A stretch of DNA of 64,000 nucleotides from Dictyobacter arantiisoli. Its GTDB lineage: Bacteria > Chloroflexota > Ktedonobacteria > Ktedonobacterales > Ktedonobacteraceae. Position 1 is the stretch's first letter; every line of letters begins with the position of its first letter. Under the pieces are notes generated by a model. That model made no database searches. It was not told where the DNA came from and saw only the letters and a list, made by a program, of their open reading frames with translations. The position numbers and the translations under genes are program-made. This document shows, one piece after another, positions 1 to 64,000 of the stretch. The DNA lies in contig NZ_BIXY01000023.1 in the NCBI RefSeq assembly GCF_008326305.1, forward strand, positions 1-64,000, written 5' to 3'.

Positions 1-38
1 TTTTGCTGCCAACGCTTTTCCAGGTCTTCTGCATTCAT
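1..38 (-). CDS. 5' end of an unidentified gene running off the left edge
   Basis: An ATG on the minus strand (38-36) opens a frame reading MNAEDLEKRWQQ up to the window edge. A GGTGG-like ribosome binding site lies about ten bases upstream on that strand. Only twelve codons are visible, so no family can be named. It is codirectional with and downstream of the GH3 gene, but a terminator-like hairpin lies between them, so it is probably a separate transcription unit. Confidence 0.45.
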   Translation of the reverse strand, partial: MNAEDLEKRWQQ

Positions 39-192
39 GATCTCGCCCACCTTTCTTTTGGTGAAATTTCTTACTACCATTTTATTTTACCATTTTGGCG
101 GCGCAAAAAAATGAATGGCACCCTCTTTTTTATCGCCTGACAGATACAAATTGCATACCTTTAACCATAAATAAAGGGCAGTATCACGATAC

Positions 193-228
193 AAAAAGAG
201 AGCAGCTGGCAATAAGCTGACTGCTCTC
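193..228 (-). terminator. Rho-independent terminator after the GH3 gene
   Basis: Read on the minus strand, GAGAGCAG (228-221) pairs with CTGCTCTC (205-198) and is followed at once by five T residues (197-193). It lies 29 bases beyond the GH3 stop codon, in the right orientation to end that transcript. Confidence 0.75.
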
Positions 229-256
229 CACAGAGGTTAACACCTGCCCTGAAGGG

Positions 257-2740
257 CTATGATAGCCACTGCCGTGAGTCGATTAGTGTAAACGGAGCCG
301 TAGCGTGAATATCCTGTGACGATTCGCCTACCAGGACATCAAACTCACCCGCCTCAGCAATCCACGCATGCAAGCGATCATCAAAATAGGCCAATGCCTC
401 CTTCGCGATTGAGAGGATCACGGTCTGACGCTCACCTGGTGCCAGAGCGACCTTGGCAAAGGCCTTGAGTTCTTTTTCTGGCCGTTGCAGGCTCGCCTTG
501 CGGTCACGTACATAGAGTTGTACGACTGCCTGGCCCTGCCGTTGTCCGGTATTAGTCACATCGATGGATACCTTGAGCGTCTCATCAGGCTTGATCTCGC
601 TAGCGCTTAATTGTAGCCCGCTATACTCAAAGGTGGTATAGGAAAGGCCAAAGCCGAACGGGAACAGAGGAGCGATTTTCTTCTTCTCATAATAGCGATA
701 TCCTACAAAGACGCCTTCGGTATAAGGATTTTTCCCATTCTCGCCCGGAAAGTCGAGATAGGTAGGATTGTCTTCAAGCTGTACAGGGAAGGTCTGTGGC
801 AGCTTGCCGGAAGGATTAACATCGCCAAAGAGTACATCGGCAATGGCATTGCCAGCCTCCTGACCGGGATACCAGGCCTGGACGACGCCAGCGACTTGCT
901 CCAGCCAGGGCATGGTGAGGGGCGAACCGCTATTGAGGACCACAATCGTACGGGGATTGGCCTGCGCTACTCTGGCGATCAATGCGTTTTGCTCGCCCGG
1001 CAAGTCCATAGACACCCGGTCGAAACCTTCGCTCTCCCACTCGCCATTCAGTCCCGCGAATATCAGCGCGACATCCGATTGCGCTGCCAGCGTTGCCGCC
1101 CGCTCGATAGAGTCGGCAGGAAGTGGTGCCAGACAGCCCAACCGGACAGCAGCCAACATCAATTCGGGATTTTTGCCGAATTCGAGCGTGATCGCATACT
1201 CCTGCCCGGCGACCAGTTCGGTTGGATACGTCAATTCAGCAGAACCCATCCCAAAGTAGCTCTCACCAGGGGTCTGATTGGTCCAGTTATCAATCACCTC
1301 TTTTCCATCGAGGATGAAACGGCTTTGGCCCGCGCTTATCAGGCTGAAGCTATACGTTCCCGTCACCTGTGGTACAAAGCGTCCACGCGCCCGGACAGCA
1401 AACTGCTGAGCATCTACCTGTTCAGGCAAGGGACCAAACCAGAGCAGCTCGCTGGATTGCTTCTGCTCCGTCCAGACAGGACTGCCTGTGAGAGCAGTAT
1501 TATTAAAATACTCCACGCTCAAGCCATGGGCCGTTCCTTCGCTATTGGCGAACAACTGCGCGGTATCAAGCAGAGGGAGTTGCTTATGGCTGGTACAGCC
1601 GAGTTCATAATTAACTGCCACTTGCTCACCAACCCTGGACAGCACACCCTCCCATGGCGTGATCGTATAATGAGGATTGACCTGTGCGCTGCCACCGCCC
1701 ATGATCTGAGCGACTCTGGCGTTTGGCCCAATCACCGCAATCGATGTAAGCTGTTCGCGCTGCAGAGGCAAGATATTCTGCTCATTCTTAAGCAAGACCA
1801 TGCCCTCGCCAGCGGCTTCACGGATCAATGCCCGATGTTCAGGACGATTGATCGCCTGCTCGGCTTCCTCCTCTGGATAGGCGAATTTTCCGGTCCTGTC
1901 CAACAGTAGCAATAAACGGCGCACGCTCTCATCGATAGTGCTTTCCGCGACCTCGCCATCCTTGACCGCCTGGATCAGCTTTTCACCGCGCCACAGGCCA
2001 GGGCCGGGCATCTCCAGATCAAGGCTCGCATTGACTGAAGGAGCGGTGCTTTTGACCGAGAAGAACCAGTCGGACATCACCACGCCGTCAAAATGCCATT
2101 CATCGCGCAGCACATCGTGGAGAAGGTAGGGATGTTCGCTGGCCGCGACGCCATTGACCAGATTATAGGAGGCCATCAGCGCCCAGGTGTGGGCATCGCG
2201 GATGGCGGCCTGAAAGGGAGCCAGATAGATTTCACGCAGCGCTCGCTCGCTCACCTGCGAGTCGATGCTGAAGCGCTCAAACTCGGCTTCGTTGGCGACA
2301 TAGTGCTTTACCGTCGCGCCCACGCCCTGACTCTGAACACCAGTAATGTATGAGACAGCTATTTGCCCGGTCAAATAAGGATCTTCCGAGAAGCTCTCAA
2401 AGTTGCGCCCGCCCAGCGGTGAGCGATGGATATTCACGGTCGGTCCCAGCAGGACACGCGCCCCTTTGGTCCTGGTTTCCTGTCCCAACGCCTGCCCGAT
2501 CCGTTCAACCAGAGCAGTATTCCAGCTCGCCGCCAGGGATACGCCAGCCGGGAAACAGGCTGCGGTCGTGCCTCCACTCATTTCAGCGCCGCGAGCACCG
2601 TTAGGGCCATCACTGACCTTCAAAGCCGGAATAGCCAGCCGCTCGATAGCAGCGGTATGCCACATATCCGTTCCAGCCAGCAGCATCACTTTTTCCTGTA
2701 ATGTCATCTGACTCAGCAAGGTATCAATAGAATCTGCCAT
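257..2740 (-). CDS. Glycoside hydrolase family 3 beta-glucosidase with PA14 insert
   Basis: An 827-residue GH3 enzyme, predicted to release glucose from the non-reducing end of beta-glucosides. The N-terminal TIM-barrel domain carries the KVSDGPNG segment (residues 41-48), the KHYVANE segment (145-151) and the nucleophile context GVVMSDW, with Asp224 as predicted nucleophile. A PA14 module (about 395-545) is inserted in the second domain, as in KglB-type bacterial beta-glucosidases where it helps shape substrate specificity. A fibronectin-III-like domain ends the protein. No signal peptide is seen, so it should act in the cytoplasm on imported cello-oligosaccharides. The ATG at 2740 has an AAGGAA ribosome site about seven bases upstream. 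It is the only gene of its unit and ends in a clear hairpin terminator. Family call is firm; the exact substrate is inferred. Confidence 0.95.
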   Translation of the reverse strand: MADSIDTLLSQMTLQEKVMLLAGTDMWHTAAIERLAIPALKVSDGPNGARGAEMSGGTTAACFPAGVSLAASWNTALVERIGQALGQETRTKGARVLLGPTVNIHRSPLGGRNFESFSEDPYLTGQIAVSYITGVQSQGVGATVKHYVANEAEFERFSIDSQVSERALREIYLAPFQAAIRDAHTWALMASYNLVNGVAASEHPYLLHDVLRDEWHFDGVVMSDWFFSVKSTAPSVNASLDLEMPGPGLWRGEKLIQAVKDGEVAESTIDESVRRLLLLLDRTGKFAYPEEEAEQAINRPEHRALIREAAGEGMVLLKNEQNILPLQREQLTSIAVIGPNARVAQIMGGGSAQVNPHYTITPWEGVLSRVGEQVAVNYELGCTSHKQLPLLDTAQLFANSEGTAHGLSVEYFNNTALTGSPVWTEQKQSSELLWFGPLPEQVDAQQFAVRARGRFVPQVTGTYSFSLISAGQSRFILDGKEVIDNWTNQTPGESYFGMGSAELTYPTELVAGQEYAITLEFGKNPELMLAAVRLGCLAPLPADSIERAATLAAQSDVALIFAGLNGEWESEGFDRVSMDLPGEQNALIARVAQANPRTIVVLNSGSPLTMPWLEQVAGVVQAWYPGQEAGNAIADVLFGDVNPSGKLPQTFPVQLEDNPTYLDFPGENGKNPYTEGVFVGYRYYEKKKIAPLFPFGFGLSYTTFEYSGLQLSASEIKPDETLKVSIDVTNTGQRQGQAVVQLYVRDRKASLQRPEKELKAFAKVALAPGERQTVILSIAKEALAYFDDRLHAWIAEAGEFDVLVGESSQDIHATAPFTLIDSRQWLS

Positions 2741-2875
2741 AACCTATTTCCTTCTTTCTACATGCATACATTCAACGTTATGAGAAAAGGCATGAGAATA
2801 TAATAACAGGTATTTCAACCTCCTTATGCATCTGCTAGTACAAAAAAAATCAAAAATTAAATTAAATTAAATGTA

Positions 2876-3047
2876 TAAAAACGTAGGTGCGGCGCGGCAC
2901 GAACGCATGTGAGTCCCGCATCCTCTTCATCGTACGATCATCTTGCCCCAGGGCTCCGTATGCAACTCCGGGCACAATGGTGGGGATATTTCGGTACGAG
3001 AATGGGAAAGCGGGACTCACGTTCGTTCGTGCCGCACCTACATTTTA
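2876..3047. repeat. Palindromic repeat, ACGTAGGTGCG family
   Basis: The left arm (about 2880-2938) and right arm (about 2990-3047) are imperfect inverted copies. Both begin with a variant of ACGTAGGTGCGGC, pass through a GTGAGTCCCGC block and end near a CGTAC core (CGTACGATC on the left, GGTACGAG on the right). The same plan recurs near 22.3, 23.7, 27.2 and 28.2-28.5 kb. No protein-coding potential is evident. It lies between the divergently placed starts/ends of the GH3 and methyltransferase genes, and its extent is estimated by eye. Confidence 0.75.
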
Positions 3048-3076
3048 TTCATTATTATCAATCCCGATATTTATTT

Positions 3077-3880
3077 TTAATTCTGGTGATTCGGGGATTG
3101 GGGTTTTCCCCAGATGATACGAGCGGTGCGCTGAAGTTGGAGCTGGTTGTTTTCGGTCCAGGGCGCGACAAGATCACGGATGCCCTGGTCGAAGGCGGCT
3201 GCATCGGCGGCTGGCATACGATCAAGGGAGAGGCTGCTGCCAGAGTGGAAGGAGGCGATATAGTCTTCAAGCTCGGCTGTATAGGTGACGGGCGCGGTTT
3301 CGCGTTCTCCGACTTTCTGGAAAAGATGTCGTTGCTCTAACTCGCCGACAAGATCAAAGGCTAGCGCAACGTGGTCGGTTGCATATTGGCCGATTAAGGT
3401 GCGCAGGCCGTCTTTCCAGGCGGATGGGAGGATCTCCTGGCGGCTGACCAGTGCGAGGATGCCATTGGGGCTACAGGCCTCACTCAGGCGTGGCAATACG
3501 ACATCCCAATCCATCCATTGCAGGCTGTCTCCGGCGGTAATGAGAGAATAGGGAGGACGCAGTTTGACCTGTTCGAGCGCGCCCGTGGTCCAGCGTAGAT
3601 TGGGATGATGGCCGTTCTGCAAGGTCCGGCCTTTGCGCGTCATCGGCGAAGAGAGATCAATGGCGTCCACATGATCCACGAATTGGACCAGATGACGCGC
3701 CAGATCGCCCAATCCAGTACCTATATCCAGGACCGTTTGAGGATAGTCAACAATGAGTTCCAGCAGGATGCTGAAGGTTTCAGGCGGATAGGGGAGCCGG
3801 AATTGATAACGATCAACAACGCTCTGATCCTGAAAACGGGCGGCATTCTCAGCCGTGAGATGCTCTGGTCTGGATACCAT
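3077..3880 (-). CDS. Class I SAM-dependent methyltransferase
   Basis: A 267-residue protein with the UbiE/Methyltransf_11-type fold. Motif I is seen as VLDIGTGLGDLARHL (about residues 50-64), followed by an acidic strand-end at VDAIDLS that would bind the ribose of S-adenosylmethionine, and a motif-IV-like LITAGDSLQWMDW. The acceptor cannot be read from sequence. The gene starts 86 bases downstream of the TetR stop codon on the same strand, so the two probably share a transcript and the regulator may control it. The ATG at 3880 has an AAAGG site about twelve bases upstream, which is somewhat long spacing. The protein lacks signal or membrane segments. Methyltransferase fold is clear; the substrate (small molecule or lipid) is unknown. 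Confidence 0.85.
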   Translation of the reverse strand: MVSRPEHLTAENAARFQDQSVVDRYQFRLPYPPETFSILLELIVDYPQTVLDIGTGLGDLARHLVQFVDHVDAIDLSSPMTRKGRTLQNGHHPNLRWTTGALEQVKLRPPYSLITAGDSLQWMDWDVVLPRLSEACSPNGILALVSRQEILPSAWKDGLRTLIGQYATDHVALAFDLVGELEQRHLFQKVGERETAPVTYTAELEDYIASFHSGSSLSLDRMPAADAAAFDQGIRDLVAPWTENNQLQLQRTARIIWGKPQSPNHQN

Positions 3881-3966
3881 AACAATACAAACCTTTTCTC
3901 TGGATAGTGGCCTGGATGACTGCTATCCCGCCACGGTTGAATGAAACAAACAATACAAGCCTTTGT

Positions 3967-4611
3967 TCAAACAATAGGGCTCGCCAGGACGATCCAGGCG
4001 GCTTCAGCCAGGGGCTCACGCACCTCTTGTATCTCTTCAGGAAGGCGCGTCCGGAGCCAGCGGCGCACAAATTCTCGACTGGCTCCGATCACCAGTGGAT
4101 AATAAAGGGATTGGGGTAACCGTACGATGATGCCTTCTTCGATATATGGGGTGAGCCAGAGCAGAAATTGCTCTGGAAAACTTTCAATTGGCAGTGTCGT
4201 GAGAATCTTTTGACGCAAGACTTTGATATAGGCTCCCAGATATTCTGTATCTGCAGCCTGCATAAAAAATTGACCTAAGTCTGGATGCTGTTCAAACCAA
4301 TCCAGATACGCATAGACGAAAGCTTTGATGCCTGTACGCGGCTGGAGAGCGTCCACAGGAAGTTCCTTGAAAGAGGTGAGGAGCACTCTGTTTAAGTCAT
4401 TACGGCCATCAAGATAAAGGGCACGCGCCAGCATCTCTTTATTTTCAAAGTGATGATAGATACTGCCCGTGCTGGCACCCGAAAGCCGACGGATATCCTC
4501 CATGGTGGTCTCGGTGAAGCCTTTAGTCGAAAATAAGGTTAACGCAGCGTCCAGAATAGCCTGTCGCCGTGTGTGTGTTGCCGCATCACGATCTGAAGCA
4601 CCAGTCACCAT
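3967..4611 (-). CDS. TetR/AcrR-family transcriptional regulator
   Basis: About 214 residues from the preferred start. The N-terminal helix-turn-helix is typical of TetR proteins: RRQAILDAALTLFSTKGF then TTMEDIRRLSGASTGSIYHHF, with an F-x-N-K-E segment after it. The C-terminal two-thirds is the helical ligand/dimer domain, too divergent to name the ligand. An upstream GTG (4632) is in frame, but a strong AAGGAG site sits six bases before the ATG at 4611, so that start is chosen. It lies upstream of the methyltransferase gene in the same direction. A palindrome at 4749-4763 in its promoter region is a candidate autoregulatory operator. Confidence 0.93.
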   Translation of the reverse strand: MVTGASDRDAATHTRRQAILDAALTLFSTKGFTETTMEDIRRLSGASTGSIYHHFENKEMLARALYLDGRNDLNRVLLTSFKELPVDALQPRTGIKAFVYAYLDWFEQHPDLGQFFMQAADTEYLGAYIKVLRQKILTTLPIESFPEQFLLWLTPYIEEGIIVRLPQSLYYPLVIGASREFVRRWLRTRLPEEIQEVREPLAEAAWIVLASPIV

Positions 4612-4734
4612 TGAAAGCTCCTTTTCAAGCACAACCCCTGCTCTCCCATGTCCTTACTTTACGCAGCATCACGCTCACCCAGGATACTGGCCCAAAGCAG
4701 GCTCGTTTTTGCTCCCAATTGTATCACACCTTGA

Positions 4735-4763
4735 CTAGAATATAATACTAGAATACAATTCTA
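4735..4763. promoter_or_regulatory. Candidate TetR operator upstream of the TetR gene
   Basis: The sequence holds a direct repeat CTAGAATA (4735-4742 and 4748-4755); the second copy is part of the palindrome TAGAAT-ACA-ATTCTA (4749-4763). It lies about 125-150 bases upstream of the TetR start in very AT-rich DNA. Binding is inferred from position and symmetry only. Confidence 0.4.
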
Positions 4764-5190
4764 ATTATAAGAAATAAATATATTTTTTAGCACATCTTCT
4801 TGGACTCAACTTATCTCATCTTATCTCCATTTCAAGTCGGCCTTCATAATGTCTTTTATCTTTCAGCCGCCATGTGCCTGGTAGCTGCCCTGGCATCATT
4901 GCTACGCGGGAAACAACAATCCCCAACACAAACCAGATAAACCAGCTACTCGTTCGCAGGCAGGCGCTCACGCACCTGCCTGCGTCCTTTTTATGGTGTG
5001 GTTACAGAGACAATGAGCATCAAATACTTTGTTTCTGATTAAAAAACTTCATTATTGACTTTTTTATGCCAACTAGATACACTCTATCTGTACAAGCGCA
5101 CTCGTTTTGACTGTTTCAGCATAGATATCCTCTTCTTTTGTACATCTATACTGAAATTATCTTCCCTCACTGAGGAAGGAATCTCCCATA
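4764..5190. other. Intergenic stretch with an orphan terminator-like hairpin
   Basis: No convincing gene is seen. At 4955-4984 CGCAGGCAGG pairs with CCTGCCTGCG and is followed by TCCTTTTT, a textbook plus-strand terminator with no gene upstream of it on that strand. Either an unannotated short transcript ends here, or the hairpin is one of the GCAGGCGC/GCGCCTGC hairpins also seen at 6450 and 9800. Short ATG frames near 4849 and 4875 have no ribosome sites and are not called. Confidence 0.5.
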
Positions 5191-6339
5191 ATGACATCTA
5201 TATCTATACCCAGGGATATGCTATCCAATGTCCCGCATGATCCAATTGCTCTGGCTCGTAAACATATTATCTTGATTATTGATGTGGATGAAATGCGTGC
5301 TCAGAATTTGGCTTGCTTGCTAACATTAGCCGGGCTACGCGCTATAGTGACAACAACAACCTATCAGGCATTCCAACGCTTCTTGCAAGAAAGCTTTATG
5401 CCTGGTTTGATCCTCCTCGGTAAACAGGAAGAGATGACAACGCCCCTCTTTGCGCGTTTCTTCCAGCGTCTGACGCAAGAATTTCAACGTGATACCCCGA
5501 TATTGACACTTTCAAAAATCCAACTTCAGGATGGCAATCTTTTGCTGGCAGACAAATCTGCTTCGAGCACGAAACACCGTGTCTCCCAGACGCATAGTGA
5601 GATCCTCAAGATGATCTGGAGGGTGTTGCCCTCGGCACAGATTCCGCTACAAGTCGCCGAACATAGTCTTGCCACGGACAAATTGCCAGAAATGGGCCTC
5701 TTTCCGCGCGTCGCAAAAACCAAACGCTCTGCATCCTCCCATTTTCGCTTCCAATTGAAAGCCGCCAAACAGGTGATTCCGACCGAGCAGTGGGAACTTT
5801 TGCTTACTGATGTTGGGCTGGCACAATATTGTAAAGAACGGAACTGGCCCTCCAGTGCCGACGAATATATCATCCCCCCCGAATACACAACCTGCCTCAA
5901 TCGTGCCGTTATGTTCTCACAGCCCGCTGAGCCGATCCAGCAGGTCTATAAATGGGCCAAACTCGTCGATGCTGCTATCTTACAAAAGCCCGCATTCATC
6001 TTTATGTTGCAGCAGATACCCAAAGTTCTCGGGCAGGACCGCACCATGCGCGAGGTACTCAAGACCTTCACGAACGAACTCCATGAAGAACGGAGAGAGG
6101 ATTTAGCGGATTGGAAACGGCTCGAAGACGAATCATTCCTCTTTGTATTCTATAGCAATCTGTTTATATATGGCTTTATGGGCGCCAATCAACCATCTTG
6201 CTACGTCTGGCTGGCTACCTTCGAAAGAATATTAGAAATCACGAAAATGCAAAAGCGCTGGCAGATACGTGAGCTTGAATGTAGTGGACAAACCTATACC
6301 GGACACTGCGTCTTCCAGCTCACACCCGTAAGATCCTGA
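5191..6339 (+). CDS. Receiver-like protein lacking the phosphoacceptor Asp
   Basis: A 382-residue protein. Residues about 25-115 follow the response-regulator receiver pattern: hydrophobic strand IILII then acidic DVDE (Asp31, Asp33, Glu34), and LILLG in the place where active receivers have LILLD, so Gly77 replaces the phosphoacceptor. A Lys (109) follows TLS in the position of the conserved Lys. The C-terminal 140 residues contain a helical region and end in ELECSGQTYTGHCVFQL, which resembles the Cys-containing tail of V4R-type small-molecule-binding domains; that resemblance is tentative. The ATG at 5191 follows a GAGGAAGGA site. No histidine kinase lies beside it. A phosphorylation-independent sensor or adaptor is the best guess; function unknown. 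Confidence 0.8.
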   Translation: MTSISIPRDMLSNVPHDPIALARKHIILIIDVDEMRAQNLACLLTLAGLRAIVTTTTYQAFQRFLQESFMPGLILLGKQEEMTTPLFARFFQRLTQEFQRDTPILTLSKIQLQDGNLLLADKSASSTKHRVSQTHSEILKMIWRVLPSAQIPLQVAEHSLATDKLPEMGLFPRVAKTKRSASSHFRFQLKAAKQVIPTEQWELLLTDVGLAQYCKERNWPSSADEYIIPPEYTTCLNRAVMFSQPAEPIQQVYKWAKLVDAAILQKPAFIFMLQQIPKVLGQDRTMREVLKTFTNELHEERREDLADWKRLEDESFLFVFYSNLFIYGFMGANQPSCYVWLATFERILEITKMQKRWQIRELECSGQTYTGHCVFQLTPVRS

Positions 6340-6385
6340 CAGATCCAGAGATCCATGAGTTTTCGCACCTGCGGTGCTCAAACAT

Positions 6386-6446
6386 CTTTTTAGTGTGTAG
6401 TGCAGGAAAGGTGCACAGCACCTTTCCTGCACTACACACTAAAAAG
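6386..6446. repeat. Perfect 61-base hairpin with 29-bp arms
   Basis: Left arm 6386-6414 and right arm 6418-6446 are exact reverse complements around a three-base ACA loop. The arms contain CTGCACTACACAC and AAAAAG ends. It sits 46 bases after the receiver-like gene and could end transcription from either side, since each end carries five T or A residues. An uninterrupted stem of this length is unusual for a simple terminator. Confidence 0.9.
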
Positions 6447-6449
6447 GGC

Positions 6450-6469
6450 GCAGGCGCGTGCGCGCCTGC
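6450..6469. repeat. GC-rich short hairpin
   Basis: GCAGGCGCG and CGCGCCTGC pair around a two-base loop directly beside the 61-base hairpin. The same GCAGGCGC/GCGCCTGC stem is used in the msrB terminator at 9800-9819 and, as a variant, at 4955-4984, so it may be a dispersed short palindrome in this genome. Confidence 0.75.
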
Positions 6470-6548
6470 CAGCCAGGGAGCAGCAGGATCCCGCTGGCAT
6501 TGGGGGGCTGACACTCTCGTAGAGGAACTTACAGGTGGAGGGAGGCGG

Positions 6549-7019
6549 CTACTGTTTCAGAAAACGTTTGATGGTTGTCGTCACCAGTTGATGATCTTCT
6601 TGCTGGGGAAGCCCCGAGACGGTAATCGTACCGACAATTCCCACCTGCGCAATGATCAAAGGAAAAGCTCCGCCATGGGGAGAAAATTCCAGCGACGAAA
6701 CATAATATTTCTCATCAATCGTTTTCCCCGCATCCTGCAAATATTGCCCGACATAAAATGAGCTATGCTCGAAGCGGTTCACGACATTATTCTTACGCTT
6801 GATCCACTCATCATTATCAGGCGTCGTTCCCTCCATCGCAAAATGGAAGAGTTGTTGTCCATGACGTGTAATGTCAATCGTAACACCCTTGCCTTTGTCT
6901 TTCGCCGCCTGGATCAGTGCCAGGCCAAGTGCCAGTGCCGTTTCGTGTGTAAAACTGGTAAATTGCAACTCCTGTTCTTGTTCTAACAGCGTCTGCAATA
7001 ATTCTTTGGTCGCACCCAT
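6549..7019 (-). CDS. UPF0303 / HbpS-like (heme-degrading domain) protein
   Basis: A 156-residue protein of the UPF0303 (YBR137W-like) branch of the HbpS/GlcG fold. Family signatures visible are ALALGLALIQAAKDKGKGVTIDI near residue 27, GQQLFHFAMEGTTPDNDEWIKRK near 54 and the glycine-rich GTITVSGLPQQEDHQLV near the end. Members of the wider fold bind small ligands such as heme, but the biochemical role of this branch is not settled. No signal peptide or membrane segment. It is monocistronic. Family call is strong; function remains open. Confidence 0.88.
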   Translation of the reverse strand: MGATKELLQTLLEQEQELQFTSFTHETALALGLALIQAAKDKGKGVTIDITRHGQQLFHFAMEGTTPDNDEWIKRKNNVVNRFEHSSFYVGQYLQDAGKTIDEKYYVSSLEFSPHGGAFPLIIAQVGIVGTITVSGLPQQEDHQLVTTTIKRFLKQ

Positions 7020-7214
7020 ATATAATCATCTCTTTCTGTCAGGTTGATTTTGCTCTTGCAAGCATCCTGATTGTATCAGCGTAACACATCTCGGTGCCCA
7101 CGACCACACACTTGTAATTCGCTTGATCACACTCCCTCTACGTTTCACATACATGTGGTCGGAGTACTGTTACGGTGCGCTGAGAGACGGTGCGCTGAGA
7201 GTTAGAATTGGTAG

Positions 7215-7314
7215 ATGCAAAGCTTACACAGTGTTTTTCTGATCAACCTTGGAATCCTGCTGATCGGACTGGTGGTCGTTGTCCTTTTGCCAGAGGTTGA
7301 ACTGCAACAGCTCA
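7215..7314 (+). pseudogene. Possible 3' remnant of an MFS permease gene
   Basis: The frame from ATG 7215 reads VFLINLGILLIGLVVVVLLP then EVELQQ, a single hydrophobic segment ending in a proline-acidic tail like the last helix of drug-type MFS transporters. Upstream DNA does not extend the homology, and downstream codons are antisense to the regulator remnant. A 15-base direct repeat, ACGGTGCGCTGAGAG, lies just before it (about 7174-7203). Called as a gene relic with low confidence. Confidence 0.35.
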
Positions 7315-7596
7315 CTTGCCAGTCAGGCCAAGTTGATGGGCGAGCGCAATGGCGTGGCCTCGATCACGCGCTCCCAGTTTGCTAAAAATATGGTTGATGT
7401 GTGTTTTGACGGTTGATTCGCTCACAGAGAGTTTATCAGCTATTTCAGTATTATTATGTCCGGCGGCAATCAGCTGTAAAACGTTGAGTTCATGGCTGGT
7501 GTCAATATCAGCCGCATCTTCCAGAATGATGCGCAGGCCCTCATGCATCAGGCGCTGATCATCAACCAGCAAGACCCGTATCTTCGGTGTATCCAC
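7312..7596 (-). pseudogene. NarL/LuxR response regulator with deleted receiver core
   Basis: The 94-codon frame starts as a normal receiver (IRVLLVDDQRLMHEGLRIIL, residues 6-25) and then jumps at about residue 34 to the LuxR-type DNA-binding domain (ELNVLQLIAAGHNNTEIADK, then SESTVKTHINHIFSKLGARD). Roughly 100 residues are missing, including the phosphoacceptor Asp and the rest of the receiver. The junction keeps the frame, so a small DNA-binding protein could still be made, but it cannot be regulated by phosphorylation in the usual way. It lies 53 bases downstream of the decayed kinase, preserving the kinase-regulator operon order. Confidence 0.8.
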
Positions 7597-7649
7597 AAAA
7601 CCTCTCTGTCATTCGCTCTCTATGCAGAACAACCAACCATACATGTCAA

Positions 7650-8315
7650 TTATCGGAGAGGTAGGCGCAGGCACACGGAAAAACCACCATGAGCACCTGG
7701 ATCCGCTTCAAGTTCACCCTGTAACGCACTCAATCGTTCACGCATTCCCTGCAAACCATGATGTCCCCCGCCCTGCTGTGGCTGATCGACCTGCGCATTG
7801 AGAGATGGCACCAATTATCCCATGCCATCATCCTCTACGCGCAGCATGACATTCTGATCACTCCATATCAGCACGCTCGTAACCGTATGGGCCGCGCCAT
7901 GGCGATGCGCGTTGGTCAGGCACTCGCGCAACGCAAACAGCAATGCCTGTTGCCACTGCTCATCCAACATATGCGCGCTCCCCTCCTCGACAAAGTTGCA
8001 ATGGATACCTGTACGCTCGGTAAAATTTTCAGCGATTGAGCGCAGATTTGCCCCCAGATTATCCAGCAGCGGGGTTGGCGCGTCACGCAATAAGCCAACC
8101 ACGCGCCGACTCTCAGCCATACTTTCGCGCAACAACGACGCCATCTCATCCAATTTGGCTGACAGGCGTTCAGGATCACGTGAGGCAAGCTTGCGCGCCG
8201 CCTACACCTGGATCGAGAGGATTGCCAGGGAATGAGCCAGCACATCATGGATATCACGAGCGATGCGGGTTCGCTCACGAGTGGCCGCCAGTTCCTCTGG
8301 AGCAGCATCTTCGTC
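7650..8315 (-). pseudogene. Decayed NarL-type sensor histidine kinase
   Basis: One minus-strand frame carries the C-terminal half of a HisKA_3 kinase: the phosphoacceptor box ERTRIARDIHDVLAHSLAI, then AARKLASRDPERL, the N-box ALRECLTNAHRHG, the D-box RVEDDGMG and the G-box GHHGLQGMRERLSALQGEL, closing with VCLRLPLR and a TAA. It is broken by two in-frame stops, TAG at 8202-8204 just after the phosphoacceptor helix and TAA at 7815-7817 after the D-box. The membrane/sensor half is absent, with a stop just upstream of 8315. There is no frameshift. Gene death is clear unless the stops are sequencing errors. Confidence 0.88.
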
Positions 8316-8388
8316 ATTTTATATAGTGTAGGGAAAGATAAATATGTTATTATAAGAACAAATAATCTTTTTGCAGGAGGAACCAAAT

Positions 8389-9021
8389 TTGTTTAATAAA
8401 GCAATAAATAATCATACAAATACCCAGGTAACGTCCTCTTCTGAAAAAGGTCTCACAAAAGAACAATGGCTAAAAAAGGGTATTACTCATTATGAAAATT
8501 TACAATATAAAGAAGCTTTAGAGGCCTGTGAACAAGCAATCCAAATTGATCCTGCTTATGCCCGAGCATACCATGGGAAAGGCCTAGCACTGACTCAAAT
8601 GAAAGCATACGAAGAAGCAAAAAGAGCCTATGAACAGGCGAATAGATTGGCTCCTACTAATGCCAAAATCTGTAAGGATATGGCAGAACTATTTTACATG
8701 CTCGAAGATTATGCAAAATCCCGTATCTTCTATAAAAAAGCGATCCATCTCGATAAAAAATTCGAGAAAGGCTACTTCGAAAAAGCAAATACCTTGCGCA
8801 GAATAGCATACCAGTTTGAACATGAAAAACAGTGGGAAGAAGCTATTAAAGCATATTATACAGTACTTTCCTTTAATCCAGATGACATTCGGGCTCGTCG
8901 CACAATTACCAATATCAGAATGAAAGATGCACCTTTGATAATCGAGCCGGCTCCGATGACGAATCACAACAATATTATTCATCCATTCAATTGCACATGC
9001 CCAGAATGCTATGAATATTAG
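8389..9021 (+). CDS. TPR-repeat protein, AT-rich
   Basis: About 210 residues with at least three tetratricopeptide repeats: GITHYENLQYKEALEACEQA, then GKGLALTQMKAYEEAKRAYE, then MAELFYMLEDYAKSRIFYKK, with a further degenerate unit containing EKQWEEAIKAYY. The tail ends in HPFNCTCPECYEY, whose three cysteines could bind metal. A TTG at 8389 is chosen as start because a perfect AGGAGG (8375-8380) lies eight bases before it. Codon use is AT-rich and lysine-rich compared with neighbours, suggesting recent acquisition. TPRs mediate protein contacts; the partner is unknown. Confidence 0.75.
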   Translation: MFNKAINNHTNTQVTSSSEKGLTKEQWLKKGITHYENLQYKEALEACEQAIQIDPAYARAYHGKGLALTQMKAYEEAKRAYEQANRLAPTNAKICKDMAELFYMLEDYAKSRIFYKKAIHLDKKFEKGYFEKANTLRRIAYQFEHEKQWEEAIKAYYTVLSFNPDDIRARRTITNIRMKDAPLIIEPAPMTNHNNIIHPFNCTCPECYEY

Positions 9022-9064
9022 CTCTTTCTTATTGTTTGGAGTTTATAGGTGATTGCACCTTGAC

Positions 9065-9267
9065 CACCAGGTCCAACCAGGGCACAAAAGAATGGAGAAC
9101 CCACGTAACCGCCACCGTTCTACGGTGGCGTCGTACGTAAACCTCGCCCCGAAGACGGGAATGGAGGCACACGTCACGGCGTTGAGGCATCGCACAGTGC
9201 GAGATAGTCGTCCAACTCCCCCATTCTACGTTGTTCTCCATTCCTCTCGCTTATGCTGGACCTGGTG
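9065..9267. repeat. Palindromic element of about 200 bases
   Basis: Outer arms are imperfect inverted repeats: CACCAGGTCCA (9065-9075) pairs with TGGACCTGGTG (9257-9267), and GAATGGAGAAC (9090-9100) pairs with GTTCTCCATTC (9233-9243). Inside is a perfect stem GCCACCG-TTCTA-CGGTGGC (9111-9129) and a TCGCA-CAG-TGCGA stem (9190-9202). No gene is seen. It could be a MITE-like element or a structured RNA upstream of msrB. Confidence 0.65.
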
Positions 9268-9399
9268 TTCTGGCCTGCGCATGAGAATTGGAATGCCCTG
9301 GTGGCTGGCTGGTTCTCCTTGACTACACTAACTGCGTGTACTACCATAGCAGAGGGAACTCTTTCCGTGTATCAATACAACAATACCAGGGATAAAAAA

Positions 9400-9789
9400 A
9401 TGAATAAATTAACACCTGAAGAAGAACGCGTGATCCTGCATAAGGGAACCGAGGCGCCGTTCAGAAACGAATATGATCACCTGTTTGCGGATGGGACGTT
9501 CATTTGCCGCCGCTGTAATGCACCGCTGTTCTCGGCTGAGACCAAGTTTGATTCGGGCTGCGGCTGGCCTAGCTTTGATGCCAATTATCCCGACGCCGTT
9601 AAGCGTCTGCCTGATCCCGATGGCATGAGGACGGAGATCGAGTGCGCAAATTGTGGTGGTCATCTGGGCCATGTTTTCATAGGCGAGCGCTTTACTAAAA
9701 ATAATACACGCCACTGCGTTAATTCTGTCTCGATCCGCTTCATTCCTAAAGGGCAAGATATACCAGCAACCATCCATCCCGACAAATAA
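9400..9789 (+). CDS. msrB: Peptide-methionine (R)-S-oxide reductase MsrB
   Basis: A 129-residue protein that reduces the R form of methionine sulfoxide in proteins. Zinc-binding pairs CRRC (Cys36, Cys39) and CANC (Cys82, Cys85) are intact, the substrate loop GCGWPSF is present with Cys54, and the catalytic cysteine is Cys106 in RHCVNSVSIRF. The usual length and the standard MsrB N-terminus LTPEEERVILHKGTE support the ATG at 9400; an upstream in-frame extension exists but lacks homology and a ribosome site. The gene is alone and ends in a strong terminator. Confidence 0.97.
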   Translation: MNKLTPEEERVILHKGTEAPFRNEYDHLFADGTFICRRCNAPLFSAETKFDSGCGWPSFDANYPDAVKRLPDPDGMRTEIECANCGGHLGHVFIGERFTKNNTRHCVNSVSIRFIPKGQDIPATIHPDK

Positions 9790-9799
9790 TCACTTGTAG

Positions 9800-9824
9800 G
9801 CAGGCGCTAACGCGCCTGCTTTTT
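9800..9824 (+). terminator. Terminator of msrB
   Basis: GCAGGCGC (9800-9807) and GCGCCTGC (9812-9819) form a stem with a short loop, followed by TTTTT (9820-9824), ten bases after the msrB stop codon. It also faces the end of the convergent STAND gene. Confidence 0.85.
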
Positions 9825-9845
9825 AGTTTGAAGTTGAGCTGGCGT

Positions 9846-12800
9846 TTACGGCCACCAGTAGCCAATCTCTAATGTGGCAGTACAGATGTCTGCGATGACG
9901 CTTCGATTACCTATACGCTGGATAACAGGGATCAGATTGGCGAGATCGGCCAGTGTTTCGCGCCGTGTCTGGTGTGCCATAATACGCAGGCTGTCGTGCA
10001 GGATGGGATAGAACTGACTCGCCTGCGCTGATTGCAAAATGGGCGCGATGGCCTGTAAGGTCTTGAGGCCCAGTTGCGCATCCCCGGTCGTGCGTAACCG
10101 CGCCTTGATCGCTTCTCCTATCGTCATCCATTCAGTCTCGGGATGGTTGAGGAAGAGCGCATATAAGACATCCTTGCTGTGTTCTTTATTCTCGATTGAC
10201 CAGAGCACTTCGAGCAAGGCAGGCAGTGACGCCAGAGGAATAGAGGCCGCCAGTTTCGTTAAGAGCCACGCTCGCTCTCCTTCTGTCTCTACTTGCTGTA
10301 TCATCGGTAATAAGAAGGGCAAAAGTTTGGCAAGTTGGTCTGTTGGCAAATAAGATGCCAGCAGCACAAAGGTACGAAACTGCCAGGGATTACTCCGTAG
10401 CTCGGCCCGGGCATCTTCAGATAGTGTTTCGTCTGAAGGTAGTCCTATGATGTCAATACGTGCTTCCTCGGAGATGGATTTCAACAACGCATCCAGTAGC
10501 TCTAACTTTTCGGGTCCGTAGTGCATTTTTTCAACGATCAATTCCACGGTATCAGCAAATTCTCGCTCTAAGAGGTGCGGAAGTAGCTCCAACACTATCT
10601 GCGACCAGAGCTCGCTCCCCTGCATAAACGTCACATCTTCCCAGACGGCGGCAAAATCGCGGGCTGGCATGTATGGGATAAGATGTAAGAGCAGCATGCC
10701 TCGCAAACGGCTATTACGGAAGAGCATGGCAGCTTTCCAGACCAGCAGGAAATAGTGTTCCGGCATCCGTGGCAGCAGGGCCAACATTACCTGTACCAAC
10801 ATTTCTGTCTGCGTATACTTTTGGATGAAATCGAAGAAAGCCAGGAATGATGCTTCAGGCACACGGGAAGCCAGAGTACGCAAAAGCGTTAAGCTCACAC
10901 TATCCAGTTCGGAAGGCTGGAGACTCTGGACAAATTCCCAGGATTGGGCAAAAAAGCGTTCTGGCGTGCGTATCGCCAGACTACGAAGCATATGCACGCG
11001 CTCAGCAGGATTCTCGATGGTTTCTACTGCTGCCCACACCTGAGGAAAGAGATTTTCTGACATGGTCACCAGGATATTTCTCAGGATGGCACTACGCCAG
11101 CGTTCGTCACTGAACGTCTGGATGGTAGCCCAGAATTGAGGAAAGAAGCTTTCCGGCATTCGCAACGCCAGTTGTTTGAGAAATAAGGCACGCTGCTCTT
11201 CGTCGGGAAGCCCCTGAATAGTATCCCAGAGTTGCATGAAAAAGGACTCTGGCGCATACGATACCAGCGAGGTCAAGATTTCCTGGCGCTTCTTTTCATC
11301 CTCTGTATTTTGAATGAGCTGAAAGATATTGAATGAGTCACGCTGCGCTGCATAGAGGATAATGACCTTCAGGATCTCTTCGCTCCATTGCATATGCTGC
11401 TGGGCTCGCAAGATGGCGTAGAAAGAGGTAAACGTACTCTGGGTGACGTGAGGTGCCAATTCTTTGAGGGCACGCGTCTGCAACAGTTCATTATGCCAGC
11501 CTGCCACGACGTTCAGCACATCTTCAAACAAAGCGGCGGGTATATGTGTAGCAATCTGCTCAATTATTTTTACTTGCAGCTCTTCATTTGACATGGCATA
11601 AATGGCCTTGAGCAGGGTCTGCATGCTGGTTGTGGAAAGCGTCTCTGGCAGGCTGGAAGCACTGCGCTCGACAATGTTGGCACGGGCCTCATCATCATTG
11701 ATGATTTGAAGCACCTGGAGCATTTCGCGCACTCTTTCAGCTTTATGCTCGGCAGGTAAAGAGGTAACCAGGACCTCTAGCACCTGCCCACGGTGTCCAC
11801 GATCATGCATGCCTTTGATGATGCTCAGTGCCTCCAGGAGCAGGGATTCAGGCAGGCGAGGAGCCAGGGCAATAAAGGCCTGCACCTGATATTGTTCATT
11901 CCAGAGTCTACGTACCTCGCCTAAGGCGTGCGGTAGCCAGTTTTCGGGCAGACGGCTCCCCAGTTTGGTCAGGATGTGGGTACGCATCTCCTCGCTTTGA
12001 GAGCGCCAGTTTACTTTAAAAATCTCTGGCAACATAAAGTCGAAGATGGTTGTCAGTGCCGCATCCGACAGACGAGGCAGGATAGCCAGCAAGGTCTGCA
12101 AGCGCTCCTCGGGCGTTTTCAGAGCATAAAACACATCCGCCAGCGCAATAGCTTCACGACCATGATTGCGTTCAGCAAAGCAGGCATTCAATTCAGCCCA
12201 AAGCCAGACATGATAGCCTTGATCGTGGATAGTTGAGCCAGCGGCCAATAAGCGGGAAAGGTCATCCAGCGCAAAGTAGGAAGCCATTTGGGCCAGCAAT
12301 TCCACCCGATAGCCTTCATCCCAGATATCCTGCGCACTCGCCAGCACCTGCGACAATCCTTCGGCGGATAAGCGCGGCAAGAGCTGGATCAGGACATGGA
12401 TGCGCAACTCACTCCCTTTGATCGACTGGATGACCCGCAACAAAAACGCAAACTTTTCGACAGGCAGATGAGGAATTAGCTCCACCAGAGCACTGGCACG
12501 ATAGCTTTCATCCCAGTAGTCTTCAATCTCTTGTAGGAGCGGCTCCAGACGGTCAGATGGCAAAAAAGGAGCCAGTTTGACCAGCATATCAATGTGCACC
12601 ATCTGATCTTCAATCTTCGGCTCTAGCTGCCAGATCGTTTGCAGCACCTCCTGTCGAGCCTGCTGCGGCAGAAAAAGGGCCAGTTCAGTCAGCAGGCGAA
12701 GTTGCGAGAGCCCATCGTGCATATGCTCGGCATATGGCACAATTTCCTCTAACAACTTAGCGGTCAGGCGGGGAAGCAATGCCAGCACGGCCTGCGTTTG

Positions 12801-14876
12801 ATAGCGCTCATCCTGTACATTCCAGAGGGTATGCAAGACCGGGCGCTGCTGCTCAGCAGAGAGATAGGGGGCCAATCCTTCCAAAGCCAGGACATAATAT
12901 TCCTCATCCAGAAGCTCTTGCGTATATGCCAGCGCCTTCTCAAAGAGTTGTGGATGATCAGCCAGGGAGGGAGCCAGTTCAGCCAGGGTGCCAGCTCGAT
13001 CAGCCTCATCTTCAATCTGCATAATGGTTTCCAGCACCTGCCAGAGGAGCACTTCAGGAAAATGAGGGGCCAGCTCAATCAACGCATCCAGGCGAGCATA
13101 TTCGTCCTTGAACGACATGACACTGTCCAGCGCCTCTTGTAAGATATTGGTGCGCAGTGGCTCCTGCACATAGGGAGCCAGTTCCACCAGTTCGCGGGCA
13201 CGGGGCAGAAGATCAGAGATCAGACGGATACAGGCCAGGCCCTGTGCGGGCGTCCAGACGCCAGTTTTGACCGCCTCCAACATCAAGCGGGGCGAGATAT
13301 TATTAGTCACACTATTAATGCTCACCAGACACAACAAGCAACGCAGTTCCTCGGCCAAGTAAGGGATCTCTTTACCAACCGCCAGCGCCTCTTGATTCTC
13401 ATATGCGGCGGCACGCCAGGCTCGCTCCACATCACTGAGAAAACCCGCGCTGGCACGATCCAATTTCTCCCAGGCTCGTCGCCAGCCATCGCTCACCAGC
13501 GCCAGCAGCATATCCGCATCAGCTTGCGCCCGCTCCAGGTGTGCTCCATAATACTGGATAATATAGGAGGAGGCAGCGGCAGGGTCCAGGTTGCCAGTAT
13601 TCAACGCCGTCAGGGTGCGCTCGCCCCAATCCAGGAAACGCTGTTCTACCTGCTGACGCTCTTCAGCACGCAGGAATTCCTCCAGGAAGTAATTGCCCAG
13701 GCGTGGATGGCTAAAAACATAGCCCTGATCTCTCCCATCGCCAGTCACCAGACGGGCAAGGGCCGCCATCGCCTGCTCAAGATCCAGCACCGTAAAATCC
13801 GCCGCGGATGGCAACAACTGCAGCATATCCTCTTTACTCAGCGGTCCCAATGCGCCCGCCAGGAGATTCAGGACTACTTGAGCTGCCTGTTCACGTTGGG
13901 GAGCCGTCTCACTCCATAGCACGTGTTGGTCTTTCCACCAGCGCTCGAAATAGCCGGATAGACCGGGACGGCAGGCACGTAAATCTTCTGGCTGCAAGCG
14001 TACAGCCGCCTCACCGCGCTCCCAGAGATCATCCACATACAGGCGTACCAGCAGAGGATCACCCTCACTCAATCGATAGAATTCTGCGATAATATCGATG
14101 CGCGAACTCAAAAGATCCAACGGGAATCCCATCTGTGTCAAAACGCTGGCAATGCCTGTACGATCCAGAGGATAGAGCTCCATTGTGTGTGTCAGATCCT
14201 CACGTGTCCAGCCGAGTCGGCGTAACCACGCGCCTGCCCCTGGATCATTCGCCAGATAGCGCGCCGAAACAACGATACGCAAGCCAGAGGGCGGATCAAG
14301 CGGAAAGAGATCAGGACCCACCGACCAATCGGCTGCTTCATCGATACCATCCAAAACCAGCACCAGCGTCCGCCCATCCGCCAGGGGACGCGTCACATAT
14401 TCAACCAGCAAGGAACGCCAGACCTCTTCGGGCAGATTGGGATCGGCAGGAACCTTTTCGCCATGCAGGCTTGCCAGCAACGCCACCAGCGCTGGAAAGG
14501 CGACCCCGGCCAGATTGGTGCGAAAGCGGATACTCACAGGGAAATACGCAACCGCGATAGAGCGCTGGCGCTGGGCCAGCAGTCTCTGACACCAGCGTAG
14601 CAGGAGAGCAGATTTACCGCGACCAGCGGGAGCTGCCAGCAGTAGATAAGGAGAAACATGCTCAGTAGCAGTCACCCAGGCGTCCAATTGTGCAAAATCT
14701 TTCGTGCGTCCACCGAAGGGAACAGGATGGTGCACGTCGCCCAGATACTCGGTCAGAAAATTTTTAACACGTGTCGCAGCATCGGTTGGCAGCGCGCGCA
14801 ATCCCTGTGTCAGGGAATTTGTCAGAGTGGTAAAATCGCCATAATTTAATCCATCATTATCGTACATATCCAGCAC
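9846..14876 (-). CDS. Giant STAND-type NTPase with ~30 helical repeats
   Basis: A 1676-residue protein. Residues 81-90 hold the P-loop AAPAGRGKSA, 171-180 the Walker B strand LVLVLDGIDE, and IVVSARY near 201 the sensor strand, all typical of NACHT/STAND ATPases. A helical/winged region follows to about residue 540. From there to about 1650 come roughly thirty repeats of about 32 residues with the pattern R-x-x-x-L-x-x-L-A-P-x-L-P-E and a second helix ending I-x-D-E. Such solenoids usually sense a ligand and hold the ATPase off. The 45-residue N-terminus is too short for a standard effector enzyme, so the effector may be a separate protein. No signal peptide. It stands alone. Defence or programmed-death signalling is inferred only. 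Confidence 0.85.
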   Translation of the reverse strand: MLDMYDNDGLNYGDFTTLTNSLTQGLRALPTDAATRVKNFLTEYLGDVHHPVPFGGRTKDFAQLDAWVTATEHVSPYLLLAAPAGRGKSALLLRWCQRLLAQRQRSIAVAYFPVSIRFRTNLAGVAFPALVALLASLHGEKVPADPNLPEEVWRSLLVEYVTRPLADGRTLVLVLDGIDEAADWSVGPDLFPLDPPSGLRIVVSARYLANDPGAGAWLRRLGWTREDLTHTMELYPLDRTGIASVLTQMGFPLDLLSSRIDIIAEFYRLSEGDPLLVRLYVDDLWERGEAAVRLQPEDLRACRPGLSGYFERWWKDQHVLWSETAPQREQAAQVVLNLLAGALGPLSKEDMLQLLPSAADFTVLDLEQAMAALARLVTGDGRDQGYVFSHPRLGNYFLEEFLRAEERQQVEQRFLDWGERTLTALNTGNLDPAAASSYIIQYYGAHLERAQADADMLLALVSDGWRRAWEKLDRASAGFLSDVERAWRAAAYENQEALAVGKEIPYLAEELRCLLCLVSINSVTNNISPRLMLEAVKTGVWTPAQGLACIRLISDLLPRARELVELAPYVQEPLRTNILQEALDSVMSFKDEYARLDALIELAPHFPEVLLWQVLETIMQIEDEADRAGTLAELAPSLADHPQLFEKALAYTQELLDEEYYVLALEGLAPYLSAEQQRPVLHTLWNVQDERYQTQAVLALLPRLTAKLLEEIVPYAEHMHDGLSQLRLLTELALFLPQQARQEVLQTIWQLEPKIEDQMVHIDMLVKLAPFLPSDRLEPLLQEIEDYWDESYRASALVELIPHLPVEKFAFLLRVIQSIKGSELRIHVLIQLLPRLSAEGLSQVLASAQDIWDEGYRVELLAQMASYFALDDLSRLLAAGSTIHDQGYHVWLWAELNACFAERNHGREAIALADVFYALKTPEERLQTLLAILPRLSDAALTTIFDFMLPEIFKVNWRSQSEEMRTHILTKLGSRLPENWLPHALGEVRRLWNEQYQVQAFIALAPRLPESLLLEALSIIKGMHDRGHRGQVLEVLVTSLPAEHKAERVREMLQVLQIINDDEARANIVERSASSLPETLSTTSMQTLLKAIYAMSNEELQVKIIEQIATHIPAALFEDVLNVVAGWHNELLQTRALKELAPHVTQSTFTSFYAILRAQQHMQWSEEILKVIILYAAQRDSFNIFQLIQNTEDEKKRQEILTSLVSYAPESFFMQLWDTIQGLPDEEQRALFLKQLALRMPESFFPQFWATIQTFSDERWRSAILRNILVTMSENLFPQVWAAVETIENPAERVHMLRSLAIRTPERFFAQSWEFVQSLQPSELDSVSLTLLRTLASRVPEASFLAFFDFIQKYTQTEMLVQVMLALLPRMPEHYFLLVWKAAMLFRNSRLRGMLLLHLIPYMPARDFAAVWEDVTFMQGSELWSQIVLELLPHLLEREFADTVELIVEKMHYGPEKLELLDALLKSISEEARIDIIGLPSDETLSEDARAELRSNPWQFRTFVLLASYLPTDQLAKLLPFLLPMIQQVETEGERAWLLTKLAASIPLASLPALLEVLWSIENKEHSKDVLYALFLNHPETEWMTIGEAIKARLRTTGDAQLGLKTLQAIAPILQSAQASQFYPILHDSLRIMAHQTRRETLADLANLIPVIQRIGNRSVIADICTATLEIGYWWP

Positions 14877-15139
14877 AATCCTTTCCCCTGGTCCACTGAG
14901 CCTCGTAAAGATGAGTGAGTTTAGCGCCTCTTAAAGAGTATAACACGAAAATTGCTCAATTTATCTTATTCAAGAAAAGAGTACCAGTATCTTCAACAGC
15001 TTGCGTTTTCGCAAGGATCTTTGTATCTTTTAAGCAATGACCTCTCTACTCTGACAGATAGAATGTGCCAGACTCCTGCGGTCTCCAGGCATTCCACCCT
15101 TCCCAGTAGTGATGGAAGTGGGAAGGTGGCGCTCCGTCA
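14877..15139. other. Upstream region of the STAND gene; no gene seen
   Basis: No supported coding region. One stem is visible where CCACCCTTCCCA (about 15096-15107) faces TGGGAAGGTGG on the far side of a short loop, next to the mobile element. The promoter of the STAND gene should lie near 14880-15000 but no clear consensus was recognised. Confidence 0.5.
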
Positions 15140-15373
15140 GGGGCTGCCGCCCCATAGGTGCGAACGTAAGCGGGATTGTTAAGGGTGCAACCCTTAACCT
15201 GGGGTTCGGGGCTGTGCCCCGATCTCTCACCTCCCTCTCGCCGCCGCGCGCGGCGGCGAAGAAAAGAAGAAAAAGGGGTATTTGGGGACACCCCAAACCC
15301 CGGCAAAGGGCTGGCCGCCCTTTGCAATCCCGCTTGAAAAGCCTTCTGTTCGCACCTATGGGGCTGCCGCTCC
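15140..15373. mobile_element. Hairpin-array element with 16-bp inverted ends and target repeat
   Basis: CCCCATAGGTGCGAAC (15150-15165) and GTTCGCACCTATGGGG (15348-15363) are perfect 16-base terminal inverted repeats. Just inside, AGCGGGATTG and CAATCCCGCT pair again. The interior is a run of stems: AAGGGTGCAACCCTT, GGGGCTGTGCCCC, GCCGCCGCGCGCGGCGGC, TTTGGGGACACCCCAAA and AAAGGG-CTGGCCG-CCCTTT. The flanks GGGGCTGCCGCCCC (15140-15153) and GGGGCTGCCGCTCC (15360-15373) look like a target-site duplication. No open frame of note; a non-autonomous element. Confidence 0.75.
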
Positions 15374-15431
15374 TGCACCCCACTTTAACCTGATAGTCTG
15401 ACACATTCATAGATTGAAAGGAAAGCCATAC

Positions 15432-16415
15432 ATGACATCAATGCCCGCTCTATTGGGGATGCACCATGTTACTGCAATTGCGAGTGATCCACAGCGCAAT
15501 ATCCATTTTTATACAGGAGTCCTTGGACTGCGTCTGGTGAAGGTAACCGTAAATTTTGATGATCCTTTTTCTTATCATTTGTATTATGGAAATGAGGTAG
15601 GTAATCCAGGTACGATCCTCACCTTTTTTATCTGGCCGGGCGCGCGCCGGGGTCGCCAGGGAACAGGGCAAATTGTTTCAACCTCATTTTCAGTACCTCA
15701 ATCGTCCTTGAGTTACTGGGTTGGACGCTTGATCGAACACGGTGTCTCCTATGATGGACCCGTATCGCGCCTCGGTGAACGGGTGATTACTTTCCGTGAT
15801 CCAGACGGGCTGGCCCTGGAACTGGTTGGCTACGCCGGAACTGAACACCGTGCAGGCTGGGGTGGTGGCACGGTACCAGCCGAACATGCGATCCGTGGCC
15901 TGTCCGGCGTCATGCTCTGGGAAGAGGATTATGATCAAACAGCACGCACGCTCACCGAGATATTAGGTTTCCAGCACATCGCAGAGGAGGAGAATGTCAC
16001 CCGCTACGCACTCGCAACAGACGCAGGCATAGGAATACCCGGTACACGTATCGATGTGCGCCGAGCATCTGGCTTCTGGACGGGCAAGGTTGCGGTGGGA
16101 ACAGTCCATCATGTAGCATGGCGAACAGCAACGGATGAAACGCTGCTGGCGTGGCGAGAGATCCTGAAAGCTCAGGAATTCAATGCTACGCCGGTCATGG
16201 ATCGCGAATACTTTCATTCCGTCTACTTTCCAGAGCCCGGCGGCGTGCTCTTCGAGATCGCTACTGATCCTCCCGGCTTTACTATCAATGAAACGGTCGA
16301 GCAACTGGGCACGCAACTACAGCTACCACCCTGGATGGAAGATTCACGCGCCGAGATAGAGGCCGCCTTACCACCTCTCTCATTGTCAACAATGCCAGCA
16401 AAAGAGGACGTGTGA
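15432..16415 (+). CDS. VOC-family ring-cleaving dioxygenase (MhqO-like)
   Basis: About 327 residues made of two vicinal-oxygen-chelate halves. The first begins LLGMHHVTAIASDPQRNIHFYTGVLGLR, with the metal-ligand His in MHHVT, and includes FRDPDGLALELVG. The second half has VHHVAWRT (metal His) and FEIATDPPGF (metal Glu). This pattern matches the glyoxalase-like ring-cleaving dioxygenases of the MhqO/YfiE group, which open hydroquinone-type rings with Fe(II) and oxygen. The ATG at 15432 follows an AAAGGAAA site; an earlier in-frame codon adds only six residues. A DUF5996 gene follows after 68 bases on the same strand, possibly cotranscribed. Substrate not known. Confidence 0.88.
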   Translation: MTSMPALLGMHHVTAIASDPQRNIHFYTGVLGLRLVKVTVNFDDPFSYHLYYGNEVGNPGTILTFFIWPGARRGRQGTGQIVSTSFSVPQSSLSYWVGRLIEHGVSYDGPVSRLGERVITFRDPDGLALELVGYAGTEHRAGWGGGTVPAEHAIRGLSGVMLWEEDYDQTARTLTEILGFQHIAEEENVTRYALATDAGIGIPGTRIDVRRASGFWTGKVAVGTVHHVAWRTATDETLLAWREILKAQEFNATPVMDREYFHSVYFPEPGGVLFEIATDPPGFTINETVEQLGTQLQLPPWMEDSRAEIEAALPPLSLSTMPAKEDV

Positions 16416-16483
16416 GATAGATTTCCGCCAGAAGAAAGCTCAAAGTATCCATAAGCAGCAATCGAAAGGGGAATGAGCCAATT

Positions 16484-17407
16484 ATGACCATGGCACAAAC
16501 ATCACAGCAAATGGCAAACCAGGAACTCTGGCCTGAGTTACCTTTCACAACCTGGAAGCCAACGGGCGAAACGCTCCATATGTGGACACAGATCATTGGC
16601 AAGATCAAGCTGGCCTTAAATCCTTATGTCAATCATTGGTGGCAGGTCCCTCTCTATGTGACAGCATCTGGACTAACCACCTCCGCCATTCCCTATGCAG
16701 GTGGAACATTTGAAATCCAATTTAACTTTCTCCACCATAACCTGCTTATTCATACCAGCAGAGGTGCCAGCAAAACCTTACGGCTGTATTCACGCTCTGT
16801 CGCCAATTTCTATCAAGAAGTCATGACCTCATTGCAGGCATTGGGCATTGACGTTCACATCTATACCCTCCCGCAAGAGGTCCCACATCCCATCCGCTTT
16901 GAGAAAGACGAGGTACACGCTACCTATGATCCACTTCTGGTCAATCGCTACTGGCAGATCCTGGTGCAGACCGACAAAGTCATGCAACGCTATCGCTCCC
17001 ACTTTATCGGAAAGAGCAGTCCTATTCATCTCTTCTGGGGCAGCCTCGATCTGGCCGTAACCTTCTTCTCAGGACGCGCCGCACCAGAACGTCCAGAAGT
17101 CGATCCGGTTACACGCGAAGCCTACTCACACGAAGTGATCAGCGCTGGCTTCTGGCCCGGCGGCGACAACTTTCCCGAACCTGCCTTCTATTCTTATGCC
17201 GCCCCCATCCCTCAAGGACTCGAAAACGCCACGCTTCAACCTGCCCTGGGCGCGTATAATCAGAAGATGGGTGAATTTATCTTACCGTATAACACAATGC
17301 GCAATACCCCGGCACCTGCCCAGACCCTGCTGGACTTTTATCAGCATGCTTATGAGGCCGCCGCCAATCTAGCCCATTGGGACCGGACTGCCTTAGAGAA
17401 AAGATAG
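16484..17407 (+). CDS. DUF5996 family protein
   Basis: A 307-residue soluble protein with the full pattern of DUF5996: WPELPFTTWKPTGETLHMWT near the N-terminus, the central HHWWQVPLYVT-like NHWWQVPLYVTASGL, the HLFWGSLDLAVTFFSGR segment near residue 185 and ISAGFWPG toward the end. No catalytic motif is recognised and no function is known for the family. It follows the VOC dioxygenase gene by 68 bases, so the two may form an operon, although the pairing by itself does not reveal a role. Confidence 0.85.
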   Translation: MTMAQTSQQMANQELWPELPFTTWKPTGETLHMWTQIIGKIKLALNPYVNHWWQVPLYVTASGLTTSAIPYAGGTFEIQFNFLHHNLLIHTSRGASKTLRLYSRSVANFYQEVMTSLQALGIDVHIYTLPQEVPHPIRFEKDEVHATYDPLLVNRYWQILVQTDKVMQRYRSHFIGKSSPIHLFWGSLDLAVTFFSGRAAPERPEVDPVTREAYSHEVISAGFWPGGDNFPEPAFYSYAAPIPQGLENATLQPALGAYNQKMGEFILPYNTMRNTPAPAQTLLDFYQHAYEAAANLAHWDRTALEKR

Positions 17408-17430
17408 GCGACCAGGCGACCAGGCGACCA
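17407..17430. repeat. Three tandem 8-base units GGCGACCA
   Basis: GGCGACCA is repeated exactly three times starting within the stop codon region of the DUF5996 gene and followed by a partial GGC-A unit. A short slippage-prone tract with no evident role. Confidence 0.9.
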
Positions 17431-17573
17431 GGCAAGAGCGGTGTAAAGTGCTTACACACATACTTTCTTCTATGCAACATTCTCGATCCTACAGAAGCAC
17501 ACAAATATTTGCATACCTGTAAATATGGTATACTCCACTGTGAAGCAATAGTAGGATCATATACCACAATGGG

Positions 17574-17606
17574 GAGAGCTCCTTATAAGAAGATGAAGGA
17601 GCTCTC
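17574..17606. repeat. 11-bp stem-loop upstream of the deacetylase gene
   Basis: GAGAGCTCCTT (17574-17584) pairs exactly with AAGGAGCTCTC (17596-17606). No T-run follows, so it may be a leader structure or part of a repeat rather than a terminator. Confidence 0.75.
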
Positions 17607-17608
17607 TT

Positions 17609-17646
17609 CCCATAGGCGCGAACATAAGGCTTTGCAATCCCGCTTC
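17609..17646. repeat. Truncated copy of the 15.15 kb hairpin-array element
   Basis: CCCATAGGCGCGAACATAAG matches the left end of the element at 15151 with two changes, and is fused directly to GCTTTGCAATCCCGCTTC, which matches its right inner part. The interior hairpins are gone, so this is an internal-deletion derivative. Confidence 0.65.
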
Positions 17647-17710
17647 CTGATCACCCGGAAGGATAAAGAGCCAAACAATAATTCAATAAAACATACATAA
17701 TGGAGTAACA

Positions 17711-18544
17711 ATGGTTAAAAGTATTCTGGCCTGTTTTGCGCATCCTGATGATGAGGCGGGCCTGGGAGCACTGATTGCAAAATATCGAGCTGAAGGGGCA
17801 CAGGCAACCTTAATCTGCACGACCAACGGGGATGTTGGTACGGTAGATGCCCATCATCTGCAAGGCTATGCCTCGATTGCCGAGCTACGGCGGGCGGAAC
17901 TACAACGGGCCGCAGATGCGATTGGCTTTACGGAAGTGGTCACGTTTGGCTACCGGGATAGTGGCATGATGGGAACTGAGGACAATCAGCATCCTGAGAG
18001 TATGTGGCAGGCACCACTGGAAGAGGTCACGCAACGCGTCGTAGAGGTAATGCGCCGCGTACGCCCACAGATCGTCTTCACCTTCAATACCTATGGAGCC
18101 TACGGACATCCCGATCACATTAAGATCAATCAGGCGACTCATGCCGCCCTGGAAATATTACTGGCGGAGCCAGAGCATCCACAGAAGCTGTACTATACCA
18201 GTATTCCCAGAAATATGTTACGTATACAACTTACGCTGATGCGGCTTTTGGGTAAAGATCCCCGCAAGTCGGGACGTAATGCCGATGTGGATATGGTCGC
18301 AGCCTATGAGGCTCAGGATGCCATTACAACCCGTATCGGTGTGCGGAAATATCAAGAAGTAAGCTGGCAGGCCCTGCAAAGTTATGCCAGCCAGATCTCG
18401 ATCCCACCGCTGTTCCGTGTACTGCGCAAGGTGATTGGACCGCTGCTATTTGGAACCACTACGCTCTCACGTGCCTGGCCTGAACATAAAGCAGGCGAAC
18501 TCATCGAACACGACCTCTTCAGCGGCGTCACTGTCAATCCTTGA
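17711..18544 (+). CDS. PIG-L / LmbE-family zinc deacetylase
   Basis: A 277-residue protein with the zinc site of PIG-L N-acetylglucosaminyl deacetylases: AHPDDE (His11, Asp13 and Asp14) and a later His in YGHPDH, together with the TNGDVGT loop. Relatives deacetylate GlcNAc-linked compounds such as GlcNAc-inositol, bacillithiol precursors or glycopeptides. The ATG at 17711 follows a GGAG site six bases away. No signal peptide. It stands alone between a hairpin-bearing leader and a strong terminator, so context gives no substrate. Family call is secure. Confidence 0.92.
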   Translation: MVKSILACFAHPDDEAGLGALIAKYRAEGAQATLICTTNGDVGTVDAHHLQGYASIAELRRAELQRAADAIGFTEVVTFGYRDSGMMGTEDNQHPESMWQAPLEEVTQRVVEVMRRVRPQIVFTFNTYGAYGHPDHIKINQATHAALEILLAEPEHPQKLYYTSIPRNMLRIQLTLMRLLGKDPRKSGRNADVDMVAAYEAQDAITTRIGVRKYQEVSWQALQSYASQISIPPLFRVLRKVIGPLLFGTTTLSRAWPEHKAGELIEHDLFSGVTVNP

Positions 18545-18568
18545 TCATTCCCACTATTCACAATACCC

Positions 18569-18611
18569 AAAGAAGCAGGCAGAGATTATCACAATCTCTG
18601 CCTGCTTCTTT
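18569..18611 (+). terminator. Strong stem-loop terminator after the deacetylase gene
   Basis: A perfect 19-bp stem (18569-18587 with 18593-18611) around ATCAC lies 25 bases after the stop codon. It begins with AAAGAAG and ends with CTTCTTT, so it can act on both strands, though the nearest minus-strand gene ends at 18766. Confidence 0.85.
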
Positions 18612-18765
18612 ATATATATTTTATTTTTGTTGCTGTTTTCCTCCAATTGAGGGCTGATAGAGCACGAGATACTTAGCAAAAACGCCCCGTAAAACCCTTG
18701 TCCATCAGACGCAGAGAGTAAGTCAATTGGTATCTAAGGCAGGATTGAGCAGGCACGCAAACTCA

Positions 18766-19335
18766 CTATTGTATCAGGTCATCCAATACATAATATTTCT
18801 CGCGATACGCCTGGATATATTCTGCAATAGATAATGGCTGCATATGCATGGCCGTAGGAGCCATGATATTCAAGGACAAAATGCGACTATTTATCTCTTG
18901 CAAGCGTGCCTGATATTCAGGTTCAAAAGCGTGTACCTCACGGATATAGGACTTGATGCGACTCTTATAGCGTGCAGGCTTCAAACTCTGCATATACGCG
19001 AGGCGATGCGTGAAATAGAGCAAGCGCTTCTCCAATTGCTGGCGCTTACGCTCGATCTCCTTGCGCACAGAGATTTCTACCGGCTCACCCCCAATTGACT
19101 TAAGAATACTCTTCGCCAGATCGTGAATGCCGCTGGATTTCAAGATATCATCGCTAAACGGCTTACCTGTCCCGGTCAGATTATCAAAGGCTCCTTCCTC
19201 TTGAGCGCGCTGAATATGATAATCGGCCATCCCATAGAAGGGCCGCTTCAATATCTCTGCTTCCCGCTCCCGTTGCAGGCGTTGCGCGGCCTCCCGCTCC
19301 TCCTGTGACACCTTGCGCCAATCAACAAAACGCAT
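18766..19335 (-). CDS. DUF1992 (DnaJC28-like conserved domain) protein
   Basis: A 189-residue protein whose first half matches DUF1992, the domain shared with vertebrate DNAJC28: a charged helix ending EAEILKRPFYGMADYHIQRA, then EEGAFDNLTGTGKPFSDD, the family's hallmark stretch. No J-domain is present. The rest is a basic, helical coiled-coil-like region (SVRKEIERKRQQLEKRLLYF). The function of the family is unknown. It is alone on the minus strand with the divergent membrane gene 270 bases away. Confidence 0.88.
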   Translation of the reverse strand: MRFVDWRKVSQEEREAAQRLQREREAEILKRPFYGMADYHIQRAQEEGAFDNLTGTGKPFSDDILKSSGIHDLAKSILKSIGGEPVEISVRKEIERKRQQLEKRLLYFTHRLAYMQSLKPARYKSRIKSYIREVHAFEPEYQARLQEINSRILSLNIMAPTAMHMQPLSIAEYIQAYREKYYVLDDLIQ

Positions 19336-19516
19336 ACCTTCCCCCTTTCCAATCTCACAATTCTCTCTCTATTGACACGTCAGGAGAGCAAGAAATAGAT
19401 GCTATGAAAAAGATGTGGAATAAGATGTTATGGGTAGATATGTTACAGTACTTCATTACTTGACATTTCAAGGAAAGTTATTTATCCTACAAAAGATTGC
19501 ATATATGGCAATTGCG

Positions 19517-19573
19517 TTGAAAAAAATTATCTGAGCCAACATTATTACATTTATGTTATCGAATGTAATAATG
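19517..19573 (+). promoter_or_regulatory. Promoter with overlapping 12-bp palindromic operator
   Basis: TTGAAA (19517-19522), a 17-base spacer and CATTAT (19540-19545) fit a sigma-70-type promoter. The -10 box lies inside a perfect inverted repeat, CATTATTACATT (19540-19551) and AATGTAATAATG (19562-19573), separated by ten bases. A repressor bound there would block the promoter of the gene starting at 19606, which also has a GGGAGAAGG ribosome site. Confidence 0.55.
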
Positions 19574-19605
19574 TATCAATTTCATTTAGGGAGAAGGTAT
19601 TGTAG

Positions 19606-20835
19606 ATGGTTAAAAAATCTGCGGGGGCCGATTTTACCACAGTCTCTACCATAGTAGGAGAACGTAGGGGCTTCTGGGGATGGTGGCTGAACCTGACGGC
19701 ACCACCATTGAATGGACGTACGATGGCAAGTCCGCCATTGCGCGAGCAGATGCGTAAAGCTGAGTTAATCAGCTATTTGCTCTTTATTTTATCCTTTTTC
19801 ATGATCTTTGATCTTGTGCTGGCAATCGTGTTGGGGCACCTCCAGAGCATTATCTTTGTGTTTGCCTTTATCGTATTCCTCAGCTTTCTGGCTTATTTAA
19901 ACCATGCCGGCCACATGCAGGCGACCGCAGTAGCATTGGTAGCGGCGATCATTATGGCGATTATGTTTGTGATCGCTTTGACGCCCAGTACGCAAGCGGC
20001 GGCAGATCTTTTTCCCACCTATGATTTCTTCGTGTATCCCATTGTACTCGGTAGCCTTTTTATACCCAGGAAACTCATTGTCCCGTTTACCCTCATCTGT
20101 ATTGCGTTTATCTTTTATAATTTGCTCTTTCAGGCCCATTCGCCGGATATTGAGCATGTAAAAAGAACCTCTGGCGTGGTGATCTGGCTGATACGCCCGG
20201 CGGCGGTTTTGATCGTTATCGCGCTGGCCAACTGGTTGGGACGGCGCAGCGTGGATCAATCCCTCTTACGCGCTGATCGTGCGGAAGAACTGATGGCGGC
20301 CCAAAATCTGGTGGCGCTACAGACACAGGAGATTGCGGAACAAAAAGCCCAGTTAGAGGCTGAAGTTGCGCAGATCCTGCTGGTCCATCGCGAGGTTGCC
20401 GCGGGCAATTATACGATCCGTGCTCCTGTACGGACCAATACTGAGATCTGGCAGATTGGTCGCTCGCTGAATAATTTGTTGGCACGCTATGAGCAGTTCG
20501 CCTATGAACGCCAGGAGTGGCTGGTGACACAGGAGGATGCTGAACAAATTGCAGCCTATTTAGAAGCATTGCGACACGGCACAAAAGCAGCATTGCCCGC
20601 TACACGCTCATTGGCAGGAAAACGTCTCCTGGCCGCACTGAGTGCCTCTCCTCCACCTATTTCTGCTCCTGCTCCTGTCGCAGAAGCGAGCGCAGTCCCA
20701 AATGCTTCCATCCCCACATCTTTTTTGTCAACACCGCCAGATACTTCCAGCGAGCAACGACCATTCCCGGCCTCCAATCCAGCAAACCAGTTGGGAATGT
20801 TCTATGGAAACAGGAAGAAGACAAACCAGGAATAG
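19606..20835 (+). CDS. Membrane protein with six TM helices and HAMP-like region
   Basis: A 409-residue protein. About six hydrophobic helices lie between residues 55 and 210 (for example ISYLLFILSFFMIFDLVLAI and VIWLIRPAAVLIVIALANWL). A coiled coil follows (VALQTQEIAEQKAQLEAEVA), then VHREVAAGNYTIRAPV, which matches the second helix and glycine turn typical of HAMP linkers. The last 90 residues are Pro/Ser/Ala-rich and disordered. No kinase, cyclase or methyl-accepting domain follows, so the signalling output is missing or provided in trans. The start has a clear ribosome site. A sensor-like role is inferred. Confidence 0.75.
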   Translation: MVKKSAGADFTTVSTIVGERRGFWGWWLNLTAPPLNGRTMASPPLREQMRKAELISYLLFILSFFMIFDLVLAIVLGHLQSIIFVFAFIVFLSFLAYLNHAGHMQATAVALVAAIIMAIMFVIALTPSTQAAADLFPTYDFFVYPIVLGSLFIPRKLIVPFTLICIAFIFYNLLFQAHSPDIEHVKRTSGVVIWLIRPAAVLIVIALANWLGRRSVDQSLLRADRAEELMAAQNLVALQTQEIAEQKAQLEAEVAQILLVHREVAAGNYTIRAPVRTNTEIWQIGRSLNNLLARYEQFAYERQEWLVTQEDAEQIAAYLEALRHGTKAALPATRSLAGKRLLAALSASPPPISAPAPVAEASAVPNASIPTSFLSTPPDTSSEQRPFPASNPANQLGMFYGNRKKTNQE

Positions 20836-20881
20836 CAGGTGTGTCCCTTTATTTTTTCTTTATTGAAAGGATATCGTTATT

Positions 20882-22198
20882 ATGGCTGATGCTTCTAGCA
20901 TCGATAATCTCTCATCTGCCAATGCGCAGGCGGGTTCGATTATGGCTCCCGATGCTCACGGAGAAGGTCCCAGCAAAAAGGTCTCCGTTGTGTTTCAAGT
21001 GGTCTATTTCCTTGCCAATCTGGTCGCCAATGTCATTCTATTGCCGATCATTATTTATTTGATTCCTCATCAGATTCTCCAGCTTGATCCTGGGCAGCAT
21101 GTGACGAGTTTGAGTATTGTTGAGTCTATTGGGGGGCTATTTTATCTTATTTCCGCTCCGCTGGCTGGCGCGCTCAGTGATCGCTCAACTTCAGTGCTGG
21201 GACGACGGCGCTTCTGGATGCTGATCCATATGCTCTGCGCGTCGCTGGCGATTGTGCTGCTGGCAAACGCACCTTCGATCTGGCTGCTGATCGTCGGCTG
21301 GTCGCTGTTACAATTCTTTGGCGGTGCTCTCTTGACGGTCTTACAGGCAGTGCTTCCCGATCAGGTTCCGGTACGGCAGCGAGGGATGATCTCGGCCTAT
21401 GTCGGTCTGGCTATTCCGTTTGCCGCGGTAATCGGTGGTGTTGTGGTCGCGCTGGCCTTCAAGAATACCCCACTCACCTCCTATTATGTCTTTATGGTTG
21501 CGCTGATCATCTGTATCCTCCTCTTCTTTGCCGTTCTGAAGGATCGCCCATTCTCGCAGGAGGGTCGTGCGCGCTTCAATCTGAGAAACTTCCTGGCACG
21601 CTTCTGGATCAATCCACGCCTGAATCCTGATTTTGCCTGGGCATTGGTGACACGCCTGCTACTCTTCCTGGGCTATTATGCCATTTCCGCCTATCTGCAA
21701 TACTATATTCAGGATGGTTTGCATTATGAGCAACTCTTCCCCGGCAAGCAAGCGTTACAGGGAACGTTGCAGATTCAGAGCATCATGACGGTCATGATTC
21801 TGATCTTCTCCTTTACGGCTGGCATCGTCTCGGATAGATGGGGACGCCGCAAGCCAGTCGTGATTATCGCGTCGCTATTGATCGCGCTGGCCCTGTTTAT
21901 ACCCGCTATCCTGCATACCTGGACCGCCATGCTGATCTTTGCTGTCCTGCTGGGCGCGGGCTATGGTGGCTATCTGGCGGTAGACACCGCGCTGATTACC
22001 CAGGTGCTTCCCACGGCAGAAGATAGAGGCAAAGATCTGGGCATCATCAATCTGGCCCTCTCGATCCCCCTGATCGTTTCGCCGCTCCTGGCTGCTCTGC
22101 TGGTCAATAGCCTGGGATATCCCGCCCTGTTTGGCTTCTCAGGTCTGCTGGCTGCCCTTGGTGGCATCCTGGTTGTGCGCATCAAAAGCGTGGCATAA
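20882..22198 (+). CDS. MFS transporter, GPH sugar-symporter-like
   Basis: A 438-residue transporter with about twelve membrane helices. The loop between helices 2 and 3 reads GALSDRSTSVLGRRRFWMLI, close to the motif of glycoside-pentoside-hexuronide symporters and plant-type sucrose carriers, and the matching loop in the second half reads GIVSDRWGRRKPVV. It lies 46 bases downstream of the HAMP-like membrane gene on the same strand and has an AAGGAT site, so the two may be cotranscribed. Substrate is not certain; a sugar is plausible given nearby glycosidases. Confidence 0.88.
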   Translation: MADASSIDNLSSANAQAGSIMAPDAHGEGPSKKVSVVFQVVYFLANLVANVILLPIIIYLIPHQILQLDPGQHVTSLSIVESIGGLFYLISAPLAGALSDRSTSVLGRRRFWMLIHMLCASLAIVLLANAPSIWLLIVGWSLLQFFGGALLTVLQAVLPDQVPVRQRGMISAYVGLAIPFAAVIGGVVVALAFKNTPLTSYYVFMVALIICILLFFAVLKDRPFSQEGRARFNLRNFLARFWINPRLNPDFAWALVTRLLLFLGYYAISAYLQYYIQDGLHYEQLFPGKQALQGTLQIQSIMTVMILIFSFTAGIVSDRWGRRKPVVIIASLLIALALFIPAILHTWTAMLIFAVLLGAGYGGYLAVDTALITQVLPTAEDRGKDLGIINLALSIPLIVSPLLAALLVNSLGYPALFGFSGLLAALGGILVVRIKSVA

Positions 22199-22312
22199 AT
22201 ATTATGTATGAGATGTGATCCATATATCTCATGCATAGGATAAGGCTCCCCGTCCTTGCGGGCAATATCGCTAAAATAAGAAGAACATGGGAGAAAACTA
22301 CAATATGATGGA

Positions 22313-22800
22313 GAACGTAGGTGCGTGCCAAGGCCGCAGCCGAGGTGCGCTTTCCTCGTCCCGTACGATCCTCTCTCTCCAACGCTCTGTACCGTGCCTC
22401 AACACTATTTGTGGGATCAATGGCCTACGGGGGAGATATCCGTACGATGAACGGGAAAGCGCACCTCGGCTGCGGCCTTGGCACGCACCTACGTTTTTCG
22501 TCATGATTCTCGGTATCGAAGCGGCATTGCCCGTGAAGGGTGGCGCCTACGGGGGAGATATCCGTACGATGAACGGGAAAGCGCACCTCGGCTGCGGCCT
22601 TGGCACGCACCTACGTTTTTCGTCATGATTCTCGGTATCGAAGCGGTATTGCCTGTGAAGGGTGGCGCCTACGGGGGAGATATCCGTACGATGAACGGGA
22701 AAGCGCACCTCGGCTGCGGCCTTGGCACGCACCTACGTTTTTCGTCATGATTCGCGGTATCGAAGCGGTATTGCCCGTGAAGGGTGGCACCTACGGGTGG
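22313..22800. repeat. Three tandem 122-base palindromic repeats plus inverted copy
   Basis: Units of exactly 122 bases start at 22424, 22546 and 22668, each opening CCTACGGGGGAGATATCC, with a fourth broken after its first bases at 22790. Units differ by only a few bases. Each holds GTACGATGAACGGGAAAGCG and ends toward GCACGCACCTACG. An inverted copy of that block lies at 22313-22375 (beginning GAACGTAGGTGCGTGCC), so the whole can fold as a long hairpin. The array fills most of the gap between the transporter and DUF1838 genes and has no credible gene. Confidence 0.9.
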
Positions 22801-22861
22801 AACAGAGATCTAAAGAAGCGGGTCGGATAACACCTGCATTGAGGATAGAATAGGATAAAAT

Positions 22862-23659
22862 ATGTTGGATTTGACGAAAACTGAAAATGTGCTCCAGACT
22901 TTTGTGAAGGTGCGTGGATCACTGAAGCCAGAGGAGGTGGTCTTCTGGTGGAGTGGGAATGTCTATAGCGTGATTCCGGGCGAGAGGAATCGTTTGCTGT
23001 TCGCGATTGATGGCTATAATATTGGGCGCTGCGTCGCGGTCGAGGGCGGCTATCAGCATCTGATGCGCGAGATTACGCTGTACAAAGATCCCGCCAGTAG
23101 CGCGGTATTGGAGCGCTGGGATAATCCTTTTACGGCCTCTCAGGTAGAGGTAGTCCATGTCTGGAATGATCCGGTCAACCAGCAGTATCTGCTGCATGGT
23201 CCCTATGGTCCATTTACATTGCCAATCGTTCCTTTGAGCGAGGATCGCCTCTGTGCAAGCCTGGATATCATGCTGGCCTATCCTTCGGCCTTGCCGCGTG
23301 CGCACTATCCACAATATTCGCAGAGCGATCTCTATCAGGGCGCGGAACTATTCCAGTTCTTCTTTAGCCGCAGCGCGGCTGAAGATCCTGCCCGGGACTC
23401 AATCCCCTGCGATATTTCCTGGACACGCCTCGGTCCCTGGCTGCCCTGGATGGAGATGGCTGATCGCCCTGGCTCACTCTTGTATCAATGTAGTGGCTAT
23501 AAGCTGGACGGAGGCTATGCCGCCTTACCGGAGCATATCCGCCAATATGTTGAGCGGCGCCATCCAGAATATCAGCACGCCCCAACCGCATTCACCCGAC
23601 CCAACGAAACATCCTGGACCTATTTCAAAAAACAGCTCGCCCAAAGAACACAAACGTAG
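22862..23659 (+). CDS. DUF1838 family protein
   Basis: A 265-residue protein fitting DUF1838: FWWSGNVYSVIPGERNRLLF (residues about 28-47), then MREITLYKDPASSAVLERW, the NPFTASQVEVVHVWNDPVN segment and a C-terminal PWLPWMEMADRPGSLLYQ. The family has a beta-rich fold and no known function. This copy lacks a signal peptide, while many relatives carry one. It sits between the 122-base repeat array and a short palindrome, and faces the restriction-modification gene. Confidence 0.8.
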   Translation: MLDLTKTENVLQTFVKVRGSLKPEEVVFWWSGNVYSVIPGERNRLLFAIDGYNIGRCVAVEGGYQHLMREITLYKDPASSAVLERWDNPFTASQVEVVHVWNDPVNQQYLLHGPYGPFTLPIVPLSEDRLCASLDIMLAYPSALPRAHYPQYSQSDLYQGAELFQFFFSRSAAEDPARDSIPCDISWTRLGPWLPWMEMADRPGSLLYQCSGYKLDGGYAALPEHIRQYVERRHPEYQHAPTAFTRPNETSWTYFKKQLAQRTQT

Positions 23660-23697
23660 GTGTGGGCCGAGGTGATCGCACGGAGGTCCGCACCTAC
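23656..23697. repeat. Minimal member of the GTAGGTG palindrome family
   Basis: GTAGGTG (23656-23662) faces CACCTAC (23691-23697) with partly pairing GGCC/GGTCC between. It lies over the end of the DUF1838 gene and before the end of the convergent restriction-modification gene, where it could act as a transcription stop on both strands. Confidence 0.7.
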
Positions 23698-23718
23698 ATT
23701 GCCATAGTTGCCGTGTCT

Positions 23719-26700
23719 TCAGGCGAGGGGCCAGCCGCCGTGCTCGTCAATCATGATATCGATCTTTTCCATGAGCGTGATGGTTTCGCTGAGAGCGGCA
23801 ACGATGCGCTGATAGTGCATGATATCATTGAAGTCGAGCCTGCGGCCCTTGCGATCCTTCAGCCACTTCTGACAGACCTGATAACCGCCAACGTGGAAAT
23901 CCCACACCTCGGACGGCACACCTTCAAAATATTGCGTCTTATTAATCCAGACCCGACCCTGATCTGGGGCATCAGCGCGTTGTGTATAATCGATCTTCTC
24001 CACCACATTGTTCCCCGGCACTGGATACTTCGCCGTCTGTTTGCCAACCTTCTCCATCAAATGCAGCCCCACCAACCGCTCGCCCAGCGCACACAGCTCA
24101 CGGAACAGTTCCACATCCGAGGTCAGCGGCAAACGCGGAAAATCAATCTTCAAGAACTCAGCATACCGCTCACGATACATTGGCGCATGAAAGACAGCAT
24201 ACATATAGTTAAAGATATCTTCAGGCCCGAAGGTCTGTTGCAGGTCGCCTTTGCCATCCTCGATGAAGTGCAAGTTGAGTTTATTTGCAAAGTCTTTAAT
24301 AAATTCAGTGGAGAGATTAGGGTGACGGCCACCTGGAGCGTCTGTTGGTGAATCGACTTCAAAGAGTGTGACTTTTTTATCAGGGTATATATAGAGAGGA
24401 AATACACTAGCAGCACCTTTATTGCTGTAAAAAACTCGATCTATAATAGGTTTATTTGTTACCAGGAAATGAGAACAACCATCTTGTAGTGCGATTTGGC
24501 GCATTGCTAACAATGCTAGATTGGGTTTTAACAAAGGTTCCGTTACTTGTTGGCGTGGCCGGTCAATTAGTTCTTTGTGATAGTAAAGGGAGCGTATGTC
24601 AAATGGTCTCCACAGACATTGCGTAAATCCTTTCTCCCAATCGTTATCTGAGCGAAGTTTTGCACGTGCTTTTAAGATATTCCAAGTACCCAAACCAAAT
24701 AATTCTCTTATTTCATCATCGTGCTGAATATTGGAACGAAATTGTGTGATACGTGAACGAAGAACATCATTATCTACATCTGTAACAAAATAATCTCGGT
24801 GGGTTTGCATCCCAATATTATTTATCGGAAATACATCAGTTAATAACCAACCAGGCACATATTCTTCTCTCAAATGAGCATCTTGTGGCACAAACAAGTA
24901 AAAGGGCTTCTCTATCTTCAACATTGTCCATTCAGTAGTTGTTACATCATTCTCAGCCAGCCAATGATATTTACCGCTGACAAGCTTTTTGTCCTGGTCT
25001 ATCTTCTCATATACTTCGCGTGGTCCCCAGAGATGGGCATGATGTACCTGTGCTGTTTTTGATGTGCTTATTTTCTTTTGTCGTTTGACAAAGATGCCGA
25101 TGGCTGTGCCCTGCTGAATATCAAAGACATTTTCGTCCTTCGATCCATCGGGTGAACGTTCTTTTTTCTTGCTATTACCATGGAGATCGAGGATATAGAT
25201 GTCATCAAAGCTCTGCATGAGGCTCTGGCGCATTCCTCTAAAGGTGGGATTGTCCAGGTAGCCGTGGTTGGTGATGAAGGCCAGGATGCCATGCCCTGTC
25301 TGCTCAATACGCCATTGGGCAAAACGGATAAACTTGACATAATCGTCATTGAGCCATTTGGGATTACGCTCGCCCAGCGATTGACCATCAACCTCAAAGT
25401 AATTTCCGGTCAAGCGACCTGTCTTTGCATCTTTTCCATGCAGTAAGTCCTTGATCCAATCTCCATTGTTGGCGGAGTGACCAGAATAAGGTGGATTCCC
25501 CAAAATTACCATCACAGGATAGTTTTGTTTGACTCTGGCTGCCTCGTTGGCTTCATCAGAAATATAGCGTCCCATGAGCAGGTCGGAGCGTTTGAGGGCT
25601 TCGTCGAGGGTGTTGGTGAGGTAGATGCCGAGGCGTTCGTTGGTTTTGAAGTCGTAGGCCCAGGTTTTGCGGTCGGCTGGTGGGAGGTCGAGGGCGGCGA
25701 GTTGCATGCTGAGTTTGAGATGGGCCATGGCATAGGGGGCGACGAGCAGTTCGAAGCCGAAGAGGCGCGGCAGGAGATGTTCTCGTACGTAGCCGGACCA
25801 CATACCGGCGTTGCCCATGCGCTGATAGCTTTCTCGAATATGGGCGATGACGTTATAGAGAAAGGTGCCGGTGCCCGTGGCTGGATCAAGGATCATCACA
25901 CGTGGGGTTCTTTCAATGTGTTCCTTGCCATCCTCACCAGTATAGGAATAGGGGACGGTCGAGGTGTCGGCGAGGCCCTCGGCACAGTCAAAATGTTCAC
26001 GGAGCAGGTGATCAACGGAGCGCACAATATAGGAGACAACCGGCTCAGGAGTATAATAGACGCCACGCATCTCGCGCATCTTAGGATCATATTGTGACAG
26101 AAAGGTTTCATAGAAGTGGACAATCGGATCTTCCTGGCGCGTGCGTTTACCGAAATCCGCCAGTACCGCCTCCATATCGGTAAAGGCCAGCACCTGGGCC
26201 AGCTCATCTACAAAGCCTACAAACGGCTCATCATCCAGATCTTGACCGGCAATCGCGCCAAAGAACTTCCGCAAGAAGGGATTGGTACGTGGGATCTCAC
26301 TGGCGGCGTCCCTACGGGTGAAAGCCGCATTGCCTGTATGATTGTAGCGGGCCGCGAACAGGCCATAAGCGATCGTCTGGGCAAACATATCGGCAAAGGC
26401 ATTCGTGGTCAGATCGGGGATCAGCAGGTTCTGGAAGGTCGTATAGAGATCTTTGATATTGTCGGAGGCTTGCTTCTTGTCGAACGCATCAATGATAATA
26501 TCGCGGATCATATGGGCAAGGCGGGCCATCCGTTTCGCCAGTTCCTCCGGCTTACTGATCCGTGCGCCGCGATGTTGCAGGAAGAGTTGCAGGAGTTCTT
26601 CACCCAGCTTTACGCCATCCTTATCCAGCACAATCTTCTTATTGCGGATACTCCCCAGGCGGGCCGACATGCGCTTCTCGCCCTGCACATACCAGCGAAA

Positions 26701-27021
26701 CTCCAGATAATCCGTCAGGATCAGATTATCCAGGGCGCGCAGATAGCGCTTCAGTTGTTCATCCTTCTCAACCTTATCCAGAGGACGGCCAACATCCTTC
26801 GCCTCCACATAGCCAATCGTCAGTTTATCGTGCTTGCGCTGCACCACATAGTCCGGCGCGCCGCACTCCATGCGCTTCGGCTCATTTATCGCCTTCACAT
26901 CCGTGCCTATCTGCTCAAGAAGATTTTGCAATGTTTCACGATAAGTATGTTCCGTCGCCTCACCACCCTGAAAGTACGCTTCAATCTTATCCAAATATCC
27001 TTTTAATAGCGCATCAGCCAC
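23719..27021 (-). CDS. Single-chain type IIG/ISP-like restriction-modification enzyme
   Basis: An 1100-residue protein joining nuclease, adenine methyltransferase and target-recognition parts. The N-terminus has a PD-(D/E)XK-type site: APDYVV (Pro56, Asp57) and GYVEAK (Glu73, Lys75). The methyltransferase core has motif I ILDPATGTGTFL (377-388) and motif IV GNPPY (508-512), indicating N6-adenine methylation. The C-terminal 400 residues match the type ISP C-terminal/target-recognition region in style. There is no helicase domain, so it differs from true translocating type ISP enzymes such as LlaBIII and is better called type IIG. No separate methylase or specificity gene is needed. It sits between two repeat zones, consistent with a mobile defence gene. 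Recognition site unknown. Confidence 0.88.
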   Translation of the reverse strand: MADALLKGYLDKIEAYFQGGEATEHTYRETLQNLLEQIGTDVKAINEPKRMECGAPDYVVQRKHDKLTIGYVEAKDVGRPLDKVEKDEQLKRYLRALDNLILTDYLEFRWYVQGEKRMSARLGSIRNKKIVLDKDGVKLGEELLQLFLQHRGARISKPEELAKRMARLAHMIRDIIIDAFDKKQASDNIKDLYTTFQNLLIPDLTTNAFADMFAQTIAYGLFAARYNHTGNAAFTRRDAASEIPRTNPFLRKFFGAIAGQDLDDEPFVGFVDELAQVLAFTDMEAVLADFGKRTRQEDPIVHFYETFLSQYDPKMREMRGVYYTPEPVVSYIVRSVDHLLREHFDCAEGLADTSTVPYSYTGEDGKEHIERTPRVMILDPATGTGTFLYNVIAHIRESYQRMGNAGMWSGYVREHLLPRLFGFELLVAPYAMAHLKLSMQLAALDLPPADRKTWAYDFKTNERLGIYLTNTLDEALKRSDLLMGRYISDEANEAARVKQNYPVMVILGNPPYSGHSANNGDWIKDLLHGKDAKTGRLTGNYFEVDGQSLGERNPKWLNDDYVKFIRFAQWRIEQTGHGILAFITNHGYLDNPTFRGMRQSLMQSFDDIYILDLHGNSKKKERSPDGSKDENVFDIQQGTAIGIFVKRQKKISTSKTAQVHHAHLWGPREVYEKIDQDKKLVSGKYHWLAENDVTTTEWTMLKIEKPFYLFVPQDAHLREEYVPGWLLTDVFPINNIGMQTHRDYFVTDVDNDVLRSRITQFRSNIQHDDEIRELFGLGTWNILKARAKLRSDNDWEKGFTQCLWRPFDIRSLYYHKELIDRPRQQVTEPLLKPNLALLAMRQIALQDGCSHFLVTNKPIIDRVFYSNKGAASVFPLYIYPDKKVTLFEVDSPTDAPGGRHPNLSTEFIKDFANKLNLHFIEDGKGDLQQTFGPEDIFNYMYAVFHAPMYRERYAEFLKIDFPRLPLTSDVELFRELCALGERLVGLHLMEKVGKQTAKYPVPGNNVVEKIDYTQRADAPDQGRVWINKTQYFEGVPSEVWDFHVGGYQVCQKWLKDRKGRRLDFNDIMHYQRIVAALSETITLMEKIDIMIDEHGGWPLA

Positions 27022-27156
27022 AGGATTCCCTCCCTATAGAGAAAGACATTCATATATTTATTTGTAATGTTTTTATAGTTTACCTTATATCTGCATCATA
27101 AGCAATAAATAAACCACCTGATCGCAATGGTGGAAAACGTCGGCTCTGCACCCCGA

Positions 27157-27345
27157 AAAACGTGGGTGCGTGCCAAGGTCCCAACCGTTTTCCTCTTCCT
27201 CGTATGCTCTGCCCGCCCGTAGCCCGTCGGCTCATCCATACCCCGACAGCGGTGCCAGGGGACAAGAGGGAGCGTTGGGGCGCGATGGTCGTACGAACAA
27301 CGGCAAAGCGCACCTCGGTTGCGACCTCGGCACGCACCTACAGTG
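27157..27345. repeat. RAYT-linked palindromic repeat, upstream copy
   Basis: A copy of the ACGTAGGTGCG-type palindrome: left end AACGTGGGTGCGTGCCAAGG near 27159, then a TCCTCTTCCTCGTA core, an interior CCCCGACAGCGGTGCCAGGG block, and a right end GACCTCGGCACGCACCTAC near 27330. The interior matches the copies at 28.23 and 28.38 kb almost exactly. It lies between the restriction-modification gene and the transposase gene. Confidence 0.8.
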
Positions 27346-27409
27346 TTGATCCCATACCTGCGTGCCCGTCGGCATCGAGGCCCACAAATGTGGTTGAGGT
27401 CCGTTACCC

Positions 27410-27458
27410 TCAATATCGCTCCAATAACGCGAATCTTGATGGAGAAGTGGAGGTGCGT
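27410..27458. repeat. Left member of direct repeats flanking the RAYT gene
   Basis: A stretch of about 49 bases beginning CCTCAATATCGCTCCAATAA and containing GCGAATCTTGATGGAGAAGT recurs at 28149-28197 with two differences or so. The two copies bracket the transposase gene at a distance of 739 bases. Confidence 0.85.
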
Positions 27459-27563
27459 GCCGAGGTCGCAACCCATTGCTCTGCATGTTTCCATTTTGGG
27501 ATGCGATCGATGTATAGAAAGAGTAGAAGGAATGTTGTGACGTGGTGAATTGAAAGGTAGTAG

Positions 27564-28124
27564 ATGAAATTGAAGAATCTTCCAAATCAGGGTTTTGTTC
27601 AAGTGAAAGCTCGTCGTCTGCCCCATTATGATTATAGCAATGATGGAGCTTATGCTCTCTGTATCTGTGCCCAGGACCGTCGCCGAGAACATTTTCTGGA
27701 CCTCCCCGAACTAAAAGAGATCCTCATTCAAGAATGGGAAAAGCTCCCACGGCGCTATAGCAACGCGTTTATCGATATCATCGTGATTATGCCCGACCAT
27801 TTACATTCTATCCTTTTGTTAGATTCTGCTCACAGTGAAAAACGCACAAGCGTATCCAATATTGTATGTGGTTATAAATCAAACGTGACGCGCCGCTGGC
27901 GTAATCTGTTGACCGCCAACAAGAATGAAGACGAGACGCTCAAAGAAGTATGGCAAATGAGCTTCTATGAACATATCATCCGCCAAGAAAATGATTTAGA
28001 AGCACAGCGCAATTACATGCGCAATAACCCCATCAAGGCTCAACTAGAACCTATACAAAATTACGTCTATAATGACCACCAATGCCCTTACGATTCCTGC
28101 GAGCATATTCCTTTCCCCGAATAA
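27564..28124 (+). CDS. REP-associated tyrosine transposase (RAYT, Y1/HUH)
   Basis: A 186-residue Y1-transposase-family protein. The HUH metal motif is seen in VIMPDHLHSILLL (His79 and His81), and the predicted nucleophile is Tyr135 in SFYEHIIRQENDLEAQ, followed by the family's NYMRNNP segment. RAYTs are single-copy relatives of IS200/IS605 transposases that cut and join single-stranded REP hairpins. Here the gene is flanked on both sides by related palindromes and by a 49-base direct repeat, the arrangement expected of a RAYT and its substrates. Length is normal and the catalytic residues look intact, so it may be active. An ATG at 27564 follows a GAAAGGTAG site. Confidence 0.92.
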   Translation: MKLKNLPNQGFVQVKARRLPHYDYSNDGAYALCICAQDRRREHFLDLPELKEILIQEWEKLPRRYSNAFIDIIVIMPDHLHSILLLDSAHSEKRTSVSNIVCGYKSNVTRRWRNLLTANKNEDETLKEVWQMSFYEHIIRQENDLEAQRNYMRNNPIKAQLEPIQNYVYNDHQCPYDSCEHIPFPE

Positions 28125-28148
28125 CAGCTCATCCCTAGCGTTGTGATC

Positions 28149-28505
28149 CTCAATACCGCTCCAATAACGCGAATCTTGATGGAGAAGTGGAGGTGCGCTT
28201 TCCTCTTCATCGTACGATCCGCTCGCCCGTAGCCCGTCGGCTCATCCATACCCCGACAGCGATGCCAGGGGACAAGAGGGAGCGTTGGGGCGCGATGGTC
28301 GTACGAACAACGGCAAAGCGTACCTCGGTTGCGACCTCGGCACGCACCTACGTTGTTGATCCCATACCTGCGTGCCCGTCGCCGTCGGCTCATCCATACC
28401 CCGACAGCGGTGCCAGGGGACAAGAGGGAGCGTTGGGGCGCGATGGTCGTACGAACAACGGCAAAGCGTACCTCGGTTGCGACCTCGGCACGCACCTACG
28501 TTGTT
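28149..28505. repeat. RAYT-linked palindromic repeats, two downstream copies
   Basis: After the right direct repeat (28149-28197), a full palindrome runs to about 28352 and a second, left-truncated copy runs from about 28380 to 28505. Both carry CGTCGGCTCATCCATACCCC and end CTCGGCACGCACCTACGTTG. The junction between them repeats the GCCCGTCG tetrads seen in the upstream copy. No gene is present in this 430-base gap. Confidence 0.85.
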
Positions 28506-28554
28506 GTTCATTTTTATGCGGTTGGGCATTTTTTGGGTGAGCTTGGTTGGTGCG

Positions 28555-30810
28555 CTAGATCCAGGAGAGTTTGAGGCGGTCGAGGATGCGTTTGAGTGAG
28601 CTGAGTTCTTCGATTTTTAGCCAGCGTGTCATGCGTACATAGAGGAATACCCCTACGAAGCATTCGATGAGCAGCTTGATGACGGCTTCCAGTGCTCCTC
28701 TGACGCCTAGATTGGGTGTGCTGGTGGTGACAAAGACGGCGTCGAGGATGAGGCGGACGATGAGTAGTCCAACAGTCATGGGGAGCACGGCGATGAGGAC
28801 ACGTCCGACGAATTGGCTAAGTTCACGCAGACGCAGGCCACCAAGGCGTCGATGCAGGAGCAAGAGGAGTACACCGGCCTCAACAAGGTTGGCAATCGAG
28901 GTGGATAGGGCGAGCGCGCCTAAGCCCCAGACCATGCCGAAGTAGGTGGCGTTGACGATGGTGATGCTCAGAGCGATCTTGAAGATAAACTGGGCGATAC
29001 TGACAATGACGGGGGTGCGGGTGTCGCGCATGGCGTAGAATGAGCGCACGAGGATTTCGACGGCGGCCAGCGCGGGCAGGCCGAGGGCGTAAAATGCCAG
29101 CGGGACGACGGTGGCTTGTGCCAGATCCAGGGTGAAGTTACCATGTTGGTAGAGGACCTGGAGTACGGGCAGTCCCAGGATGATTAGTCCAATGCTGGAA
29201 GGGACTGAGAGGAAGATGATGCTGCGCAATGTTTCCAGGATAGTGTTGCGAACACGCTCGAAACGCCTGAGGGCGACATTTTCGGCCAGCATGGGAAAGG
29301 CGGCCGAGGCGGCGGAAAGACCAAAAATACCATAGGGTAAGAGGACGAGTGTGAAGGCAAGGTTGTAGAGCGTGAAACCGCCACCGGTGGGATCAACGAC
29401 GAGGGAGATCAGGGTGCGGTCCACAAAGGTGGATAAATAGACCATCGCAGAGTTCATGATGCGCGGCAACATCTGGCGTGCGATCTGGATAACGCCGGGA
29501 TGCTTCCAGTCAAAGGCGCGCAGGGAGTATTGCATGCCGACTTTGAAGAGGCCAGGGATCTGATAGGCTACCTGTAATGCCGCGCCCAGCACGACTCCCC
29601 AGGTAGCCAGAGACATGGCAAGATCATCGTTGCGATGCCCAATCAGTAACAGGAACAGGCCGGGCAGGAGTCCCAGGATCAACCCCACGTTATAGAGGAC
29701 GGTGCCAATGGCGGGCAGCTTGAAATTTTGCCTGGCGTTGAGCACCGCCGTGACGATGACCCCACCACCCAGGATCACCGATTGCAATAGCATGACGCGG
29801 GTCAAGGAGGCAATCTGATCCAGTTCTGTGGGCGAGTAGTTGAAGCTGTAAAGCGGGACGAGCTGACGTGCGAAAATGATAAAGACGAGGGCCAGGAAGG
29901 TCATCAAGGCCAGAGAGAGATTCAGGGCCGAACTGGCGATGTGCCAGGCTTTTTTCGCGTTCCCTTCCCCGATCATATAGTTGGTAAATACGGGGATAAA
30001 GGCAGAGCTGAGCGCGCCGCCTGAGATAATATTGAAAATAAAGTCGGGGACGAGAAAGGCTTGATAGTAGATGTTGGTGAGATGGTTCGCGCCAAAGACA
30101 GAGGTGAACATCATTGAACGTAACAGGCCAAGGACTCGGCTGGCGACAAAGGCGACGGTTAAGATGGCGGTGGCCCGGCGCACAGTCACCTTTTGCATCA
30201 CACCTGTATCCTGCTTTAAGAGGCCGGATGGTTGGCGAAAGGGGCGCGTGACAGGCGAACTCTCAACACTTACCGGAACACTGGGAGCAAGCGGCTGGGA
30301 GACTGGTGGAAACGTCGCGCTGGCGGTCGGCAGAGGATGCACGCCGGAACTACCGTTATCCGGTATCGGCAGCTCAGGATCACTGAAGCGAGGGCTTTTC
30401 CCATTGCGCCAGGGAAACGTTCCGGTGCCGTCTCCATCCTGCTCATTGCGCTGTCGACGACGCATGCGCTCCTCAAGAAACTGCTGGAGACGCTCCTGTC
30501 GGAGTTGCGCGATGGGTTGGGCTGGCTGCGGAACCTCGAAATATTGCTGATCAGTGGTCTGCCCAAACCCAAAGGTGGCACCCATATCTTGAATAGGCTG
30601 CTGATACTTTGGATCTTGTAGTGTCCCATTGGGACGGCGTTCCGGTCCCGTGGGCGCTGGCGAAGGCGGTATGAGATCCTCTGCCGGTGCTGGCGTCTCA
30701 TCTGGTTGTGCAATCTCTGGTCTTCCATCTAAATGATGGCGTGGCACCGATGAATCCTCAGGATTAGAAGGCTGCTGCTCCGGGTGCGGATATGCTGTTT
30801 CGTTTTCCAC
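28555..30810 (-). CDS. murJ: Lipid II flippase MurJ with long cytoplasmic N-terminus
   Basis: A 751-residue MATE/MOP-type flippase that moves lipid II across the membrane for peptidoglycan synthesis. The MurJ signature appears at about residues 225-280: VASRVLGLLRSMMFTSVFGA, then AFLVPDFIFNIISGGALSSA and FIPVFTNY; about fourteen helices follow. The first 210 residues are an extra Pro-, Gln- and Arg-rich, probably disordered region (for example APAEDLIPPSPAPTGPERRP) not found in standard 500-residue MurJ proteins. It is divergent from the Ser/Thr kinase cluster, which is notable because a MurJ-like protein is regulated by kinase PknB in actinobacteria; any link here is inference. Confidence 0.93.
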   Translation of the reverse strand: MENETAYPHPEQQPSNPEDSSVPRHHLDGRPEIAQPDETPAPAEDLIPPSPAPTGPERRPNGTLQDPKYQQPIQDMGATFGFGQTTDQQYFEVPQPAQPIAQLRQERLQQFLEERMRRRQRNEQDGDGTGTFPWRNGKSPRFSDPELPIPDNGSSGVHPLPTASATFPPVSQPLAPSVPVSVESSPVTRPFRQPSGLLKQDTGVMQKVTVRRATAILTVAFVASRVLGLLRSMMFTSVFGANHLTNIYYQAFLVPDFIFNIISGGALSSAFIPVFTNYMIGEGNAKKAWHIASSALNLSLALMTFLALVFIIFARQLVPLYSFNYSPTELDQIASLTRVMLLQSVILGGGVIVTAVLNARQNFKLPAIGTVLYNVGLILGLLPGLFLLLIGHRNDDLAMSLATWGVVLGAALQVAYQIPGLFKVGMQYSLRAFDWKHPGVIQIARQMLPRIMNSAMVYLSTFVDRTLISLVVDPTGGGFTLYNLAFTLVLLPYGIFGLSAASAAFPMLAENVALRRFERVRNTILETLRSIIFLSVPSSIGLIILGLPVLQVLYQHGNFTLDLAQATVVPLAFYALGLPALAAVEILVRSFYAMRDTRTPVIVSIAQFIFKIALSITIVNATYFGMVWGLGALALSTSIANLVEAGVLLLLLHRRLGGLRLRELSQFVGRVLIAVLPMTVGLLIVRLILDAVFVTTSTPNLGVRGALEAVIKLLIECFVGVFLYVRMTRWLKIEELSSLKRILDRLKLSWI

Positions 30811-31162
30811 ATTCTTCTCTATTGATGCATTAAATATATTGAGATAATCAATGACAAAAAAACTCTATCTTATGATATATCCAATTTAACATAGTTATCC
30901 CAGCTATGACTAGTGTTACCACAAAAAAGTACCGATTCCAGCCACCCATATACCTCCTTCCTGACAGCTAATATCATCTGTTACCGGCATATCGCCTGAT
31001 TCTGATATGTTCTTTGCAGAGAGCGATGCGCTCACCCTTGCTTTTCTCCTATCAGCATGAAATAATTGCCTGTATGATATATATTTATGCGCTATACGAT
31101 GTATTTCTGATATTGAGACGACTTCTTTGCTGTCGTCCTTAAATATGTGCGAGGGTTTAACG
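30811..31162. other. Divergent promoter region between murJ and the kinase cluster
   Basis: About 350 AT-rich bases with no supported gene. It must hold the promoters of both units. No clear -35/-10 pair or palindrome stands out. A GAGGG ribosome site (31151-31155) serves the kinase start. Confidence 0.5.
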
Positions 31163-33775
31163 ATGAAACTGTGGCGCTATAATCGACCTCTGGAGATACT
31201 GGGACAGCGCTATCGCCTGGATGGGGTGCTGGGAAGTGGCGGAATGGCCGATGTCTGTCTGGCCTGGGATGAACACGATGCTCATGAGGTGGCAATCAAG
31301 GTGATCAAGCCCAATGATCTCGATCAGCAGACGCTGGATCGCTTTTTGAAGGAGGCAGCTCAGGTGGCGCGCTGGCGACATCCCAATATCTTGCGCATCT
31401 ATGGCGATGTACGCCTGGAGCTGTTGGATGTGCGGCAAGGATCGATAGTTCCTTATATAGTGATGGAGTATGCTCGCAATGGGGATCTACAGAAGCGCCT
31501 GCGACCCGGCACAGCCTATCCTTTCTCCCAGACACTCACGATCTTTGAGCAGCTCTGCGAGGCCGTTTCGTATGCCCATGCCCAGGGTGTGATCCATCGT
31601 GACCTGAAGCCGCTTAATATCCTCTTCCGCGCCCTGCCCGATGGTAGCGAGCAGATGGTGCTGAGCGATTTCGGACTGGCCGTGGAGAAGGATGCATCCC
31701 ATTTTACCTTCGCCGCCGGTGGCACTCTCCCCTATATGGCACCTGAACAATTGCGGGGCCAGGCTGAAGCGGCCAGCGATATCTTCGCGCTCGGCGTGAT
31801 CCTCTATCAACTCTGCACTGGTCGCCTGCCCTTCCGCCGCTCGCTGGTCGATCTGCGCCGCCGTGATCCACTGCCCACACCGCCACGACCCGGCATGCTC
31901 AATTCGCTCCTGCCACCCGAACTGGATGCTGTGATCATGCAGGCGCTATCCGAGCAGCCGCAGCAGCGCTATCCCGATGCGCTCGACTTCTGGGCCGCCA
32001 TCCAGGAAGTCGTCTCAGCCAGCACCATCGCCGCGATTTCGCGCCGTGAAGCGCTACGCCGCACCCTCTCCAATCCATCCATGCAGGCCATGCCCGACTC
32101 ATCCTCCGGGATGGAGGCGACCAATGCCCTGCCACGCGTCACTCGCTCCTCACATCCCTCACAACCTGGCCTGCGCTCAAGAAGAGATACCAGACGCATA
32201 CCAGCCATGCCCGGCAATACTGCCCACCTCCCGGCCATGCAAGCACAGGTGGGCAGCGACATCATAGAGATCGGCAATAGGCAGACGGGCAGGCAACAAG
32301 CTATCCAGGCTCGCTCACAACAAACAGGTCGGCGAACAGCCATCCAGGCCCGCTCACAGCAAACGGGCGGGCAGGCGGTACTATCCAATCGCGGGCCGAT
32401 TACGCCGTCGGACAGTGAGCAGTCAGCCATGCCACGCGATTCCAGCGCCTCCCATCGTAGCCAGCCCCTGAGCATAGCCGAACCGGATGAAATGCTCCCG
32501 ATGCCCGGCACGCCGTCAACCCGTCAGCACAGCGCACCGGGACAGCCGGTCACAACAGGCACCAGGAAAGCCGCGTCAGTATCACGACGCTGGCTCATCG
32601 GTGGCGGCATACTGGTCCTCATGCCCATCCTCGGGCTGCTCTTTGTGCTGATCGCGCCCGGCCTGGGCCTCATCCACAGCAATAAAGTCACCGTCACCAT
32701 CAATCCACTCAGCCAGACGATAACTGATAGCCAGAACATCCAGCTCGTCAACGGGCCGACCAATACCCAACAACTCCAGGCCCCCGGCCACACCATCAGC
32801 ATCAATAGCCTGCCCCAGAACCAGACCGTCCAGGGCACCGGCCATAAACACACCAATGGAACCGTCGCCAGAGGCATGCTCACCTTTCTAAATGGCTCCT
32901 TCAATCCTTTCAGCGTAAGCACAGCAATCACAATCCCTGGTCCTAACGGCGTTCAGTTCTTAACAGACGGTCCTTTTACGATCCCAGCCAATGACCCCAA
33001 TACAAAATTATTAGGCAAAGTAACAGTACCAGCACATGCAACTCAGATTGGGGCACAGGGAAATATCCAGGCATTAGCGATAAATCAGGCGTGTTGCACG
33101 CAGGGAAATTTTGTAGCGGTCAAAAATACAGCCGCATTCACTGGTGGTCAGGATGCGCAGGATTATACGTTTGTTCAGCAGGGGGATGTGGATGCGGTAG
33201 TGAAGACACTTGCGCAGGGGTTGGAGTCGTCTACGCGTAGCGCGCTCGGTCAGCAGGTTCCGGCGGGCGAGCAGTTATTGACTGAGAGTGTACAATGTCA
33301 GCCGACGGTTAAAACTGAGCAACCAGTAGGAGATAAGGGCCATAATGTTACCAGTACAAAGGCGACTGTGACGCTCACCTGTAGCGGTACGTCCTATAAC
33401 AAGGAGGCAGTGCAGAAGTTGGTGCAGACGCGTCTACAGCAAAAGGCTCTCGCGACGCTGGGAACGGGATATGCTCAGGTTGGATCGCTTCAGACGACCG
33501 AGACTTCTGCTACGACACAATCGGGTGCTCTGCTTTCACTGCTTACAACCAGTTCGGGCCGCTGGACCTATCAACTAAGCGAGAGCCAGCAAGAGCACCT
33601 GCGCGAGGAACTGGCCGGAAAACAGGTCACGGTAGCCCAAAATCTGATCAATGGGCAAAAGGGCGTCGCAACTGCGTTTATTTCAATGGGGGAGAATGGC
33701 GCGAGCGGGAGCAATAATACAGCCATCTTACCTACCGATCCAAGCGCCATCACCATTATCATCCGACAACCATAA
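31163..33775 (+). CDS. Membrane Ser/Thr kinase with baseplate-J-like outer domain
   Basis: An 870-residue Hanks-type kinase. Numbered from the ATG at 31163, the glycine loop is GSGGMADV, the ATP Lys is Lys46 (VAIK), the catalytic loop HRDLKPLN starts at 145, DFG is 169-171 and PYMAPEQL follows. A Ser/Gln/Arg-rich linker (about 290-475) contains repeats of QQTGRR/QARSQQTG. One transmembrane helix (WLIGGGILVLMPILGLLFVL) comes next. The outer part resembles baseplate J/gp47-like domains found on Ktedonobacterial membrane proteins, with a twin-cysteine motif Cys644-Cys645 (QACCTQG) and the following TGGQDAQDYTFVQQGDVDAV. It starts a three-gene cluster. The outer ligand is unknown. Confidence 0.9.
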   Translation: MKLWRYNRPLEILGQRYRLDGVLGSGGMADVCLAWDEHDAHEVAIKVIKPNDLDQQTLDRFLKEAAQVARWRHPNILRIYGDVRLELLDVRQGSIVPYIVMEYARNGDLQKRLRPGTAYPFSQTLTIFEQLCEAVSYAHAQGVIHRDLKPLNILFRALPDGSEQMVLSDFGLAVEKDASHFTFAAGGTLPYMAPEQLRGQAEAASDIFALGVILYQLCTGRLPFRRSLVDLRRRDPLPTPPRPGMLNSLLPPELDAVIMQALSEQPQQRYPDALDFWAAIQEVVSASTIAAISRREALRRTLSNPSMQAMPDSSSGMEATNALPRVTRSSHPSQPGLRSRRDTRRIPAMPGNTAHLPAMQAQVGSDIIEIGNRQTGRQQAIQARSQQTGRRTAIQARSQQTGGQAVLSNRGPITPSDSEQSAMPRDSSASHRSQPLSIAEPDEMLPMPGTPSTRQHSAPGQPVTTGTRKAASVSRRWLIGGGILVLMPILGLLFVLIAPGLGLIHSNKVTVTINPLSQTITDSQNIQLVNGPTNTQQLQAPGHTISINSLPQNQTVQGTGHKHTNGTVARGMLTFLNGSFNPFSVSTAITIPGPNGVQFLTDGPFTIPANDPNTKLLGKVTVPAHATQIGAQGNIQALAINQACCTQGNFVAVKNTAAFTGGQDAQDYTFVQQGDVDAVVKTLAQGLESSTRSALGQQVPAGEQLLTESVQCQPTVKTEQPVGDKGHNVTSTKATVTLTCSGTSYNKEAVQKLVQTRLQQKALATLGTGYAQVGSLQTTETSATTQSGALLSLLTTSSGRWTYQLSESQQEHLREELAGKQVTVAQNLINGQKGVATAFISMGENGASGSNNTAILPTDPSAITIIIRQP

Positions 33776-34112
33776 TTTATAACGATAGCGGTGATCAGGT
33801 GGCAAAAAAGGAAAAGGTCAACCTCGCGAGCCATTCGACGCCGCGCAAACGTATACCAGACAATAGTATACCAGGAATATCGCATAAACCCTGGAATAAT
33901 CTTTTTAGCGACCAGACACGAATATATACCCTGTGTTCGGCGATCCATTGCAGCCAGATCGCTCAACGCACACCTGTCTGGCATTTATTATGGAAGATAA
34001 TTTTCTCATACCGGATAAACAATTTGTTCATCTCTTTCCGAATTGGCTGATATAGTGTAAAATGAACGCCATAGGCGAGAAACGCAATTTTATGGCATAG
34101 AGGGATAGAATT
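33776..34112. other. Gap between first and second gene of the kinase cluster
   Basis: No gene is supported. The AT-rich stretch before 34113 probably carries a separate promoter for the second gene. A TTGTTC / TGATAT pair spaced 18 bases near 34022-34051 is a weak candidate. Confidence 0.35.
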
Positions 34113-36794
34113 ATGAGACAGGGTAACGGCACGGATTTGCTGGGAATGAATGACCCTCGGAGTGCAAGTATAGGTGTCATCTATGTTTCTCCCACTGATG
34201 ATCGCAAGAGTGTGCTCGCTGCCATCCTGACGCAGGGCAAGCTGAGCCGCCAAGAGATAGTCATTGTGCTACCAAACCCCAATAAATCTTTTCAACGTCC
34301 ACAGGATTTCGACGATCTCAAGAGTGTCCGCCTCAGAGTCCAGGGCGAAATTATTTTTATCGCACCCCATGGCCCCGGACCGGCGGAATTTGCTCGTCAG
34401 CGTCAATTTCCGGTCTATGACTCGCTTGAGGAGTATACGCAAGCCTTGCGCGATGGCGAGATTGATGATCTGCCCGATGAAGAGCCAGCGCCCGCGCCTG
34501 AGAAGAAATGGGGCCTCTTTGGTGGTCGCGGCAAATCCGCTGCGGCTGGCGCGGCCGCTGGCGCAGCTTTAGGGAGCGCGGCAGCCAATCGTCCGGCTTC
34601 GCAGCCGCTCGATAGAACGCTCCAGGGGCCGCGACGCTTCCCGGCCTTTAATGCGACCCCACAACCCGGCAACCCGGCAGAGAATCAAATACCCGCCACG
34701 CCACGCCTCCCATCCACACCGAGCGCCAATCATGGCTCCAGCCTGGATGAGGATGAGGATGATGCCCTGCCACCACCTCCATCTGAACAACAACGTAGCG
34801 GGGGTGCCGCTGCACTGGGCGCGGGCGCGGGTCTGGCCGCCGATCATTTGGGGGGACCAGGTCGCCAACCACAGCAGCCATCTGCCATCGATGATGACGA
34901 TATGGAAGATCTCCCTCCACGACGTGGGGCGACCAATCCCCGGGCCAACACACCCGGACAGCGCAGCCCGCGTTTATCCGCGCCGCTCGCGCAGAACTCC
35001 AATCAAAATACCAATCAGGGCAACGCGGATACTGGCAACGGACCGGGCATCATTGATCTGCAACCAGTGAACGCGCCGCGCACAGGTGGACGCATCACGC
35101 ATAATCCATTAAGACCCAATGAGCCACCCGCCTCCACACCCAACGATCTGGATGAGGAGGATTATGAGGATTATAAGGATTATACGCCGCCGCCCACACA
35201 TGGCGCGACCGGCAGTAAGAAACGCCGCACCGGCAGTATGGCATCTAGCGCCGCAGGCGCTGGTGCCCTGGCCGCGGGTGCCGCAGCTGGCAATGCCAGC
35301 GCAGGGAATCAGCAGGGAACAGGGAGCGGTTCAACCGGTCATATGGCCGCGCAACGCCCGATTCCGCTCGGTACTGGTCCCACCCCGGCCAATTTTCCCA
35401 ATCGCAACCAGCGCAGCACGCGTAGCAATCGTGGTCGCATCGGCGGGCTCATCATTGGCTTGATCTTGCTCCTGGTACTCAGCCTGTTCCTTTGCTCGTT
35501 CTTCTTTCCCAGCACCTTTAATAGCACGGTTGTCCAACCGCTCTCGCAGATCATGCCCGGTAGTAAAAATGCCGGTCCGGCCGTGCAACCCGCCGTGACC
35601 GTCAAAATTACACCCAACAGCCATGTCGTGCAAGATAGCTATGTCCTGCAAGCCGTGACCGGCAATCCACAGGCCAATCTCGGACAGATCAGCCTGCGCC
35701 ACCTCACAGCCTCGCCAGCCCCACAATCCCGGCAAGTCAACGCCACCGGCCATACCCAGACCACAGCAACACAGGCCACTGGCACCATTACATTTTTTAA
35801 TTTCACTGCACCACCAACGCCACTTACCATCAAAGGAAACACCATTTTCACTCTGTCAAATGGCGTACAAATCGCAACGGATACCATGGCTAATATACCG
35901 GCAGGTACATTGAATGGGTCCCTCACACCTGGACAACGTACAGTCAGAGCACATGCACTTGCCGCTGGCACAGCAGGCAACATTGCTGCACAAAGAATAA
36001 ATGGATCATGCTGCGTTGCAAATGTAATCGCAGAAAACCAGAACTCATTTACAGGTGGACAGAACCCACAGGATTATGTGTTTGTGCAGAAGAGCGATGT
36101 GGATGCGGTGGTGACGCCGCTGGTGAACTCGCTGGCTCAGCAGGCACAAACTACCTTTAATAAAGAGCTGAAGTCCAATGAGAAGCTGGTGGGGACGCCG
36201 CAATGCTCACAAAATGTTGATAAGAACAATGCCGCCATCGGGGATCAGGGACATAATGTCAACTCGACGAATGTGACTGTTTCGGCGACCTGTACTGGTA
36301 TGGCCTATGATCAGACGGGGGCACAAAAAGTGGCGCAGGATCGCTTGCAGAAAAAGGCTGCCGCTGATCTGGGTAGCGGCTATGCTCTGTCCGGTGATGT
36401 GACAACCCATATCGTGAATGTCACCCCACAGGGACAAAGCGTGGCCCTGCAGGTGAATGCACAGGAGACGCTGGCTTATCAGTTGAGCGATGCTCAGAAG
36501 ACGGCTCTTGTCAATCAACTGGCTGGCAAGAAAGTAGCTGCCGCCCAGGCGATTCTGAATGCGCAGCAGGGATTTAAGCAAGCGACAATTACGACGGCAG
36601 GCGGCAATAACGCAACCTTGCCAACCGATCCAAACCAGATTAAGCTTGAGCTGGAAGCCGTGACCGGCGGTAGCGCGGGCCCAGGCACGACGCCGAGCGG
36701 TGGTAGCACACCTCTTCCCGTCAATGGACCAAATGCGACCGCGACGCCCTCGATCGGGCGTGGAGATATTCCGACGAAAGCACTGAAAGGATAA
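34113..36794 (+). CDS. Membrane protein with baseplate-J-like outer domain, no kinase
   Basis: An 893-residue paralogue of its two neighbours in the outer region only. Residues 20-125 form a compact alpha/beta segment (IGVIYVSPTDDRKSVLAAIL, then EIVIVLPNPN and GEIIFIAPHGPGPAEFARQR) of unknown family. A long low-complexity linker rich in Pro, Ala, Asn and Asp follows, then one transmembrane helix (GLIIGLILLLVLSLFLCSFF). The outer part shares the twin cysteines Cys633-Cys634 (GSCCVAN) and FTGGQNPQDYVFVQKSDVDA with the first kinase. Eight bases separate it from the next start, so translation of the two is likely coupled. It could be a substrate or partner of the kinases. Confidence 0.85.
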   Translation: MRQGNGTDLLGMNDPRSASIGVIYVSPTDDRKSVLAAILTQGKLSRQEIVIVLPNPNKSFQRPQDFDDLKSVRLRVQGEIIFIAPHGPGPAEFARQRQFPVYDSLEEYTQALRDGEIDDLPDEEPAPAPEKKWGLFGGRGKSAAAGAAAGAALGSAAANRPASQPLDRTLQGPRRFPAFNATPQPGNPAENQIPATPRLPSTPSANHGSSLDEDEDDALPPPPSEQQRSGGAAALGAGAGLAADHLGGPGRQPQQPSAIDDDDMEDLPPRRGATNPRANTPGQRSPRLSAPLAQNSNQNTNQGNADTGNGPGIIDLQPVNAPRTGGRITHNPLRPNEPPASTPNDLDEEDYEDYKDYTPPPTHGATGSKKRRTGSMASSAAGAGALAAGAAAGNASAGNQQGTGSGSTGHMAAQRPIPLGTGPTPANFPNRNQRSTRSNRGRIGGLIIGLILLLVLSLFLCSFFFPSTFNSTVVQPLSQIMPGSKNAGPAVQPAVTVKITPNSHVVQDSYVLQAVTGNPQANLGQISLRHLTASPAPQSRQVNATGHTQTTATQATGTITFFNFTAPPTPLTIKGNTIFTLSNGVQIATDTMANIPAGTLNGSLTPGQRTVRAHALAAGTAGNIAAQRINGSCCVANVIAENQNSFTGGQNPQDYVFVQKSDVDAVVTPLVNSLAQQAQTTFNKELKSNEKLVGTPQCSQNVDKNNAAIGDQGHNVNSTNVTVSATCTGMAYDQTGAQKVAQDRLQKKAAADLGSGYALSGDVTTHIVNVTPQGQSVALQVNAQETLAYQLSDAQKTALVNQLAGKKVAAAQAILNAQQGFKQATITTAGGNNATLPTDPNQIKLELEAVTGGSAGPGTTPSGGSTPLPVNGPNATATPSIGRGDIPTKALKG

Positions 36795-36802
36795 ATGCAT
36801 AC

Positions 36803-39259
36803 ATGCTGTCTCTGGAGGGTAAGCAGCTCGGCAACTACGATATCACCCGGCGTATACGCGTGGGAGGTATGGGGGCCGTCTACGAAGGGCGACAACGCAC
36901 TGCGTTTGATCGCCGCGTCGCCATCAAGGTAATTCTTGGGGACTATGCCGCCGATCCTGATATGCGCCGGCGCTTTGCGCGTGAGGCGAAGACAGTAGCA
37001 CGTCTGCAACATCCGCATATCTTGCCACTGATCGAGTTTGGCGATGAGCAAGGCATTCTCTATCTAGTCATGCCTTTCATTGATGGTGGCACCCTCACCA
37101 GCTATCTCCGGCATAATCTGCCGGGGACTGGTGAGGTGGCGACCCTCTATGAGCAGATCCTGGATGCGGTTGAATACGCGCATGACCATGGTTTGATCCA
37201 TCGGGATATCAAATCGTCGAATGTCCTGCTGGACCTTAAGCGCAACACAGCTCCCTATGCCTATCTGGCAGACTTCGGCCTCGTGCGTACGGTCCGGCAG
37301 AATGCATCCACACAGGTAGGTAAACCGATCCCTCTTGAGCAGGTACCCGGCACGCCGCATTATATGGCTCCCGAGCAAACCCTGGGCATTGTCACGCCGC
37401 TAACCGACATCTATGCCCTGGGCGTCCTGCTCTTCCAGATGCTAACCGGCAACCTGCCCTATAACGATCCAGACGAGGTGCGCGTCATACAGATGCATCT
37501 GCAAGCGCCGATACCCTCGCCCTGCGAAGACGATGCCTCAATCCCGGCGGAACTCGGGGATGTGGTTAATAAGGCCATGGCGAAAGATCCACAAGATCGG
37601 TATAAGAATGTCGCGGCCCTCCGCACCGCCTTTCAGCGCGCGCTCAAGGGTCCCACAATCACCCTGCCGGTCACGGAAGATGTCAAGCCAGGACACAAGC
37701 CCACACGCCCCATCAGTCTCGACGAGCTCACCGGAGAGATTGAGCCAGCCGCGCCCAACGGGAAGAACCGCAAAACCGCCGCCCTGGGACGGCCCATGGA
37801 GCCACCCAGGCCAATTATCATGCATCAGAGACCACGGGGCGGCGAAGTTCAGCCTTCCCCGCCAGCCACAACCATCCGCGAGAAACGCGAACGCAGCGCC
37901 AGAAACGCACGCCCGGAATATGCTGAACGCACCGAAAGGCTCAACCGTCCAGAAGTGCTTGAGTATCCAGAAAAAACCGAGCGTCCTTATCGGGCCGAAG
38001 CGGCCAGGCAGCGTATCACCGAAGAGCCTATGCGATCCCGACCAGTCACCAGACGACCGCGCCGCCTCCTCTTTTTATTTCTGATCGTACTCGTCCCATT
38101 ACTCCTGCTCATGATCTTGCTGCTTTCCCAGCTCACTAACGGCAACGGCACCACCACAATGGTCTCATGGGTCGGAGGAACAAGCACCGCGAACATCCAT
38201 ATCACGCCCAAAGCCAGCGTCATCCAGAACGCCTTCCTGCTCACCGCCTCCCCACAAACGCAGACCAGCAATCTCGACACGCACACCATCCCTGATCGCT
38301 GGCTAAGCGTCACCGAGCAGAGTAGTGTCACCGTCAACACAACCGGCAAGAATACCATCCAGGGACAGCAAGCACACGGCATGGTTCAACTGACCAATGC
38401 CAACAAACAGCCCGTCACCGTCCCCAAATCCCTCATGCTCAACGCCGCCAACGGTGTACAGATCCAGCTCACGCAAGACACCACGGTCCCGGGTAAACAA
38501 GATACTCAACCCGGCAAAATCGAAGTACCCGCGCAAGCCGTCCAGGCGGGGCAGGTCGGAAATATCCCTCCCAATGCCATCAGCGGCACCTGCTGCCAGC
38601 CAACCCTCTTCATCAACAATCCCAGCGCCTTTCAGGGAGGAGTTGACGGCAGTAGCACGCACTTCGTCGCGCAGTCCGATCTGGATAACGCCAAAAACGG
38701 CCTGGTTCCGCAACTTGAGCAGCAGATTAACCAGCAACTCAATCAACAGATCAAAAGTGGTGAAAGCACCTTCGGCCAAGCGGACTATCAGATCATCAGT
38801 GTAGAGAGTGACAATCCTGTCAACGCCAGCGCCGACAAAGTACAGGTCAAAGTCAAAATCCAGGGCAGGCTCATCGTCTACCAGAAGAACGTCGCAGTAT
38901 CGACCGCCATGGTCCTGCTCAATCGAGATGCCCAGAAAAAGCTCGGTGACGGCTATCAACTCCAGGGCAAACCCACGCTCATCGGAGAGCCCAGTATCAA
39001 GGCTGGCAAAAACGGCATCCTCTACCTCACCCTCAACGTCAAAGGCACCTGGATCTATAGTCTTAGCGCCACCCGGATCAAGAAGCTAACCACATCGATC
39101 AAAGGCAACAGCAGCGATGCCGCCAAAACCTACCTGCAAAAGCAACCCGGCATCGCCGCCGTCGACATCCAGCTCCCCTTTGGCAGCAACCATCTCCCCA
39201 CCATCACCAAAGACATCAACATCACCCTCACATCCCCAGATCCCAACCAGGGATCATAA
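36803..39259 (+). CDS. Second membrane Ser/Thr kinase with baseplate-J-like outer domain
   Basis: An 818-residue Hanks-type kinase. The glycine loop is VGGMGAVYEG, the ATP Lys is Lys42 (VAIK), HRDIKSSN starts at 133, DFG is 157-159 and HYMAPEQT follows. A charged linker includes ERTERLNRPEVLEYPEKTER. A basic stop-transfer flank (RPVTRRPRR) precedes the transmembrane helix LLFLFLIVLVPLLLLMILLL. The outer domain is the same type as in the two preceding genes but more diverged: Cys597-Cys598 (GTCCQPT) followed by FQGGVDGSSTHFVAQSDLDN. The ribosome site lies inside the end of the upstream gene. The three products probably form one membrane complex or work as parallel receptors. Confidence 0.92.
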   Translation: MLSLEGKQLGNYDITRRIRVGGMGAVYEGRQRTAFDRRVAIKVILGDYAADPDMRRRFAREAKTVARLQHPHILPLIEFGDEQGILYLVMPFIDGGTLTSYLRHNLPGTGEVATLYEQILDAVEYAHDHGLIHRDIKSSNVLLDLKRNTAPYAYLADFGLVRTVRQNASTQVGKPIPLEQVPGTPHYMAPEQTLGIVTPLTDIYALGVLLFQMLTGNLPYNDPDEVRVIQMHLQAPIPSPCEDDASIPAELGDVVNKAMAKDPQDRYKNVAALRTAFQRALKGPTITLPVTEDVKPGHKPTRPISLDELTGEIEPAAPNGKNRKTAALGRPMEPPRPIIMHQRPRGGEVQPSPPATTIREKRERSARNARPEYAERTERLNRPEVLEYPEKTERPYRAEAARQRITEEPMRSRPVTRRPRRLLFLFLIVLVPLLLLMILLLSQLTNGNGTTTMVSWVGGTSTANIHITPKASVIQNAFLLTASPQTQTSNLDTHTIPDRWLSVTEQSSVTVNTTGKNTIQGQQAHGMVQLTNANKQPVTVPKSLMLNAANGVQIQLTQDTTVPGKQDTQPGKIEVPAQAVQAGQVGNIPPNAISGTCCQPTLFINNPSAFQGGVDGSSTHFVAQSDLDNAKNGLVPQLEQQINQQLNQQIKSGESTFGQADYQIISVESDNPVNASADKVQVKVKIQGRLIVYQKNVAVSTAMVLLNRDAQKKLGDGYQLQGKPTLIGEPSIKAGKNGILYLTLNVKGTWIYSLSATRIKKLTTSIKGNSSDAAKTYLQKQPGIAAVDIQLPFGSNHLPTITKDINITLTSPDPNQGS

Positions 39260-39489
39260 CAGAACATCATTACAGGCATTTACCAGCACTACGAGGCAGT
39301 AGAAAGCCGACTAGGCCCAGGCATGCGCTGCACTTCGGGGAGGTGCGCTCCCTTTTTGAGCATGCGTCGCGCCAGGCTATGCCGCAGCAGATGTGGAGAG
39401 ACACTCTCAAGCGGGCGCGCGCAGGCGAGGCACCGTGATATCCGGCTTCGCCTACGCGCCCGTGGATCGAGTATGCTTATCGAATGGCT

Positions 39490-40002
39490 TTATTCATGCT
39501 CAATCGCATAATGCAACCGGACGACGCCGCCGCCAAGGGACTTGAAATCCAACAACTGGATATCCTTGTACTGATAGTGGTCCTGGTTGAGCAAGATATT
39601 GTATCCCTTTCCCTCCAATACTGGTGCGATTGGGAATATGATCTCGTCAACAAGTCCTTGTTGTAAAAAGGTGTTGTGCAGATCCGCGCCACCTGAAAGA
39701 AGGGCGGTGGTATGGCCTTTTGCTTGCAGGTACGCCAGGGCCTCTTGCGGCGACGCCACAACCTTGACACCGGGAATATCTTTGACGCTCTTCGAGAGCA
39801 CGACGATGTCAACATCGCCAAAAGGACTCTCTCCACCTGCTTGAAAGCTCTCGAAGGTTCGACGTCCGACGATGAAATTCCCTGCCGCTTTCACCTGATC
39901 CAGGAAATCGCTGAACGATTCCTGCTTGGGAGGGTGTTCGGGACTGGCATTGCGTGCGTAGTTTCCATTTGCGCTCAAGGTTGCCCAAAGAATTGTTTTC
40001 AT
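39490..40002 (-). CDS. DHFR/RibD C-terminal-type reductase
   Basis: A 170-residue protein of the RibD_C/dihydrofolate-reductase-like family. Visible marks are the opening ILWATLSANGNYAR, the NFIVGRRTFESF segment that matches the dinucleotide-binding helix, and LLSGGADLHNTFLQQGLVDE with the Gly-Gly loop. Such small YyaP/YwjB-like proteins are putative NADPH-dependent reductases with unknown substrate; it is not a full RibD. It lies downstream of the hydrolase gene with a repeat fragment between them. Confidence 0.85.
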   Translation of the reverse strand: MKTILWATLSANGNYARNASPEHPPKQESFSDFLDQVKAAGNFIVGRRTFESFQAGGESPFGDVDIVVLSKSVKDIPGVKVVASPQEALAYLQAKGHTTALLSGGADLHNTFLQQGLVDEIIFPIAPVLEGKGYNILLNQDHYQYKDIQLLDFKSLGGGVVRLHYAIEHE

Positions 40003-40153
40003 GAAATGATATCCTTCTATTTCTAATACATGTGTGATTACACATAAGACAACTATCCGTTATAGGGTTCATTCACAGGAAATTACGTTTATTTTCCTGC
40101 ATCCTCAAGGCTCTCTATCCTTCCGGGGGATTGAGAGGAGGAGGAGTTTGCGA

Positions 40154-40195
40154 GGACACCTCGCGCTCCGTCATGGGCTGCCGCCCCTGTACCCC
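40154..40195. repeat. Apparent empty target site of the 15.15 kb element
   Basis: GCGCTCCGTCATGGGCTGCC continues into GCCCCTGTACCCCGCTTTCA without interruption. The first part matches the sequence left of the 15.15 kb element and the second part matches the sequence right of it, so this copy shows the site before insertion. The surrounding sequence (40085-40215) is itself repeat-like and encodes nothing recognised. Confidence 0.6.
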
Positions 40196-40243
40196 GCTTT
40201 CACCCGCAAGGACGGAGAGCCATCCTCAATACTTCAGCATCAT

Positions 40244-41122
40244 CTATTGCAGTTGTTGCAACCAGCTTGCGATGGCCTGCCCAATTTCATCAGGAGAGTC
40301 CTCCTGAGGGGTATGATGCCCGCGCACGCTCACCTCGGTTTGCGCTGGCCACATGCGATTGAACGCGACCTTCTGTGGGTCTTGTGTCCCCGGAACGGCC
40401 TGGATGAGCAATTTGGGAATGGGACTCCGGGCAAGAAACTTCCCAGAGGCGGTAACGATCTCGGTGACATCGGCTGGTTCGCCCTCGATCGGCAGTTGAC
40501 GTGGCCACGAGAGGGTCGGGCGACGCGCTTCGCCGGCCTCGGCAAATGGGCGACGATACTGATTCATTTCCTCATCTGTTAAGGTGCGCAGAATGGTCTT
40601 GGGCAGGTTGAACTCGATGAACGAGTTTTGTTCTAGCACCAACTGCTCACCTTGTGCGGATCGCAGAGCTTGAAAGCGTGAGCGAGCGATCTCTGGTATC
40701 TCACTCCACAAGGAGGTTCCCATGACTGCTTCCATATAGGCAATGCCGCGCACCGCCTCTGGATGGCGACGCGCCCAATCGAACGCCAGAGCTGCTCCCC
40801 AGTCGTGCCCTACGAGGATGACCCGTTCATGTACTCCCAGCGCTTCGAACAACCCATCGAGATAACGACGATGTTCGACAAAGGTATAGGAGCCCGGGCC
40901 GCTTTCCGGCTGCTTCTGCGAATCGCCCATGCCGATGAGGTCCGGGGCGATGATGCGGCCAAAACCCTGCGCATACGGCAGAATGTTGCGCCAGACATAG
41001 GAATAGGTAGGATTGCCGTGGAGAAAAACAATGGGATCACCCAGTCCCTCTTCGACATAGGCCATCTCAAGCCCCAGGACGGCTCTCCGTTTTTTTGTGT
41101 AGGGAAATGCTGCGCTTATCAT
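40244..41122 (-). CDS. Haloalkane-dehalogenase-like alpha/beta hydrolase
   Basis: About 292 residues from the ATG at 41122, the usual length of the DhaA/DhmA group. FLHGNPTYSYVWRN holds the halide-binding Asn37, GHDWGAALAFDW has nucleophile Asp107 and halide-binding Trp108, and a late His lies in VRGHHTPQED. These features separate it from epoxide hydrolases and esterases, which lack the Asn-Trp pair. The reaction would replace halogen by hydroxyl on alkyl halides; the natural substrate is unknown. A longer in-frame start exists upstream but adds residues without homology. It lies downstream of the MalT-like regulator on the same strand, 197 bases away. Confidence 0.88.
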   Translation of the reverse strand: MISAAFPYTKKRRAVLGLEMAYVEEGLGDPIVFLHGNPTYSYVWRNILPYAQGFGRIIAPDLIGMGDSQKQPESGPGSYTFVEHRRYLDGLFEALGVHERVILVGHDWGAALAFDWARRHPEAVRGIAYMEAVMGTSLWSEIPEIARSRFQALRSAQGEQLVLEQNSFIEFNLPKTILRTLTDEEMNQYRRPFAEAGEARRPTLSWPRQLPIEGEPADVTEIVTASGKFLARSPIPKLLIQAVPGTQDPQKVAFNRMWPAQTEVSVRGHHTPQEDSPDEIGQAIASWLQQLQ

Positions 41123-41319
41123 ATATGGACTGCGCCTTTCTGAAATCATGTGATACAATATCTTGCTTTTTTCAGAGCCAGATGTTTGTTGGCTTTGATG
41201 AAGCAGCGGTGTTCGTCCGATGTCAGAAGTATAGCCCGCGCAAGGCAGGTGGGCCTCATCCGTTCGGGTGATTGCCTGCATGATTCGCACACAGCAGCGT
41301 GCGAGGAGATTGCGAGCGG

Positions 41320-44300
41320 TCAGAGGAGCTTGAGGTCACGAGCAACTTCGAGGGACTCGCTGCGTTTATGCACGCCCAACTTGCTATAAATGCTCTGCAC
41401 CTGGGTGCGCACGGTGTTGATCGAGACAACCAGCGCCTCAGCTATCTCCGCGTTGGTTCGATGCTCAGCCAGCAGGCGTAAAACTCGCCGTTCTTGAGGC
41501 GAGAGCGGTTCAACCAGCGCTGCTGCCAGGGCAGGCATGCCTGTTTGCTGTTGGGCAGGAAAAGCCAGAAGCAGGCTACGGATGTACGCAAGCAAAGGCT
41601 GGTCGTGGATTTGGGAAAGCAGAGAGCGCAAAAGCACGGCCATCTGTGCACCAGCATCGAGGAACAGGCGTACCGGGTGATTGGGCAGAGCCAGGATAAG
41701 CACCTCACGCAACATGTCTTGAGCCTCGGCTTTGCGTTTGCAGGCCAGGGCGCTCAGCGCCATTTCCACCATCGCTTCAAGCACGCAGCGGGTATGTCCT
41801 GCTTCCTGCGTTGCAAGGAGGGTCTGCTCAAGCTGACGATAGGCTTCTTCCTCTTTGCCCTGGGTGCGCAGCCAGCGCGCCAGCAGCAGATCCGTCTCAG
41901 TTCTCTGTGTAAAATCAGTGTGCGGTGTTCGGAGCAACGCCCAATGCTGCAAGGTCAGATGGTCGCCCGCAGAGAGCGCCAGGCGTGCCTGCGCTGCCTG
42001 GATATCCTGAACAAGCCGGGATTGGGAAGCGGCTATATGCTCCAGGAGGTCTGCGAGTTGTTGTTGGGCAACAAAAACCTGGCCCCGGGCCTGTTGCACA
42101 CGCGCGAGCACAAGAGACGCAGAGACTTCGTGATGCAAAAACGCGTATGTCTGACTGAAAGTCTTAGCCTCCTGAAGAAGCTGAGAGGCTCGCTCCAGCT
42201 CATTGCATTCATAAGAAAGTGCGGCCATGCCAAGCAATGCCGTACAACGCCAATTGGCGAGCGGTGTTGTGAGGTTTTCGTCAAGAGGAGAAGTGGCAGC
42301 TTCAAGGGCCTGGCGATACAAAGAAGCCGCTTGCTGGATTTCTCCCAGTTCAAAATACACCTGTGCAAGCTTGATCGTAGCAACCTGGCGGAAAAGGTGA
42401 TTGTTCGTCTTTGCAAGTCGAACACAGGCTTCTTCCAGGCCGTCGTGAGCCAGCCGGAACTGTCCCAACTCTACCAATTCCGTCGCAGCAATGGTCGCGC
42501 TGAGGCCCCGCCAGATGTCTTGCGTCTGGGGAAGCCAATCCAACGCCTGTCTTGCATACGTGACCGCAACTCGCATCTCCCCCTGCCTCAGAGCGAATAA
42601 AGCGCGAAAGGCAAAAAGCTCCCCCAGCTTGGGAAGATTCTGTTCCGCACGACAGCGGCGTTCAGCCATGCTCAAGATCTTTTCCATCAAGGGAAGTAAC
42701 GACGCATCGGGTAGCCAGGTAGCGCTCTGCAAGAGCAGCGCAGTAGCATAACACAGGCAAAAGGCAGGCTTCTGCTCTAAAAGGGCCTCCGGTAATTGCT
42801 TGAACCAGCGCAGCAATGCCTGCGGCTCCTGTACTTCTCCTGGAAGGATGCGCTCCTCCAGAAAACGAGCCAGCAACATCGCAGTTCGCGCGTAATCCCG
42901 GGCAGCCAGCGCAGCATCAATAGCTTCGTGCAGAAAACCGTAGCGCTCATACCAGCGGGAGGCGCGTGCGGAGATCTGCTGCAGGTCATCTTCGCTCAAC
43001 CGGCGGCGCGCCTCGTGACGCATGGCTTCGGCAAAAAGCGCATGATAGCGATACCACTGGCGAGCCTCTGCTTCATCCCGCTGCGGCTCGCAGTCAAGCT
43101 GTTCGAGAAACATATTGGTGCGCTCCAGCTGGGCGAGCATATCCTGACCATGTATTTGCTCAGTAACAGCATCGCAGAGAGATGCCGTCAAGCGCGGAAG
43201 CAGGCTGGTTTGGAGCAAAAACTGCCGCACTGGTTCTGATTGGAGATTGAGTACTTCAGTGACAAAATACTCTTGAAAGGAGGCATTGTTCCGGAAAAAG
43301 AGCGCTATCGTGCGAACTTCTTCTGTGGAAGAAGTGGCGCGCTGAAGTGCAAGCTTCGCGAGATGCAGCCCGGCTCCCCAGCCTTCCAACTGTGCATGGA
43401 GTCGTTGAACAATCGTCGCGTCCAGAGGAAACGGCAGAGAGTGATGCAATAAAATGACTGTTTCCTCTTGCGAGAAGCGCAGATCTGCGGTACGCACTTC
43501 GATAAGCGCGTTGCGAGCACGCAGGCTGGCCAGGGAGAAAGGAGGATCGGCTCTTGTAACCATCAGCACGTGGAGCGTTTCTGGGAGGTGGTTGAGAAAA
43601 AATGAGAGCGTTTCATGAATCGTGGGCTCGGTAATCACCTGATAATCTTCCAGCACCAGAATGCCCCCTGCCGGGGCCTGAATCAGTGCGTTGAGGAGGA
43701 TCGAAAGCCACCCCGAAAGATCTACAGGCAAAAAGGGGGGCTGCGGAGTCAGCACAACGAACGCGCGGTGAACCTGTGTAAGATCAACCTGAAACGCCTG
43801 GCAGGCCGCAATGAGATAGCGCCAGAAGCGCAGCGGATCATTCTCAGAAACCTCCAGAGAAACCCAGGCCACCGGAGGAAAATCAGAACTGGCGCGTCGT
43901 GCTGCTATCCATTGGCTAACCAGGGTCGTCTTTCCAAAGCCAGCAGGAGCCGAGAGCAGCGTGAGCGGACCTGCTCGTCCAGTATCGAGCAGCGAAAGCA
44001 GGCGCGGGCGATCAAGCAGAAAAACAGGCAGGCGAGGCTGCGACAGCTTGGAGCGGAGCAGCGGGTGTGCTTCCATATGAGAAGAGCTGAAGGCATCCTC
44101 TGCGGGCAAGCTGTCTGGCAGAGAATGGATGAGACTCGTTGTTTGTGACGGCTGGAAAGCACGGTGGGGCATCTCGGACTCGTTTTCCAGCAGGTGAGAG
44201 ATCTCCTCCAAACGAGCAAGTGTGAGGTCTGCCGTTCTGCCAAGATAGCGCTTCACGATGCGCCCGTGCAAGCGTCGATACGCATACCAGTAGCTGCTCC

Positions 44301-44484
44301 CGCGTTGCACCCTCTGCTTCCGGACAGTATAGTGCATACCCCAACGACTGTGAAAAGCGAACGAGTTGCTCTGCTCCAGCCAATCACTCGTGAAAGCCTG
44401 TTCGCTTCCCTGATCGCCAAGAGAGAGGACATAGGTTTGTGTTTGCTCGGACCACCGAAGCTGAGAATGGGCATATCTGGGCAT
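41320..44484 (-). CDS. MalT-like LuxR-family ATPase regulator, N-extended
   Basis: About 1054 residues. A 140-residue N-terminal extension (WSEQTQTYVLSLGDQGSEQA, then YWYAYRRLHGRIVKRYLGRT) resembles the extra region seen in Ktedonobacterial MalT-like proteins and may bind DNA or ligand. The STAND ATPase follows with P-loop SAPAGFGKTTLVSQW and a Walker-B-like GGILVLEDYQ. A TPR-type arm and a C-terminal LuxR helix-turn-helix (LSPQERRVLRLLAEHRTNAE, then SINTVRTQVQSIYSKLGVHK) complete it. Such proteins activate target operons once ligand and ATP drive oligomerisation. The ATG at 44484 is preferred to a GTG 33 bases upstream. The adjacent dehalogenase gene is a possible target; this is inferred from position. 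Confidence 0.9.
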   Translation of the reverse strand: MPRYAHSQLRWSEQTQTYVLSLGDQGSEQAFTSDWLEQSNSFAFHSRWGMHYTVRKQRVQRGSSYWYAYRRLHGRIVKRYLGRTADLTLARLEEISHLLENESEMPHRAFQPSQTTSLIHSLPDSLPAEDAFSSSHMEAHPLLRSKLSQPRLPVFLLDRPRLLSLLDTGRAGPLTLLSAPAGFGKTTLVSQWIAARRASSDFPPVAWVSLEVSENDPLRFWRYLIAACQAFQVDLTQVHRAFVVLTPQPPFLPVDLSGWLSILLNALIQAPAGGILVLEDYQVITEPTIHETLSFFLNHLPETLHVLMVTRADPPFSLASLRARNALIEVRTADLRFSQEETVILLHHSLPFPLDATIVQRLHAQLEGWGAGLHLAKLALQRATSSTEEVRTIALFFRNNASFQEYFVTEVLNLQSEPVRQFLLQTSLLPRLTASLCDAVTEQIHGQDMLAQLERTNMFLEQLDCEPQRDEAEARQWYRYHALFAEAMRHEARRRLSEDDLQQISARASRWYERYGFLHEAIDAALAARDYARTAMLLARFLEERILPGEVQEPQALLRWFKQLPEALLEQKPAFCLCYATALLLQSATWLPDASLLPLMEKILSMAERRCRAEQNLPKLGELFAFRALFALRQGEMRVAVTYARQALDWLPQTQDIWRGLSATIAATELVELGQFRLAHDGLEEACVRLAKTNNHLFRQVATIKLAQVYFELGEIQQAASLYRQALEAATSPLDENLTTPLANWRCTALLGMAALSYECNELERASQLLQEAKTFSQTYAFLHHEVSASLVLARVQQARGQVFVAQQQLADLLEHIAASQSRLVQDIQAAQARLALSAGDHLTLQHWALLRTPHTDFTQRTETDLLLARWLRTQGKEEEAYRQLEQTLLATQEAGHTRCVLEAMVEMALSALACKRKAEAQDMLREVLILALPNHPVRLFLDAGAQMAVLLRSLLSQIHDQPLLAYIRSLLLAFPAQQQTGMPALAAALVEPLSPQERRVLRLLAEHRTNAEIAEALVVSINTVRTQVQSIYSKLGVHKRSESLEVARDLKLL

Positions 44485-44527
44485 AGAGCGTACTTTCGGC
44501 GCGCTAACAAGAAGCACATGGTGTTGC

Positions 44528-44911
44528 CTAACAATTGTAACCCAACAAATATAGCACAGCCTGGCCGGTTAGGCAACAAAAAGATGAGTTGCAACGCCGC
44601 CATTTTACTGGAATGCTTCGTGTTGTGCCTGATCCCCGCTCAGAGAGCAGGTTGAAGCTTAGCATTGTAAATTTCTCCGGCGGGCCATCTTCGTCTGCAA
44701 GCACGGTTTCAAACACCCCACGATGCAAATACAGGGCAACGACATCAGCAGGAGTAAACGCATCCATAGGTGAGGCAGTGAAGAACAGTTCGTAGATCAT
44801 CTTGCCACGCGAGGTGCCAATGGGAGCCTTGCTCTCGGTTACCGGATGTGTAGCGACGGCCGGTTCTGATGGATTGTGCCCGTTGAGGAAAAGGTTTTCT
44901 CCAATGGGCAC
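44528..44911 (-). pseudogene. Transposase remnant (IS4-like style)
   Basis: The 127-codon frame includes KMIYELFFTASPMDAFTPAD followed by VVALYLHRGVFETVLADEDG, which resembles the tail region of DDE transposases common in Ktedonobacteria. The rest is not convincing and the catalytic core is absent. The remainder of the element is missing, so this is a fragment left by an old insertion between the two regulators. Family assignment is from memory of the motif style. Confidence 0.5.
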
Positions 44912-44917
44912 AAAACG

Positions 44918-46339
44918 TTACGCCAACAAGGGATGATGGCGGATGCTTTCGACGAAGGTCTGGGTGCGTTGATCACGCGGGAAGGCTTTGAGCAAGATTT
45001 GTTGATAATTGTAGAAACTTTGATTCAATAGACTTGAGTCAATTTCTTCTAACAGGGTGATGATGTTTTCAGCGACAGCGATGCTGGCGTCCCGTTCGTG
45101 CCGCCGGGCGTAAGCTTCCGCTAGCGGAACGAGTGTCAACACTCTGCGGTTGATCCATGTGGATGGCAAGAGCGATAGAGATCGTTCGAGATGTTCAATC
45201 GCGCTACTATAATGTTTCAAATTAAGCATACAACTACCGGCAACCTGATACCATCTCGTCCGATCAAACTCTTCAGCGGGACCTAAGGCATCGAGGAAAG
45301 AGGAGGAGGCTTCAAGTTTGGCTTCGACACAATTGCCATCCTGTAATAGAGCCGCATTGTAGGCCCAGTCCGCCAGGAGATGCGCTCGCAGTCGCACCAG
45401 TTGCTCTTCCTGCTGCCCATTGATCAAGCGGAAGGAAGCTTCAATATGCTCGATGGCCTTGTCATAGTGTCCATGAGAATTAGCACTGATCGCTTGCCAG
45501 TTGAGATTCTGGGCAAGATTCCAGATGTCCGCTCCCTCAAGCGCGGCAATATGAGCCTGAGTATAGGCTCGTTGCGCCGCCTCAGTAGCTCCCTGATAAA
45601 ATAAAGCCGCGCCAGTCAGATTGTAGAGGGCCGCGTAAAGGCTGGAACGGTATTCAGGAAGGATCAGATCGTGCGTTTGCTGAACGAGATAGAGTTGGGC
45701 CTGCGTGGCAACCAGTACTTCCGAGGGGCGCATGGTGTGAAAGCGTTTCCAGCCTTCGGCAACGCCCTGACGCATCGCGTTAGTAAGCTGTACCCGCTCA
45801 TCGATGGAAGTATGTCTGTCCGAGTTGGGAAGAATGTCTTTTAGTTGACCAATTTTTTGCCGCACTCCTACCGGCAATCCTTGCGCACTACGTAGGACGA
45901 CACGTAACGAATTGAGAACCTCATCCAGCGACCAGCCCGCCTCAAAGAGGGATGAGAGTTCGGTTGCATTGAGCGCTAACCATGTGCCAATATGCTGTCC
46001 TTGCGTGGAGTTGGCGCTGCGCTGATGCACCTGCTCCTCATAGGCGTGCGATCTATTGCCCGCTTGCAGCACTGGATGCGCAGCAGGTGTGGAGAGGGAA
46101 ATATATGGCGCGGCCTGTGGGGCGGGGAGCTGGCTGGCTGGCTGATCCTCTTGTATCAGACCAAGTTCACAGGTAGTTTTACTAAAATACGCACAAAGAC
46201 GACGACGTGATTCCGCGTTGATAGGATAGTCATGCTCGGCACGCCACACCGTTGAGGCACCAATACCGGCGACATCCGCCAGTTGTTTGATGGTGAGATT
46301 GTGCTGACGACGTGCGCTACGTAAGAGATGTGTACCCAT
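44918..46339 (-). CDS. XRE-type HTH regulator with TPR-like C-terminus
   Basis: A 473-residue protein. The N-terminal 65 residues are a Cro/C1-type helix-turn-helix: LRSARRQHNLTIKQLADVAG then GASTVWRAEHDYPINAESRR. A variable linker follows, and residues about 200-470 form tandem helical hairpins with TPR character (AALYNLTGAALFYQGATEAA, LKHYSSAIEHLERSLSLLPS). This is the layout of peptide- or ligand-sensing regulators of the RRNPP-like type, also common in Chloroflexota and actinobacteria; no peptide gene was found nearby. The ATG at 46339 follows an AGGGGGA site. Confidence 0.85.
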   Translation of the reverse strand: MGTHLLRSARRQHNLTIKQLADVAGIGASTVWRAEHDYPINAESRRRLCAYFSKTTCELGLIQEDQPASQLPAPQAAPYISLSTPAAHPVLQAGNRSHAYEEQVHQRSANSTQGQHIGTWLALNATELSSLFEAGWSLDEVLNSLRVVLRSAQGLPVGVRQKIGQLKDILPNSDRHTSIDERVQLTNAMRQGVAEGWKRFHTMRPSEVLVATQAQLYLVQQTHDLILPEYRSSLYAALYNLTGAALFYQGATEAAQRAYTQAHIAALEGADIWNLAQNLNWQAISANSHGHYDKAIEHIEASFRLINGQQEEQLVRLRAHLLADWAYNAALLQDGNCVEAKLEASSSFLDALGPAEEFDRTRWYQVAGSCMLNLKHYSSAIEHLERSLSLLPSTWINRRVLTLVPLAEAYARRHERDASIAVAENIITLLEEIDSSLLNQSFYNYQQILLKAFPRDQRTQTFVESIRHHPLLA

Positions 46340-48414
<2,075 letters not shown>

Positions 48415-48451
48415 TCTTACGCTGTACACCTGAGAAGCAAAACTTTTATCC

Positions 48452-48503
48452 TGCAGGATGGCATGACCCATTACAAAGGTCGTGCCATCCTGCATCGTTT
48501 TCC
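48452..48503 (+). terminator. Terminator after the GH5 gene
   Basis: TGCAGGATGGCATGACC (48452-48468) pairs with GGTCGTGCCATCCTGCA (48478-48494) with one mismatch, followed by TCGTTTTCC. It lies 38 bases after the stop codon. From here to 48717 no further gene is seen. Confidence 0.8.
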
Positions 48504-48717
48504 TTTGCCGGAGCTTGCTTGAGATCGACAGAGTGCTGTCCTTTGGACGTGTACTTCTGCTGAAAATGTGAAGCTAGTCACAGCATTCCATGCGTGTATC
48601 AATTAAAATCTATGTATACTCCAGATAATCCAATACTGATACGGCTAGCGAGACGAGAGTATAGCGAAGAGATGCACCAATAGCTCTATCAATAGTAATA
48701 TATAAAAGGATACTCGT

Positions 48718-50367
48718 ATGGATAAACAGAAAAATAGTGGACAGTGGTTGACAGATAATCAGGTGAGCCGACGTAATTTTCTCTCGCTCTGCGCCGCCGG
48801 TACTTTACCTATTCTGCTGGGTGCCTGCCAGACGGCACCAACGGCTAATGCTAATCCAACTCCGACTGGAACAGCTACTAGCGCGGCGACAAAAGCGGCG
48901 CAACCTACTCCGACGAAGGCCCCTGTATTATCAGAACAAGATTGGTCAGAGCTTGGCAAGAAGCTGGCTGGTCCGCTGCTACGGCCGAATAGCGCTCAAT
49001 ATGAGACTGCACATCAACTGTTTAATACACGCTTTGATACGATCAAACCGGCTGCTATTGCCTACTGCTCTTCACCCAAAGATGTCCAGACTTGCCTGGA
49101 GTTTGTGCGCAAGTTCAATTTGCCAGTCACGCCGCGTGCGGGTGGACATTCCTATGCGGGCTATTCAACCACCACGGGATTGTTGCTCGATGTGACCCGT
49201 ATGAACTCTATTAGCATTGATGCCGTATCAGGCAATGCAACTATCGGAAGTGGCGCACGCCTGATCGATATTTATCAAGCGCTCACGCAGCACAATCGAA
49301 TCCTCCCTGGTGGCTCCTGTCCAACTGTTGGTATCTCTGGACTTACTATGGGTGGTGGCGTCGGCGTGATCGGTCGCAAATTTGGATTGACCTGTGATAA
49401 TCTGCTTTCCGCGCAGGTAGTTCTGGCGGATGGTCGCCTCGTCACCTGTGACGCACAGAACAACGCTGATCTTTACTGGGGCCTGCGTGGTGGAGGCGGT
49501 GGCAACTTTGGTATCGTCACCTCCTTCACCTTCCGCACCTATCCACTTAACACGCTCTCAATCTTTACCTTGAGCTGGTCATGGAGCAATGCCGCTGCTG
49601 TCCTGGATGCCTGGCAAAACTGGGCTCCCAGCGCGCCTGACGAACTATGGTCCAATTGCTTGCTCCTGACAAGTAGCGATGGTCAGGGAGATCCACTGGT
49701 ACGCATTAACGGCGTCTATGTTGGCGATCTTGGTCCACTGAATACACTCTTGCAACAGGTCATTGATAAGGTCGGCGTCGCGCCAACTGGTCGCTATAGT
49801 AACACAACCAGCGTGCTGGATACCATGCTCTATGAAGCGGGTTGTTACAATAAAAGCATCGAAGCGTGTCGCTTACCCGGTATGGGTCCTCAGGGAAGCC
49901 TGCAACGCGACACCTCTAAAGCCAAATCGGATTATATTACCAGAAGATTATCCCAGCAGGGTATCAAAACGCTCGTCAACGCCATCGAGCAACGGCAGAT
50001 ATCGCCAACCTCAGGCACGGCTGGCATCGGCATTGATGCTTTCGGAGGAAAAATCAATCAGGTCGCACCGGATGCCACGGCCTTTGTCCATCGCAACACG
50101 CTCTTCTCGATTCAATATACCGCCACCTGGTCTCCGAACGATACGCAGAGAACCATTGCGGGCAATATTGGCTGGTTGGATCAGACCTGGCAGGGCATGC
50201 GTCCTTATGCCAGCGGTAGCGCCTATCAAAACTATATTGATCCCGACCTGTCTAACTGGCAGCAAGCGTACTATGGCAACAATCTGGCCCGCCTGCAACA
50301 GGTCAAAGCCACCTATGATCCCAATAACCTCTTCCATTTCAAACAGAGTATCCCATTGAAATCATGA
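48718..50367 (+). CDS. Exported FAD-linked oxidase (BBE family), bicovalent flavin predicted
   Basis: A 549-residue oxidoreductase of the FAD_binding_4/BBE group. The twin-arginine motif SRRNFLS (17-23) and LLGAC (Cys37) suggest Tat export with lipid anchoring. The FAD domain shows PRAGGHSYAGY with His144 and GGSCPTVGISGLTMGGG with Cys201, the pair that bind FAD through two covalent bonds in gluco-oligosaccharide and hexose oxidases. The BBE tail is QNYIDPDLSNWQQAYYG with NLARLQQVKATYDPNNLFHF. Oxidation of sugar or oligosaccharide ends to lactones is the likely reaction, fitting a gene placed beside cellulases. An AAAGGA site precedes the ATG. Substrate not proven. Confidence 0.9.
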   Translation: MDKQKNSGQWLTDNQVSRRNFLSLCAAGTLPILLGACQTAPTANANPTPTGTATSAATKAAQPTPTKAPVLSEQDWSELGKKLAGPLLRPNSAQYETAHQLFNTRFDTIKPAAIAYCSSPKDVQTCLEFVRKFNLPVTPRAGGHSYAGYSTTTGLLLDVTRMNSISIDAVSGNATIGSGARLIDIYQALTQHNRILPGGSCPTVGISGLTMGGGVGVIGRKFGLTCDNLLSAQVVLADGRLVTCDAQNNADLYWGLRGGGGGNFGIVTSFTFRTYPLNTLSIFTLSWSWSNAAAVLDAWQNWAPSAPDELWSNCLLLTSSDGQGDPLVRINGVYVGDLGPLNTLLQQVIDKVGVAPTGRYSNTTSVLDTMLYEAGCYNKSIEACRLPGMGPQGSLQRDTSKAKSDYITRRLSQQGIKTLVNAIEQRQISPTSGTAGIGIDAFGGKINQVAPDATAFVHRNTLFSIQYTATWSPNDTQRTIAGNIGWLDQTWQGMRPYASGSAYQNYIDPDLSNWQQAYYGNNLARLQQVKATYDPNNLFHFKQSIPLKS

Positions 50368-50456
50368 AGGAAGATGTAGGCATCAGTTACATCCGATACA
50401 TTTAAACATTTCTCCTCTATCAGTATATATTATTAACAGGCATTTGGGGATAAAAG

Positions 50457-51818
50457 TTAATGGAGAGGCGGGAAATAGCGGAAATCCATCCAGCCCCACA
50501 GGTTCAAGCCAATTGAGAGACCGATCAGACCTTTATCGTACCAGGGCAGGCGTCCTCGATAGCCGAAAACAGCGAGCACAAAGAGGAAAGGAAGGATATC
50601 CAGTACAAAGCGAAAGCCAAATTGATACCAACCAGTATTAAAGTAGAGCAGGATTGCTCCCAGCGGCAAGATGCATCCTCCCAGCATTCCCCACGGGAGC
50701 CAGGAGGATGGCTGCGCTAGAAAGACACGCACAGCCCTGTAGAGCGCTGGCATGGTCCAGAAGATGCTCGTTCCCCAGGGATTGAATTGCAGATAAGGCC
50801 AGATGGTCAGGAATTGTGGTGGCTGGATAAACATATAATACATGTTAGTGGATAAGAAGTGCAAGCTGAATTGTCCATAGGTATGCAGTCTGTAGCTTAG
50901 CCTGGGGCTGACGTTCATGCTGAGATAGCCAAAATCCAGGAGAGAACCAAAGCGGGCCAGATTGTAGAGGAGCATACCAGTGACAAAAGCGCCCAGCACA
51001 CAGCTAAACGTGAGGACCTGCTGCCACATCAGACGCGGCTTCTGCCGTTCAGAGAGATAAATCAGAATGAGATAACTGGGAAAGGCCAACAGAACAGTAC
51101 TGCGTGAAAGGGCGGCCAATCCTAACCAGAGGGCAGCCAGCCAGCCACGGCGCGGACCGATCAATTCCAGCAGATAGCAGAGGAGAAAGGTAGTGGCGAT
51201 GACGTGCGCGAGAAACCAGACGCTGGCCTGCATGGTCACGAAAAACAATTCAGTGCCCAACGCAAAAAAGCTGAGGAGCCATGCGATGTGAGCAAAGGCC
51301 AGCACCGGAAGACGCTGTAGCACAAAAAACATCAGGACAATGTTGACAATCCCAAAAAATAGCGCGACGCCCAACGAGAGTTCCAGCTGATGGGTATAGT
51401 GAAAGATAGCGACCAGAGGCAGGAAGAAGACAGCTGGCAAGGGAGGAAACGCCACATACCAGTGTCCATGAAAAAAAGTATAATCGCCTGTACCACCTAC
51501 TGGCTGATTGATATAGAGATGTCCCTGCAACCAACCATTCGCGAGATAGATAAAATGTGATCCTGAGAAGGTGCCTGTCACATGCTGTACTGCCGAGAAA
51601 TAGTGGCGTAGGGCTGATGGTTGCGATGGTTGTGGGACAACCGGAAGCAGAGGAAGACGAAAGACATGGGTGAAGAGAGCAGTAATAATGTAGAACAAAG
51701 AGAGGCTGCCAATCAAGAGCAGAGGACGCCAGGACCAGAATGGGATATCGTGATCGCCTGACGAAGACGCCACATCGAGTTGCGTTCCAAGATAATTTTT
51801 ATCATCCAATTGCTTCAT
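50457..51818 (-). CDS. Multi-helix membrane protein, GT-C glycosyltransferase-like
   Basis: A 453-residue protein with about eleven membrane helices and a large outer loop after helix 1 (residues about 55-115, with FSGSHFIYLANGWLQGHLYI). The layout, a first helix followed by an extracytoplasmic loop and many helices, matches GT-C mannosyltransferase-like proteins, but a clear acidic catalytic pair is not obvious. It is convergent with the oxidase gene and has an independent promoter region at 51819-51910. Function uncertain. Confidence 0.65.
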   Translation of the reverse strand: MKQLDDKNYLGTQLDVASSSGDHDIPFWSWRPLLLIGSLSLFYIITALFTHVFRLPLLPVVPQPSQPSALRHYFSAVQHVTGTFSGSHFIYLANGWLQGHLYINQPVGGTGDYTFFHGHWYVAFPPLPAVFFLPLVAIFHYTHQLELSLGVALFFGIVNIVLMFFVLQRLPVLAFAHIAWLLSFFALGTELFFVTMQASVWFLAHVIATTFLLCYLLELIGPRRGWLAALWLGLAALSRSTVLLAFPSYLILIYLSERQKPRLMWQQVLTFSCVLGAFVTGMLLYNLARFGSLLDFGYLSMNVSPRLSYRLHTYGQFSLHFLSTNMYYMFIQPPQFLTIWPYLQFNPWGTSIFWTMPALYRAVRVFLAQPSSWLPWGMLGGCILPLGAILLYFNTGWYQFGFRFVLDILPFLFVLAVFGYRGRLPWYDKGLIGLSIGLNLWGWMDFRYFPPLH

Positions 51819-51916
51819 CCTCCCAACTCACGCCAACATCCATAGAGCAAAGGAAAACAGTATCTGTAGCAGAAGTATAGCACACAAAAAAATGAATTAC
51901 ATGTAGCAGCCGCCAT

Positions 51917-52021
51917 TCACAGGCAATACCGCTCAAATACCGAGAATCATGATTGAGATACGTTTTTCGTCATTTGTGCTTTTCCCCTACATTCCTCGTT
52001 TTTGAGCGGCATTGCCCGTGA
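51917..52021. repeat. Inverted repeat related to the 122-base array
   Basis: TCACAGGCAATACCGCTCAAA (51917-51937) and the mirrored arm (52001-52021) pair with two mismatches. Between them lie CCGAGAATCATGATTGAGAT and CGTTTTTCGTCAT, which also occur inside the 122-base units near 22.5 kb in the opposite order. It sits between the membrane protein and the small paired genes. Confidence 0.7.
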
Positions 52022-52028
52022 GGGATGT

Positions 52029-52481
52029 TTAGGCTGAGCGGCGCTGGCGCAGTTCGGCGGCCAGTTCATATTTATTGGCAAAGACGCGTCCGCCACAGTA
52101 GACGTTGCGGCGCGCAAATGGCTCGGGCGTATCGCGTTGGAGGCGCTCGCGTACATTGGGTTTATGCGCACCCGGCGATTGATACCAGGCTTCATCCAGA
52201 CATAAACGATAGGCAGGATAATTAATCCAGGCAGGGATGGGCAGGTCATAGCGCAGGCTGAGATATTCGACCGAAGCAATACAAAAGACAGCCCAGCGTA
52301 GCTCGTGCTCGCTCGGATCATCAGGTAATTGTAATGGCTCCAACAGTAATTCCGCACGTTGCTCCGTAAAGTTGCCGAAAAAATCGTTCATAAAATTTCC
52401 CAGCGGCAACCACGGGTCCGCCCCAGCACAAATCTCCTGATAAGAAACTGCCATTGTCTGCAATTCGGTACACGTCTTCAT
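52029..52481 (-). CDS. Small uncharacterised partner of the DUF6036 gene
   Basis: About 150 residues with no named domain recognised. Conserved-looking features are WLPLGNFMNDFFGNFTEQRA, WAVFCIASVEYLSLRYDL and IPAWINYPAYRLCLDEAWY. I recall similar small proteins beside DUF6036 genes in cyanobacteria and other bacteria, with a P-A-W-x-N motif. The ATG at 52481 is chosen because GAGGTG lies five bases upstream; an earlier frame extends 18 residues without a ribosome site. It follows the DUF6036 gene in the same direction, 160 bases away. A toxin-antitoxin-like role is a guess. Confidence 0.7.
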   Translation of the reverse strand: MKTCTELQTMAVSYQEICAGADPWLPLGNFMNDFFGNFTEQRAELLLEPLQLPDDPSEHELRWAVFCIASVEYLSLRYDLPIPAWINYPAYRLCLDEAWYQSPGAHKPNVRERLQRDTPEPFARRNVYCGGRVFANKYELAAELRQRRSA

Positions 52482-52641
52482 CTGGACACCTCGCTCCTGT
52501 CTTCCTATTTGTATTGTAACATGCGGACCAATCATCCTGCGGCCAATTGACGATGAAACTTCCTGGATAAGCTCTGGTGTAACACTACATCTCTACAATA
52601 AGGACGTCAAGCTAGCAAAAAATAAAATAGCTTACAGCATC

Positions 52642-53193
52642 TTAAAACAACTCGTCCAGCGTATCTTCGATTTGATAATGTTCTTTATAGGCATCATCGG
52701 GAATAAAGTGATCAACAATAGCCTGTGCTTGCTCGCGTGTTTCCACATTGAGCTGCTTGAGGAGCGCCTCAATATCAGACATATCCTTCTGCCGATAGAC
52801 CATCAGCTTCAAGGCCAGGATATATTCTTTGGATGGCAGATACACATGCAACTTCTTAAACGCACGCCAGAGAGATGCCTCTGGATTAGGGGCCATGTCC
52901 CGGATAAAATATGCCACATCATCGTTAATCCAGGTACGCTTCATCTTGTAGCGCTTCGCCACCGCATGCACAGCCGACTTGAAGGCCTTCGTTTCAGGGG
53001 TCGGATTGGTGGATGAATCACCTTCAATATCCATCAAGACCACATCGACATCTTCAGTTGACTCCCGATTATAGGCCAGAAAGAGCATCGCAACGCCACC
53101 AACCACCATGACCCGCACCGGCATTTCAAAGCCTTGCACCTCCAACTCATCACCCAGTTCTTGCAAATACTGTTCAATTTCTTGCCTTTGCAC
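52642..53193 (-). CDS. DUF6036 nucleotidyltransferase-like protein
   Basis: A 183-residue protein with the minimal nucleotidyltransferase layout of the DUF6036 and AbiEii-related families: VRVMVVGGVAMLFLAYNRES (the glycine strand) followed by TEDVDVVLMDIEGD (the catalytic Asp-x-Asp is seen as DVDVV), then an ILALKLMVYRQKDMSDIEAL helix with the conserved Lys-Asp pattern. Such proteins often act as toxin-like nucleotidyltransferases. It is followed by a small gene on the same strand. The start at 53193 is 174 bases from the divergent hydrolase gene. Activity and target are inferred. Confidence 0.8.
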   Translation of the reverse strand: MQRQEIEQYLQELGDELEVQGFEMPVRVMVVGGVAMLFLAYNRESTEDVDVVLMDIEGDSSTNPTPETKAFKSAVHAVAKRYKMKRTWINDDVAYFIRDMAPNPEASLWRAFKKLHVYLPSKEYILALKLMVYRQKDMSDIEALLKQLNVETREQAQAIVDHFIPDDAYKEHYQIEDTLDELF

Positions 53194-53367
53194 GCCGCCA
53201 TCGTCTCTCTTTCTTCACGTCTTACAGCACCAAAAAGCTACTCAAGGCAACAAGCATACGCTATACTCAAAGAGATCATCATTGCTGTGTTACAAATGGA
53301 AATCATGAGCGTCGCCCTGCTATTCTCTAGTATAAATCAATTACGACGAAAGGTGTATAGAATTACA

Positions 53368-54174
53368 ATGCAGTCTTCTTCTTCTGAATATGAAAAACGC
53401 GCACAGAGCCGTCAGAGGCTGGCATATGGAAAAGGTCGCTGGCAATACGGTGAATTATATCTTCCAAAAAGTACCGGACCACATCCCGTCGTCATATTGG
53501 TGCATGGCGGCTATTGGCGCAAAGCCTATGATTTGACGCTCATGCATCCGCTGGCGAAGAATCTGGCCCAACATGGATATGCGGTATGGAATATAGAATA
53601 TCGTCGCGTCGGAAATACCGGAGGCGCGTGGCCCGGCACATTCCTGGATGTCGCGCAGGCCACCGATTATATATATGAAATCGCCTCTACTTATCAACTG
53701 GATACACAACGCGTCATCGCAGTGGGGCATTCGGCGGGGGGACATCTGGCTGGCTGGCTGGCGACGCGACCACAACTCTCCAAAGAGAGTCCACTGGCGA
53801 CTGCCACATCCCCTTTGCACCTGAGCGCAGTCGTCAGCCTCGCGGGCGTGGTCGATCTGGTACAGGCGTATCAACTGCATCTTAGCCACGACGCGGTAGT
53901 TGAACTGCTTGGGGACACGCCAGCAGCCGTACCGGAGCGTTACGCAGCCGCCTCGCCCGCCGCCCATCTCCCACTGGGCATTCCCCAGATCGTGGTTCAC
54001 GGAACCGCCGACAAGCATGTCCCTTTAATTGTCAGCCAGAATTATGCCCGTAAAGCGCACGCCGCTGGTGACCAGATCACCTATCTCGAAGTGCCCGAAG
54101 CCGACCATTTCACCATCATCGATCCCAATACAGACGCATGGCGACAAACCCTGGCCGCCATCCAGATGCGATAA
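53368..54174 (+). CDS. Alpha/beta hydrolase, kynurenine-formamidase-like fold
   Basis: About 268 residues. ILVHGGYWRK carries the oxyanion-hole HGGYW, GHSAGGHLAGWLA holds the nucleophile Ser, an Asp lies in TADKHVPL-like context and the His is in EADHFTIID. These match the BD-FAE/esterase group that includes kynurenine formamidase-like enzymes. Upstream frames extend back to 53134, but the ATG at 53368 has an AAAGGTG site and starts at the family's natural N-terminus. No signal peptide. Ester or amide substrate unknown; it ends before a hairpin facing the GH9 gene. Confidence 0.85.
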   Translation: MQSSSSEYEKRAQSRQRLAYGKGRWQYGELYLPKSTGPHPVVILVHGGYWRKAYDLTLMHPLAKNLAQHGYAVWNIEYRRVGNTGGAWPGTFLDVAQATDYIYEIASTYQLDTQRVIAVGHSAGGHLAGWLATRPQLSKESPLATATSPLHLSAVVSLAGVVDLVQAYQLHLSHDAVVELLGDTPAAVPERYAAASPAAHLPLGIPQIVVHGTADKHVPLIVSQNYARKAHAAGDQITYLEVPEADHFTIIDPNTDAWRQTLAAIQMR

Positions 54175-54218
54175 AACAGAAGTTACGCAGGTTCTATCAT
54201 AAATGTGTGAACGACCCA

Positions 54219-54254
54219 AGAGATGAGCGCGGGAAGGACAATGCGCTCATCTCT
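54219..54254. terminator. Stem-loop between convergent hydrolase and GH9 genes
   Basis: AGAGATGAGCGC (54219-54230) and GCGCTCATCTCT (54243-54254) pair perfectly around a twelve-base loop. There is no T-run, but the position between two convergent stop codons suits a transcription stop acting on both strands. Confidence 0.65.
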
Positions 54255-54282
54255 CGTTGCAGAATCCTGTCTGGCTCAGGGA

Positions 54283-56244
54283 TTAGATTTGCTGGGCAAA
54301 GACGAGGATGCTGAGGGCGGTATAGTCATCGGCGGGCTCGGTGCTGGGCCAGGCGACGACGTTGTCATAGTAGCGGGCCCCTTTGCCTGTGAAGGTCTTG
54401 AAGATGTCACCACCGCTGGGCGGACAGGCTTTCATACCACTTTGCAGGCTCAGTCCGCTGAAATTGGAGGTAGCACTTGGCCCGTCGACGACCGCGCCAA
54501 GTTGGAGCGGTGAGCCTCCAGTCAGCGATCCCGCCAGGTTAGCAATCTGAGATTGCATACAATTGGGAAAGGTGCTGCCAGCCCCGACGATAAAGGATGA
54601 GCCCCAGGCGTTTGAACCCAGCGCCCAGTTACGCTGCGTCAGGCCAAAGGTTTTATAGGTGCTGACCCCTGCCAGTTGATCATAGAAAGAGGCTTCAAGC
54701 GCATAGCCAAGAGCATGCGGCGTAGCGTCAGCACCAGCATAGGCGATACCAAAGCCAAAAGGATCACTCTTTGCCTGCGTGGTACCAGCATCCAGTTGCG
54801 CCTTGAGATCGCTGAGCAGGCTGGCCTGTGAGACGGCCAGGCCACTGGGATTGCCCGCCCTGGTAATGGCGTTATAGAGTTCATAATGGGCCAGACCACT
54901 GACATCATAGAGATTCAGGGAGTCAGAACCGTCATTGGGTCCTGTGATATAGGCGTTGGCCCATTTGGCGGCTGCGCTCAGATAGAATGAAGGATCACTA
55001 TGAGCCAGTCCTGAGGGCAGATTCCCCAGCGCGGTCGCGTTGTAGAGCTCGGTCGCGCCTAACTCCATATCATCACGCCACTCAGTCTCTGGATAATAAT
55101 CATTTGGAGCCGTGGTCAGCAGTTGACTGACGCTGCTGGTTTTCGCGAGATCAAAGACGGTCTCACCGCTGCTCAGACACTGGTTCGCATAAGTGGGATC
55201 GCTGGTGTGGTACAACTGATAGCAGAGTCCAAAATCAGCAGCCAGGCGACCTGCCAGATTCGGGCTGATCTGCGCGCCAGCTGAGCCAGCTTCAAAGACA
55301 GGACGATATTTGATGTAGTACGCAGGGCTACTGGATGAGACGCTCAACTTGTCATCCGCCTGTGGTAAGCGCCACTGATCATGATCGCCCAGGATACTAC
55401 CACCATTGCCATCGCCGATGCCCACCTGATAATAGAGCGTTTTTGTGGAATTATTCCACATCTTCTGCAACCAATCCAGGCCGTACTTACCTTCACCATT
55501 GATATCTGCCGAGCCGCCAGTAAGCAGGGCGGGATACTGGCGTGCGGCAAAGAGCATGATGGCGTCGGTATAACTGGCGGTTTCTACGAATTTGACATAA
55601 TCGCCAGCATCAAACCAGCCACCCGAAACATCGATAGGACCACCGATCTTTTTCAACGAACCCTGCAAGGTATCGCTGCTGTTATAGCTGGGCGTGCTGT
55701 AGATAGATGCCGTCTGGTCGGTGAGATGAGAGGGCTGACGGTTCAGCACGCTTGAGTTGACGTTCGCGCCATCCCGCTGCGACTGATAGAAGAAGAGCGC
55801 ATTAGACAACAAATTCGTATAGAGGTTCGCGCCACTATCGATCTTGAAGGTTGGGGATGTTGCTTTAATCGAACCGCTGACATGAATACTGTAACTGCCT
55901 GCAGTCTGGAAAGAAGAGAAATCAATCAAATAGGTATCGGGGAACGTGCTACTCCAGCTACCCTTACTGCTGCCGACCGTGCCGCTATAGACGGTTATTC
56001 CCGTGGTGGTATTAACCAGACTAAAGCTGGCCCCGCTGTCCGAACCAGATGCCAGCAATATCGCCTGTTTGGTTTCACCGGTAATATAGCCCACCTGATT
56101 CAAGCGTACATAGGCACTGCTGGCCGCGTGAGTATTGGTGATCTGCAACAAAAATAATGAGCATACGAGGATCGCACTACAAAGGATCATTCCCACTGGG
56201 ACCAAAGAAAAGCGCGTGTGACGACGATTGACGTTGTGTTCCAC
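54283..56244 (-). CDS. Secreted GH9 endoglucanase with N-terminal Ig-like domain
   Basis: A 653-residue cellulase. The signal peptide ends near residue 40 (ILVCSLFLLQITNTHA then ASS). An Ig-like CelD_N domain spans about 44-135 (YVRLNQVGYITGETKQAILL). The GH9 (alpha/alpha)6 domain follows, with GGWFDAGDYVKF (Asp212 and Asp215, the base residues) and the acid Glu in the late STEPADDYTALS segment. This architecture is known from CelD-type endoglucanases and glucosidases that need the Ig module for stability. There is no cellulose-binding module. A GTG start (56244) follows GAGGAAG. An 18-base tandem repeat lies directly upstream. It lies next to the LacI gene on the same strand. Confidence 0.93.
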   Translation of the reverse strand: MEHNVNRRHTRFSLVPVGMILCSAILVCSLFLLQITNTHAASSAYVRLNQVGYITGETKQAILLASGSDSGASFSLVNTTTGITVYSGTVGSSKGSWSSTFPDTYLIDFSSFQTAGSYSIHVSGSIKATSPTFKIDSGANLYTNLLSNALFFYQSQRDGANVNSSVLNRQPSHLTDQTASIYSTPSYNSSDTLQGSLKKIGGPIDVSGGWFDAGDYVKFVETASYTDAIMLFAARQYPALLTGGSADINGEGKYGLDWLQKMWNNSTKTLYYQVGIGDGNGGSILGDHDQWRLPQADDKLSVSSSSPAYYIKYRPVFEAGSAGAQISPNLAGRLAADFGLCYQLYHTSDPTYANQCLSSGETVFDLAKTSSVSQLLTTAPNDYYPETEWRDDMELGATELYNATALGNLPSGLAHSDPSFYLSAAAKWANAYITGPNDGSDSLNLYDVSGLAHYELYNAITRAGNPSGLAVSQASLLSDLKAQLDAGTTQAKSDPFGFGIAYAGADATPHALGYALEASFYDQLAGVSTYKTFGLTQRNWALGSNAWGSSFIVGAGSTFPNCMQSQIANLAGSLTGGSPLQLGAVVDGPSATSNFSGLSLQSGMKACPPSGGDIFKTFTGKGARYYDNVVAWPSTEPADDYTALSILVFAQQI

Positions 56245-56263
56245 GGGTCTTCCTCTTTTCCGC

Positions 56264-56306
56264 TAAGCATGTCTCTCGCAATAAGCATGTCTCTCGCAAT
56301 AAGCAT
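56264..56306. repeat. 18-base tandem repeat upstream of GH9
   Basis: TAAGCATGTCTCTCGCAA occurs twice in tandem (56264-56281, 56282-56299) and a third copy begins TAAGCAT (56300-56306). On the transcribed minus strand each unit contains an ATG in the same phase, in a frame different from the GH9 gene. A TGTGCTTACGC motif also repeats at about 56320 and 56343. Likely part of the leader or promoter. Confidence 0.85.
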
Positions 56307-56390
56307 TGAAAATCGTTCTTTGTGCTTACGCCATGGGTTTAGTGTGCTTACGCTATAGGTTGGTCTATGAAGCAACATAGCAGGCTCTTG

Positions 56391-57464
56391 TTATGTCAAT
56401 CTTGCCGGAGCAACTGTTTCCCTTTTGATCAGTTCCACACCAATCAAGCGGGTGACATAGGGAGCATCTGGCTCGTTAGCTCGCTCAAGTAAGGTTTTCA
56501 GTGCAACAGCGCCCAGAGCCTCCGCATCGACACGGATGGTTGAAAGGGCAGGCGTAATATGTTGTCCCAGATCAATGCCATCAAAGCCAATCAATGAAAC
56601 ATCTTCTGGTACTCTACGGCCCGCCTCGCGTAGCGCCTTCATAGCGCCAATCGCGGTAATATCATCCACGCAAAAAATAGCGCTAAAATCTACTTTTCGT
56701 TCGAGCAGACGCTTGCAGGCTTTATAGCCTCCTTCCATCGTCAGATTTCCAGCTTCCACCAGGTCATATTCTACAGGTACACCGCGATCCAGTAACGCCA
56801 TACAATACTGCATCCAGCGTTGTTGCACCGAGTGTATCCGATAGGCTGGACGTGATCCGGGGAGTGTGGGGCCACCGATAAAAGCGATGCGCTGATGCCC
56901 CATACTGAAGAGATAATCCATCGCCATGCCCGCTCCTCGCCCATTGTCAGGCAGGATCGTGTCAATGGGCACAGAGAGATCGGGCGCGTAGTTATCCACC
57001 TGGACAACCGGGGTGCGCGTGGCCCGAATACTATTGATTGTGGCGGCGTCTGCCTGTCCCACCAGTAAAATACCGCCCAGACGCATCTCATAGAGCATGT
57101 TTGTCAATAAATGGGGAACGCGACAAATATCGGTAATTGTACGATAGGTAATTTTGATGTTGGCCTTACGCGATGCGCTCTCCGCGCCATGAAAAATAGG
57201 GGCCCAGTAAGGATCGGTCGTGGCTGGCGTCTCTTCAATACTGGAAGAATAGAGAAAGCCAACTTCGCGCAGGACACGCCCCGTCGCATTAGTTGCCGCA
57301 GGCTGATTGCTGGAGCGAAAATATCCCAGATCAGCGGCGACTTTCAGGACGCGCTGCCGTATCTCCTCACTGACATTGCTATGATTGTTAAAGACCCGCG
57401 AAACAGTGCCCACAGACACCTCTGCATGTTGGGCGACGTCTTTAGCAGTTATTGATGATGCCAC
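56391..57464 (-). CDS. LacI-family transcriptional regulator
   Basis: A 357-residue regulator. The N-terminal LacI helix-turn-helix reads ITAKDVAQHAEVSVGTVSRV followed by FNNHSNVSEEIRQRVLKVAA, and the hinge helix is present. The periplasmic-binding-protein-like sugar-sensing core includes TRTPVVQVDNYA, YLFSMGHQRIAFIGGP, FSAIFCVDDITAIGAMKAL and DVSLIGFDGIDLGQHITPAL. A GTG start at 57464 has AAGGAGAG eleven bases upstream. It lies between the GH9 gene and the divergent GH1 gene, making it the probable sugar-responsive repressor of the cellulose/cellobiose genes, as CelR is in actinobacteria. Confidence 0.95.
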   Translation of the reverse strand: MASSITAKDVAQHAEVSVGTVSRVFNNHSNVSEEIRQRVLKVAADLGYFRSSNQPAATNATGRVLREVGFLYSSSIEETPATTDPYWAPIFHGAESASRKANIKITYRTITDICRVPHLLTNMLYEMRLGGILLVGQADAATINSIRATRTPVVQVDNYAPDLSVPIDTILPDNGRGAGMAMDYLFSMGHQRIAFIGGPTLPGSRPAYRIHSVQQRWMQYCMALLDRGVPVEYDLVEAGNLTMEGGYKACKRLLERKVDFSAIFCVDDITAIGAMKALREAGRRVPEDVSLIGFDGIDLGQHITPALSTIRVDAEALGAVALKTLLERANEPDAPYVTRLIGVELIKRETVAPARLT

Positions 57465-57850
57465 GTCCTAAAACTCTCCTTGTTATTCAATAGCAATGAG
57501 TTTCATGAAATCATATTGTTATTATTTCATCGCAATATTCACTAAAATAGCATAATTGAGTTTGACAGAAAAGTCAATTGCTGACGAAAATTCAAGAGTA
57601 CTCTTACAGATAGTTTAACCACAGAGTATGCTTGATGCGAGAATTACGAACTAGCAAGCATGAGGCGGAGTGGGTACATGGATAAAAAGAACATTCTTTT
57701 ATTGGATTTCTATAGAGATATTGACATTACGGTGAAGCATACGTTACTATTATTTCATTGTTCAATAACATTTAAATTTCATCAAGATCACGAGAAACTG
57801 CCAGCACTATTGTCAGGAACCTTGTGACAATGAGTTTGAAAAGAGGAACT
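57465..57850. promoter_or_regulatory. Divergent LacI/GH1 control region
   Basis: This 386-base gap holds both promoters. TTTCATGAAA (57501-57510) is a perfect palindrome close to the LacI start, and TTGAC-AGAAAA-GTCAA near 57562 is a second inverted repeat. Either could be an operator; neither matches the well-known GCGC-centred LacI consensus. An AAGAGGA site (57841-57847) serves GH1. Confidence 0.45.
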
Positions 57851-59188
57851 ATGGTTCAATTTCCTGAACAATTTCGTTGGGGAACCGGCACGTATAGTTA
57901 TCAGGTGGAAGGGGCGGCACATGAGGATGGGCGCGGTGAGTCGATCTGGGATCGCTTTTGTGCCACTCCAGGCACGATCGTGAACAATGAGAGTGGTCTG
58001 GTCGCATGCGATCACTATCATCGCTACGCCGAGGATATCGCTTTGCTGAAACAACTCGGCGTGCAGATGTATCATTTTTCGATAGCCTGGCCGCGCATTA
58101 TGCCAACTGGTCGCGGGCCGGTCAATCAATTGGGCCTGGACTTCTATGATCGCCTGGTTGATGCGCTGCTGGAAGCTGGCATTGAACCATTCGCAACTCT
58201 CTATCACTGGGATTTGCCGCAGGCGCTTCAGGATGAACTTGGCGGCTGGGCCAATCGCGAAACAGCCTATGCCTTTGCCGAATATGTCGATGTGGTGACA
58301 AAACATTTTGGCTCACGTATCCACAACTGGCTTACGCTGAATGAGCCAGCGGTGACGGCATTTGAGGGCCATGAGATCGGCATTCACGCGCCGGGAGCCA
58401 GAGATGTCCGGCTGGCCTGGCAGACCACGCATCACTTCTTGCTGGCCCACGGACTGGCAGTGCCGATTATCCGTGCCAACGGTGATGAAAAAACACGCGT
58501 CGGGATTACGCTCAATTTCACACAGCTCGATCCTGTCAGCGATACGCCCGAGGATGTGGCGGCCACACGTTTTATGGATGGGAAAATGCACCGCTGGTTC
58601 CTCGATCCGATTTTCCGGGGCGCGTATCCCGCGGATGTTGTGAAGCATCTGGGGGATTATGTTCCCAAAACGGAAACCGGCGACGCCGAGATTATCGCTC
58701 GCCCCCTCGATTTCCTGGGTGCCAATTATTATACCCGGTCAGTGATCAAGCACGATCCCACGGCCTTCAGTGAATACCCATCCGTCGATGTCGAGGGTGT
58801 CGAGCACACCGAAATGGACTGGGAGGTCTATCCCAGAGGTATATACAATATGTTGACTCGACTCCATCGCGAGTATGCGGTTCCACGTATTTATCTGGTT
58901 GAAAATGGGGCGGCCTTCGCGGATGCTGTCAATCCTGACGATACGGTTGACGATCCCCGGCGCATTGCCTATCTACGCGAGCATCTCTTGCAGGTCCATA
59001 CGGCCATCGCAGAGGGCGTCCCTCTGGCTGGATATTCCGTCTGGGCACTGCTGGATAACTTTGAGTGGTCGGAAGGCTATAGAATGCGCTTTGGCATCGT
59101 CTATGTAGATTATCCTACGCAGAAACGCATCATGAAAGCCAGCGGCCACTGGTATCAAAAAGTGATTGCTTCCAATACTGTCCATTAA
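57851..59188 (+). CDS. GH1 beta-glucosidase
   Basis: A 445-residue cytoplasmic GH1 enzyme, predicted to split cellobiose and other beta-glucosides. The family start FPEQFRWGTGTYSYQVEGAA is present, with the acid/base Glu165 in LTLNEPAV and nucleophile Glu351 in YLVENGA. C-terminal YSVWALLDNFEWSEGYRMRF matches the aglycone-site loop. Nine codons before the ATG at 57851 are in frame, but the AGAGGA site five bases upstream supports this start. No signal peptide. It is divergent from the LacI gene and upstream of the ABC importer genes, consistent with an uptake-and-hydrolysis system. Confidence 0.96.
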   Translation: MVQFPEQFRWGTGTYSYQVEGAAHEDGRGESIWDRFCATPGTIVNNESGLVACDHYHRYAEDIALLKQLGVQMYHFSIAWPRIMPTGRGPVNQLGLDFYDRLVDALLEAGIEPFATLYHWDLPQALQDELGGWANRETAYAFAEYVDVVTKHFGSRIHNWLTLNEPAVTAFEGHEIGIHAPGARDVRLAWQTTHHFLLAHGLAVPIIRANGDEKTRVGITLNFTQLDPVSDTPEDVAATRFMDGKMHRWFLDPIFRGAYPADVVKHLGDYVPKTETGDAEIIARPLDFLGANYYTRSVIKHDPTAFSEYPSVDVEGVEHTEMDWEVYPRGIYNMLTRLHREYAVPRIYLVENGAAFADAVNPDDTVDDPRRIAYLREHLLQVHTAIAEGVPLAGYSVWALLDNFEWSEGYRMRFGIVYVDYPTQKRIMKASGHWYQKVIASNTVH

Positions 59189-59380
59189 TTCCATACCATA
59201 CACTATCGCATGCTAGTGGCACTTATGGATGAGTATTTTTATCTTTAGCACTTATCTCAAGCTCGTTAGCCAACTGTCTACCTTAATTATCATCTTCTCT
59301 TATGAGAGGATGCTGTAGCACGATTTTATGTCGTTGAGTAACCCTGTTTATTCGCTATCAGCGAAAGTAGGAGGTTATCG

Positions 59381-61069
59381 GTGGCTAGTTCAACCTTATT
59401 TATGCAGAAAGTCAAGGTCAATCGCGGCCAACTGATTCTATCATTGCTCATTATTCTCTCCGCCGTGCTAGCTGCTTGTGGTAGCGGTGGTACAACCAGT
59501 ACCACAAGCAACAAAAACTCGACCTTAGTACTACAGGCCAACCAGTCAGGCGACTATCCGAAAAATTATAATCCTTATTCTGGTAGTGTGATTGGTGGAA
59601 CCCAGGGACTTATCTATGAAACCCTGTTGTCATACAACCGTCTGGATGGCTCGATCAAGCCCTGGCTGGCCTCCGATTATAAGGTTGCCAGCGATGCCAC
59701 CAGCGTCACTTTTACGATCCGTAAGGGCGTAAAATGGTCGGACGGACAGGCACTGACCAGCGATGATGTCGTCTTCACTCTGCAACTTATCCAGAAATAT
59801 CAGGGGCTGGACGTCAATGGTATGGATTCCTATATCAAAAGCGTCGTGGCACCCGATGCCAGTACCGTGGCCGTGACATTGACGAAGCCCTATTTCCCAA
59901 TTCTCTGGTATCTGGGTGGTCAGACCTATATCGTGCCACGCCACACATGGTCAAAAATCAAAGGTGATCCCAGCCAGTATGGCGATCCAGACCCGATTGG
60001 AACTGGTCCCTATGTGACCAAAAACTTTACCCCACAGCTGGTAACTCTGACCAAAAACAAAAATTACTGGCAGCCAGGCAAGCCAGAAGTCACAACTATC
60101 AAGATCCCGGCCTTCAATTCCAATAGTGGGGTTGAACTGGCGCTAGAACATGGTCAGATCGACTGGACAAACCTGTATATCCAAAATGTCGAGAAGTCCT
60201 TTGTAGCGAGAAGCAAAGACTATCACTACTGGTATCCGACCAGTGACATTGTGTACCTCTACCTGAATCTGAAAAAAGCACCTTTCAATCAGCTCGCCGT
60301 CCGTCAAGCCATTAGCGCAGCAATTGATCGAGATCAGTTAAATACTGCGGGTGAAGGTGGCTATGAGCCAGCGGCAACCCCAACCGGCCTGCTGCCAACC
60401 AATAGCAGCTATCTCCTGCCAGAATACAAGGGGCTGAAATTCACCTATAACCCATCCCAGACTGCCAGCACGCTGGAGAGCATCGGTTATACCAAAGGTT
60501 CCGATGGCATCTACCAGAAAAATGGCAAGCAACTGGCCTTTAATCTGAATGTAGTTAGCGGCTTCACCGACTGGATCAACGATGCCCAATTGATGTCGCG
60601 CTCCCTGAACAAAGCGGGGATGAAAGTCACCGTCAACACGATTGACTATAACACCTACTACAACAATCTCCAGCTCGGTGACTACGACACCGCCATGCTA
60701 TGGACCAATCCCGGCCCCACGCCTTATTATCTCTATAACGCGCTGCTGGGGAGCACAAACACCGCACCGATTGGACAGCTCGCGGCCTCCAATTATGAGC
60801 GCTGGAGCGATCCAGCCACCGACAAACTGCTAAACCAATACTCCAGCACAACCGACAAAACAGTCCAGATGCAAGCCATTCAGGGTCTCCAAAAAATCCT
60901 GGTAGAACAGCTGCCCAGCATTCCATTGACCTACGAACCCTACTGGTATCAGTACAGTACCGCGAAATTCACTGGCTGGCCGACACAGAGCAATCCCTAT
61001 GCCGCGCCAGGCACAGCCGAATATCCCGATATCGAGTATGTAATCTTGAATCTACATCCAGTCAACTAA
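59381..61069 (+). CDS. ABC transporter solute-binding lipoprotein (SBP family 5)
   Basis: A 562-residue extracellular binding protein of the oligopeptide/nickel/cello-oligosaccharide family 5. The lipobox ends VLAACGSGG with Cys33 as the lipid anchor. FTIRKGVKWSDGQALTSDDV is the family signature, with further matches at VRQAISAAIDRDQLN. A GTG start (59381) follows a perfect AGGAGG. It is followed by two permease genes. Family 5 proteins near beta-glucosidases often bind cellobiose or longer beta-glucans, as in Thermotoga, so a sugar ligand is likely here; this remains inference. Confidence 0.93.
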   Translation: MASSTLFMQKVKVNRGQLILSLLIILSAVLAACGSGGTTSTTSNKNSTLVLQANQSGDYPKNYNPYSGSVIGGTQGLIYETLLSYNRLDGSIKPWLASDYKVASDATSVTFTIRKGVKWSDGQALTSDDVVFTLQLIQKYQGLDVNGMDSYIKSVVAPDASTVAVTLTKPYFPILWYLGGQTYIVPRHTWSKIKGDPSQYGDPDPIGTGPYVTKNFTPQLVTLTKNKNYWQPGKPEVTTIKIPAFNSNSGVELALEHGQIDWTNLYIQNVEKSFVARSKDYHYWYPTSDIVYLYLNLKKAPFNQLAVRQAISAAIDRDQLNTAGEGGYEPAATPTGLLPTNSSYLLPEYKGLKFTYNPSQTASTLESIGYTKGSDGIYQKNGKQLAFNLNVVSGFTDWINDAQLMSRSLNKAGMKVTVNTIDYNTYYNNLQLGDYDTAMLWTNPGPTPYYLYNALLGSTNTAPIGQLAASNYERWSDPATDKLLNQYSSTTDKTVQMQAIQGLQKILVEQLPSIPLTYEPYWYQYSTAKFTGWPTQSNPYAAPGTAEYPDIEYVILNLHPVN

Positions 61070-61263
61070 CAGCGTTCATTCCATCTGAATAGTAGACAGG
61101 GGGTACGACGGCAAGCCAGCAGGGACGCATCCAGCGAGCACACATGCGTTGTGTGCGCCCCTCGCTTCCTATTTTAGACTACCCAATAGCTGATTCAGAC
61201 GGTTCGTCATCCTTTCGTCCGTACCCTGGTCTGTCTCTAAATCACTCCTCAGAAGGAGATTGT

Positions 61264-62250
61264 ATGCGTCATATATTACGCCGTATTCTGTTTTATCTGG
61301 TGGCGCTCTGGGCATCTGTCACGCTCAACTTTCTGATTCCGCACCTCGCGCCAGGAAATCCGGCCCAGGCACTGGTTGGAAAGATGCATGGACGGGTAGC
61401 TCCACAGGCGCTGCATGCCCTGGAAATTTCACTGGGCGTCAGCCATGATCCACTCTATATACAATATTTCCAATACATCCTCAATCTTATCCATGGAAAT
61501 CTTGGTATATCCGTTACCTATATGCCTACGCCCGTCACTGACGTACTGGCCCAGGAACTACCCTGGACCATCGTGCTGGTCGGTGTTTCATTGGTAATTA
61601 GCTTTGTCATCGGCACGATCCTGGGTATCGTCGTCGTGTGGTGGCGTGGTGCCCTGATGGACACGATTCTCTCGCCATTTTTTACTTTTCTCTCGGCCAT
61701 CCCTTACTTCTGGCTGGCACTGATCCTGCTCTATTATTTTGGTGCACAACTGGGCTGGTTCCCGCTCCATGGTGGCTATGACGCGGATAATATTGACCAG
61801 GGCTGGACGATAGATTTTATCCTGAGCGCGGCTCAATACGCCTTCCTGCCCGCACTGACGATTGTCATCGGCTCAATTTCTGGTTGGATGCTCGGTATGC
61901 GCAATGCCATGATCACCACGCTGTCAGAAGATTATGTCTTGATGGCGGAGGCAAAGGGACTGACAACCTGGCGTGTCATGACTTCGTACGCGGCCCGTAA
62001 TGCGATCCTGCCAAATGTGACGCAGTTTGCGCTCTCCATTGGCTTTGTGGTCAGCGGATCAATTCTGACCGAAGTTGTCTTCTCTTATCCTGGGATTGGA
62101 TATGCCACGCTGCAAGCGGTGCAGAGCCTGGACTACTCGCTCTTACAGGGTATTTTCCTGGTTATTTCAATCGCGGTACTGGTCGCTAATCTGATGGCCG
62201 ATGTCTTGTATGTAATTTTAGATCCACGCGTGCGCACAGGAAAGGGCTAG
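61264..62250 (+). CDS. ABC transporter permease, DppB type
   Basis: About 328 residues with six membrane helices. The opening RRILFYLVALWASVTLNFLI, the PHLAPGNPAQALVGK segment, the AKGLTTWRVM EAA-loop (EDYVLMAEAKGLTTWRVMTS) that contacts the ATPase, and the PGIGYATLQAVQSLDY tail are all typical. The ATG at 61264 has GAAGGAGAT seven bases upstream; earlier in-frame codons are rejected. It is the second gene of an operon and overlaps closely with the next permease (four-base gap). Confidence 0.95.
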   Translation: MRHILRRILFYLVALWASVTLNFLIPHLAPGNPAQALVGKMHGRVAPQALHALEISLGVSHDPLYIQYFQYILNLIHGNLGISVTYMPTPVTDVLAQELPWTIVLVGVSLVISFVIGTILGIVVVWWRGALMDTILSPFFTFLSAIPYFWLALILLYYFGAQLGWFPLHGGYDADNIDQGWTIDFILSAAQYAFLPALTIVIGSISGWMLGMRNAMITTLSEDYVLMAEAKGLTTWRVMTSYAARNAILPNVTQFALSIGFVVSGSILTEVVFSYPGIGYATLQAVQSLDYSLLQGIFLVISIAVLVANLMADVLYVILDPRVRTGKG

Positions 62251-62254
62251 TGTT

Positions 62255-63211
62255 ATGAGTATTCCATCTGTTACAGCGACAAAGCCATCCCGCATGTTGC
62301 GCTTACGGGATCTCTGGCAGATGCTGACCCAGAATCGCAAGGTACTGGTTGGCGTGATTATCGTCGGCTTTTTCGCCCTGGTAGGTCTGTTTGGTCCTTT
62401 CTTTGTGACCATCGATCCCGGTGAACCCAGTAAGGATCTCTTGCAAGCTCCCTCGGCGGCGCACTGGCTGGGCACCACGCAACAGGGGCAGGATATTCTC
62501 GCTCAGATGATCATTGGCACGCGCCTATCAATGGTCATGGGCATTGGTATTGGTATCGTAACGATGATCATCTCGGTCATCGTCGGCCTGGTTTCCGGCT
62601 ACTACGGCGGCTGGATTGATGAGGTACTCTCGCTTATCACCAACGTCTTTCTGGTCCTGCCGACCCTGCCTCTGGCGATCCTGCTGGCCGCTTTTGTCGC
62701 GTATAAAGGACCGCTCACGATTGCGGTGGTACTGATCGTGACAGGTTGGTCATGGGGCGCGCGAGTCATGCGGGCACAAACGCTCTCGATGCGCAATCGG
62801 GATAGTGTGGAGGCCGCGCGTGCCAGCGGTGAATCCTCGCTACGCATCATCTTCTTCGAGATTTTCCCCAATGAGATCGCCATTGTCGCGGCGCAACTTC
62901 TGGGTACGGTCATTTATGCTATTCTGGCGGAAACTGGATTGGAATTTCTCGGACTCAGCAATGGCAACAGCATCAGCTGGGGCATCATCCTCTACTGGGC
63001 TGGCAATAATGATGCGCTCACGCTGGGTGCCTGGTGGTGGTTCTTGTCGCCCGGCCTCTGTATCGCGCTACTGGGTGCTGGTCTGGCGCTGATCAACTTT
63101 GGTATCGATGAAATTGCCAATCCACGCCTGCGCATGGAACGAAAAAACCTGAAGAACGAAAGAAAAGCGTTGAAAAAGCAGGTACAGGCAGTGCAAAAAG
63201 GGACCCTCTAA
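62255..63211 (+). CDS. ABC transporter permease, DppC type
   Basis: A 318-residue permease with six helices. An N-terminal cytoplasmic helix (LRDLWQMLTQNRKVLVGVII) and the OppC_N-like GPFFVTIDPGEPSKDLLQAP segment precede the transport domain. The EAA loop reads NRDSVEAARASGESSLRIIF and the family's ETGLEFLGLSNGNSISWG follows. Its stop codon overlaps the next start in TAATG, so coupled expression with the ATPase gene is expected. The charged lysine-rich tail (ERKNLKNERKALKKQ) is unusual but not disruptive. Confidence 0.95.
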   Translation: MSIPSVTATKPSRMLRLRDLWQMLTQNRKVLVGVIIVGFFALVGLFGPFFVTIDPGEPSKDLLQAPSAAHWLGTTQQGQDILAQMIIGTRLSMVMGIGIGIVTMIISVIVGLVSGYYGGWIDEVLSLITNVFLVLPTLPLAILLAAFVAYKGPLTIAVVLIVTGWSWGARVMRAQTLSMRNRDSVEAARASGESSLRIIFFEIFPNEIAIVAAQLLGTVIYAILAETGLEFLGLSNGNSISWGIILYWAGNNDALTLGAWWWFLSPGLCIALLGAGLALINFGIDEIANPRLRMERKNLKNERKALKKQVQAVQKGTL

Positions 63212-63327
63212 TGACAACGCTTGCTTCAACGGAGAGGCCACGCGCGGCCGCCAATACGCTCATCGATGTCCGCACTATCAACCTTGACTATCACGCAGCC
63301 AATGGCACTGTCCATGCGTTAAACGAG
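63211..63327 (+). pseudogene. 5' fragment of a DppD-type ABC ATPase gene
   Basis: The frame starts as a normal oligopeptide-type ATPase, with LIDVRTINLDYHAANGTVHA then LNE at residue 39, and the family would continue into the P-loop. Instead homology stops, and the following bases encode no ATPase. The frame runs on without meaning to 63570. The Walker motifs are absent, so the protein cannot work. The ATPases may resume beyond the window, or be provided elsewhere. Confidence 0.8.
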
Positions 63328-63478
63328 TCAATATCTCATGTGCCTTCCATGAAGGCCATTCATTACAACTTTTTCATGAAACACAAAATAGGATCAAAAT
63401 CTCTCGACATTTCCCATTCCATCAGCTATGATTCTTGCATGTCGAAGATGTGGCACGTGAGGAAAGAGGAAAAATCGT

Positions 63479-64000
63479 ATGCCAGGATCATGGGATACTC
63501 ATTTCAAACAATTGCTCGCACATTCCGCGCAGGATTACGCCACCTGGCTGGTGGATGGCGCGGTGATTGAAGAAGAACTTTCACCCCAGTTGGAAATAAT
63601 ACGCAACGCGGACAGTTTATATGCGATGCGCATCAAGGATGCACGCTATGGCTTGCATCTCGAATTTCAAACGCACCGGGACACAATGATGGCACACCGC
63701 CTGCTGGAATACAATGTGCTGGCAGGCAGCAAGTTCAAATACCCCATTTATTCAGTCGTCATCTTTTTGAGAAAAGACACTATCACGCTCACTTCACCCT
63801 ACGTGATATATAATCATAAGGGAAGAGAGATCCTGCGCTTTCATTTTGATATTATCAAACTCTGGGAAATACCAACCGCAGAACTCTTCCAGAAGCGGCT
63901 CAAAGGTCTGCTTCCTCTGGCACCGCTCACCCGTGAGGGAGCCCGGCGGGAAGTAGTGGAGGAGGCGATTACCGAACTGTTGAAGGGCGATCCAGACAAG
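63479..64000 (+). CDS. Rpn-family nuclease/putative transposase, runs off right edge
   Basis: The frame from ATG 63479 (AGAGGA site upstream) stays open for all 174 codons to the window edge. It matches the Rpn/YhgA-like PD-(D/E)XK family: SWDTHFKQLLAHSAQDYATW at the start, then Asp45 (ADSLY) and the Glu62-x-Gln64 motif in GLHLEFQTHRDTMMAHRLLE, then YPIYSVVIFL. Rpn proteins promote RecA-independent recombination and are often found as mobile-like paralogues. Here the gene begins about 150 bases after the broken ATPase fragment, so it is probably tied to the rearrangement that truncated it. C-terminus not visible. Confidence 0.82.
   Translation, partial: MPGSWDTHFKQLLAHSAQDYATWLVDGAVIEEELSPQLEIIRNADSLYAMRIKDARYGLHLEFQTHRDTMMAHRLLEYNVLAGSKFKYPIYSVVIFLRKDTITLTSPYVIYNHKGREILRFHFDIIKLWEIPTAELFQKRLKGLLPLAPLTREGARREVVEEAITELLKGDPDK

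Follow-up and report, generated by a model that had tools for sequence, protein, structure and literature searches.

The window examined here, a 64-kb stretch of contig 23 in a Ktedonobacterales genome (Chloroflexota), carries a gene for a REP-associated tyrosine transposase (RAYT, or TnpA_REP) set among short, GTAG-tagged repeats of the REP type. The gene call rests on NCBIfam NF047646, Pfam Y1_Tnp, PDB 4er8 and alignment. The features of the locus at 27157-28505, followed by the other repeat sites of the window, are:

27157-27345, no strand: head-to-head REP dimer 1
27162-27186, plus strand: left REP of dimer 1, degenerate, with GTGG and a decayed hairpin
27308-27341, minus strand: REP of 34 nt with the consensus sequence, its GTAG at 27341-27338
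27403-27457, plus strand: upstream copy of the direct repeat, made of the tail of a second GTAG repeat and the first 9 nt of a REP
27449-27473, plus strand: REP with GGAG in place of GTAG and a hairpin without its 3' half
27564-28124, plus strand: RAYT (TnpA_REP) gene, 186 aa
28143-28197, plus strand: downstream copy of the direct repeat, followed by a REP hairpin that a deletion has reduced to GGAGGTGCG
28190 (approximate start)-28351, no strand: dimer 2, left hairpin deleted, right REP on the minus strand
28318-28351, minus strand: this right REP, 34 nt, 1 base off the consensus
28368-28505, no strand: partial tandem copy of the dimer
28466-28499, minus strand: REP of 34 nt within this partial copy, 1 base off the consensus
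2883-3041, no strand: divergent GTAG...CTAC palindrome with a related TCGTACGA body
22305-22797, no strand: array of four REP cores, comprising one head-to-head dimer (22317-22492) and two more units, each a second-family repeat with a joined REP
22516-22542, 22638-22664 and 22760-22786, minus strand: copies of the second GTAG repeat
23656-23697, no strand: double-foot relative of the REP, 42 nt, GTAG...CTAC
51903-51953, plus strand: copy of the second GTAG repeat family with no REP attached

An earlier note on this DNA had described a 49-base direct repeat and three copies of a palindromic element around the gene, and both are real. The direct repeat extends to 55 nt at 95%, and the three palindromic copies are 94-97% alike, the second without its left hairpin and the third partial. 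The relatives of the element that the note placed at 2.9, 22.3, 23.7 and 51.9 kb are also present, the last as a member of the second repeat family. REP core matches number 9 in the 64-kb window versus 0 in shuffled sequence, and the REPs that flank the gene are partly decayed. An Rfam search of 22-29 kb gave no match, and a tRNA search of the window found none.

The 186-aa open reading frame scores 82.3 bits against NCBIfam NF047646 (REP-associated tyrosine transposase), a narrow margin over the cutoff of 80, and 26.1 against Pfam Y1_Tnp. The RAYT signature is an HuH motif with a catalytic tyrosine in Y---NP (PMC6006769), and the intact motifs of which the earlier note had spoken were found in the alignment as PDHLH (H79-L80-H81) and YMRNNP (Y151), the latter of the Y---NP type. 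A PDB search with the sequence returned E. coli TnpA_REP (4er8) as its sole match, and a profile built from 17 relatives placed 4er8, at 2.8e-10, above other transposase entries. Furthermore, the protein contains the stretch WQMSFYEHIIR (W130-Q131), whose WQ....EH..R aligns with W94, Q95, E100, H101 and R104 of the E. coli protein, the residues to which GTAG recognition has been tied (PMC6006769). The gene is single-copy in the 7.2 Mb assembly, although with 256 contigs a second RAYT in a gap is possible. As such, the family model, the HuH and tyrosine motifs, the low copy number and the flanking REPs all place the gene among the RAYTs. An AlphaFold2 model from the single sequence was unusable (mean pLDDT 38.7), and no relative turned up when GTDB contigs were scanned with the window RAYT.

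We assign the protein to no single TnpAY1 subclass, because its motifs are mixed from 2.2, 2.4 and 2.5. It shares with subclass 2.4 (PMC6006769) the WQ pair, Y-x-x-NNP, a length near 194 aa and, in some of its relatives, double-foot REPs; however, it has DHLH rather than the required NH[IFV]H, and no REP is inserted within the gene. Subclass 2.2, that of E. coli, requires WE and YIHYNP (PMC6006769 Table 1), where WQ and YMRNNP are found here. The same genome also encodes an ordinary IS200-type Y1 transposase (L031; G000 contig 50:39728-40078), which at 136 bits lies far nearer the Pfam Y1_Tnp model than the window RAYT does.

The earlier note had proposed that the repeat be counted over the whole genome, and a 25-base REP pattern allowing up to 3 mismatches yields 142 matches in 7.2 Mb versus 0 in the reversed control. 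From 315 kb of this genome's DNA, 132 copies were recovered, 120 of them (91%) starting with GTAG, and the REPs are distributed over many contigs. The conserved unit is 34 nt, GTAGGTGCGTGCCGAGGTCGCAACCGAGGTGCGC, and its predicted single-stranded fold consists of GTAGGT followed by a hairpin whose stem (7+3 pairs) is interrupted by an internal mismatch of two bases and whose loop is CGCA. The folding energy of a single REP is ordinary for its composition (z -0.66), and support for the hairpin is therefore comparative: 4 of the 10 pairs have changed on both sides, with a covariation score above all 500 shuffles and every slid register. The mismatch reads GA/GA or AA/GA in 107/112 copies, and CT stands at the 3' foot of the hairpin in 108/112. 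Only 23% of REPs lie inside an open reading frame of at least 150 aa, compared to 78% of random positions. These short GTAG-ended hairpins, in high copy, mostly intergenic and often in inverted dimers, belong to the GTAG super-family of REPs. Head-to-tail tandem arrays of REP units, with periods of about 125 and 170 nt, were also seen on contig 45 (8510-8894; L049-L051) and contig 99 (22784-23155; L102).

RAYT profile matches occur in 30 of 61 genomes, and many of the relatives' RAYT genes are flanked by other GTAG-tagged hairpins that differ from gene to gene. At the 21 RAYT loci with all or part of the motifs, GTAG stands at the repeat edge in 13, compared to 8 for the next tetramer and a mean of 2.2 for all 256; this count allows 0-3 bases before GTAG, a rule that was loosened after a strict result had been seen and that was applied equally to all 256 tetramers. 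Under the strict left-edge test GTAG is still the top tetramer, at 6/21, a count that is low because copies share chance bases before GTAG. None of the 7 loci with lost catalytic motifs has GTAG at a repeat edge. Two of the RAYT matches, L072 (G034) and L087 (G004), cross a single in-frame TAA close to where the tblastn match ends and may be copies in decay; L072 has YIDNNL at the Y---NP motif.

The distribution of the repeats themselves is less uniform. The window REP was absent from all 60 relatives searched, which is weak evidence because these relatives are distant. The REPs associated with the RAYTs of G001 and G012 number 41 and 297 copies and occur in none of the other genomes, while those of G004 and G017 number 3 and 69. 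The G017 type is found as well in G005, G006, G007, G013, G018 and G029, and in the last of these, an order-level relative of 3.3 Mb (L180), 212 copies of the GTAGGGGCGACCCTTGCGGTCGCCCTT-type REP are present where a profile search detected no RAYT, so that REPs either persist after the loss of a resident RAYT or move about without one, or else these draft assemblies lack the gene. The earlier proposal to look for the repeat in genomes without the RAYT has thus had a mixed outcome: restriction to genomes with the cognate RAYT was seen for the window, G001 and G012 repeats but not for the G017 type. A synteny route to an empty site through murJ was dropped, because murJ is present twice in the genome and its orthologues are only 58-66% identical. 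Neither an empty site nor a new copy was seen. A murJ-like match in G004 (L173; C1:469772-471406) carries six in-frame stops and looks like a pseudogene or a region of assembly error.

A collinear RAYT-like gene (L074-L079 and L213-L217, at about 1501-1998 in L213-L217) that has lost both HuH histidines and the tyrosine is shared by six genomes of the genus to which Thermogemmatispora carboxidivorans belongs. Its dN/dS of 0.08-0.21 over five named Thermogemmatispora records indicates purifying selection, and therefore a protein that is kept; no GTAG repeats were found beside any of these loci. The gene is probably a domesticated, non-cutting RAYT.

We consider it very likely that the single-copy RAYT of the window and its cognate REP family together form a REPtron in a Ktedonobacterales genome, much as the earlier note had suspected, with the repeats as probable substrates. 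What recurs across the relatives is an enzyme-repeat partnership of a known type, with different hairpins. Binding, cleavage and movement of the repeats, and their spread by the present RAYT rather than by one since lost, are presumed. It could be argued that the repeats are instead REP/BIME elements kept for a cellular function such as transcript ends or supercoiling, and that the RAYT is a relic or a chance arrival now inactive on them; the strong extragenic bias, the persistence of REPs in genomes without a detected RAYT and the partial decay of the flanking copies would all be in keeping with this. We regard it as improbable, however, given that the motifs of the window RAYT are intact, that many RAYT genes of relatives are flanked by different GTAG hairpins of their own, an arrangement not expected from chance landing, and that such hairpins are absent at the loci with lost catalytic motifs.

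The arrangement of the repeats bears upon a further possibility, that the palindrome of 120-190 nt is itself the mobile element, a MITE with long inverted ends that another transposase mobilizes, the RAYT being incidental. Head-to-head pairs with similar spacers are indeed common: neighbouring REPs form 30 such pairs (GTAG outward; 2 overlapping), the spacer is mostly about 60-110 nt, with CGTACGAT belonging to its body, and the complete palindrome at 27157-27345 has a better predicted fold than its shuffles (z -2.85). Against this, 53 of the 132 REPs are single, 13 neighbouring pairs are head-to-tail (and 3 tail-to-tail), and the GTAG tag, which is kept, also marks hairpins at other RAYT loci. 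The REPs fall into two subtypes according to the uppermost pair of the stem, T-A or C-G, and a dimer often contains both. At this column 27 of 28 dimers have a standard local pair in each REP, whereas pairing from arm to arm survives in 10 and is lost in 18. The conserved structure is the local hairpin and not the long palindrome, and we hold the MITE reading to be very improbable. The earlier note's view that these elements are far longer than classic REPs is not supported: the conserved unit is the 34-nt GTAG hairpin, and the 120-190 nt elements are head-to-head dimers in the style of REPINs or BIMEs. Mixed-subtype dimers (16 observed, 12.5 expected under random pairing, p 0.15) show no significant excess, and therefore no selection for them is claimed. 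Lastly, that everything from 27.1 to 28.5 kb moves together as an IS200-like insertion sequence with hairpin ends is scarcely credible in spite of the repeats on both sides of the gene, since an IS200/IS605 element is expected to show Y---Q (PMC6006769) and multiple near-identical gene copies, whereas here we find Y---NP, a single gene copy against more than 140 repeats, and a score that passes the RAYT model NF047646.

The direct repeat that brackets the gene consists of the tail portion of a second GTAG repeat, joined to the first REP. The core of this second repeat, CACCCTTCACGGGCAATACCGCTTCAA, has 53 genome copies; GTAG lies just upstream in 27 of 32 readings, and 7 of the 32 run directly into a first REP, a composite that recurs in the array at 22.3-22.8 kb. 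No RAYT owning the second repeat was found. One may speculate that the mismatched 34-nt REP and the short CCC-TTCA-GGG repeat fused to it by its tail, unlike as these two GTAG repeats are, share a single RAYT, and that the mismatched REP of E. coli type had an independent origin in the Ktedonobacterales, where the hairpins of other RAYTs are mostly short and more regular; as a joint proposition we find this doubtful.

In E. coli, TnpA_REP recognizes GTAG together with a mismatched single-stranded hairpin and cuts at an adjacent CT (PMC8266576). By analogy, each 34-nt REP of the window's genome would fold, once single-stranded, into a hairpin with an internal mismatch, and the RAYT would recognize its 5' GTAG and imperfect hairpin. 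Cleavage via Tyr151 might then fall at a nearby dinucleotide (CT in E. coli; here the hairpin has a CT at its 3' foot), and strand transfer could copy or rearrange REPs into head-to-head dimers and arrays and spread them between genes.

The E. coli REPtron and its BIMEs (4er8; PMC8266576) are similar in having a single RAYT with the same W, Q, E, H and R contact residues, a GTAG tag, an imperfect hairpin with a conserved two-base mismatch, and mosaic inverted pairs of REP subtypes. They differ in phylum, in the enzyme motifs (YIHYNP and WE, compared to YMRNNP and WQ here) and in the mismatch itself, which is AA/GC in E. coli, where it is required for activity (PMC8266576), and GA/GA or AA/GA here. 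The REPINs of Pseudomonas fluorescens are likewise doublets of two inverted REPs with a cognate RAYT (PMC3116915). Unlike those elements, the repeats here have spacers of mostly about 60-110 nt and many single copies. Their stems, in contrast to those of the REPINs, contain a mismatch. Within the Chloroflexota, GTAG-23 REPs have been published for Thermomicrobium roseum, and REPtrons for most species with GTAG repeats (PMC3733652); the T. roseum repeats are clustered at few loci in small palindromes, whereas those here lie on many contigs, with many head-to-head pairs. The earlier suggestion of a distinct RAYT-repeat pairing stands in a limited form, because GTAG REPs in Chloroflexota and RAYT-specific REPs have already been described (PMC3733652, PMC2817692). 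Within the open-licence literature, to which our search was confined, we found no report of GTAG REPs or REPtrons in Ktedonobacter.

Outside the Proteobacteria, these genomes offer a series of RAYT genes whose GTAG hairpins differ, among them a mismatched hairpin like that of E. coli, and this variety makes the co-evolution of enzyme and hairpin directly testable. Furthermore, the Thermogemmatispora genes, under purifying selection but devoid of catalytic residues and of REPs, suggest a non-cutting role for some RAYTs.
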